Shown here in pieces: positions 1 to 35,947 of a stretch of DNA of 35,947 nt. Every line of letters begins with the position of its first letter. Positions within the stretch are counted from its first letter, which is position 1. Below the pieces are notes generated by a model. That model saw only the letters and a list, made by a program, of their open reading frames with translations, was not told the origin of the DNA and ran no database searches. A program made the position numbers and the translations under genes. Origin of the DNA: Flavobacteriales bacterium (GTDB lineage Bacteria; Bacteroidota; Bacteroidia; Flavobacteriales; TMED113); contig PBKX01000007.1 in NCBI GenBank assembly GCA_002722215.1, positions 16,649 through 52,595 on the forward strand, read 5' to 3'.

Positions 1-261
1 CAATTTGACCTAGAAAAAACAACTGCAAAAATCAGGGAGAAAACTAGTCATCTTAAGGGCATAAAAATAGGAATAATGGGATGTATTGTAAATGGTCCAG
101 GAGAAATGGCAGATGCTGACTATGGTTATGTTGGAACGGGCATTGATAGAATTAGTTTATATAAGAAAAAAGAAATAGTTAAAAAAAATATCAATTCAGA
201 AGATGCACTAGACGAATTGATCAAACTTATTAAGGACAATGGAGATTGGAGAGATAATTAA
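1..261 (+). CDS. ispG: IspG, 4-hydroxy-3-methylbut-2-enyl diphosphate synthase, C-terminal fragment
   Basis: Partial gene: the open frame runs in from before base 1 and stops at 259-261 (TAA). IspG is the cytoplasmic 4Fe-4S enzyme that reductively opens the MEcPP ring in the MEP isoprenoid pathway. The visible piece carries the C-terminal cluster motif [10 protein letters not shown] (MGC at 76-84): a cluster Cys followed by six residues and a Glu, the classic third-Cys plus Glu ligand pair. The following ADADYGYVG and the short helical tail are also family-typical. The first two cluster cysteines lie outside the window. The stop overlaps the convergent M23 gene by 4 bp. The IspD gene of the same pathway lies at 10036. 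Identification is firm despite the truncation. Confidence 0.95.
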
Positions 262-1562
262 TAGTTAATCATGCTCACAGTATTTTGGGAGTCTATTATT
301 TGGTATTCATCTGGGTAGCTAATTGCGTTCAGCTTCTTCATTAGGATGAGTTTTTTGCTTTCAAAATCTTCTCTTTTTTCTTTTTTAATTGGCGTGGATG
401 GAGGCAGAGATGTTTTAAATGGGTCAACTTGTTTTCCGTTTTTCCAAAAACGATAACAAACGTGTGGGCCTGTAGCCTGTCCAGATTTTCCAACATAACC
501 AATAATGTCCACACCTTGTCGCACCCTTTTCCCTTTTTTTATTCCTTTTTTGCTCCAAAGTTTTTTACTTGATTTGTCCATGTGCAGATATTGTGTAGTG
601 TAGGTTGAGTTGTGTCGAATTTTAACATAGTATCCATTATATTTTGTATATGATACTTCTGTGACAATACCATCAGCTGTACTGTAAATTGGGGTCCCAA
701 TTGGTGCAGCAAAATCGGTTCCAAAATGTCCTTTCCACCTGCCTGTTACGGGGTGTTTCCTTTTATTTGTAAATCGAGAGGAAATCCGGGTAAATGAAAC
801 AGGAGCTTTTAGAAAAAACTTTCTTAAATTATTGCCATTTTCGTCAAAATAGTCTTCGAATCCACCCACCTCATTAAAAGCCATAGCATAGTAATCTTCC
901 CCATTACTATGAAATAATGTCGCATGAACTTTTCCTATCCCAATAAACTCCCCATCGACATATTTTGCGTCATAAATAACTTTAAATTTATCTCCAGAGT
1001 TTAGTCTAAAAAAATCAATTGTCCAGGGGTAAATTTCATCTGCCAAGACATTTACTAGCTTGGCAGACAGATTGCTTTTTTCCATTGCATACCAGAGAGA
1101 AGACTCGATTATTCCTGAGCCAGTTTTCTCTTTTATTACTAGGGGTTTCGCCCCTCGGAATACATCTATGGTATCTTTCATTTTAGCGACTAAAAAATCA
1201 ACCTTGTTTATTTCGTAGATAAAATATAATAATGAAGATTTTGTTGAATCCTGAAATATTAATGAGTAGTCTCCCCCGGCTTTAACATCCCTGAGGTCAA
1301 AAATTTGTTTAGAGAGCCTTGCTACTTTGTCAATGTCCGAAAAGCTTATGTTGTGTTTATTTAAAATTATTCCAACACTTTCTCCGTTCCGGATTGTTTC
1401 ATGTAATACAAATAAGCTATCAATGTTAATATTGTAGATATACGTTGAATCAGCTACACCAGGGACTATAGCGTGATCTTCTGTCGGTATATTTTTTTTA
1501 TTTCTAGGACCACACCCAAAAATCAAAAAAACAAAACAGATTAAAATATAGACAAATTTCAT
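258..1562 (-). CDS. M23 family metallopeptidase, predicted lipoprotein (434 aa)
   Basis: Predicted peptidoglycan endopeptidase anchored in an envelope membrane. The N-terminus is a hydrophobic signal ending in an IFGC lipobox (Cys17). Residues about 40-250 match the LysM/OapA-like N-terminal part found in Bacteroidota M23 proteins. The catalytic domain spans about 255-380: H279 and D283 in [11 protein letters not shown]316 and H327 (QYLHM), and GPHVCYRF at 365-372. In textbook M23 enzymes the last motif is HxH; here the second His, a zinc ligand, is Cys369. From memory, HVC at this place is common in Bacteroidota relatives, and Cys can bind zinc, so the protein is not necessarily inactive. 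It is the last gene of a leuS-DUF3108-TDO-M23 run, 4 bp after the TDO stop. Confidence 0.9.
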
Positions 1563-1566
1563 TTGT

Positions 1567-2541
1567 TTAAATAATTGAATCTACCCACTCTTTCCCCCAC
1601 TGTTCTTTTTCTTTTTTATTCCACAGTTTTGGAAAAAAAATAATTTTTTGAAACCTCGGAGGAAGAAATTCTTGCCAATTTGTTCCTCCGGTAGCCTGGA
1701 TGTTTTGGCTTTGGCTCTTTAGGTGTTTGACTGCGGACTTGTAGTGTGCAAGTTTCCAGTTAACATTAATGCTAGTGTCATATTCTTTAAGAAGATTAAT
1801 TAGCCTTTTGCTTTCCCGGTCCTTTTTTTTAAGGCTCTTATATTTACTCCAAACATTTAGTGATTGCATTTTGTTTGTTAGTTTCAGTAATCTTTTTTGA
1901 TACTTTTTTTCAAACTGTTTTAGTGTATATGTTTTTTTTCCAGAATCTAAATCATTTGCTCCCATTTTCCAATACACTTTCTCAAATTGATTAACTAAAG
2001 ATGTCTTTTTTTTATCTGTGCCTGTTACTAGGTTTTCTAGGTCGGTTGAGCGCAGTTCAATCATTCTGTATTGTATGCTTTGAAACCCGCTGCTTGGCAG
2101 TAAAGCCATACGAAACTTTATAAACTGAGACCTGTCCATACCATTGATCATAATTTCAAAGGAATTAATTAAATGCTTTAAATATCTATTAATTCTCTCC
2201 ATCTTCTCTATAAAAAGATTCAATGTTATTTGTTTGTTCCAACCTAGATCTTCTCCGGTTTCAAGTACATTTTTGCCATTTTTGTTAATTTGTTCTAGTT
2301 CCAATAGGATTAATTGAAAATAAAGTTCAGTAATTTGGTGGTATAAGATAAAAATCTTTTCATCCGGAAAATCTGTTTTTGGGGTTTGAAGAGACAGGAG
2401 TGTATCTAGATGAATATAATCCCAATATCCCATATAGTCGGAGTATAAGAGTCCGTCTAGAAATGAATAAAGGTCTTGGCCTGTAGCCAAATATTTATCT
2501 GACAATTTTTTAATTCGATCAGTTAATTTTTTGTCATTCAT
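1567..2541 (-). CDS. kynA: Tryptophan 2,3-dioxygenase family protein (324 aa)
   Basis: Heme enzyme that opens the indole ring of L-tryptophan to N-formylkynurenine, the first step of the kynurenine pathway, in the cytoplasm. The family signatures are in order: FILYHQITELYFQL with the active-site base His68; FRMALLPSSGFQSIQYRMIE at 143-162, with Arg144 as the expected carboxylate contact; the proximal heme ligand candidate His266 in NWKLAHYKSAV; and ATGGT at 283-287, the substrate-binding loop. Length fits the Bacteroidota branch, which is longer than the Xanthomonas enzyme. No other kynurenine-pathway gene is in the window, so a full catabolic route cannot be claimed. A 68-bp gap precedes it after the DUF3108 gene and the M23 gene follows closely, suggesting co-transcription. 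Confidence 0.9.
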   Translation of the reverse strand: MNDKKLTDRIKKLSDKYLATGQDLYSFLDGLLYSDYMGYWDYIHLDTLLSLQTPKTDFPDEKIFILYHQITELYFQLILLELEQINKNGKNVLETGEDLGWNKQITLNLFIEKMERINRYLKHLINSFEIMINGMDRSQFIKFRMALLPSSGFQSIQYRMIELRSTDLENLVTGTDKKKTSLVNQFEKVYWKMGANDLDSGKKTYTLKQFEKKYQKRLLKLTNKMQSLNVWSKYKSLKKKDRESKRLINLLKEYDTSINVNWKLAHYKSAVKHLKSQSQNIQATGGTNWQEFLPPRFQKIIFFPKLWNKKEKEQWGKEWVDSII

Positions 2542-2609
2542 TTTTTCTAAAAATTCATAAAAGAAGTGTTTAAAGATAAAAAATAAATAACATAAATGTA
2601 GTTATGAAA

Positions 2610-3416
2610 TTAATTATCAGAAAGATTAGGCAGGGTTCCTTTGTGTGAAGTTAGAGTTGCATATATGGATCCCACTAAAATGGGGAGTTCTATTTTTAAA
2701 GGTATATGTATTGGTCCGGGTGTTATCCAAACAGTAGCTCCGGTTGTGTCTCGAAATATTCGACCCTTTTCTAGTCTTGGAGACCATTTTGTTGCGTGTA
2801 TTTTTCCAAATCGGGTTTTTATAATTTCTTTTCCTAACTGAACAATATAGGATGGAAAAACCTGGCCGTTATAATAATAAGAAAAAAACAGCGTGTCTGC
2901 TTCTCTCACTGTTTTTTCAGCGGTGGTTCGCAGCCTATACGCTATTGAAAGGATATCGTTAATTTCAGATAATTCAGGGAAGTTTTCTGCCGAAAATCGA
3001 ATAGAGTCATAGTTTGAATACCCTCCCTCTGTAATATCCATTTTATGCCATATGCTGTTCATGGTTTTTGGATCAACAAGAGAGGTGTAGTTATGTTGAA
3101 CCTTCATGAAAAGACTAAACAGTTTTGTTGTTTGCCCAGATGCTTCAAAAATATAATTATTTACACTGTCGGTTTTAACGCTCAGTTTGGCGTGTCCGGC
3201 AGAAATAACACCCCTTGCTTTATTTTTTTTTCCGTAAGAGATTTTATAAAAGAGCTCTTCTCCTGGAAAAAACGCCTCGCTCTTTGCATTTTTGCTCAAA
3301 ACCCGACCATTTTTACCAAAAAAGACATAAAAAGACATAAAAAGACATAAAAAGACATAAAAAACAGGATATTTTTTTGCATGATTTGGTGTTATTTTTT
3401 TGTCAATTTTTGTCAA
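2610..3416 (-). CDS. DUF3108 exported protein with repeat-encoded signal region
   Basis: Secreted or periplasmic protein of unknown function. The body from about residue 45 (EAFFPGEELFYKISYG, then an all-beta pattern ending in a threonine/serine-rich tail) matches DUF3108. The longest form starts at TTG 3416, 17 bases after the leuS stop, giving a lysine-rich n-region and an 18-residue hydrophobic core, a plausible signal peptide. That core is written by a 10-bp tandem repeat (3321-3360), and the TTG lies inside a second 10-bp array. The only in-frame ATG near it is at 3338 inside the first array; starting there would leave only about seven hydrophobic residues, too short to export well. I therefore prefer the TTG, with modest certainty. 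The body is open with no internal stop. Confidence 0.75.
   Translation of the reverse strand: MTKIDKKITPNHAKKYPVFYVFLCLFMSFYVFFGKNGRVLSKNAKSEAFFPGEELFYKISYGKKNKARGVISAGHAKLSVKTDSVNNYIFEASGQTTKLFSLFMKVQHNYTSLVDPKTMNSIWHKMDITEGGYSNYDSIRFSAENFPELSEINDILSIAYRLRTTAEKTVREADTLFFSYYYNGQVFPSYIVQLGKEIIKTRFGKIHATKWSPRLEKGRIFRDTTGATVWITPGPIHIPLKIELPILVGSIYATLTSHKGTLPNLSDN
3321..3360. repeat. Four perfect copies of a 10-bp tandem repeat (AAAGACATAA)
   Basis: Four exact head-to-tail copies at 3321, 3331, 3341 and 3351, flanked by partial units. On the minus strand the unit reads ATGTCTTTTT and codes the hydrophobic core of the DUF3108 signal peptide. Because 10 is not a multiple of 3, three copies make a 10-residue cycle (M-S-F-Y-V-F-L-C-L-F) that is open and hydrophobic in every frame, so gain or loss of a copy shifts the frame between the upstream start and the protein body. 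Confidence 0.97.
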
Positions 3417-3430
3417 TTTTTGTCAATTTT
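3401..3430. repeat. Three perfect copies of a second 10-bp tandem repeat (TGTCAATTTT)
   Basis: Three exact copies at 3401, 3411 and 3421, lying between the leuS stop (3434-3436) and the first repeat array. On the minus strand each copy gives TTGACAAAAA, so there are three TTG codons 10 bases apart in three frames. Only the middle one (3416) reads without a stop into DUF3108; the one at 3426 meets TGA after seven codons and the one at 3406 meets TAA after four. The unit length equals that of the neighbouring array although the sequence differs. Confidence 0.95.
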
Positions 3431-3433
3431 TTA

Positions 3434-6205
3434 TCAAAAAACAATATTTATGATCTTTTTTGGAACAATAATCATTTTTTTAACATTTTTGTTGTCTAGG
3501 TAGGCTATTGTTTTCGGGTGTGACATAACAGTATTTTCTATATCTTTTTTGGATTTGCTATTATCGAAATTTAAAGTAAATCGAACTTTACCATTGAATG
3601 AGATAGGGTAGGTAGTTGTATTATCCTCCAAATAATCAGCGATAAAATTTGGCCAATTTGCAAAACTTATGGAATCCCGATATCCTAAAGATGCCCAAAT
3701 TTCTTCAGAAATATGTGGAGCATAAGGAGAAAGTAATATTACAAAGTCATGAATAATTTCTCGTTTATTGCAATTGAGGCTTATAAGTTCATTTAGACAA
3801 ATCATTAAATTACTTACGACAGTGTTAAAAGAAAATCGCTCCAAATCATCAGTTACTTTTTTAATACATTGATGTAAAGATCTATATTCTTTTTTAGACG
3901 GTTTCTCATCAGATATTATAAATTTGTTGTCTTCAGCATGCGTTAGTTTCCAAAACTTTTTCAAGAAATTGTGAACACCATTAATGCCTTTTGTATCCCA
4001 GGGTTTAAATTGTTCCAAAGGACCAAGAAACATTTCATACATTCTTAATGTGTCCGACCCAAATCGTTCAATTAAGTCATCAGGAGCCTGAGTGTTATAT
4101 TTAGATTTTGACATTTTTTCAACCTCAAATCCACATAAATAATTATTGTTTTTATTTAAAATAAATTCCGCATTAGCAAATTCAGATCTCCAGTTTTTAA
4201 ATTTATCGACATCTAATATATCATTATCAACTAATTCTATATCTACATGGATTTTAACTGTTTTATATTCTTCCTTTTTTTCAAATGTTACAAATTTGTT
4301 TGTATTTAGGATTCTATATACAAAATTGGATCGTCCGAGAATCATACCTTGATTAATTAATTTTTTAAAAGGCTCTTCAAAATCAATATATCCAAGATCA
4401 TATAAAAAATGCGTCCAAAAACGAGAATATAATAAATGACCCACTGCATGTTCAGCCCCTCCAACATATAGGTCTACCTGACCCCAGTATTTAGCCTTGC
4501 CTTTGGAGACAAGCTGAGTATTATTTTTGGGGTCCATAAACCTTAAAAAATACCAAGATGACCCGGCCCAACCAGGCATTGTATTATATTCCATGTTGTC
4601 GCCCTCAAAAATATTCCAATCTCTCTTTCTTGCTCTTGCTAATGGCGGCTCTCCTTTTTTCGTAGGCAAGTATTTATCAACTAAAGGTAATTCCACACAT
4701 TCATTTTCTTTAATTAGAAATGGTGTTCCATTTTTATAAAAAACAGGGAAGGGCTCGCCCCAGTATCTTTGTCTACTAAATATAGCATCCCTAATTCGAT
4801 AATTAATTTTTCGTTTACCCACATCCATTTTTTGAATATGGTTAATCGCCTGTTTAATTGCAACCGAACAGTTTAAATCAGTTAAAAAATCAGAGTTAGT
4901 AATAATAGATTCTTTATTCTCATTAGCAGACTGTGAAACATCAGCATCTTTAAAAATATTAGGAATTTTCAAATTAAATTTTTTTGCAAAAAGCCAGTCT
5001 CTTTGATCCCCACAAGGAACGGCCATGACCGCCCCAGTTCCATATGAAGCAAGGACATAGTCCGCAATCCAAACAGGTATTTCTTTCCCTGTAAAAGGGT
5101 GAATTGCATATGCTCCAGAAAACACCCCGGTTATGTTTTTAATGTTACTTTGCCTTTCCCTTTCCGATTTTAATGAAACCGATTTACAGTATTTTTTTAC
5201 TTCATCTTTATGTTTTAAATCAGTTATTTTATTTATTAATTTATGCTCAGGAGCAATAACCATAAATGAAACACCGTATATAGTGTCAGGTCTGGTTGTA
5301 AAAATTTGAATTTTGTCTTTTTTGCCCTTTATTTTAAAATCGATTAAAGCCCCCTCTGATTTCCCAATCCAATTTTTTTGCATTTCTTTTATCGAATTAC
5401 TCCAATCAAGATGGTCTAATCCTTGTAATAATCGGTTTGCATATGCGGTAATTCGTAATGACCACTGCTTCATTTTTTTTTGCTCAACAGGGAAACCTCC
5501 TCTTTCAGAATATCCATCTTTTACCTCATCATTAGCTAATACAGTTCCTAATTCTGGACACCAATTTACCCATGTTTCAGATAGATATGCTAAACGATAT
5601 TTTAATAGCATAGCCTGTTGTTGTTCCTTATCCCAAGCATTCCATTCTTTAGCTGTAAATACTGGGGTGTTTTCGTCACATGGAGCCTTAACCATACCAT
5701 TACCATTTCTTTCAAATTCTGTAATTAGCTCAGATATGGGAAGAGCTTTATCATCTATATTGCAATAATATGAGCTAAATAGTTGCTTAAAAATCCACTG
5801 TGTCCACTTGTAGTATAATGGATCGGATGTTCGAATTTCTCTATTCCAGTCAAATGAAAATCCAATTTTATCCAATTGTTCTCTATATCTAGCAATATTG
5901 TTGTTCGTTGTTATGTTAGGGTGTTGACCGGTTTCGATAGCATATTGTTCTGCTGGTAAACCAAAAGAATCATAGCCCATTGGATGCAAAACATTAAACC
6001 CTTTTAGGCGTTTATAGCGAGCATATATATCAGATGCAATATATCCCAATGGATGCCCAACATGCAGTCCTGCTCCAGATGGATATGGGAACATGTCTAG
6101 CACATAGAATTTTTTTTTCTTTGGATCTTCTGACACAGAATATGTGTTTTCAGATCGCCATTTAGATTGCCATTTTTTTTCTATTTCAAGAAAATTATAT
6201 TTCAT
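3434..6205 (-). CDS. leuS: Leucyl-tRNA synthetase (923 aa)
   Basis: Class Ia synthetase that charges tRNA-Leu. The HIGH-type motif is HVGH at 48-51 in PYPSGAGLHVGHPLGY, and KMSKS lies near residue 697 (EKMSKSKYNTQAPDD). The CP1 editing domain is present, with TTRPDTIYGVSFMVIAPEH and the later YGTGAVMAVPCGDQRDW, so post-transfer editing should work. Between the catalytic domain and KMSKS there is a leucine-specific insertion (about 640-690), as in other Bacteroidota. The C-terminal anticodon-binding and small terminal domains are complete. The ATG at 6205 is chosen because the MKYNFLEIEKKWQ start is the normal one. The gene heads a leftward run with DUF3108, TDO and M23, and has a perfect 20-bp palindrome 9 bases upstream of its start. 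The window also holds a cognate tRNA-Leu gene (31561-31644). Confidence 0.98.
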   Translation of the reverse strand: MKYNFLEIEKKWQSKWRSENTYSVSEDPKKKKFYVLDMFPYPSGAGLHVGHPLGYIASDIYARYKRLKGFNVLHPMGYDSFGLPAEQYAIETGQHPNITTNNNIARYREQLDKIGFSFDWNREIRTSDPLYYKWTQWIFKQLFSSYYCNIDDKALPISELITEFERNGNGMVKAPCDENTPVFTAKEWNAWDKEQQQAMLLKYRLAYLSETWVNWCPELGTVLANDEVKDGYSERGGFPVEQKKMKQWSLRITAYANRLLQGLDHLDWSNSIKEMQKNWIGKSEGALIDFKIKGKKDKIQIFTTRPDTIYGVSFMVIAPEHKLINKITDLKHKDEVKKYCKSVSLKSERERQSNIKNITGVFSGAYAIHPFTGKEIPVWIADYVLASYGTGAVMAVPCGDQRDWLFAKKFNLKIPNIFKDADVSQSANENKESIITNSDFLTDLNCSVAIKQAINHIQKMDVGKRKINYRIRDAIFSRQRYWGEPFPVFYKNGTPFLIKENECVELPLVDKYLPTKKGEPPLARARKRDWNIFEGDNMEYNTMPGWAGSSWYFLRFMDPKNNTQLVSKGKAKYWGQVDLYVGGAEHAVGHLLYSRFWTHFLYDLGYIDFEEPFKKLINQGMILGRSNFVYRILNTNKFVTFEKKEEYKTVKIHVDIELVDNDILDVDKFKNWRSEFANAEFILNKNNNYLCGFEVEKMSKSKYNTQAPDDLIERFGSDTLRMYEMFLGPLEQFKPWDTKGINGVHNFLKKFWKLTHAEDNKFIISDEKPSKKEYRSLHQCIKKVTDDLERFSFNTVVSNLMICLNELISLNCNKREIIHDFVILLSPYAPHISEEIWASLGYRDSISFANWPNFIADYLEDNTTTYPISFNGKVRFTLNFDNSKSKKDIENTVMSHPKTIAYLDNKNVKKMIIVPKKIINIVF

Positions 6206-6214
6206 TTGGAAAAT

Positions 6215-6234
6215 TACATTTAATATTAAATGTA
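6215..6234. promoter_or_regulatory. Perfect 20-bp palindrome upstream of leuS
   Basis: TACATTTAATATTAAATGTA reads the same on both strands. It sits between the divergent leuS (start 6205) and ftsX (start 6292) genes, 9 bases in front of leuS. It could be a dimeric repressor site, or a leader hairpin if the leuS transcript starts upstream. I see no TAnnTTTG box nearby on either strand. The region is very AT-rich, so chance symmetry is possible; the role is inferred only from position. Confidence 0.45.
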
Positions 6235-6291
6235 TAAATTTATATCATATAATAACCAAATCATTTTAGTTAATTTAGTACATTGCTAAAT

Positions 6292-7170
6292 ATGGCATTA
6301 ATAACAGAAAAATTTTTAAAAAGTCGTTTATTAAATTCAAAAATATCTGTTTTTTTATCAACAGTGTTTTCTGTTTTAATCATGGGCTTGCTCGGTGTTA
6401 TTGCAATTAATTATAGTTCTCTTGGAGATTCTTTGAAAGAAAATATCAGTTTCAACTTGGTTATTAAAGACAAAGTACATGAAATAGAAACACAACAATT
6501 GATAAAGTCGTTAGTATTAGTTGACGGTGTAAAGTCTGTTAATTTTATCTCAAAGAATGAGTCTGCAGAAAGGCTCAAAGAAAGCATTGGGGAAAATTTC
6601 CTAGATATTTTAGAAGAAAATCCGTTAAAAAACATCATCGAAATTAAATATTACGCAACATATTTAAAAAACAATAATTCAAAAGAAAAAATAAAAAAAT
6701 TCATGTTGTATCATGAAATTGAAGATGTTATATACGACGAGACAATTCTTCTTTTGTTGGAGCACAATTTTCAAAAAATCGGAATACTTTTTTTAATAAT
6801 TTCGGCCTTCTTTTTTTTAATTGCGTTTATATTAATTAATAGTAATATACGGTTGACAATATATTCAAAGCGATTTATCATTAAGACAATGCAACTTGTT
6901 GGTGCTACTAAAAAATTTATTCAGCGCCCCTTTCTACGAAACAATTTAATTCTTTCAATTATTGCATGCTTAATTGGGAACTTAATTTTAATATGCCTAA
7001 TACTTTTAGCTATAGATCATCTTCCAGAAATTAAAAATTTCATATCATTGCATCAATTGTTATATTTAATCATAATTACATCAGTCCTAAATTTAGGGAT
7101 AACGTTTTTTAGCACATTAATTTGTGTAAGAAAGTATTTAAACTTAAAAACGGATGAATTGTATCAGTAG
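6292..7170 (+). CDS. ftsX: FtsX, cell division ABC transporter permease-like protein
   Basis: Inner-membrane partner of FtsE that couples divisome assembly to periplasmic peptidoglycan hydrolases. The fold is typical: one membrane segment near the N-terminus (VFLSTVFSVLIMGLLGVIA), a periplasmic domain of about 110 residues, then three membrane segments, with the conserved cytoplasmic stretch MQLVGATKKFIQRPFL before the third. About 292 aa, normal for the family. The frame extends to a TTG at 6283, but the ATG at 6292 is preferred because the protein then begins MALITEKFLKSRL as in relatives. FtsE is not in the window, which is usual in Bacteroidota. The downstream DUF3098-uppP-truB order is a conserved Bacteroidota neighbourhood and looks like one operon (22 bp to the next gene). 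Confidence 0.92.
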   Translation: MALITEKFLKSRLLNSKISVFLSTVFSVLIMGLLGVIAINYSSLGDSLKENISFNLVIKDKVHEIETQQLIKSLVLVDGVKSVNFISKNESAERLKESIGENFLDILEENPLKNIIEIKYYATYLKNNNSKEKIKKFMLYHEIEDVIYDETILLLLEHNFQKIGILFLIISAFFFLIAFILINSNIRLTIYSKRFIIKTMQLVGATKKFIQRPFLRNNLILSIIACLIGNLILICLILLAIDHLPEIKNFISLHQLLYLIIITSVLNLGITFFSTLICVRKYLNLKTDELYQ

Positions 7171-7192
7171 TTGAACAATAGGGTTTATAGAC

Positions 7193-7441
7193 ATGAATAA
7201 AAAAAACAATCATAATGAAGAACTTTTCCTTTTTAAAAAGTATAATTATTTAATCCTTTTAGCAAGTTTGTTTTTATTGTTGTTAGGATTTGTATTAATG
7301 GTTGGCGGTGGAGGTAAAACGGATTTTGATTTTAATGAAGCAATTTTTTCTAATCAAAGAGTTATTGTTGCGCCAATTGTGGTAATTATTGGATATATTG
7401 GAATGGTATTCGCAATATTCTACAATGATTCAAGAGATTAA
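7193..7441 (+). CDS. DUF3098 small membrane protein (82 aa)
   Basis: Small two-pass membrane protein found almost only in Bacteroidota between ftsX and uppP; function unknown. Two hydrophobic segments are visible, about residues 18-38 (LILLASLFLLLLGFVLMVGG) and 57-75 (VIVAPIVVIIGYIGMVFAI), separated by a loop with FDFNEAIFSNQRV, the conserved family stretch. Both ends are charged. It overlaps the start of uppP by 17 bp, so translation of the two is probably coupled. The neighbours suggest an envelope or lipid-carrier role, but that is context only. Confidence 0.9.
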   Translation: MNKKNNHNEELFLFKKYNYLILLASLFLLLLGFVLMVGGGGKTDFDFNEAIFSNQRVIVAPIVVIIGYIGMVFAIFYNDSRD

Positions 7442-8210
7442 ATACTTTATTTTAGGATTAATACAGGGGCTAACAGAGTTTTTTCCAATTAGTAGCAGCG
7501 GACACCTTGAGCTATATTCAAGTATTGTTAACATCGCAGAGAAAGAACCATTATTGTTGTTTATTACGGTCCATTTTGCGACAGCTCTAAGTACAATAAT
7601 TGTATACAGGCGTCGCATAAAAAATATATTTTCAGGATTTTTTAAGAATAAAAATAACATTTCATTTGTTTTGAAGGTGCTTGTTTCCGCCATTCCAACC
7701 GTTCTGGTCTATTTATTATTTAGTCAATATATTGAAGGGCTTTTTAATGATGCTACGCTACTAGTTTGTATAATGTTAATTATTACAGGGGTTATATTAA
7801 TTGCTACAAATTTTTTTCAAAAATCTAGCCATGAAATTACTTTTATGCATGCTATTTGTATAGGATTTGCACAAGCATTAGCGATAATCCCAGGAATTTC
7901 TAGGTCTGGAGCAACAATTTCAACGGCATTATATTTAGGTGTGAATAGGGAAAAGTCAGCAGAATTTTCTTTTCTAATGGGACTGATTCCAATTATTGGA
8001 GGAGCACTACTTAAATTTGTTGATTTTTTAAATAACACACATTCTCAAGATCTTGAATTCAAAGGACTTATAATTGCTTTTTTTGCTTCTTTTTTTTCGG
8101 GTTTATTGGCGTGCCGGTACATGATCGTGATTGTACAAAACAATAACCTTAAATACTTTGGTTACTATTGTATAATTTTGGGTTTTACTTTTTGGATCAT
8201 TATTATATGA
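7425..8210 (+). CDS. uppP: Undecaprenyl-diphosphatase UppP/BacA (261 aa)
   Basis: Integral membrane phosphatase that recycles undecaprenyl diphosphate to the monophosphate carrier used for peptidoglycan and surface glycan export. Signature one is GLIQGLTEFFPISSSGHLEL at residues 11-30 (Glu18, the SSSGH loop with His27), and signature two is PGISRSGATI near 155, with the catalytic-region Arg. Multiple hydrophobic helices follow. The open frame extends back to 7389, but the ATG at 7425 (MIQEIKYFILG) is chosen because relatives begin a few residues before the first signature. It overlaps DUF3098 by 17 bp upstream and truB by 4 bp downstream (ATGA), so it is translationally coupled on both sides. 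High certainty. Confidence 0.96.
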   Translation: MIQEIKYFILGLIQGLTEFFPISSSGHLELYSSIVNIAEKEPLLLFITVHFATALSTIIVYRRRIKNIFSGFFKNKNNISFVLKVLVSAIPTVLVYLLFSQYIEGLFNDATLLVCIMLIITGVILIATNFFQKSSHEITFMHAICIGFAQALAIIPGISRSGATISTALYLGVNREKSAEFSFLMGLIPIIGGALLKFVDFLNNTHSQDLEFKGLIIAFFASFFSGLLACRYMIVIVQNNNLKYFGYYCIILGFTFWIIII

Positions 8211-8890
8211 ATTGTGATGAAAAATTATCTAAAATGTTGTTGGTTAATAAGCCAATAGACTGGACATCATTTGATGTGGTAAAAAAAATAAGAGGCATGT
8301 TGAAAGAAAAATATAATATTAAGAAAATAAAGGTAGGACATGCGGGAACATTAGACCCCAAAGCATCTGGGCTGTTAATTGTTTGCACAGGACAAAAAAC
8401 AAAAACAATTAAGTTATTTGAAGGTCTTAATAAAACATATGTTGGTGTCATGAAACTAGGTTTTGTGACCGATAGCTTTGATTCCGAAACAAACGAAAGA
8501 GAGCCGAAAAGTTTTCAACATATATCGCTTGATCAAATTAAAGCTGTTTTTTCTCAATTTCTTGGCCTTCAAAAACAGAAGCCCCCTATGTTTTCCGCCG
8601 TAAAAATAAATGGAGAAAGATTATATAAGAAGGCTCGTAGGGGAGAATTAGACCTTGAGTTAGCCTCAAGAAATATCTACATTAAAGAACTTACAGCTAT
8701 AGAACTAATGTTGCCATTTTTGAAGTTTGAAGTTAATTGCAGTAAGGGAACATATATTCGCAGTTTGGTTAGTGATATTGGAAAAAGTCTTGGCTGTGGC
8801 GCATATTTATACTCTTTAAATCGAACCAAAATTGGCGCATATAATTTAAAAAAAGCGATTAATATAGAAGATATATATCAATCTTTATAA
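8207..8890 (+). CDS. truB: tRNA pseudouridine(55) synthase TruB (227 aa)
   Basis: Converts uridine 55 of the T-loop of elongator tRNAs to pseudouridine. The catalytic Asp50 is in [15 protein letters not shown], preceded by [15 protein letters not shown], the usual TruB N-terminus; [16 protein letters not shown] and [13 protein letters not shown] are the later conserved blocks. There is no obvious C-terminal PUA domain, which fits the short Bacteroidota form. The ATG at 8207 overlaps the uppP stop as ATGA and is preferred over the in-frame upstream codon at 8168, which would add 13 residues translated from uppP. It is the last gene of the ftsX-DUF3098-uppP-truB operon; 76 bp separate it from queA. 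Confidence 0.96.
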
Positions 8891-8931
8891 TAAGTGGAAA
8901 TATGATCCAAAATTTACATTCGATATTTTTG

Positions 8932-8939
8932 TATATTTG
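8932..8939 (+). promoter_or_regulatory. TAnnTTTG -7 box in front of queA
   Basis: TATATTTG matches the Bacteroidota primary sigma factor -7 element TAnnTTTG. It lies in the 76-bp truB-queA gap, 27 bases before the preferred queA ATG at 8967, and overlaps the alternative TTG start at 8937, which argues against that start. I do not see a clean -33 TTG at the expected 17-23 base spacing, so this is a partial match. Confidence 0.45.
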
Positions 8940-8966
8940 GGTTCAAATTTTAATTTAGGGCATGAC

Positions 8967-10022
8967 ATGAAGCTTAAACTTTCCCAATTTGATTTTAAAT
9001 TACCCCCGGAACGATTAGCACAAGAACCATTATTGAACCGAGATGACTCAAGAATGATGGTTGTGCATAGAAATTCGGGTCTAATTGAACATAAAAAATT
9101 TGTAGACATTTTAGATTATTTTGAGGAAGGAGATGTTATGATTTTTAACAACACGAAAGTTATTCCAGCTAGATTATATGGGAATAAGGAAAAAACAGGC
9201 GCTAAAATTGAAGTTTTTTTAATGCGAGAACTAAATAAAGAAAGTCGACTATGGGACGTGCTTGTAGATCCAGCAAGAAAAATTAGAATTGGCAATAAAT
9301 TATACTTTGGAGAGAATGACGACCTCATAGCAGAGGTGATCGACAACACAACTTCCAGAGGGAGAACATTGAGGTTTTTACATGATGCACCCTATGATGA
9401 ATTTAAGCAGAAAATCGAGTTATTAGGACAGACTCCACTCCCAAAATATATAAACAGGGAACCTACAGCAGAGGACGAAGAAAAGTACCAAACGGTTTAT
9501 GCTAAGCATAAAGGCGCTGTTGCAGCACCTACTGCAGGACTGCATTTTAGCAAAATTATATTAAAAAAACTTGAAATTTTAGGGGTTCATATTCCAGAAC
9601 TCACTTTACATATTGGTCTTGGAACTTTTCGTCCAGTTGAAGTAGAAGATTTATCCAAGCATAAAATGGACTCAGAAGAAGTCTTTATTCCGTCTTCTGT
9701 TGCAGAAATTGTAAATAATGGTCTCGCTAAAAAAAGAAAAATTTGCGCAGTTGGAACTACCACTGTTAGAGCCATAGAAACACCGGTTTCTTCCTATCAA
9801 ACCCTTAAATCCTATAATGGCTGGACAAATAAATTCATTTTTCCTCCATATGATTTTCAAATTACTAATTGTATGTTAACAAATTTTCATAGCCCTAAAT
9901 CAACAGTATTAATGTTGGTTGCTGCTTTTGGTGGCCATGAGTTAATTATGAAGGCATATCGGGAAGCCATAAAAGAAAAATATAAATTTTTAAGTTATGG
10001 CGATTGTATGCTCATAATTTAA
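8967..10022 (+). CDS. queA: S-adenosylmethionine:tRNA ribosyltransferase-isomerase QueA (351 aa)
   Basis: Adds the ribosyl part of SAM to 7-aminomethyl-7-deazaguanine in tRNA, giving epoxyqueuosine. Family blocks are clear: [18 protein letters not shown] at the start, [23 protein letters not shown], the central [25 protein letters not shown], and near the end [21 protein letters not shown]. Length is normal. The ATG at 8967 gives [10 protein letters not shown]; an upstream TTG at 8937 would overlap a promoter-like box. It opens a five-gene rightward run with ispD (13 bp gap), rlmN, a polyprenyl synthase and dnaG. No other queuosine biosynthesis gene is in view. Confidence 0.97.
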
Positions 10023-10035
10023 TGATAGCGTACAG

Positions 10036-10818
10036 ATGATTCATTATGCATTAATATTAGCCGCTGGGAAAGGATCTAGATTAAAGTATAATACAACACC
10101 AAAACAATTTTTAGAATTAAATAAATTACCAATTGTCATGCATAGCGCAAAGGTGTTTAGTCTAGCACACCCGGAAACAATCCTATATATAGCACTTCCA
10201 AAGAAATATGAGTTGGAGTGGGCCAAGCTCTGTAAGAAACATCATTTTAACATAAAACATACAATTTATAATGGGGGGAAGAAGAGAATAGACACAGTAT
10301 TTAAGGGTTTAAAAATTATTCATAACAACGTCATGAACAGATTTAGTTATAATGAGGCAAAAACAGTCTTGGTAAGTATTCATGATGCGGCTCGTCCATT
10401 TATTAATGAGAAATTTATATTAGAATTAATTGATAACGCGAACCGTTTTAATACAGCGATACCAGTTTTAAATTTAAAAAATTCCATAAGGACCTTTGCA
10501 CAAGAATCGCAAAAATCTATTTCTCTAAATAGGGAGTCATATATTACAACCCAAACACCACAGGTTTTTAATTTATTTAAAATATATGAAGCATATGTTC
10601 GGGCCCATCAATCTCATAAACTAGATTCTGATCAAAGCCATGTTAGAAACTTTAAAAAACCAAACGCAATGTTTGACGATGCTTCAGTCTATGATTTTTT
10701 TTCAAAATCTAATCCTGTTCATCTCGTTGATGGGTTAGAGCACAACATCAAAATAACGACGGATTTAGATTATTTTCTTTCACCTATGATTTATAAATTC
10801 ATCAAAAAACATCAATGA
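10036..10818 (+). CDS. ispD: IspD, 2-C-methyl-D-erythritol 4-phosphate cytidylyltransferase (260 aa)
   Basis: Transfers CMP to methylerythritol phosphate in the MEP isoprenoid pathway. The nucleotide-binding start ALILAAGKGSRLKYNTTPKQF has the conserved glycines and lysine. GGKKRIDTVFKGL is the family's GG-x-x-R block, SIHDAARPFI holds the conserved Asp-Ala-Ala-Arg, and TQTPQVFNL is the substrate-side motif. It is somewhat longer than the usual 225-235 residues, with extra sequence around 180-215. It overlaps rlmN by 4 bp (ATGA). The terminal part of ispG is at the left edge of the window, but the two are over 9 kb apart and not in one operon. Confidence 0.94.
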   Translation: MIHYALILAAGKGSRLKYNTTPKQFLELNKLPIVMHSAKVFSLAHPETILYIALPKKYELEWAKLCKKHHFNIKHTIYNGGKKRIDTVFKGLKIIHNNVMNRFSYNEAKTVLVSIHDAARPFINEKFILELIDNANRFNTAIPVLNLKNSIRTFAQESQKSISLNRESYITTQTPQVFNLFKIYEAYVRAHQSHKLDSDQSHVRNFKKPNAMFDDASVYDFFSKSNPVHLVDGLEHNIKITTDLDYFLSPMIYKFIKKHQ

Positions 10819-11861
10819 AAAATTCAAAAAAAGATATTAGATGCATAACAAAAGAGGAATTAGGAAGGTTTTTTCAAGATCATAAGAGACCGTCATTTAG
10901 AGTACAACAAGTTTGGGATTGGCTATGGAGGCATCATGTCCTTGATTTTAATCAAATGACGAATATTAGCACAGTAGAAAGAAAGTTGTTGAAAGAGCAT
11001 TTTTCAATTACCCCCCTTAGAATACACACATTAAAGAAAGGCGCTGATGGAACCGTTAAATTTCTTTTTGTTTTGGACAAGGATAAAATAGTAGAAGGGG
11101 TTTTAATTCCGCAATTAAATAGACTCACGGCATGTATTTCATCACAAGTTGGATGTAGTTTGGCGTGTAAGTTTTGTGCTACTGGACAATTAAAATTATA
11201 TCGTAATTTAACAGCAGGTGAAATTTATGATCAAGTAGTTTTAATCAATCAATACTCGATTAAAAAATTTAAAAAATCCATTACTAATATAGTTTTTATG
11301 GGCATGGGGGAGCCATTATTAAATTTTAAAAATGTTTTAACAGGGATTCATTATATTACAAACTCTGATGGCATGGGTATGTCTGGTAAAAGAATTACAG
11401 TATCTACGGTGGGTGTTGTCAAAATGATCAGAAAAATCGCAGAGCTAAATCCAAATTTTAACTTAGCAGTATCTTTACACTCGGCACATGAACAAAAAAG
11501 AAATCAGATTATGGAAATCAATAAAACTAATAATTTGAAAGAATTAAAAGGGGCCTTACAATACTTCTATGAGAAAACAAAAATAAAACCAACATTCGAA
11601 TATGTTTTATTAAAGGGAGTTAATGATTCGCAAGAAGATGCTAAATTATTAATGGATTTTTGTAAAAACATACCAAGCAAGATTAATTTAATAGAATATA
11701 ATAGTGTGCCAAATAGTGGATATGAAAAGTCAGACGTTAAGACAACAGATCGGTTTTTAAAATTATTAACAAAAAATAATATCTTAGTTAAGCTAAGGCG
11801 AAGTAGAGGAGAAGATATTGGCGCTGCTTGTGGGCAACTTGCAACTCAACAAAAATTGTGA
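10815..11861 (+). CDS. rlmN: RlmN, dual-specificity 23S rRNA/tRNA adenine C2-methyltransferase (348 aa)
   Basis: Radical-SAM enzyme that methylates C2 of A2503 in 23S rRNA and A37 in some tRNAs. The cluster motif CSLACKFC has cysteines at 114, 118 and 121. The GMGEPLLNFKNV block and the C-terminal GEDIGAACGQLATQ, holding the mechanistic Cys339, are intact, so both halves of the ping-pong mechanism are present. Length is normal. The start ATG overlaps the ispD stop (ATGA), and the stop overlaps the GTG start of the next gene (GTGA), so the operon is tightly coupled. Confidence 0.97.
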   Translation: MKNSKKDIRCITKEELGRFFQDHKRPSFRVQQVWDWLWRHHVLDFNQMTNISTVERKLLKEHFSITPLRIHTLKKGADGTVKFLFVLDKDKIVEGVLIPQLNRLTACISSQVGCSLACKFCATGQLKLYRNLTAGEIYDQVVLINQYSIKKFKKSITNIVFMGMGEPLLNFKNVLTGIHYITNSDGMGMSGKRITVSTVGVVKMIRKIAELNPNFNLAVSLHSAHEQKRNQIMEINKTNNLKELKGALQYFYEKTKIKPTFEYVLLKGVNDSQEDAKLLMDFCKNIPSKINLIEYNSVPNSGYEKSDVKTTDRFLKLLTKNNILVKLRRSRGEDIGAACGQLATQQKL

Positions 11862-12823
11862 TAAAATTCCAAGAAATAATCAAAGAAGAGATTGATCGAT
11901 TTGACAGTGAATTTAAAAATACACTATCAACAAAAGCCCTATTGTTACATAAAATAACAAAACACATAAGTAAAAATTCAGGAAAAAAAATCCGTCCTAT
12001 TTGTACTATAATTGCCTCAGGACTAGTAAATAGTGTTACCGAAAAAACATATCGAAGTGCAATTTTAATAGAATTAATTCATACAGCCACATTAGTGCAT
12101 GATGACATAGTAGATGATGCACAAATAAGAAGGGGTCAGTTTGCGACAAACACTATTTGGAAAAATAAAATAGCAGTACTTACCGGTGACTATTTTCTAG
12201 CAAAAGGATTAGAATTATCAGTTTTAAAGAAAGATTATGATACATTAGGGCTAATATCTAATGTTGTTCAAAAGATGGTAGAGGGCGAGTTGGTTCAAAT
12301 TGAAAAGACAAAAAAATTAAACCTAACAGAGTTAGAGTATTTCAAAATTATAGAATTAAAAACCGGTGTTTTATTTGAATGTGCTTTTGAGCTGGGAGGC
12401 GTTGCGGCAGATGCTAATACAGAGGATTTGAATAAGTTAAGGTCTTTAGGATTAATACTAGGAATCTTGTTTCAGATAAAAGATGATATTTTAGACTACA
12501 CCAATATCAGTTTTAGTGGAAAGCAGCCATTGAACGACATTAAGGAGGGAAAAATTAATTTCCCATTATTATCTTCATTAAAAAAAATGAACATCATAGA
12601 GAGAAGTAGGGTTTTTCGAATTTTAAGAAAAAAAACAAACACACAAAGTGAATATATATACATTAAAGAACTAGTTGTAAAATATAAGGGGATTGAAGAG
12701 GCAGAGCTCATTATTCAGCAAAAATATAATGATGCGCTTAATATTATAAGTAGTTTTAAAGACGGAAAATATAAAAAATCAATATCTTCATTAGTAAGAT
12801 TTTTAATTGATAGAAAGAAATAA
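11858..12823 (+). CDS. Long-chain polyprenyl diphosphate synthase (321 aa)
   Basis: Trans-type prenyltransferase that extends FPP/GGPP with isopentenyl units, most likely making the menaquinone side chain. The first Asp-rich motif is DDIVDD at 82-87, followed by RRG at 91-93; the second is KDDILDY near 205-212. GKKIRP at 42-47 is the IPP-binding block. The residue five before the first motif is Ala77, small rather than aromatic, which in this family favours long products (about C30-C45). Exact length cannot be told. The GTG start at 11858 (overlap GTGA with rlmN) is preferred over a TTG at 11828, which would add ten residues of rlmN-derived junk. dnaG follows directly after the stop. Confidence 0.93.
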   Translation: MIKFQEIIKEEIDRFDSEFKNTLSTKALLLHKITKHISKNSGKKIRPICTIIASGLVNSVTEKTYRSAILIELIHTATLVHDDIVDDAQIRRGQFATNTIWKNKIAVLTGDYFLAKGLELSVLKKDYDTLGLISNVVQKMVEGELVQIEKTKKLNLTELEYFKIIELKTGVLFECAFELGGVAADANTEDLNKLRSLGLILGILFQIKDDILDYTNISFSGKQPLNDIKEGKINFPLLSSLKKMNIIERSRVFRILRKKTNTQSEYIYIKELVVKYKGIEEAELIIQQKYNDALNIISSFKDGKYKKSISSLVRFLIDRKK

Positions 12824-14710
12824 ATGAAAATTTCTGCAAAAACCATAGATGAAATTTTTAACACTGTTGTAATTGAAGATGTAATTTCAGAGTTTGTTGC
12901 TTTGAAAAAAACGGGAGCCAATTACAAGGGCCTAAGCCCATTTAATGAAGAAAAAACCCCTTCTTTTGTTGTTTCTCCAGCAAAAGAAATTTGGAAAGAT
13001 TTTAGCTCCGGAAAGGGAGGTAATGTAATTTCATTTTTAATGGAACATGAACAATATACTTATCCAGATGCATTATTGTTTTTGGCTAAAAAGTATAACA
13101 TTAATGTCGAATATGTTGAATTAGATGCCAAAGCTCAAGAAAAAGAAAATGAAAGACAAGCGACCGTTTTAGTTTTAAATTTCTCAAAAGACTTTTTTAA
13201 AAACACGCTTCAGAGTAAAAAAAATAAAGCATTAATGTACCTAGAGGGCAGAGGCTTTTTAAAATCCACTATTGAACTATTTGAAATAGGCTATTGTGAC
13301 CGCCTAGATAATAAGCTGGCTTTAGAGGCAAAAAAAAACGGATATAATTTAAAATACCTTCATGCCACGAAGATAATTAACCAGAATGAATCTACTCGCT
13401 TTAGTGACAGAGTTATTTTTCCAATTCATAATCTTAATGGTGATGTTGTGGGGTTTGGAGCCAGAGTGTTAAATGATCACGGTAAATCTCCAAAGTATTT
13501 AAATTCGGATAGCTCTGAACTATATCAGAAAAGTAAAATACTATATGGTTTACATCTTGCAAAAAAGGAGATTAAAAAACTAGACCTTTGTTATATTGTT
13601 GAGGGGTATACTGATGTCATGTCACTTTCCCAATTTGGGATAAAAAATGTTGTTTCCAGCTGTGGAACCGCCATAACAAAAGATCAGCTTCGACTAATTC
13701 ATAGATTCACGGACAATATCTGTATCTTATTTGACTCTGATGATGCTGGAGTCAATGCGACACTTAAGGCTATAGATATGTCATTGAAAGAGGGGCTTAG
13801 GCCAAAAATACTACAACTCCCAACAGGAGAAGACCCGTCCTCGTTTCTGCAAAAAGAAAACATAGAAACTATAAATAATTATATAAAAATAAATAAGCAA
13901 GATTTTATTGAATTTAAGTATGCTTTATTACAGGGAGGAGATGATGAAGAAATGATTAAGCTTGCTAAAGAGATAGTCTCTTCTATTTCTTTAATTTCGG
14001 ACACTATTTCACAAAGCTTTTATATTAAAAAAGCCTCCAAAATATTAGACATAAGTCAAGAACACTTAGTTCAGGCACTAGATTTTCAAGTAGGGCTGAG
14101 AGCAAAAATGCCCCCCAAAAAAACACTTAAAAAAGAGGTGAATAAAGAATCGAACACGGTTCTGAGTCGTGAATTTTTACAAAAAAATCATCGAGAAGAG
14201 ATGCATTTAGCTAGGCTATTAATAAATTATGGCACGACTAAAACTCTACTGATTAATAGCTCCAATATCACGCTCGCAGGTTTCATAATTATGGAGCTAG
14301 AGAAAGACAGTCGGGATATAAATACTACGTTTACGGTCCCTATCTTTAATGACATATTAAATGCCATAAAAGAAAAAATTAAATCTGGAGAGGGTTTTTC
14401 AAAAGATGATTTTCTTAATCACGAAAACCTAAAATTTAGAGAAATAAGTGCTTTGTTAATTGGAGACTCACATTTCTTAAGTAATTGGGAAGATAAAGAT
14501 ATTATTGTAGTTCAAGAGGAAGATATTTTAGCCAAGGTTACGAAGGAATCAATTTTAAGATTTAAGTTGAAGAGAGTTCAAGAAATACTCAAAGCATTGT
14601 TGTTGCAACTTAAGGAAGGGGAACATAACAATGAGTCGATTATAAAACAATTTTCTCAGTTAAGTCAAGTTGAAAAAAAAATACAAAAAAAACTTGGTCG
14701 GATGGCTTAG
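12824..14710 (+). CDS. dnaG: DNA primase DnaG with a zinc-less N-terminal domain (628 aa)
   Basis: Makes RNA primers at the replication fork with the DnaB helicase. The N-terminal zinc-binding domain keeps its frame (GLSPFNEEKTPSF, then IWKDFSSGKGG), but all four usual ligands are replaced: Ser38, Asn41, Asp59 and Ser62 stand where Cys, His, Cys, Cys normally sit. From memory this is a shared Bacteroidota feature, not damage. The catalytic core has VGFGARVL, the TOPRIM Glu in CYIVEGYTDVM (about 262) and ILFDSDDAG (about 305), where most families have DGDxAG. The C-terminal helicase-interaction part is divergent. The start ATG directly abuts the preceding stop. The stop overlaps the convergent DAHP synthase by 4 bp. 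Confidence 0.95.
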   Translation: MKISAKTIDEIFNTVVIEDVISEFVALKKTGANYKGLSPFNEEKTPSFVVSPAKEIWKDFSSGKGGNVISFLMEHEQYTYPDALLFLAKKYNINVEYVELDAKAQEKENERQATVLVLNFSKDFFKNTLQSKKNKALMYLEGRGFLKSTIELFEIGYCDRLDNKLALEAKKNGYNLKYLHATKIINQNESTRFSDRVIFPIHNLNGDVVGFGARVLNDHGKSPKYLNSDSSELYQKSKILYGLHLAKKEIKKLDLCYIVEGYTDVMSLSQFGIKNVVSSCGTAITKDQLRLIHRFTDNICILFDSDDAGVNATLKAIDMSLKEGLRPKILQLPTGEDPSSFLQKENIETINNYIKINKQDFIEFKYALLQGGDDEEMIKLAKEIVSSISLISDTISQSFYIKKASKILDISQEHLVQALDFQVGLRAKMPPKKTLKKEVNKESNTVLSREFLQKNHREEMHLARLLINYGTTKTLLINSSNITLAGFIIMELEKDSRDINTTFTVPIFNDILNAIKEKIKSGEGFSKDDFLNHENLKFREISALLIGDSHFLSNWEDKDIIVVQEEDILAKVTKESILRFKLKRVQEILKALLLQLKEGEHNNESIIKQFSQLSQVEKKIQKKLGRMA

Positions 14711-15450
14711 AAAAAATTAAGATTTCCCATTAACTGTTTAAAATTATTGGGAGTCAATTGTTGTCGTGAATCACTTAGGGCTTTTGGGGGATTGTTATGA
14801 ACCTCAAACATATATCCATCTACATTTTTTCTCTTTGCATCTCTAGAAATCACATCTATATGATTAGTGTCGCCTGCAATGTGACTAGGGTCACAGATTA
14901 TAGGGATTTCTGGGCAATAATGTTGAAAATCGTTTAATAGATCCCATCTGGGATGATTTCTATACGGTTTTTTTTGCTCAGAATAAAATCCTCGGTGAAT
15001 AGTTTTTATATTTTTTAAACCCACCCGCCTTAGCCTTTCAATTGCACCGATCCATAGTTTTATATCTGGGATGATGGGGTTTTTTACCCAAACCTCAACA
15101 TTGAGCCCTCTAAATGAGGCTGCCAGCTCTTCAACGGCGAAAGGGTTGACAGTTGTTCTCGCTCCTAGCCACATTATTTTTATGTTTTTTTTTAGAGCTA
15201 ACTCAACATGTCGCACGGTGCCCACTTCAATTGCAAAGGGTCTATGGTATTTTTTTTGAAGATCTTGAATCCAAGTTAATCCCTCTTCGCCAACCCCGGA
15301 ATAGTCTTGAGGAGAGGTTCTACCTTTCCATATGCCAGCACGAATGATATGGGTGTGCAGATATATCTTTTTAACAGTGTCGTAAAGTTGTGATTTCCCT
15401 TCTACGGCACATGGTCCAGCAATAATTGTTTGATTATCAATTTTCCCCAT
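14707..15450 (-). CDS. Short DAHP synthase, type I-beta, without chorismate mutase domain (247 aa)
   Basis: First enzyme of the shikimate pathway, joining PEP and erythrose 4-phosphate. Motifs: AGPCAVEG at 11-18 (Cys14 is the expected metal ligand), RAGIWKGRTSPQDYSGVGEEG, AIEVG, GARTTVNPF, KNP, IHRGF and CDPSHIAGD, ending with FEVHNNP. In most Bacteroidota I know this protein is about 360 aa with a C-terminal AroQ-type chorismate mutase that also serves as the feedback sensor. Here it ends at 247, just after the LTPNNFKQLM linker, and the next bases are the antisense dnaG end, so no mutase remnant is left. A paralogue or separate mutase may lie elsewhere. It follows rsmI with a 14-bp overlap. 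A KdsA identity is unlikely given the motif set. Confidence 0.88.
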   Translation of the reverse strand: MGKIDNQTIIAGPCAVEGKSQLYDTVKKIYLHTHIIRAGIWKGRTSPQDYSGVGEEGLTWIQDLQKKYHRPFAIEVGTVRHVELALKKNIKIMWLGARTTVNPFAVEELAASFRGLNVEVWVKNPIIPDIKLWIGAIERLRRVGLKNIKTIHRGFYSEQKKPYRNHPRWDLLNDFQHYCPEIPIICDPSHIAGDTNHIDVISRDAKRKNVDGYMFEVHNNPPKALSDSRQQLTPNNFKQLMGNLNFF

Positions 15451-16108
15451 TTAATACTATTATAAATTCTCCTTTGAGTCTAGACTTAGAAATATCATTA
15501 ATGATATTATTAATTTCTCCCCTGTAGGTTTTTTCATGTATTTTGGTTAATTCTTTTAATACAATAATATTTTTTTGAGGACAGCATTGACTTAACTCAC
15601 GTAGTGTTTTTAAAATACGATGAGGAGATTCATATAAAATAATTGTTCTATCTTCATTTGAGATAGTTGTTAATCTCTTTTTTCTTCCTTTTTTAATCGG
15701 CAAAAATCCTTCGAAAATAAATCTATCACAAGGCAATCCAGCTTTAATTAGAGCCGGAATGCAAGCTGTTGGGCCAGGCAGACAGTTAATTTCAATCCCC
15801 TGATGAAGACACTCTCTAATCAATAGAAATCCTGGGTCTGAAATTCCCGGGGTCCCGGCATCTGATACAACACCAATTTTAATTCCAGCATGAATTTTAT
15901 CTATTATTTTATTTAATATTTTATGCTCATTAAATGCGTGGTATGATAGCATTTTATTTGTTATGTTATAGTGAGAAAGTAATTTTTTAGTTACACGAGT
16001 ATCCTCCGCTAGAATTAAGTCGACTTCTTTCAATATCCTGATTGCTCGGAGAGTAATGTCTTCCAAGTTTCCAATGGGTGTTGGAATTATGTGAATAAGT
16101 TTTTCCAT
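15437..16108 (-). CDS. rsmI: RsmI, 16S rRNA (cytidine-1402-2'-O) methyltransferase (223 aa)
   Basis: SAM-dependent tetrapyrrole-methylase-fold enzyme that 2'-O-methylates C1402 in the ribosomal P site. Diagnostic blocks: IIPTPIGNLEDITLRAIRIL at 7-26, AEDTRVTKKLL, the SAM-binding VVSDAGTPGISDPG, LPGPTACIPAL, and the later FEGFLP and LYESPHRI. Length is normal for Bacteroidota, slightly short of E. coli because the C-terminal tail is reduced. It is divergent from tdk with only 40 bp between starts, and it overlaps the DAHP synthase gene by 14 bp, so these two probably form one transcript. Confidence 0.96.
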   Translation of the reverse strand: MEKLIHIIPTPIGNLEDITLRAIRILKEVDLILAEDTRVTKKLLSHYNITNKMLSYHAFNEHKILNKIIDKIHAGIKIGVVSDAGTPGISDPGFLLIRECLHQGIEINCLPGPTACIPALIKAGLPCDRFIFEGFLPIKKGRKKRLTTISNEDRTIILYESPHRILKTLRELSQCCPQKNIIVLKELTKIHEKTYRGEINNIINDISKSRLKGEFIIVLNGEN

Positions 16109-16148
16109 ACTAATTATGAAATCACTAATTTAGTTAATATAATTTATT

Positions 16149-16685
16149 ATGAAAGAGATTCAAGTTATTACTGGTTGCATGTTTGCAGGAAAGACAACCG
16201 AATTAATTAATCGGTTAAAGTCAACAAATAAAAAGTATTTATTAGTTAAGCCAGCTTTAGACACTCGTGATATGGAAAACAAAATTTGCACACATGATGG
16301 TGTATTTGAAACAGGTATTCAAGTTAAGCGTCTCTTAGATATATCAAAACACCTGGATGATATCAGTGTTTTGGGCGTGGATGAGGCGCAATTTTTTGAC
16401 AGCCCGATTATTGAAGATATTCGTGAGATTTCGTCAAAGGGAATTTTAATTATTTTAGCAGGTCTAGCAAAAGATTATTTAAATAAGCCATTTGGCTATA
16501 TGTCAAAAATTATAGAAATGTCTAATTCTGTAACTTGGCTAAAAGCAAAATGCCATCAATGTGGCTTGGAGGCAACATATTCACATAGAAAACAAAGAGA
16601 CTCAGAAAGCCAGGTTGTTATTGGTGATGCTGAAAAATATGAGGCATTGTGCGAAAATTGTTTTAAAAAACATGTTAAATCATGA
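16149..16685 (+). CDS. tdk: Thymidine kinase, type II (178 aa)
   Basis: Salvages thymidine to dTMP with ATP. P-loop GCMFAGKT at residues 9-16, the DEAQFFD block (metal-coordinating Asp), and the structural zinc site made of CHQC and CENC pairs in the C-terminal lid (CHQCGLEATYSHRKQ, ALCENC). The lasso residues before the second Cys pair are present. Length is slightly short of E. coli but normal for the type II family. It overlaps alr by 4 bp (ATGA). Together with the dCMP deaminase, NrdAB and Prs, the window is rich in nucleotide supply genes. Confidence 0.95.
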   Translation: MKEIQVITGCMFAGKTTELINRLKSTNKKYLLVKPALDTRDMENKICTHDGVFETGIQVKRLLDISKHLDDISVLGVDEAQFFDSPIIEDIREISSKGILIILAGLAKDYLNKPFGYMSKIIEMSNSVTWLKAKCHQCGLEATYSHRKQRDSESQVVIGDAEKYEALCENCFKKHVKS

Positions 16686-17791
16686 AACATGAATTATATG
16701 GCACCCGGCTATATGTAGACCTTTCTCAATTAGAGAACAACATCAATTATATTAGTCAAATTACCAATAAAATGAAAATTGTTGCTATGGTTAAAGCGAA
16801 TGCATACGGCCATGGAGATATTGAAGTTGTACAGAAAATGGAAAAACTAGGCATTCGGCATTTTGGTGTCGCAGATTTTGAAGAGGGAGTTCGGCTACGT
16901 GCACACAATATTAAAAGTAGTATTATGGTTATGAATCCCGGAGTTCATAACGTGGAAGTATTAATCAAAAATAACTTAGAACCAGTTATTTACAATGAAA
17001 TTATTTTAAATGAACTTGTCAAATCTATAGAGAATATATCGGAAAAAAATAAAACACCAGTATTAGTACACATTAAAATCAACACAGGAATGAATAGGTG
17101 GGGATTTAAAGCTTCTGAAATCCAGCAATTAATCATCTCCCTCAAAGAGTTAAAAAAAATACAAGTTAATTCGATTTATTCACACTTAGCATCTTCAGAA
17201 AATAAACGAGACGATCAATTTACAATAGCGCAAATAAACGAATTAATAAAAATTAAAAAACAATTTACATTTGGGTTAAATATTCCAATCAAACTACATA
17301 TACATAATTCATTTGGCTTACTTAGATTTGTTGACACACTTTCTGCATTTGATTACTCTAGAATTGGTTTAGCATTATATGGGGGGATCAAAGATGTTAA
17401 TTTAAAGCCTATTTCTGAACTTAGATGTCTAATTTCGCAAATAAGAATAATTAGAAAAAATGACACGGTTGGATATGATCAAAAATTTATTGCTAAAAAA
17501 AGGATGAAGATTGGGGTTGTCCCATTTGGATATGCTGATGGGCTTCAACGGGCTTGGGGAGATGGTGGGCTGAAATTTTATTATAAAGGAAGTTTATTGC
17601 CAACAGTTGGAAACATATCAATGGATAGTTGTATTGTAGACCTTTCTCAGGTACAGGATATATGCGAGGGAGATGAGATTATATATTTTGGAAAACAACG
17701 ACTAATTTCAGATTTAGCAAAAGAATTAAACACAATCCCACATGAAATTATGTCAACGTTGTCTCGCCGAATTAAGAGAGTTTACTGCTGA
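16682..17791 (+). CDS. alr: Alanine racemase (369 aa)
   Basis: PLP enzyme that makes D-alanine for peptidoglycan. The PLP lysine is Lys38 in MVKANAYGHG. KINTGMNRWGF, the SHLASSE block, and the second active-site loop VPFGYADGLQRAWGDGG are recognisable, as is NISMDSCIVDLS near the C-terminus. In many Bacteroidota alr is fused to or next to a MurF-like ligase; here it is a stand-alone gene of usual bacterial size behind tdk. The last 10 bp overlap the convergent O-antigen-ligase-like gene. Confidence 0.96.
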   Translation: MKHELYGTRLYVDLSQLENNINYISQITNKMKIVAMVKANAYGHGDIEVVQKMEKLGIRHFGVADFEEGVRLRAHNIKSSIMVMNPGVHNVEVLIKNNLEPVIYNEIILNELVKSIENISEKNKTPVLVHIKINTGMNRWGFKASEIQQLIISLKELKKIQVNSIYSHLASSENKRDDQFTIAQINELIKIKKQFTFGLNIPIKLHIHNSFGLLRFVDTLSAFDYSRIGLALYGGIKDVNLKPISELRCLISQIRIIRKNDTVGYDQKFIAKKRMKIGVVPFGYADGLQRAWGDGGLKFYYKGSLLPTVGNISMDSCIVDLSQVQDICEGDEIIYFGKQRLISDLAKELNTIPHEIMSTLSRRIKRVYC

Positions 17792-19107
17792 TAAGAATTG
17801 TCTGCCTTGTTGTCATAATATATTAGAAATGAGAGGAGGCAAAAAAATACTAGTGTATTGTGATTTAAAAAATAATTGTCAAAAAGCATGATCCACATAA
17901 AATAAATTGGGAAAAGGAATTTTAAAAAATCACGTCTGTTGCTTTGTACAAAATACTTGATTAAGGAGTAGAATATATATAATAACAATCCAACCCCAAT
18001 CAATCCTAATTCGACTACAATGAAAATAAAATTATTGTGGGGATGCTTAATCGATTTATTGTTTGGAAATCCATATTTGTATATTACTTCAAATTGATGT
18101 GCCCCGAAACCAAATAATAGCCTTTTAGACATTAAGTGTAGACTGTTTTTAATATATAGATACCTTTGGCCAATACTTGTTTCGTACTCTGGAGATTTAT
18201 TTTTAATATCTTCAACCCATTGTTTGTTTTTCTTTATTTCTCTTATAAAATACTCTTTTGAGAGGGTGTCGTTATGGGCACTCATGTAAATAGCATCATT
18301 TTCAATTTTTTCTTCTAGGGATAATCCAGAGGATAGTATTTTAAAATTTTTAAAAGTTTCATTTACTCGAGTGTTTAAAGGTGGAAATATGGCATATGAA
18401 ACTCCAACACCAAATAAAACAGATGTCAAAAGGGAATAAATCCAAAAATTAGATTTAAGCCATAAAATTATTATTGGCAAAAAAAGAAAAAAAGAAATAA
18501 TGCCAACGCGACCATAAGAGTTTAATAGTGTAATTAGAAAAATGGCAGATAAAAAAATGATTTTTTTAAAATTGGTTTTATTTAAAAATGAGAATAGCAA
18601 AAAAATAGCAAAACATAAAAAAATAGCATAATCAAAGTGGTCTATAAAGCCACGCAGAAACACGTCTGGTTCATAATGCCCCTTTTTAAACCAGCGGTTA
18701 TCCGGATAAAAAAGAGTAAAAACGGAAAGAAAAACATTAGAAACAAGACCTAAAATAAACACATGCTTTGCTTTATTGATATATTTTTGATCGAATTCTA
18801 AGGTAAATAGAATAGGGATCATTAATAGTAGAATTTGTTTTTGTGTTGTACTATTCCAGAGAGAACTGTCGGACCAAAAATAGCTTACTAAGAAATATGT
18901 AAAAAAACATATTACTGAAAATGTAAATGAGTTGCTCCAGAGGAACGTTAGTTTTTTTTTATACTTTCCGGAGATCAGCCAAGAACACACTAATAATATA
19001 ATTACCAAATCAGTAATATATATCGAGATACTAATAAAAAAGGATAATGCTAATAGCAGTATATTATTAATATTTTTTATGCCATCATTTCTACTAATAT
19101 CAGACAT
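17782..19107 (-). CDS. O-antigen ligase / Wzy-like polytopic membrane protein (441 aa)
   Basis: Predicted inner-membrane glycan ligase or polymerase. The protein is mostly hydrophobic, with ten or more membrane segments, and carries the family's large periplasmic loop (about residues 230-345) followed by the FGFGAHQFEV and KHPHNNFIFIVVELGLIG blocks, the Wzy_C signature with the conserved HxHN-type motif. WaaL ligases and Wzy polymerases cannot be separated by sequence alone. No other glycan cluster gene is present; it is the last gene of the DUF4271-hemD-rnpA-yidD-S41 run, 14 bp after the protease stop. It could also ligate other glycans, for example in protein O-glycosylation. Confidence 0.82.
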   Translation of the reverse strand: MSDISRNDGIKNINNILLLALSFFISISIYITDLVIILLVCSWLISGKYKKKLTFLWSNSFTFSVICFFTYFLVSYFWSDSSLWNSTTQKQILLLMIPILFTLEFDQKYINKAKHVFILGLVSNVFLSVFTLFYPDNRWFKKGHYEPDVFLRGFIDHFDYAIFLCFAIFLLFSFLNKTNFKKIIFLSAIFLITLLNSYGRVGIISFFLFLPIIILWLKSNFWIYSLLTSVLFGVGVSYAIFPPLNTRVNETFKNFKILSSGLSLEEKIENDAIYMSAHNDTLSKEYFIREIKKNKQWVEDIKNKSPEYETSIGQRYLYIKNSLHLMSKRLLFGFGAHQFEVIYKYGFPNNKSIKHPHNNFIFIVVELGLIGVGLLLYIFYSLIKYFVQSNRRDFLKFLFPIYFMWIMLFDNYFLNHNTLVFFCLLSFLIYYDNKADNSYQQ

Positions 19108-19121
19108 GTGTTTTTACGTTA

Positions 19122-20747
19122 TTATTTAACTGATAAAATTTCAATATATTTTGAAGGATCACTTAAAACATCAGTAGCACTATCTACATAAGGATCATTT
19201 TGTAGGCCATATTCAATCACACCTTGATTATAAAAACGCCTTAAAATTAATTCACTTGCTAACCGCCTTCTAATGTCTATTTCATGTCGAGCTAAATCCA
19301 TTTTTTTTGCACTTAGTATTTTAGCTTTTAATAAAGCTATGTCATCTTCCATTGTACTTAAATAGTTTTCCTCATCTAATGTTTCTTCTAATAATGAAAC
19401 GACCTCGTCTGAATATACTGAAAACTCAAAACTGTCTTTTTCGAGATAATTTTGAAATTGTGAAAATAGCTCATCAGTTAGAATAAATTCTTTTGGTGAA
19501 TTTGGAAACGTAATTGTTTCAAACACATTGTCACTAAACTTAAAAATGTGGTTGTCTTTAAGGAGGGAAAAAACTATTTTCGCATTCTCCCTTTCTTCCA
19601 TTTCAATGTCAGGGTTAATCCCCCCTCCACCGAAGACATGTCTGCCATTTTTTGTCAAGAACGATGTTTCTAGATTCTTGTCGTCTTTATTTTTGTCGTC
19701 AGAGTTCTTTTGAATACACCTACCCGATGGAGTATAGTATTTTGCCACGGTTAATTTTAATTGTGTATTATAGGACAGTTTTTGATTTTGTTGAATTAGC
19801 CCTTTCCCGAAAGAGTTTCTTCCCATCACAACACCCCTGTCTAGATCCTGAAGGCAGCCAGCTACAATTTCAGATGCAGACGCGGATCGTTCATTAATTA
19901 ACACTACTACCGGTAAATTTTCGTATAGTGCATCTTTTTTTGTGACATATGTTTTATTCCATGCCGTGTTTTTGCCTTTTGCAGTTAAAATAGTATCATT
20001 TTTAGGGACAAATAAGTTTACAATTTCCAGGCATTCCCGTAATAATCCACCAGGATTATTACGTAAATCAAGAATAAGTCCGGTTAATTCATTGTTAGAC
20101 AAACTATCTAAATCAATTAATGCATCTTTCACCTCTTGTGAAGACCTTCTTTTAAACTGAGTCAATTTAATATAGGCGGTATTATTATTGATTAATTCAT
20201 AATAAGGCACGGTGGCTGTTTTTATTTTTTCTCTCGTAATCGTAACAGTTTTAATTTTGTCCGATGGTGTTTTGAACTTGATGATAACAGATGTGCCGGC
20301 GGCTCCCCTTAACAATTCACTTACATCTTCCGTATTCATATTTTTCATTTTCTGTCCGTCAATTTCAATAATTTTGTCCCCGATTTGTAAATTTGCTTTG
20401 TCAGAAGGCGACCCTTTAAAGGGCTCTGCAATAACCACATAGTCATCAATTTTTCGAATTTTTGACCCAATTCCACCATATTCTCCAGTGATTGATCTTT
20501 CTCTATAATCTTCCACTTCTGATTCGGGTATATAAACTGTCCATTGGTCGAGTGTTTTTAACATATTATCTATTGTTTCTTCCATCAATTTACCCGGATT
20601 GATGTTTTCTACATAAGACTTTTCTAGTTCTCTATAGATATTATTAAAAATTTCTAAATTTTTTGATATTTCAAAATAATTCGATGCAAATGGAGCTAGT
20701 AATATGGTTGTGATGATAATAAATAATATGTAGTGTAATTTTTTCAT
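19122..20747 (-). CDS. C-terminal processing peptidase, S41 family (541 aa, paralogue 1)
   Basis: Periplasmic serine protease with a PDZ domain. The N-terminus is a signal/anchor (LHYILFIIITTILLAPFA). A helical region is followed by the PDZ domain (about 90-170: GEYGGIGSKIRKIDD to KPSD-type loop), then the S41 core with LRNNPGGLL, the nucleophile Ser in [13 protein letters not shown] (about 290) and the general base Lys in NSFGKGLIQQ (about 316). Both catalytic residues are present. The C-terminal third is helical, as in Bacteroidota CtpA proteins. A second paralogue lies at 29554-31104 with the same layout. It follows yidD by 22 bp in a leftward operon. The substrate is unknown; in other bacteria this family trims cell-wall enzymes and tagged proteins. 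Confidence 0.94.
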   Translation of the reverse strand: MKKLHYILFIIITTILLAPFASNYFEISKNLEIFNNIYRELEKSYVENINPGKLMEETIDNMLKTLDQWTVYIPESEVEDYRERSITGEYGGIGSKIRKIDDYVVIAEPFKGSPSDKANLQIGDKIIEIDGQKMKNMNTEDVSELLRGAAGTSVIIKFKTPSDKIKTVTITREKIKTATVPYYELINNNTAYIKLTQFKRRSSQEVKDALIDLDSLSNNELTGLILDLRNNPGGLLRECLEIVNLFVPKNDTILTAKGKNTAWNKTYVTKKDALYENLPVVVLINERSASASEIVAGCLQDLDRGVVMGRNSFGKGLIQQNQKLSYNTQLKLTVAKYYTPSGRCIQKNSDDKNKDDKNLETSFLTKNGRHVFGGGGINPDIEMEERENAKIVFSLLKDNHIFKFSDNVFETITFPNSPKEFILTDELFSQFQNYLEKDSFEFSVYSDEVVSLLEETLDEENYLSTMEDDIALLKAKILSAKKMDLARHEIDIRRRLASELILRRFYNQGVIEYGLQNDPYVDSATDVLSDPSKYIEILSVK

Positions 20748-20769
20748 AATTAAAGTCTAATAAGGTTCA

Positions 20770-20988
20770 TTAAGGGACTGGGTCATATCCTGATCCCCCA
20801 AATGGGTGGCAACTAAAAATTCGTTTAAGTCCAAGAGATATAGCTTGTTTTGTTCCATGTTTTTTAAAACAGTCAATACAGTAATTAGAGCATGTTGGAG
20901 AATATCTACAGTTTTGTCCCAAAATAGGTGAAATTGTAACTTGATAAAGTTTAATTAAATAAATTAAAATCTTATGTATTTGTTTCAT
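20770..20988 (-). CDS. yidD: YidD, membrane protein insertion efficiency factor (72 aa)
   Basis: Small amphipathic protein on the inner face of the membrane that helps insertion of membrane proteins through YidC. The family markers are complete: SPILGQNCRYSPTCSNY with three of the conserved cysteines, and the C-terminal HPFGGSGYDPVP. Its start overlaps the end of rnpA by 17 bp, the same order as in most bacteria (rpmH-rnpA-yidD-yidC). Here rpmH and yidC are not nearby; the order is hemD-rnpA-yidD-S41. Confidence 0.96.
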   Translation of the reverse strand: MKQIHKILIYLIKLYQVTISPILGQNCRYSPTCSNYCIDCFKKHGTKQAISLGLKRIFSCHPFGGSGYDPVP

Positions 20989-21349
20989 TTAATGTAATCA
21001 GATTAAGTAAATGTAATAATTCTGTTTTTAATTTATTAAACTCAGGCAAAGTACTTTTATTATAAATTATAATAATTTCTAAGGGCTTTAGCAGCAGGCT
21101 ATATATTTTGAGCTTATTTGCCCTAAAGCTTTCTCTAATAACTCTTTTTGTATAATTTCTATCGACCGCCTTTTTTATATTTTTTTTTGGAACAGAGATT
21201 AATACTTTGATTGGATTTTTTGTTTGACTGTCACCTTCTCTCCAAATAATGGTTAATTGACTCCCATGTAAGCGGACTCCCGTTTTATATAATTTATTGA
21301 TATTACTTTTGCTTAAATTCTGATCTTGTTTAGAAAATGATAATTTCAT
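20972..21349 (-). CDS. rnpA: Ribonuclease P protein component RnpA (125 aa)
   Basis: Protein subunit of RNase P, which removes 5' leaders from pre-tRNA. The signature RNYTKRVIRE covers residues 64-73 and follows ISVPKKNIKKAVD, the usual alpha-beta cross-over fold. The N-terminal LSKSNINKLYKTG matches the family. Length is normal. It overlaps hemD upstream by 4 bp and yidD downstream by 17 bp. rpmH, its most common neighbour in other bacteria, is absent, so the gene has been moved into a heme/DUF4271 operon, an arrangement I associate with Flavobacteriia. Confidence 0.95.
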   Translation of the reverse strand: MKLSFSKQDQNLSKSNINKLYKTGVRLHGSQLTIIWREGDSQTKNPIKVLISVPKKNIKKAVDRNYTKRVIRESFRANKLKIYSLLLKPLEIIIIYNKSTLPEFNKLKTELLHLLNLITLNETNT

Positions 21350-22098
21350 TTTCTAGCTTTAGGTGATTTTATATAGGCATCAATGGCCATGCTCATTGAT
21401 GGATGTTGTTCATTTGGAGCTTTTATATTAATGTCTAGTCCCGCCTCCACAGCAGCATTATATGTTCCTTCACCAAACACTGCAATTTTAATATTCTCTT
21501 GTTGAAATTTCGGGAAATTTTCATAGAGTGAGGCGATATCTCTGGGGCTGTAAAAAACTAGCATGTCAAAGTTTTGGATTTTTATTTTTTTAATATTCGT
21601 GGCAACAGTATTAAAAAAAACTCCACGAGTATAATTAATGTCACTGTTGTCCAATTGCTCTAAAATCCCATTTTTGATAAAATTACTAGAAACAAACAAA
21701 AACCTTTCTTCTTCATGTTTAGCCATTATTTCAATCAGTTCTGAAAAATTATTATTTGCGGAATATATCTTCCTCTTTCTATAGGCTATATATTTTTGAA
21801 GATAATATGACACCGCCTCAGATATACAAAAATACTTCATTGAATTAGGCACAGTGATTCTCATTTCGTCACATATCCTAAAATAATGATTCACAGCGTT
21901 TCTGCTAGTTAAAATTAAAGCAGTATACTTTTGGACATTAATCTTCTTGAGTCGGATATTTTTTACAGTTTCTCCCTCAATAGTTAAAAATGGCTGAAAT
22001 ACGATTTGCAGGTTTCTTTTTTTGGCTAAATCATGAAATGGAGAATTCTGTGTCGTTGGGACAGGTTGTGCAATTAAAATTTTCATTTTTTTGGCCAT
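21346..22098 (-). CDS. hemD: Uroporphyrinogen-III synthase (250 aa)
   Basis: Closes hydroxymethylbilane with ring-D inversion in heme biosynthesis. HemD sequences are poorly conserved; support comes from the length, the two-domain alpha/beta pattern, ALILTSRNAVNHYFRIC (residues about 60-76), MKYFCISEAVSYYLQKY, LFVSSNFIKNGILEQL and LVFYSPRDIASLYENF, which are the recurrent HemD blocks, and IAVFGEGTYNAAVEAGL near the end. The neighbour DUF4271 upstream (17 bp gap) is a known Bacteroidota partner. Overlaps rnpA by 4 bp. No other heme gene is in view. Confidence 0.88.
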   Translation of the reverse strand: MAKKMKILIAQPVPTTQNSPFHDLAKKRNLQIVFQPFLTIEGETVKNIRLKKINVQKYTALILTSRNAVNHYFRICDEMRITVPNSMKYFCISEAVSYYLQKYIAYRKRKIYSANNNFSELIEIMAKHEEERFLFVSSNFIKNGILEQLDNSDINYTRGVFFNTVATNIKKIKIQNFDMLVFYSPRDIASLYENFPKFQQENIKIAVFGEGTYNAAVEAGLDINIKAPNEQHPSMSMAIDAYIKSPKARK

Positions 22099-22115
22099 TC
22101 GAATTTAAACTGTCT

Positions 22116-22754
22116 TTAAAATACTAATCTAATTAAATGGAATAGTATTAAATAAGGTAATAACTCAAGAGCACAAAGGTACAAAATATTATAAAAAACA
22201 AATGTAATCACAAGTAGATTTAGTCGGTATAGCATAATTATTTTCAAAATAAAATATAAAAAACCAAAAATAAATGATAGGGTAAAGGGCGCTTGGATTA
22301 TAATTAAACCTTCCTTAAAATATGAAACAAATAAAATTATAGGCAAAAAAATCATTGAACAGAACAATAACTTAGTTGTGTATGAGTAATAGTGTTTTTT
22401 TCCAAAATCTTTCCATTCAAAAACAAACCCTAACAGATAGGGGGCGTAGATTTTCATTAACACAAAACACGTTAACATGGCCACAATCTTGACAAATAAA
22501 AATAGTGACATTATTCCTGTTGTAGAAAAGAAATAAATGGATATAGGAATAGACACTAGAATTAGTATGTTTATAAGTGCTAAAAGAGAAAAAATAACTG
22601 AGCTGGTTCGATGATAAATAAGAGAGTATTTTTGATTAAAAGGATATTGTAATAAAAAAAACAACCGATTTTTATCGCTAAATGTTAAGACCCCAAAAAT
22701 AAATGTAGAAAGAAATAACAGGATAGTATATATGTCACTTAAATAAAAGGCCAT
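22116..22754 (-). CDS. DUF4271 membrane protein (212 aa)
   Basis: Multi-pass membrane protein of unknown function, found next to hemD in Bacteroidota. Five to seven hydrophobic segments are visible, starting with IYTILLFLSTFIFGVLTFS. The conserved polar stretches are FQYPFNQKYS-like residues (here LLQYPFNQKYSLIYHRTSS, about 36-55) and YYSYTTKLLFCSMIFLPIIL, with the last segments ending in LLPYLILFHLIRL. The frame starts at TTG 22757 but ATG 22754 follows immediately and is the better start. It is the first gene of the six-gene leftward run and is divergent from the acyl-CoA dehydrogenase, with 71 bp between the starts. Confidence 0.87.
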   Translation of the reverse strand: MAFYLSDIYTILLFLSTFIFGVLTFSDKNRLFFLLQYPFNQKYSLIYHRTSSVIFSLLALINILILVSIPISIYFFSTTGIMSLFLFVKIVAMLTCFVLMKIYAPYLLGFVFEWKDFGKKHYYSYTTKLLFCSMIFLPIILFVSYFKEGLIIIQAPFTLSFIFGFLYFILKIIMLYRLNLLVITFVFYNILYLCALELLPYLILFHLIRLVF

Positions 22755-22798
22755 CAAAAATATCTTTATGATTAAATCATTCTGTAAAGCTAAATTAT

Positions 22799-22806
22799 TA
22801 TTTTTG
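22799..22806 (+). promoter_or_regulatory. TAnnTTTG -7 box in front of the acyl-CoA dehydrogenase gene
   Basis: TATTTTTG fits the Bacteroidota -7 element, 19 bases before the ATG at 22826, giving a leader of about 15 nt. The -33 TTG is not seen at the usual spacing, and T-runs make such matches easier by chance here. Confidence 0.4.
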
Positions 22807-22825
22807 CTTTCAAAATTAATATCTT

Positions 22826-24007
22826 ATGTCTAAACAGGATCATTTTCAATCACCAGATTATTATTTGTTAGATGAATTACTAACCACAGAGCATCTTCTA
22901 ATAAGAAAAACTATCCGGGAATTTATTAAAAGAGAGGTCTCTCCAATTATTGAAGAAGTTTGTCAATCATGTGTTTTTCCAATGGGCCTAATTCCAAAAT
23001 TAGGTGAGCTAGGTTGTTTCGGTCCTTTTATACCCAATCAGTATGGTGGTGCTGAGCTTGATCAAATATCATATGGTTTAATTATGCAGGAATTAGAAAG
23101 AGGTGATTCAGGTATTAGATCAACAGCCTCTGTTCAGTCATCTTTAGTAATGTACCCGATTTTTGCTTATGGTGATGATGATCAAAAAAGGAAATACTTA
23201 CCAAAACTCGCAAGCGGTGAACTGATGGGCTGTTTTGGCCTAACAGAACCGAATCATGGTTCGAATCCGGCGGGCATGGAAAGCCGGTTTATAGATCAAG
23301 GAGATCATTTTTTACTTAATGGCTCTAAGCTTTGGATATCAAACTCTCCTTTTGCTGACATTGCTGTAGTTTGGGCAAAGAATCAAAATAACAGAATACA
23401 AGGATTGATTATAGACACAAAGATGGAGGGGGTGTCTACACCAGAAACACACAATAAGTGGTCCCTAAGAGGCTCTGTTACAGGTGAAATTATTTTTCAA
23501 AATGTCAAGGTGCCTAAAGAAAATTTATTAAGAGGTAAAGATGGATTGGGAGCTCCGTTAGGATGCCTAGATAGTGCAAGGTATGGCATTGCGTGGGGAG
23601 CCATTGGGGCAGCTATGGATTGCTATGACACGGCATTAAAATATTCAACGGAAAGAACGCAATTTGGTAAGCCGATAGGATCATTTCAATTACAGCAAAA
23701 AAAATTAGCTGAAATGATTACTGAAATTACAAAAGCCCAGTTGTTAACATGGAGACTAGGTGTTTTAAAAAATGAGGGTAAGGCAACGTCTGCTCAAATT
23801 TCCATGGCGAAAAGAAATAATGTTGAAATGGCCCTTCAAATAGCTCGTGAATCAAGACAAGTTTTAGGGGCAATGGGTATTACAGGTGAGTATCCGATTA
23901 TGCGTCATATGATGAACTTAGAATCAGTCATTACATATGAGGGGACTCATGATATTCATTTGTTGATTACTGGCCAAGATATCACAGGAATAAGCGCATT
24001 CAAATAA
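22826..24007 (+). CDS. Glutaryl-CoA dehydrogenase-type acyl-CoA dehydrogenase (393 aa)
   Basis: FAD enzyme that oxidises, and in GCDH proper decarboxylates, glutaryl-CoA to crotonyl-CoA in lysine/tryptophan breakdown. GCDH-like traits: the N-terminal two-part region before YGGAELDQISYGLIMQELERGD, SGIRSTASVQSSLVMYPI with the carboxylate-binding Arg, GCFGLTEPNHGSNPAGM, ISNSPFADIAVVWAK, and the catalytic base Glu372 in TYEGTHDIHLLITGQ. Length (393) is that of GCDH. The window also encodes tryptophan dioxygenase, but it lies over 20 kb away, so a shared pathway is only suggested. It is a single-gene transcription unit, 28 bp from the convergent nrdA. Assigning substrate by sequence is good but not proof. 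Confidence 0.88.
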   Translation: MSKQDHFQSPDYYLLDELLTTEHLLIRKTIREFIKREVSPIIEEVCQSCVFPMGLIPKLGELGCFGPFIPNQYGGAELDQISYGLIMQELERGDSGIRSTASVQSSLVMYPIFAYGDDDQKRKYLPKLASGELMGCFGLTEPNHGSNPAGMESRFIDQGDHFLLNGSKLWISNSPFADIAVVWAKNQNNRIQGLIIDTKMEGVSTPETHNKWSLRGSVTGEIIFQNVKVPKENLLRGKDGLGAPLGCLDSARYGIAWGAIGAAMDCYDTALKYSTERTQFGKPIGSFQLQQKKLAEMITEITKAQLLTWRLGVLKNEGKATSAQISMAKRNNVEMALQIARESRQVLGAMGITGEYPIMRHMMNLESVITYEGTHDIHLLITGQDITGISAFK

Positions 24008-24035
24008 TAGTAGTTTCTTATTCAGGCTGTAAGAT

Positions 24036-25838
24036 TTAACCCTCACAACTTTCACATGATTTTTTTTGTTTGAATTTTTGTGCCGCATTCATACTGTGTT
24101 GATAGTATAGAGATTTTAACCCCAATTTCCATGCAGTAATATAAATTTTATTAATTTCTTTTGGCGACATATCTGGATGCACCATAATATTGACGGATTG
24201 ACCCTGGTCAATATAGGTTTGTCTATTTGATGCTTGATATATTATATCCATTTGATCAATTTCAGCATATGTTTTAAAGACTTCCTTTTCTTCCGACGTT
24301 AAAAAGTCCAAATGCTGTACTGAGCCATCATAATTTCGAATACTATTCCAAACTTCTTTAGTGTTTTTATTTTTTTTGTTTAACAAATCAACCAAAAAAG
24401 AATTTTTAATTGTTGTTTTCACTTTAGCAATATCTTTAACATAAATATTGGACCAAATTGGCTCAATTCCCTGAGAAACTTGTCCTAGAATAAAAGCAGA
24501 GGACGTTGTTGGGGCAATAGCATTTAGCGTAGTGTTGCGTCGACCATGTCCCTTTAATACTTTTGGTTCCCCAAACATTTTAGCTAATTTTTCAGATGCT
24601 TTGTAGGAACGTTTTTTAATAAATTTAAATACCTCTGTGTTGAGAGTAAACGCCTTTTCGCTATTGAAAGCTAACATTTTAGATTGTAATAATGAGTGCC
24701 AGCCGAGGACCCCCAGGCCTAATGCACGATTTTCTTTTGCAAAATTGTAAGCCCTCTCCATAAACAAAAATGTTTGTTGATCATCTCTGTCTTCAGAGTT
24801 TTTATATACTTCAAGTTTTTCTGTGAATTCTGTAATTACGGCGTCTAAAAAATAAACCATGGTTTCAACTGCGTCAGTGTTTTTCCATTTTTCATAGTGT
24901 AGAACATTTAATGACGAAAGAACACAGACAAATGACCATTTCTCATTTGATGGAAGCATAATCTCAGTACATAAGTTACTAGCATTAATTTTATAACTAC
25001 CCTCTTTATACACATCTGGAGCGCCATCATTGGCATTATCTTTAAAAAAGATGTATGGATAACCTATTTCACCTCGTCTTTGGATTACTTTTGCCCAAGT
25101 ATTTCTTTTCTCTTGATCACCTTGGATCATTTCGGTCATCCATTTGTCGGTTACTGTTACTCCGTGTGTTAATTCTTGAATTGGATTCCCTTCAGTTCCA
25201 ATGTCTAAAAACTCAGAAATGTCGTTATGTTCAATAGGCAAGTACGGCGAAAATCGCCCCCTTCTTACTGAGCCCTGACTCACAACATCAACCATGCTTT
25301 CAAATAGTTGCATAATATGTACAGATCCAGAAGCCTGTCCATTATTTTTTACTGGAGCCCCTCGGTGTCTAAGGTGCCCAAAATATCCAGAGGTTCCGCC
25401 CCCAAGTTTTGACATCATGCCTACCTCTGATTGAGTATACAGAATATTTCCCATGTCATCAGAAATATTAGATCCAAAACAACTTATCGGGAGTCCTCGT
25501 TTTTTCCCAAAATTAGACCAAACTGGGGATGCTAATGAGAAGAAGCCCTGTGACATATAGTCATAAAATTTATCACCATAACCCTTTATGCCAAGAATTT
25601 CTTCTGCCCTGTCAGCGATTTCTCTAATTCGTGTTTCCGGAGTTAGATCAGGAGTTAAATATCCCGCAGATAAAAAACTTCTACTATGATCAGTTAACCA
25701 ACTAAAAGCGTCATTTTCTTGATTCCTTGTTTTTTTAAGATGATTGTTTCGAGCCGATAATAAATCCGCTCTTCTCGAATCGTGTGAGTCGACCTGGATC
25801 TCTTTTTTAATGCCGTTATCGATGGTTGTTTTTTTCAT
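24036..25838 (-). CDS. nrdA: Class I ribonucleotide reductase, alpha subunit, lacking an ATP-cone (600 aa)
   Basis: Catalytic subunit that reduces ribonucleoside diphosphates. Active-site residues: Cys120 and Cys305 as the redox pair (LPISC, FVCVLSSLN), and the thiyl Cys290 with Asn288 and Glu292 in NASNLCTEIMLP. The radical-transfer pair Tyr578-Tyr579 is in SLYYQ, and the C-terminal shuttle pair is CESC (595, 598), read by thioredoxin or glutaredoxin. No ATP-cone precedes the catalytic domain: residues 42-80 lead straight into the ten-strand barrel. The cone sits instead on the beta subunit encoded just upstream (3-bp gap). Same layout as reported for Leeuwenhoekiella blandensis. Length is short because the cone is missing. 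Confidence 0.97.
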   Translation of the reverse strand: MKKTTIDNGIKKEIQVDSHDSRRADLLSARNNHLKKTRNQENDAFSWLTDHSRSFLSAGYLTPDLTPETRIREIADRAEEILGIKGYGDKFYDYMSQGFFSLASPVWSNFGKKRGLPISCFGSNISDDMGNILYTQSEVGMMSKLGGGTSGYFGHLRHRGAPVKNNGQASGSVHIMQLFESMVDVVSQGSVRRGRFSPYLPIEHNDISEFLDIGTEGNPIQELTHGVTVTDKWMTEMIQGDQEKRNTWAKVIQRRGEIGYPYIFFKDNANDGAPDVYKEGSYKINASNLCTEIMLPSNEKWSFVCVLSSLNVLHYEKWKNTDAVETMVYFLDAVITEFTEKLEVYKNSEDRDDQQTFLFMERAYNFAKENRALGLGVLGWHSLLQSKMLAFNSEKAFTLNTEVFKFIKKRSYKASEKLAKMFGEPKVLKGHGRRNTTLNAIAPTTSSAFILGQVSQGIEPIWSNIYVKDIAKVKTTIKNSFLVDLLNKKNKNTKEVWNSIRNYDGSVQHLDFLTSEEKEVFKTYAEIDQMDIIYQASNRQTYIDQGQSVNIMVHPDMSPKEINKIYITAWKLGLKSLYYQHSMNAAQKFKQKKSCESCEG

Positions 25839-25841
25839 AAT

Positions 25842-27149
25842 TTATTTAAGATATTTTTCAAGTTTATCATCGGTTTCAAACAGGTCTTCCCCAGTTATGC
25901 TTTGCGTTCGTTTACTATAGTTGATAGATCGCTTTACAAAAAAATCTCCATGCTTCGTGCCAATAATTTCATCATTAAACCACTCGGTTTTAGCCAGTAT
26001 TTCTTCATCTGTTTTGAATACTTTTTTGACTCCTACGCTATCTAATGACTTGTTAAATCGGTCTTTGATGAATTCGTTTATTTGTTTTTTGGGTAGAAAC
26101 TCTAACTCTCCATCTTCAAAAATCCAATCAACAATTGCACTTTCTGCCTCATATGCTTTTTTGCACATATCTTGAATTTTATCTTCATATTCATCATTAA
26201 ACCAATTGGGGTGTTCAGATTTTAATATTTTTATTAAATCGATTCCAAAGTCACCATGTATTTGTTCTTCCTTAGATGTCGCCTCTACTACATTAGAAAT
26301 TCCCTTCAACATGTTTCGATGCTTATTAAACGCCATGATAATTAAAAACTGTGAAAATAATGATACGTGTTCAATGAAAAGTGAAAATAATAAAACGGAC
26401 TCACTATATTCTTGATTATTTTCACTTTTTGAATTCGCTAAAGCCGTCTCAAGATATTTGACTCTTTTCATAATAACGGGCTTTTTTTTAAGTGCCTCAA
26501 ACTCTTTATTCAGCCCTAAGATTTCTAATAAATGTGAATACGCATCTGCATGACGGACCTCACTCTCTGCAAATGTTGCTCCCACGGAACCAATTTCAGG
26601 CTTTGGTATCTTCTGGTACATGTCTCCCCAAAAACTCTTTACGGCCACTTCAATTTGAGAAATAGCGAGCATAGTATTTTTGATGGCAGTTTGCTCTTTT
26701 TTTGATAAACGGGTTTTGAAATCTTGAATGTCACTTGTAAAATTAAATTCTGAATGGATCCAATATGAGTGTCTAATTGCAGGAACGTATTCGTATAATT
26801 CGGGATATTCATATGGCTTTAAATTGATGCGTTTTTCAAACATATCTCTCGCCCGTTTTTTCGATTGCATGTTCCTATAAAGTATATATGCTTTCGCCAC
26901 ATCTAAAAACTCACTCTGCATAAGTTTCTTTTCAACTAGGTCTTGAATTTCTTCTACATTGGGAGTATAGCGAGGACTTTCTAGTTTTCGTTTTATTAAT
27001 TCCTCTTGAACTGCCATTGAAATTTTTTCAGCATCTTTTACATCTCCATTTTTAACTGATATCATCGCCCTTAAGACTGCGTCTGTAATTTTTTCTAACA
27101 CAAATGGCTTTTTATTAAAGTTTCGTTTAAAAATATTTTCAATTTGCAT
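25842..27149 (-). CDS. nrdB: Ribonucleotide reductase beta subunit with N-terminal ATP-cone (435 aa)
   Basis: Radical-generating subunit. Residues about 1-95 form an ATP-cone (KRNFNKKPFVLEKITDAVLRAM, then DVAKAYILYR), normally found on NrdA; here it should sense ATP/dATP and control oligomer state. The ferritin-like domain has candidate metal ligands Glu167 (IEVAV; most class Ia proteins have Asp), Glu197 and His200 (EVRH), Glu260 (FIEH), and Glu295 and His298 (EQIH). Tyr204, four after His200, occupies the class Ia radical Tyr position. A Flavobacterium protein of this group uses a dimanganese cofactor (class Id), so the metal may be Mn. The long 95-aa N-terminal addition explains the length. 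It is the first gene of nrdBA, with a 313-bp gap upstream. Confidence 0.95.
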   Translation of the reverse strand: MQIENIFKRNFNKKPFVLEKITDAVLRAMISVKNGDVKDAEKISMAVQEELIKRKLESPRYTPNVEEIQDLVEKKLMQSEFLDVAKAYILYRNMQSKKRARDMFEKRINLKPYEYPELYEYVPAIRHSYWIHSEFNFTSDIQDFKTRLSKKEQTAIKNTMLAISQIEVAVKSFWGDMYQKIPKPEIGSVGATFAESEVRHADAYSHLLEILGLNKEFEALKKKPVIMKRVKYLETALANSKSENNQEYSESVLLFSLFIEHVSLFSQFLIIMAFNKHRNMLKGISNVVEATSKEEQIHGDFGIDLIKILKSEHPNWFNDEYEDKIQDMCKKAYEAESAIVDWIFEDGELEFLPKKQINEFIKDRFNKSLDSVGVKKVFKTDEEILAKTEWFNDEIIGTKHGDFFVKRSINYSKRTQSITGEDLFETDDKLEKYLK

Positions 27150-27462
27150 ATCAGTCAGTGTTCTCGAATAGCAACCTCTAGGCTACTATTTTATAATAGT
27201 TTTTATTTATACAATTTATTTTGGGGGTCAACAAATTCACGAACGTGTCGTATTGAATATGCTGTTAACAAAGATTTAATTTTAAATTAAATATTACAAT
27301 AAACTAAGTAAAATAAATCGATTTAGTTTTTAACAACGATTGTTATTAACTTTTTTTTAGATTTAATTTTTGAATATATTTAAAATGCGCAGATAATTAA
27401 AACTATTATTTATTTAAATAAACTAAATTTGAAAAACATTTTATTCTATATAAATTATTTAA
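27150..27462. promoter_or_regulatory. 313-bp divergent control region between nrdB and glyS
   Basis: The largest non-coding gap in the window; no ORF or known RNA is recognised. It holds several short inverted repeats: ACTATT-ttat-AATAGT near 27184; arms AAACTAA/TTAGTTT at 27301-27307 and 27323-27329, within which TAAATCGATTTA (27314-27325) is a perfect 12-bp palindrome; and TAACAA-cga-TTGTTA at 27331-27345. These lie between the nrdB and glyS starts and could be regulator sites for nrdBA. I do not recognise an NrdR box consensus. Base composition is extremely AT-rich, so some symmetry is expected by chance. Confidence 0.4.
27424..27431 (+). promoter_or_regulatory. TAnnTTTG -7 box for glyS
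   Basis: TAAATTTG lies 31 bases before the GTG start of glyS, giving a predicted leader of about 25 nt. A -33 TTG at the usual distance is not visible. Confidence 0.45.
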
Positions 27463-28968
27463 GTGGTAGAGTTAAAAAAAATAATAAGTCATTGTAAGGA
27501 GTATGGTTTTATATTTCCTTCTAGCGAAATTTATGATGGCCTAGCAGCGACTTATGATTATGGGCCATTTGGGGTTGAATTAAAAAACAATATTAAACAA
27601 TCTTGGTGGAGGTCAATGGTTCGGGAAAATGAGAATATTGTTGGTATAGACTCGGCAATCTTTATGCATCCATCTATTTGGAAGGCATCTGGGCATATTG
27701 ATGCATTTAATGACCCCTTAATTGACAATAAAGAGTCTAAAAAAAGATACAGAGCAGATGTTTTAATAGAGGATGAATTGGAAAAATATCAGCAAAAAAT
27801 AAATAAAGAGATATTAAAAGCAAAAAAAAGGTTCGGGACCGCATTTAATTTATCTACCTTTCAAACAACACACCCTAGGGTTGTAAAGTATAGCAATAAA
27901 ATTACATCTATCAGTAAAAGATTATCGGATTCATTGGAACAAGATAGCTTAGATGAATTGAAAAACATAATAGAAGAATTAGAGATTCGATGTCCAGTTT
28001 CAGGAACAACCAACTGGACAGATGTAAGGAAGTTTAATTTAATGTTTGAGACAAAAGTTGGTGCCTTAGCCAATGAATCAAGCAAATTATTTTTAAGACC
28101 AGAAACAGCTCAGGGAATATTTGTAAATTTTTTAAATGTTCAAAAAAGCGCTAGAAAAAAAATTCCTTTTGGTGTCGCTCAAATAGGCAAGGCCTTCAGG
28201 AATGAGATTGTGGCAAGGCAATTTATTTTTAGAATGAAAGAGTTTGAGCAAATGGAGATGCAATTTTTTGTTCGTCCTGGAGAAGAAATAAAATGGTATA
28301 ATTTCTGGAAAGAATCGCGAATGGACTGGCATAAAAGTCTTAATTTAAATTTTGGAAACTATAGGTTCCATGATCATCAGAATTTAGCACATTATGCAAA
28401 TGCGGCTTGTGATATTGAGTTTGAATTCCCGATAGGGTTTAAGGAATTAGAGGGAATTCATTCGAGAACAAATTACGATTTATCTCAACATCAAAACTTT
28501 AGCAAAAAACGGTTATCTTACTTTGATCCAGATCAAAAGGAAAGCTATATCCCTTATGTAGTTGAAACATCAGTGGGGTTAGATAGATTATTTTTATCTA
28601 TTTTATGTGGTTCTTTTGTTGAAGAAACTGTAAATAATGAGCAGCGAATAGTATTAAAAATTCCTCCAAAATTAGCGCCTGTTAGTGTAGCTGTTTTGCC
28701 GTTACTAAAAAAGGAAGAGTTAACTGATAAGGCTCGAGATATTTTCACGAATTTAAAATCAACATTTTCTTGTCACTTTGAAGAAAAAGATTCTATCGGT
28801 AAGCGATATCGAAGACAAGATGCTATTGGTACTCCTTTTTGCATCACTGTCGATCATGATACAATTACGGACAATCAAGTTACGTTGCGTGATCGAAACA
28901 CGATGCAACAAGAACGAATCCCTATAATTAAATTAAATAAAATTATTAAAGAGAGGCTTGATATTTAG
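27463..28968 (+). CDS. glyS: Glycyl-tRNA synthetase, dimeric class II type (501 aa)
   Basis: Single-chain alpha2-type GlyRS, not the alpha2-beta2 type of most Proteobacteria. Diagnostic blocks: [21 protein letters not shown] at the start, [32 protein letters not shown] (motif 2 region), [25 protein letters not shown]-type block ([15 protein letters not shown]), [21 protein letters not shown], and the C-terminal anticodon domain with [15 protein letters not shown]. Start is GTG at 27463, leading directly into the conserved first block. A region near residues 100-170 is charged and family-variable. Its last 23 bp overlap the convergent superoxide dismutase gene. Gene symbol glyS/glyQS varies by convention. 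Confidence 0.96.
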
Positions 28969-29542
28969 CTTCAACTGCCTTCCAATTCACAATATCCCAA
29001 AAGGCTTTAATGTAATCAGGTCTGCGATTTTGATAATTTAGATAATAAGCATGCTCCCACACATCTAGTCCTAATATAGGAGTCCCTTCGCATCCGCCCA
29101 CCATGAGCGGATTGTCTTGATTTGGTGTAGAACAAATACTTAATTCCCCATTTTTAGAACACAACCAGGCCCAGCCAGAGCCAAAACGAGTTGCTGCAGC
29201 TTGCGCAAATTGTTTTTTCATCGCATCACAGCTCCCAAAACTTTTTTCTATTAATGCAATAAAGTCGTTAGATGCTTGTTCGGCGTTAGGGCTTAAAATT
29301 TCCCAAAACAAGCAGTGGTTATAATATCCGCCGCCATTATTTTGAATTGCCACAGGCAAATTCGGAGTTTTTAGAATTTCTTCAATTGATTTATTTTCAA
29401 ATTCTGTTCCATCAATAGCTTTATTTAAATTGTTTGTGTAACCAGCATGATGTTTAGAATGATGGATTTCCATTGTTTTTGCATCGATATGCGGCTCTAA
29501 TGCACTATAATCATAATTTAATTGTGGTAATTCAAATGCCAT
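28946..29542 (-). CDS. sodA: Superoxide dismutase, Fe/Mn family, Mn-like (198 aa)
   Basis: Cytoplasmic superoxide dismutase. Ligands: His27 in MEIHHSKHH, the His in [11 protein letters not shown], and the Asp and His in [12 protein letters not shown]. Two metal markers point to Mn: GGG, not Gln, at the position used by FeSOD for its solvent-network Gln, and NQDNPLM, which carries the MnSOD Gln. Cambialistic activity cannot be excluded. Length is normal. It lies 11 bp after the S41 gene, which suggests it is the last gene of the tRNA-Leu/deaminase/S41 run; its stop region overlaps glyS by 23 bp. Confidence 0.95.
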
Positions 29543-29553
29543 AATATATTTAT

Positions 29554-31104
29554 TTAATCTTTTAGCAAAGATAATGAACTTGCTATAATTTTATCATTTT
29601 GATTGAGAAATATTTGCATTTTGGGCCAACCCCACATTTGGCGAATAATTAGTGCAGAGATTCTCTCAATAATTTGTTCTTTGTTTTCTTGAATTTCTAA
29701 TTGTAATGTATTTTGGTTATTGCTATTTCCTAATTCTGAAATTATCCAATTTGTTAATTCTTCTAAGATTTTTTGAGATGCCTCATTGCTAAGTTGAAAG
29801 TCTTCAAATGTATCTAGCTTTTCTCTGTTCATATCAACATAATCAAAAACAAAATTATTAAAAAATTCACTAGTGTATAGGTAAACCAAACTTGTTGGGA
29901 GAGAGTCATTTGTAGATTTTAAAACATGGTCCGGCAGTATCCCTCCCCCCCCATAAACAACTCTTCCATCCATGGTTTTGAATTTTTGCAGTGTGTCTGC
30001 TTGAGGGCTGTCATCACGCATATACATCTCAGCAAAATACTCCTCTTGATTCTCAGAATAAGGTTTTTGAATACAGCGACCAGAAGGAGTATAATAGCGC
30101 GAAACAGTGAGCCGCATTAAAGAGCCATCTTGCAGATAGATTTGTTCTTGAACTAAACCCTTTCCAAAGCTTCGTTCACCAAGAATTGTCCCGCGGTCGT
30201 TGTCTTGAATGGCTCCAGCCACTATTTCGCTTGCAGATGCAGACCCTTCATCAATTAACACGCATAAACCACCATCTTTAAATTCTCCAAACGAATCAGC
30301 AAAATATTTTTGTGTTTTTCTTGCATTCCCTTTTGTGTATACTAAAAGTTCATTGTTCCCAAAAAACTCGTTTAGTATTTTTATGGCTTGATCTAGATAT
30401 CCCCCACTATTGCCCCGTAGGTCTAATATTAAGCTTTCTATGCTTGCCTCTTTATTCAGTTTTTTTAACTCGACTTTGAATTCATTAAATGTAGTAGCAG
30501 AAAATCTGTTTAGTTTTATGTAGCCGATATTGGGATAAATTTCATATGCTACATCTAAACTAACTAACGGAATTTTCTCTCTTATTAGGCTTACAAATCT
30601 AGTAAGAGTGTCTTGGGGACTCTTTATCCCCACTTTAACACGAGAACCTCTTTTCCCTCTTAATTTTCCAATAACGTCCTGATTTTTTATACCTATGCCT
30701 GCAACTAATTCATCTTCAATAAAAACAATTCTTTCGCCTGCTTGAAGCCCCTTTTTTTCAGAAGGGCCATTCGGAATAATACTAACAATTATTATTGTAT
30801 CTCGATGAATAGAAAACTCTATGCCGATTCCGTCAAAACTGCCCTCCATAGACGCCATTGATGATTCAACTTCTTCGGCAGTCATATATATTGAATGGGG
30901 ATCTAAGTTGGTTAGTGTTTGATTAATAGTGTTTTCAATAAGCGAGTTTATTTCTATTGAGTCCACATAATTATTTTGAATTTGCTTAAGAACGTTACTA
31001 ATTTTATTCTCATCTGCATTAATCTTTTCACTATCTAAGAATAGATAAATTAAACAACTCAGACCTAACATACCCCAAATGAATGAACTATTATTTCCTT
31101 TCAT
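29554..31104 (-). CDS. C-terminal processing peptidase, S41 family (516 aa, paralogue 2)
   Basis: Periplasmic or envelope serine protease with the same architecture as paralogue 1: a hydrophobic N-terminus ([16 protein letters not shown]), helices, PDZ domain ([10 protein letters not shown] through [14 protein letters not shown]), [11 protein letters not shown], the nucleophile Ser in [14 protein letters not shown] and the Lys in [11 protein letters not shown]. The C-terminal region is helical and differs from paralogue 1. In Bacteroidota two to four such proteins per genome are usual, so the paralogy is expected; what each cleaves is unknown. It sits 3 bp after the dCMP deaminase gene and 11 bp before sodA. 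Confidence 0.94.
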
Positions 31105-31107
31105 TTT

Positions 31108-31542
31108 TTATATTAATTCTTTTAATTGGACAATCTTAACCTTTGCTTGTAGCAAAAAATCAACACCACTTAAATCTTTATATTCTTTGTGATAAACAAC
31201 CCTTTTTATTCCAGCTTGATGAATCAATTTACTACAATTTTTACATGGAGAATGGGTTAAATATAGGCTGGCATTTTCTGACGACTGGCCATGTTTAGCG
31301 CACTTTAAGATGGCGTTTGCTTCTGCGTGTAAAACATACCATTTGGTTTCCCCATTTTCTAATTCACAAGTATTTTCAAATCCAGAAGGAGTTCCATTAT
31401 ATCCATCTGATATAATCATGTTGTCTTTTACAATTAATGCACCCACTTGTTTTCTGTTACAATAAGATAATTTTCCCCATTCAATCGCCATTTTCATATA
31501 GGCTTGATCATATCTGTGTTGTTTTGTCTGATTATGCATCAT
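31108..31542 (-). CDS. dCMP/cytidine-type deaminase (144 aa)
   Basis: Zinc deaminase, most likely dCMP deaminase, making dUMP for thymidylate synthesis. Zinc and proton-shuttle residues: His72 and Glu74 in HAEANAIL, Cys100 and Cys103 in SPCKNC. GYNGTPSGFENTCE is the dCMP-deaminase substrate loop. The open frame continues upstream to 31665, but those residues (about 41) are translated tRNA-Leu, with the tell-tale MAELVDALDSKSSSGNRVW string, so the start is ATG 31542 (or the next ATG at 31539). The gene begins 18 bases after the tRNA 3' end and precedes the S41 gene. It joins tdk, nrdAB and prs as nucleotide-supply functions. Confidence 0.93.
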   Translation of the reverse strand: MMHNQTKQHRYDQAYMKMAIEWGKLSYCNRKQVGALIVKDNMIISDGYNGTPSGFENTCELENGETKWYVLHAEANAILKCAKHGQSSENASLYLTHSPCKNCSKLIHQAGIKRVVYHKEYKDLSGVDFLLQAKVKIVQLKELI

Positions 31543-31560
31543 GAAACTCAAATTCTTTTG

Positions 31561-31644
31561 TGCCCAGAGTGGGAATCGAACCCACACTCTGTTGCCAGAA
31601 CTGGATTTTGAATCCAGCGCGTCTACCAATTCCGCCATCTGGGC
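31561..31644 (-). tRNA. tRNA-Leu, anticodon CAA (84 nt)
   Basis: Reading the minus strand from 31644, the 5' GCCCAGA pairs with the 3' TCTGGGC, followed by discriminator A at 31561; CCA is not encoded. The anticodon stem CTGGA/TCCAG closes the 7-nt loop TTCAAAA, giving anticodon CAA (reads UUG). The D arm (GCGGAATTGGTAGACGC), a long variable arm typical of class II leucine tRNAs, and the T arm GGGTTCGATTCCC are complete. It lies just upstream of the dCMP deaminase gene on the same strand with no terminator between, so it may be cut from a shared transcript. Confidence 0.97.
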
Positions 31645-31662
31645 AAAATATAACTTAGGGGA

Positions 31663-31670
31663 CAAATCTA
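31663..31670 (-). promoter_or_regulatory. TAnnTTTG -7 box for tRNA-Leu and the following genes
   Basis: On the minus strand, TAGATTTG lies 18 bases before the tRNA 5' end, at a distance that would give a short 5' leader for RNase P to remove. No -33 TTG is seen at the expected spacing. The same octamer occurs in the promoter at 35904. Confidence 0.5.
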
Positions 31671-31714
31671 AATTAATTACTTTAATTTTCTCTTATTAAG
31701 TTCAATTAATTTAT

Positions 31715-31722
31715 TAAGTTTG
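31715..31722 (+). promoter_or_regulatory. TAnnTTTG -7 box for prs
   Basis: TAAGTTTG lies 36 bases before the preferred prs ATG (31759), predicting a leader of about 30 nt. It overlaps the alternative TTG start at 31720, which therefore is very unlikely to be translated. No clear -33 TTG. Confidence 0.45.
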
Positions 31723-31758
31723 CAAACCTATTCTAAAAAAGAAGGGGGATTTCAAAGT

Positions 31759-32691
31759 ATGGATTCTAATGTAAAAATATTTGGGGGAAGGCATTCAATT
31801 GTTCTAGCTGAAGAAATTGCGAGAGCTTATGGGCTACCTCTTGGTAGCATTGCTTTTTATAATTTTAGCGATGGAGAATTTCAACCATCTTACGAAGAAA
31901 CTGTACGTGGACAGAAAGTTTTTATTATTCAATCTACGCCACCACCATTTGACAATTTATTAGAGTTGCTTTTAATGATTGATGCAGCTAAAAGAGCATC
32001 GGCTAAAGAGATCATTGCTGTAGTGCCTTATTTTGGCATGGCGAGACAAGATAGAAAAGACAAGCCCAGAGTTCCTATTGGGGCGAAATTAGCAGCCAAT
32101 TTAATTAGTTCAGCGGGCGCAACAAGAATTATTACGATTGATTTACACGCTGACCAAATTCAAGGTTTTTTTGAAGTTCCTGTGGATCATTTATTTGGGT
32201 CAACCGTATTCGTTGAGTATATTGAGTCATTAAAATTAAAAAACTTGACTATCGCTTCTCCTGATATAGGTGGCTCAAAAAGGGCGAATGCTTATGCAAG
32301 GTATTTTAATTCCGAAATAGTTATTTGCTATAAAAAAAGATTAACGGCAAACCAGGTTCATGAAATGAAGTTAATAGGGAATGTAAAAGAAAAAGATATT
32401 ATATTAGTAGATGATATGATTGATACAGGAGGAACCATCGTAAAAGCAGCAAAAATGATGAAGGAGGCGGGAGCAAATAGTGTTCGTGCAATTTGTACTC
32501 ATGCGGTGTTATCTGGTCAGGCACATGAAAATATTGAAAAATCGGTGATTCAGGAGCTAATTGTTAGTGACACATTGCCAATGAAAAAATCAAATTCAAA
32601 GATTAAAGTATTAACAATAGCAAATTTATTTGCTGATGTTATTAAAAGTATAAATAATAATAAATCAATAAGTTCACAGTTTTTAATTTAA
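31759..32691 (+). CDS. prs: Ribose-phosphate pyrophosphokinase (310 aa)
   Basis: Makes PRPP from ribose 5-phosphate and ATP, feeding purine, pyrimidine, His, Trp and NAD synthesis. Markers: VKIFGGRHS start, FSDGEFQPSYEETVRG, PYFGMARQDRKDKPR (the flexible loop and ATP site), DLHADQIQGFF, and the PRPP-binding ILVDDMIDTGGTI. The frame extends to TTG 31720, but the ATG at 31759 (MDSNVKIFGGR) matches the normal start and the promoter box at 31715 overlaps the longer start. It heads prs-rplY-pth, a common bacterial order, with 15 bp to rplY. Confidence 0.97.
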   Translation: MDSNVKIFGGRHSIVLAEEIARAYGLPLGSIAFYNFSDGEFQPSYEETVRGQKVFIIQSTPPPFDNLLELLLMIDAAKRASAKEIIAVVPYFGMARQDRKDKPRVPIGAKLAANLISSAGATRIITIDLHADQIQGFFEVPVDHLFGSTVFVEYIESLKLKNLTIASPDIGGSKRANAYARYFNSEIVICYKKRLTANQVHEMKLIGNVKEKDIILVDDMIDTGGTIVKAAKMMKEAGANSVRAICTHAVLSGQAHENIEKSVIQELIVSDTLPMKKSNSKIKVLTIANLFADVIKSINNNKSISSQFLI

Positions 32692-32706
32692 AAAAATCAA
32701 ATAATT

Positions 32707-33357
32707 ATGAAATCGGTATCTATAAAAGGAATAGCGAGAGTAGATCTAGGAAAAAAGTTCGCTAAACAATTAAGAAAAGCAGAGAATGTCCCATGTGTTA
32801 TTTATGGTGGAAAAGAAGCGCCGGTTCACTTCTATGCGCATTCAAATGAATTTAGAAAAATTGTATATACACCAAACGTCTATTTAATTGATATTGTTGT
32901 TGGAGAAAAGCAATTTAAGGTAACAATGGGTGATATTCAATTTCATCCTGTTACAGACAAAATTTTACACATTGATTTTCTAAGAGTATTAGAAAATAAG
33001 GCGGTTAAGATTAATATTCCTGTGAATATTACAGGTAACTCAATAGGTGTTAGAAATGGAGGTAGATTAAGTTTAAACATGAGAAGAATCTTAGTTGAGG
33101 CGCTTGCAGAAAATTTACCGTCAACCATTGACATAGACATTACTCAATTGCGAATTGGGCATGCAATCAGGGTATCAGATCTATCATTAGATGGTGTCAC
33201 ATTATTAAGTAATTCAGCGGATGTTATTGTAGCAGTTAAAACAGCGAGAGCAGCAATTGAAACAGAGGAAGAAGAAGACTCTGAGGAGGGAGATGCGCCA
33301 AAAGATGACAAGTCTACAGAGGGGGATGCGCCAAAAGATGATAAGCCTGCAGAATAA
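32707..33357 (+). CDS. rplY: Ribosomal protein bL25, CTC/TL5 form (216 aa)
   Basis: Binds 5S rRNA in the large subunit. The N-terminal L25 domain (VSIKGIARVDLGKKFAKQLRKAENVPCVIYGG) is followed by the TL5-type beta domain (about 95-180, ending ALAENLPSTIDIDITQLRIGHAIRVSDL). The C-terminus is an acidic, repeat-rich tail with two 11-residue copies of EGDAPKDDKxx, presumably disordered. Acidic tails are common in CTC-type bL25. It lies between prs and pth, with 20 bp to pth. Confidence 0.95.
   Translation: MKSVSIKGIARVDLGKKFAKQLRKAENVPCVIYGGKEAPVHFYAHSNEFRKIVYTPNVYLIDIVVGEKQFKVTMGDIQFHPVTDKILHIDFLRVLENKAVKINIPVNITGNSIGVRNGGRLSLNMRRILVEALAENLPSTIDIDITQLRIGHAIRVSDLSLDGVTLLSNSADVIVAVKTARAAIETEEEEDSEEGDAPKDDKSTEGDAPKDDKPAE
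33286..33351 (+). repeat. Two 33-bp tandem copies in the bL25 tail
   Basis: Copies at 33286-33318 and 33319-33351 differ at a few bases and code EGDAPKDDKST and EGDAPKDDKPA. The 33-bp unit keeps the reading frame, so copy number can change the tail length without breaking the protein. Confidence 0.9.
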
Positions 33358-33377
33358 AAGTACTTAAAGGTTACATT

Positions 33378-33938
33378 ATGAATAAATTCCTTTTAGTGGG
33401 GCTAGGTAATCCTGGTGAAAAATACCAAGATACTCGTCATAATATAGGATTTAAAATAGCAGATGCACTCTGTGCCCAATATAAAAGTGACTTTAATTCT
33501 GAAAGATATGCAGAAATAGCAAGCCTTAAAATTAAGGGGCGTCAAGTTTTCTTATTAAAGCCAACCACATTTATGAACTTAAGTGGAAAAGCGGTTCGCT
33601 ATTATATGTTATTACATAGCATCAAAATTGAGAATGTGTTAATTGTTTCAGATGATTTACATGTGCCTTTTGGTAAAATCAAATTTAAAAGAAAGGGGTC
33701 TCACGGTGGACATAATGGACACAGAGACATTATTGAAAAACTAAAAACATCTCTCTATCCAAGAATGAAATTTGGCATTGGCAGTAATTTTAAAGCAAGT
33801 GAACAATCTCGATATGTTTTAGGCCATTGGCTAGATGAAGAAGAGCGTCTATTAGCAGATTTTATTAAAGCAGCTGTTGATGCAATTACTAATTTCTGTA
33901 TCTTGGGAATAGATAAGACTATGTCAGAGTTTAATTGA
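33378..33938 (+). CDS. pth: Peptidyl-tRNA hydrolase (186 aa)
   Basis: Frees tRNA from stalled peptidyl-tRNA. GLGNPGEKYQDTRHNIGF holds catalytic His21 and Asn11; KPTTFMNLSGKAV, VSDDLHVPFGKI (conserved Asp) and GSHGGHNGHRDI are the remaining blocks. Length is normal. It is coupled with the next gene: its stop (33936-33938) is 2 bases before that gene's ATG at 33941. Part of the prs-rplY-pth run. Confidence 0.96.
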   Translation: MNKFLLVGLGNPGEKYQDTRHNIGFKIADALCAQYKSDFNSERYAEIASLKIKGRQVFLLKPTTFMNLSGKAVRYYMLLHSIKIENVLIVSDDLHVPFGKIKFKRKGSHGGHNGHRDIIEKLKTSLYPRMKFGIGSNFKASEQSRYVLGHWLDEEERLLADFIKAAVDAITNFCILGIDKTMSEFN

Positions 33939-33940
33939 TT

Positions 33941-34441
33941 ATGCTAAATTATTGTAAGATATCGATATTAATATTGTTTTCTGTTTTCTTGCAAACAATT
34001 GGACTCTCGCAACATTATGATATTGGATATAATACAGATTATTTAAATATTTATAGTCCCAACTCCTTTGATCCTGACTATAGGAGAACAATTTTTACTT
34101 TGGAGCCTAAAAAGAAAATTAAAAAAGTATTTAGTGAAACTGGAGCGCTTTTAGAAGAATTAGTTTTTGTAAATGGTGTTTTAGTTGGAGGGATAGAGTA
34201 TTTTATTCACTCGGAATTTCCTTTTTTAGATACTCCAAGAAGGTTTCGGATAGAAGCTGTTACACATAGCTTGGCTACATATAAGAATATGGCTATTACA
34301 TCCTCTACCGTTCGATACGTTCCAGATTTTCAAAATACTACTTTGAAAGTTCGAGTATATAATAATGATATGCAATCTTTCTATATTTTAAACACTACCC
34401 CTCACGGCAGAAAATTATTTTTCAAAGAAGAGGGGACATAA
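33941..34441 (+). CDS. Small exported protein of unknown function (166 aa)
   Basis: I do not recognise this protein. It begins with a typical signal peptide (MLNYCKISILILFSVFLQTIGLSQ; cleavage likely after LSQ), then a tyrosine-rich start (HYDIGYNTDYLNIYSPNSF) and a body that looks beta-rich. One stretch, IKKVFSETGALLEELVFVNGVLVGGIEYF (around residues 55-83), has the rhythm of a YwqK/MORN-like repeat (x-G-x-x-x-E-x-x-F-x-N-G-x-x-x-G) and could be a single degenerate copy. The start ATG is 2 bases after the pth stop. The frame extends to a TTG at 33935. The next two genes encode clear YwqK-repeat exported proteins, so a shared theme is possible but unproven. Confidence 0.6.
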   Translation: MLNYCKISILILFSVFLQTIGLSQHYDIGYNTDYLNIYSPNSFDPDYRRTIFTLEPKKKIKKVFSETGALLEELVFVNGVLVGGIEYFIHSEFPFLDTPRRFRIEAVTHSLATYKNMAITSSTVRYVPDFQNTTLKVRVYNNDMQSFYILNTTPHGRKLFFKEEGT

Positions 34442-34501
34442 TAATATTTTTGTTTTTCCGTTAGCATTTATGCATATCGAATTATACGGGGGTATATTCT
34501 G

Positions 34502-34537
34502 ATAATAGGGGGGGCTTAGAGCCCTCTCGTCTATTAT
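34502..34537. other. Strong hairpin with a 15-base left arm between the 166-aa gene and the YwqK pair
   Basis: ATAATAG (34502-34508) pairs perfectly with CTATTAT (34531-34537). Inside it, GGGGGGCT-type bases (34509-34516) pair with AGCCCTCT (34520-34527) using two G-U pairs, leaving a TAG loop and a 3-base bulge (CGT) on the right arm. It is GC-rich against the AT-rich background. No T-tract follows on either strand, so it is not a standard intrinsic terminator. It may be an mRNA stability element, an attenuator or part of a small RNA. Confidence 0.55.
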
Positions 34538-34607
34538 GCCTCATTAATCTAGTTAATGGTGTTTAAATGTAGATGTGCAATGCATATACTATAATCATAT
34601 ATATAGT

Positions 34608-34615
34608 TATATTTG
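34608..34615 (+). promoter_or_regulatory. TAnnTTTG -7 box for the YwqK-repeat pair
   Basis: TATATTTG lies 26 bases before the ATG at 34642. It is downstream of the hairpin at 34502-34537, so this transcript would not carry the hairpin. No clear -33 TTG. Confidence 0.45.
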
Positions 34616-34641
34616 TAGTTAGCAACAAATAATTTTTATAT

Positions 34642-35229
34642 ATGAAAAAAATCCTACTAATAGTATGTGGGCTTATCTTTTTTGGAGGAGACGCTCAAAC
34701 AGGTATATCTAGAAATGTAGATGAATCTGTGCAAGAAACATATTATAAAAATGGGCAACTAAAAGCAAAAAAGTTTTTTAAAAATGAAAAACTTAACGGC
34801 ACATGTAGATTATGGCATGAGAATGGTCGGTTGAAATTTGAAGGTAATTTTAAAAATGGCAGCAAAGAGGGGAAGCATCTATGGTGGTATGAGAATGGGC
34901 AATTAGAATACGAAGAGTATTATAATCATGGTCAAAGAGAGGGGTTCTGGAAAGGATGGTGGGAAAATGGTCAATTAGAATATGAAGGACAATTTAAACA
35001 TAATAAACGGGATGATGTTTGGCGGTCTTATTATGAGAATAATCAGATTCAAAAAGAAACAAAATTTATTTTAGAAAGAAAAGTGTTTGAAAAATGTTTT
35101 GATGAAAATGGTGAGAAGATTCGTTGTGAAGACACCCTCGAGCCAATTTGGTGGTGGAAGCAAGAAACATGCCTAGATGAACAGGGAAATATAATTGATT
35201 GTGACGAATTGTATTTAGGGGTTTTTTAA
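34642..35229 (+). CDS. Exported YwqK-repeat (MORN-like) protein 1 (195 aa)
   Basis: Secreted or periplasmic protein of unknown function. A signal peptide (MKKILLIVCGLIFFGGDAQ) is followed by about five repeats of 23-24 residues, each with a core such as YENGQLEYEGQFKHNKR, the YwqK/COG2849 pattern (Y-x-N-G-Q-L-x-x-E-x-x-F-x-x-G-x-x-x-G). The C-terminus carries two copies of a Cys motif, KCFDENGEKIRC and TCLDEQGNIIDC, 30-odd residues apart: C-x-D-E-x-G-x-x-I-x-C. Four cysteines could form disulfides or bind a metal. YwqK was named as an antitoxin in another context; no toxin is visible here, and the presence of a signal peptide argues against an antitoxin role. The next gene is a diverged paralogue 9 bp away. 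Confidence 0.8.
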   Translation: MKKILLIVCGLIFFGGDAQTGISRNVDESVQETYYKNGQLKAKKFFKNEKLNGTCRLWHENGRLKFEGNFKNGSKEGKHLWWYENGQLEYEEYYNHGQREGFWKGWWENGQLEYEGQFKHNKRDDVWRSYYENNQIQKETKFILERKVFEKCFDENGEKIRCEDTLEPIWWWKQETCLDEQGNIIDCDELYLGVF

Positions 35230-35238
35230 TTTTTCTTT

Positions 35239-35829
35239 ATGTACTCTATATCCATACTGTTTTTAGTGTTATTTTCATTTTGCTCAGTACAGGCGCAGGG
35301 TATTGGGCATTATGTTAATAATAAACTTAAATCAAAGCTCAAGTATCAGCCTCAAACTATAGTAGAAGAAACTTTTTTTAAAACGTATTATGCGGATGGC
35401 AAAATAAAAGAAGAGGGCATCGGCAAATCTGACCAGCGAAATGGTGCTTACAAATCATACTATAAAAATGGATTGCTAGAAAGTGAGGGACATTATAAAG
35501 ACAATAAACGAAAAGGGTTTTGGATATTCTATTATGAAAATGGACAGGTAAAAAGTAGAGAAAATTATAAATATGGTGAGCTGAGGGGGCATTTCAGGTC
35601 ATATTATCCAAGTGGCCAATTAAAGGCCAAAGGAAATTTTATTGACATAGCAGAACCACAAGGTATTTGGAAATTCTATTTTCCTAGCGGAGAATTAAAA
35701 GAAGAGCATGAGTACAGGGATAAAACACTGGTTTCACATAAGTCTTTTGAGGAAATTCGGTCTACTCCCAAATATCCTCAAAAGGAAGTGTGTATATATA
35801 CACCACTATCAAGGCTTATTTCAAAATAA
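35239..35829 (+). CDS. Exported YwqK-repeat (MORN-like) protein 2 (196 aa)
   Basis: Paralogue of the preceding gene in the same orientation, 9 bp downstream and without its own recognisable promoter, so probably co-transcribed. The signal peptide (MYSISILFLVLFSFCSVQAQ) likely ends after QA or AQ. About five repeats follow, for example YYKNGLLESEGHYKDNKRKG and YYENGQVKSRENYKYGEL, then YYPSGQLKAKGNFID and YFPSGELKEEHEYRD. Unlike protein 1 it lacks the C-terminal CxDExGxxIxC pair and has only a single late Cys (KEVCIYTP). Such tandem beta-hairpin repeats usually make a flat protein surface for binding. Function unknown. Confidence 0.8.
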   Translation: MYSISILFLVLFSFCSVQAQGIGHYVNNKLKSKLKYQPQTIVEETFFKTYYADGKIKEEGIGKSDQRNGAYKSYYKNGLLESEGHYKDNKRKGFWIFYYENGQVKSRENYKYGELRGHFRSYYPSGQLKAKGNFIDIAEPQGIWKFYFPSGELKEEHEYRDKTLVSHKSFEEIRSTPKYPQKEVCIYTPLSRLISK

Positions 35830-35883
35830 AATTACACAAAACGAAAAAGAATTGTGACAGAACCGATGATTAGTTCTATAAAA

Positions 35884-35911
35884 TTGACAACGATTTAATT
35901 TGTTAGATTTG
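35884..35911 (+). promoter_or_regulatory. Complete Bacteroidota-type promoter (TTG-N17-TAnnTTTG)
   Basis: TTG at 35884-35886 and TAGATTTG at 35904-35911 are 17 bases apart, which fits the Flavobacterium consensus TTG-N17-23-TAnnTTTG. This is the only clear two-part promoter I found. The next ATG (35916) is just 4 bases after the box, so the transcript may start at or within a base or two of the ATG and be leaderless. Confidence 0.65.
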
Positions 35912-35915
35912 TAAC

Positions 35916-35947
35916 ATGAAACATCTATATATACTATTATTCATTTT
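35916..35947 (+). CDS. Start of an exported protein gene, cut by the window edge
   Basis: ATG at 35916 opens a frame reading MKHLYILLFI and runs off the end at 35947. A positive n-region followed by hydrophobic residues is the start of a signal peptide. It follows a good two-part promoter, so it is likely real. It could be another member of the YwqK-repeat cluster, but ten residues cannot show that. Confidence 0.55.
   Translation, partial: MKHLYILLFI

Follow-up and report, generated by a model that had tools for sequence, protein, structure and literature searches.

Comparison of related genomes points clearly to the junction between leuS and a gene for a DUF3108 protein as a hot spot of tandem-array turnover, a site that changes fast. 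The window, which is the whole stretch of 35,947 nucleotides analysed here, carries two arrays of 10-bp repeats at this junction, and both are real and far beyond chance. The reading favoured, which we consider about evenly poised between right and wrong, is that arrays are being turned over continually at particular loci and that frame-shifting is a side effect.

The window's own genome (G000) is a 1.43-Mb draft of 39 contigs, 81% complete, with a GC content of about 0.32. The nearest named relatives by leuS were MAGs and SAGs of uncultured marine Flavobacteriales; a DUF3108 protein search of genome contigs returned no named relatives. The features of the locus are listed in Table 1. Read along the minus strand, leuS is followed directly by array 2, then by a 33-bp stretch, array 1 and the DUF3108 body; both arrays, taken on the coding strand, fall after the leuS stop codon and before the DUF3108 domain (PF11306; E 6.8e-22; 78.7 bits, above the gathering cut-off of 26). 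The gene order leuS-DUF3108-TDO was conserved across the family, and among the nine closest leuS relatives examined DUF3108 adjoined leuS in two (G003 and G004 only). A structure model of the DUF3108 protein from its single sequence was uninformative (pLDDT 36), and a PDB sequence search with the protein matched heme-binding IsdB domains only marginally (no E below 0.014), and these hits were taken as chance.

Table 1. Coordinates of genes, arrays and candidate start codons at the leuS-DUF3108 junction of the window
Feature	Position	Strand	Remarks
leuS, leucyl-tRNA synthetase, upstream gene	3434..6205	-	ORF and Pfam; stop codon 3434-3436
DUF3108 protein, 268 aa	2610..3416	-	Domain is residues 57-256, about 2649-3248
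Tryptophan 2,3-dioxygenase (TDO) family gene, downstream of DUF3108	1567..2541	-	ORF and Pfam
Array 1, TATGTCTTTT x4.5	3319..3363	-	TRF: AAAAAGACAT x4.5, 100% identical
Array 2, TTGACAAAAA x3.5	3397..3431	-	TRF: TTTTTGTCAA x3.5, 100% identical
TTG start, MTKIDKK...	3414..3416	-	Shares the body frame when array 1 has 4 copies
ATG opening MQKNILFFMSFYVF... in the next frame	3380..3382	-	Overlooked in the first-pass annotation
ATG inside array 1 that always shares the body frame	3336..3338	-	MSFYVFFGKNG, 8 hydrophobic residues, no charged n-region

Simulation of 6 Mb of sequence by an order-2 Markov model of this genome's composition produced no 10-bp array with at least 3 copies. In 629 kb sampled from G000, arrays 1 and 2 were the sole exact arrays with a unit not a multiple of 3 and at least 2.9 copies. 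Across the whole draft, a pattern of four T5 tracts spaced 10 bp apart matched arrays 1 and 2, a further array after fabH and one site that is not a repeat. The same pattern at 9-bp or 11-bp spacing gave no match in the whole draft of G000 and no repeat array in that of G001, and at 10 bp the repeat arrays of both genomes were confined to the leuS-DUF3108 and fabH-accB spacers. The array census was drawn from sampled stretches, with whole genomes covered by the T-tract pattern searches only; each species was represented by one draft genome, and further arrays may hide at contig ends.

Differing arrays were present at the leuS-DUF3108 junction in the two other species of the genus examined (G001 and G002) and in a sister genus. 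The junction of G001 held two arrays, one of 21 bp following leuS and one of 10 bp (TGCTTTTTTA, 3.8 copies) within the signal core; that of G002 held 6.5 copies of AAAATTGAAC, which contains the start codon; and that of G003 held a 20/21-bp array of about 5 units, with an ATG in each. A seed near the leuS stop codon, AAAATTGA, was common to G000, G001, G002 and G004 and had been expanded with different unit boundaries. The DUF3108 proteins of the relatives were only about 45-50% identical to that of the window, and perfect arrays must therefore be recent. The first-pass annotation had proposed counting repeat copies and comparing relatives as a check; every close relative had a different array, and the site proved evolutionarily unstable. 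In G004 (L100:4229-4250), a terminator-like hairpin with a T-run was observed right after leuS, where the relatives have arrays.

Array 1 encodes FYVFLCLFMSFYVFF, the hydrophobic core of the signal peptide, and its copy number determines the frame of the DUF3108 body. The consequences were enumerated by varying array copy number and listing every start that reaches the body, with signal-peptide quality assessed by hydrophobicity alone. TTG 3416 reads into the body at 1, 4 and 7 copies of array 1, and ATG 3382 does so at 2, 5 and 8 copies. At 4 copies, as assembled, TTG 3416 is the sole full-signal start (MTKIDKKITPNHAKKYPVFYVFLCLFMSFYVFF, with a 17-residue hydrophobic run), and the frame of ATG 3382 terminates at TGA 3296-3298. 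At 5 copies a full signal begins at ATG 3382 (MQKNILFFMSFYVFLCLFMSFYVFF, 22-residue hydrophobic run), and that ATG yields a run of 12 residues when there are 2 copies. With 3 copies the array-internal ATG alone is left, with 8 residues and no charged n-region; with 6 copies there are array-internal ATGs alone, the longer form having 18 hydrophobic residues and again no charged n-region.

Array 2 starts just past the leuS stop codon and has a TTG in every unit, but the penultimate one (3416) alone is usable. At any copy number of at least 2, the penultimate unit always supplies this same TTG and the frame is unaffected; array 2 is therefore not a switch. Because the position homologous to TTG 3416 holds a TTG in G002 (MNKIEQN, its only long start) and an ATG in G004 (MNKNITK), TTG 3416 is probably the real start in the 4-copy state.

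TRF and translation confirmed the first-pass annotation in its description of two exact 10-bp arrays at the DUF3108 start, with array 1 coding the signal core. The frame enumeration agreed with it that TTG 3416 is the only start for the long form, being the one body-frame start with a full-length signal when array 1 has 4 copies, and that ATG 3338 always stays in frame but gives no full signal. Its statement that the repeat is open in all three frames holds for array 1, whose 30-nt cycle is stop-free in all frames, but not for array 2, whose cycle includes a TGA. A change of one copy in array 1 does break the frame from TTG 3416, as it had stated, but the expected loss of export does not follow at 5 copies, where ATG 3382 offers its 22-residue run.

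Several of these features would suit a phase-variation switch for DUF3108 export, selected as such in array 1 and resembling opa, with alternative starts in the manner of lic; we regard this explanation as doubtful. Four copies would lead to the TTG start (probably weak), 5 or 2 copies to the ATG start (probably strong), and 3 or 6 copies to no full signal peptide. The copies of array 1 are exact, the unit is not divisible by 3, the array lies in the signal-peptide core and is open in all frames, and two upstream starts in different frames precede the body. The comparable 10-bp signal-peptide array of G001 and the turnover of arrays at the species level, which amounts to instability, are also consistent with a switch. 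Against it, four copies of a 10-bp unit would be short for a rapidly slipping tract, similar arrays are present in the non-coding fabH-accB spacer, and frame enumeration showed that the layout of two starts and three frames is not conserved in either G001 or G002. The former has the signal-peptide array and lacks the second full-signal start; the latter lacks array 1 and has a leader array only, whose copy number has no effect on frame.

Precedents for such a switch are found in host-adapted pathogens, from which frame-based switches are best known. In Neisseria opa, the reading frame of the exported protein depends on CTCTT pentamers in the leader peptide (PMC3960869). The likeness consists in exact repeats whose unit is no multiple of 3, placed in or before the coding sequence and here within the signal-peptide coding region, and in a copy number that sets the frame, so that a change brings the body into or out of register with a usable start; retention of the switch layout in close relatives, a supporting and not strictly defining feature, was not found. 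The DUF3108 locus differs from opa in its 10-bp unit, in having only four copies and in the related arrays of a non-coding spacer; DUF3108 is no known surface antigen, and its switching is predicted. Haemophilus lic1A has several starts in two frames (PMC4019658), and lic1A and lic2A, with their tetranucleotide repeats, resemble the locus in having more than one start codon before the body, in differing frames, so that the start used can depend on copy number. Here, in contrast, the unit is 10 bp, the tract is in the signal peptide and switching is only predicted. The DUF3108 arrays are not claimed as a member of the opa or lic systems.

Two other kinds of repeat were compared. TAACTGA direct repeats adjoin start codons in spacers of Beggiatoaceae, Cyanobacteria and some Bacteroidetes (PMC4679880) and are likewise short exact direct repeats beside start codons in marine bacteria; however, TAACTGA is one fixed heptamer at many genes, whereas the units described here are of 10-21 bp, have another sequence, differ by species and locus and occur in two spacers only, and this class was rejected. 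In the T-tract of the Helicobacter pylori sabA promoter, repeat length has been proposed to tune expression through DNA shape, as a rheostat (PMC4081817). The resemblance lies in a repeat-length change beside a gene that is proposed to tune rather than only to switch, but the sabA tract is a homopolymer at a mapped promoter, whereas the present arrays were recognised from sequence.

The second site, the fabH-accB spacer, was chosen post hoc, having been found during the background survey, and its recurrence in other genomes was then checked separately. The spacer contained a 20-bp array of 11.6 copies in G002, 20-bp arrays of 3.1 and 4.8 copies in G003, and a 10-bp array of 3.5 copies together with a 20-bp array of 2.5 copies in G001. 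In G000, the end of contig C1 (L300) falls within a 10-bp array, TTTTTCATCA, of about 6 copies just after fabH; accB was sought in this 81% complete draft and was not found. Arrays of the spacer elsewhere were located at L292, L274:9678-9909 and L084:5657-5839, and the units differ among the four species. With a core fatty-acid gene, accB, at this non-coding spacer, on/off control is an improbable function for its arrays, and not every array of this lineage can be an on/off switch. Mainly for this reason, the proposal of the first-pass annotation that the arrays at DUF3108 exist for phase variation was not accepted: equivalent arrays occupy the non-coding spacer in G000 and three relatives, and the layout at DUF3108 itself is not kept in G001 and G002.

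Plain slippage noise, independent of locus, in a genome rich in A and T would accord with the GC content of about 0.32 and with the T-rich codons of signal peptides. It is very improbable and already contradicted by the distribution of the arrays. A sample of 2.28 Mb from five genomes contained exact arrays with a unit not a multiple of 3 and at least 2.9 copies at leuS-DUF3108, at fabH-accB and at two other places only; in the DNA sampled or searched by pattern, these two isolated cases were the only comparable arrays elsewhere. The same two spacers were affected in four species, and arrays were present in none of the 59 DUF3108 start regions of other families in the order, which are equally A/T-rich.

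It is also possible, though unlikely, that the arrays act in cis as spacer elements (bent A-tract DNA, a transcript end or attenuator, or an A/U-rich RNA landing site) and that the coding of a signal peptide is an overlap. The arrays begin soon after the leuS and fabH stop codons, with periods of 10 or 19-21 bp, and the hairpin of G004 stands at the same place. By a wedge model, whose parameters were sanity-checked only, the curvature of the G001 and G003 spacers was within the top 1% of post-stop regions, but predicted bending was unexceptional at leuS in G000 (7.5%) and in G002 (15-18%), a mixed result for bent DNA as a common feature. As RNA, window positions 3312-3436 would form a long imperfect hairpin in which array 2 pairs with array 1 (MFE -21.3, z -2.6); this pairing was absent in G001 and G002, and an array-array hairpin or terminator was rejected as the common feature. 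No common motif beyond A/T tracts was found. Promoter-like matches of sigma-70 style (TTGACA in array 2) were about as frequent as in shuffles; Bacteroidota promoters differ from this style.

Under locus-specific turnover, the reading preferred here, the leuS-DUF3108 and fabH-accB spacers would be two hot spots where this marine Flavobacteriales lineage repeatedly builds and replaces tandem arrays. The arrays repeat at roughly every helical turn or every second one (10 or 19-21 bp), contain A/T tracts and start soon after the upstream stop codon, and in the window species they extend into the start of DUF3108. Array 2 is a series of redundant TTG starts, its copy number immaterial, and the copy number of array 1 selects the start by geometry: TTG 3416 (4 copies), ATG 3382 (2 or 5) or no full signal (3 or 6). 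Copy number may still be varying in living populations, and frame-shifting would for the most part be a by-product of turnover, not what the arrays are there for. Two points stand against this reading. Array 1 lies in the signal core in the same body frame in both G000 and G001, which fits a selected switch equally well, and a pure mutation hot spot would not account for the choice of two particular spacers. A bolder proposal, which we think improbable, is that the lineage maintains helical-period arrays in two fixed operon spacers, one behind leuS and one behind fabH, while their repeat sequence is replaced completely. Selection would then act on the array as such, not on its sequence, or a targeted process would generate it, and at DUF3108 it would have become an export switch with three states.

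Should copy number prove to vary in oceanic populations, a simple frame-based export switch would exist in a free-living marine bacterium of small genome size. Even without switching, the recurrence of freshly made arrays at the same two operon spacers in four species offers a natural test of what persists: array length, helical phase or plain mutability.

Two minor observations were made. Contig C32 of G008 (L307) encodes a zinc-finger protein of giant-virus look and, judged by eye, may be MAG contamination. In the window, positions 33286-33353 hold an in-frame 33-bp repeat of 2.1 copies that codes the acidic tail EGDAPKDDK of a protein resembling ribosomal protein L25.
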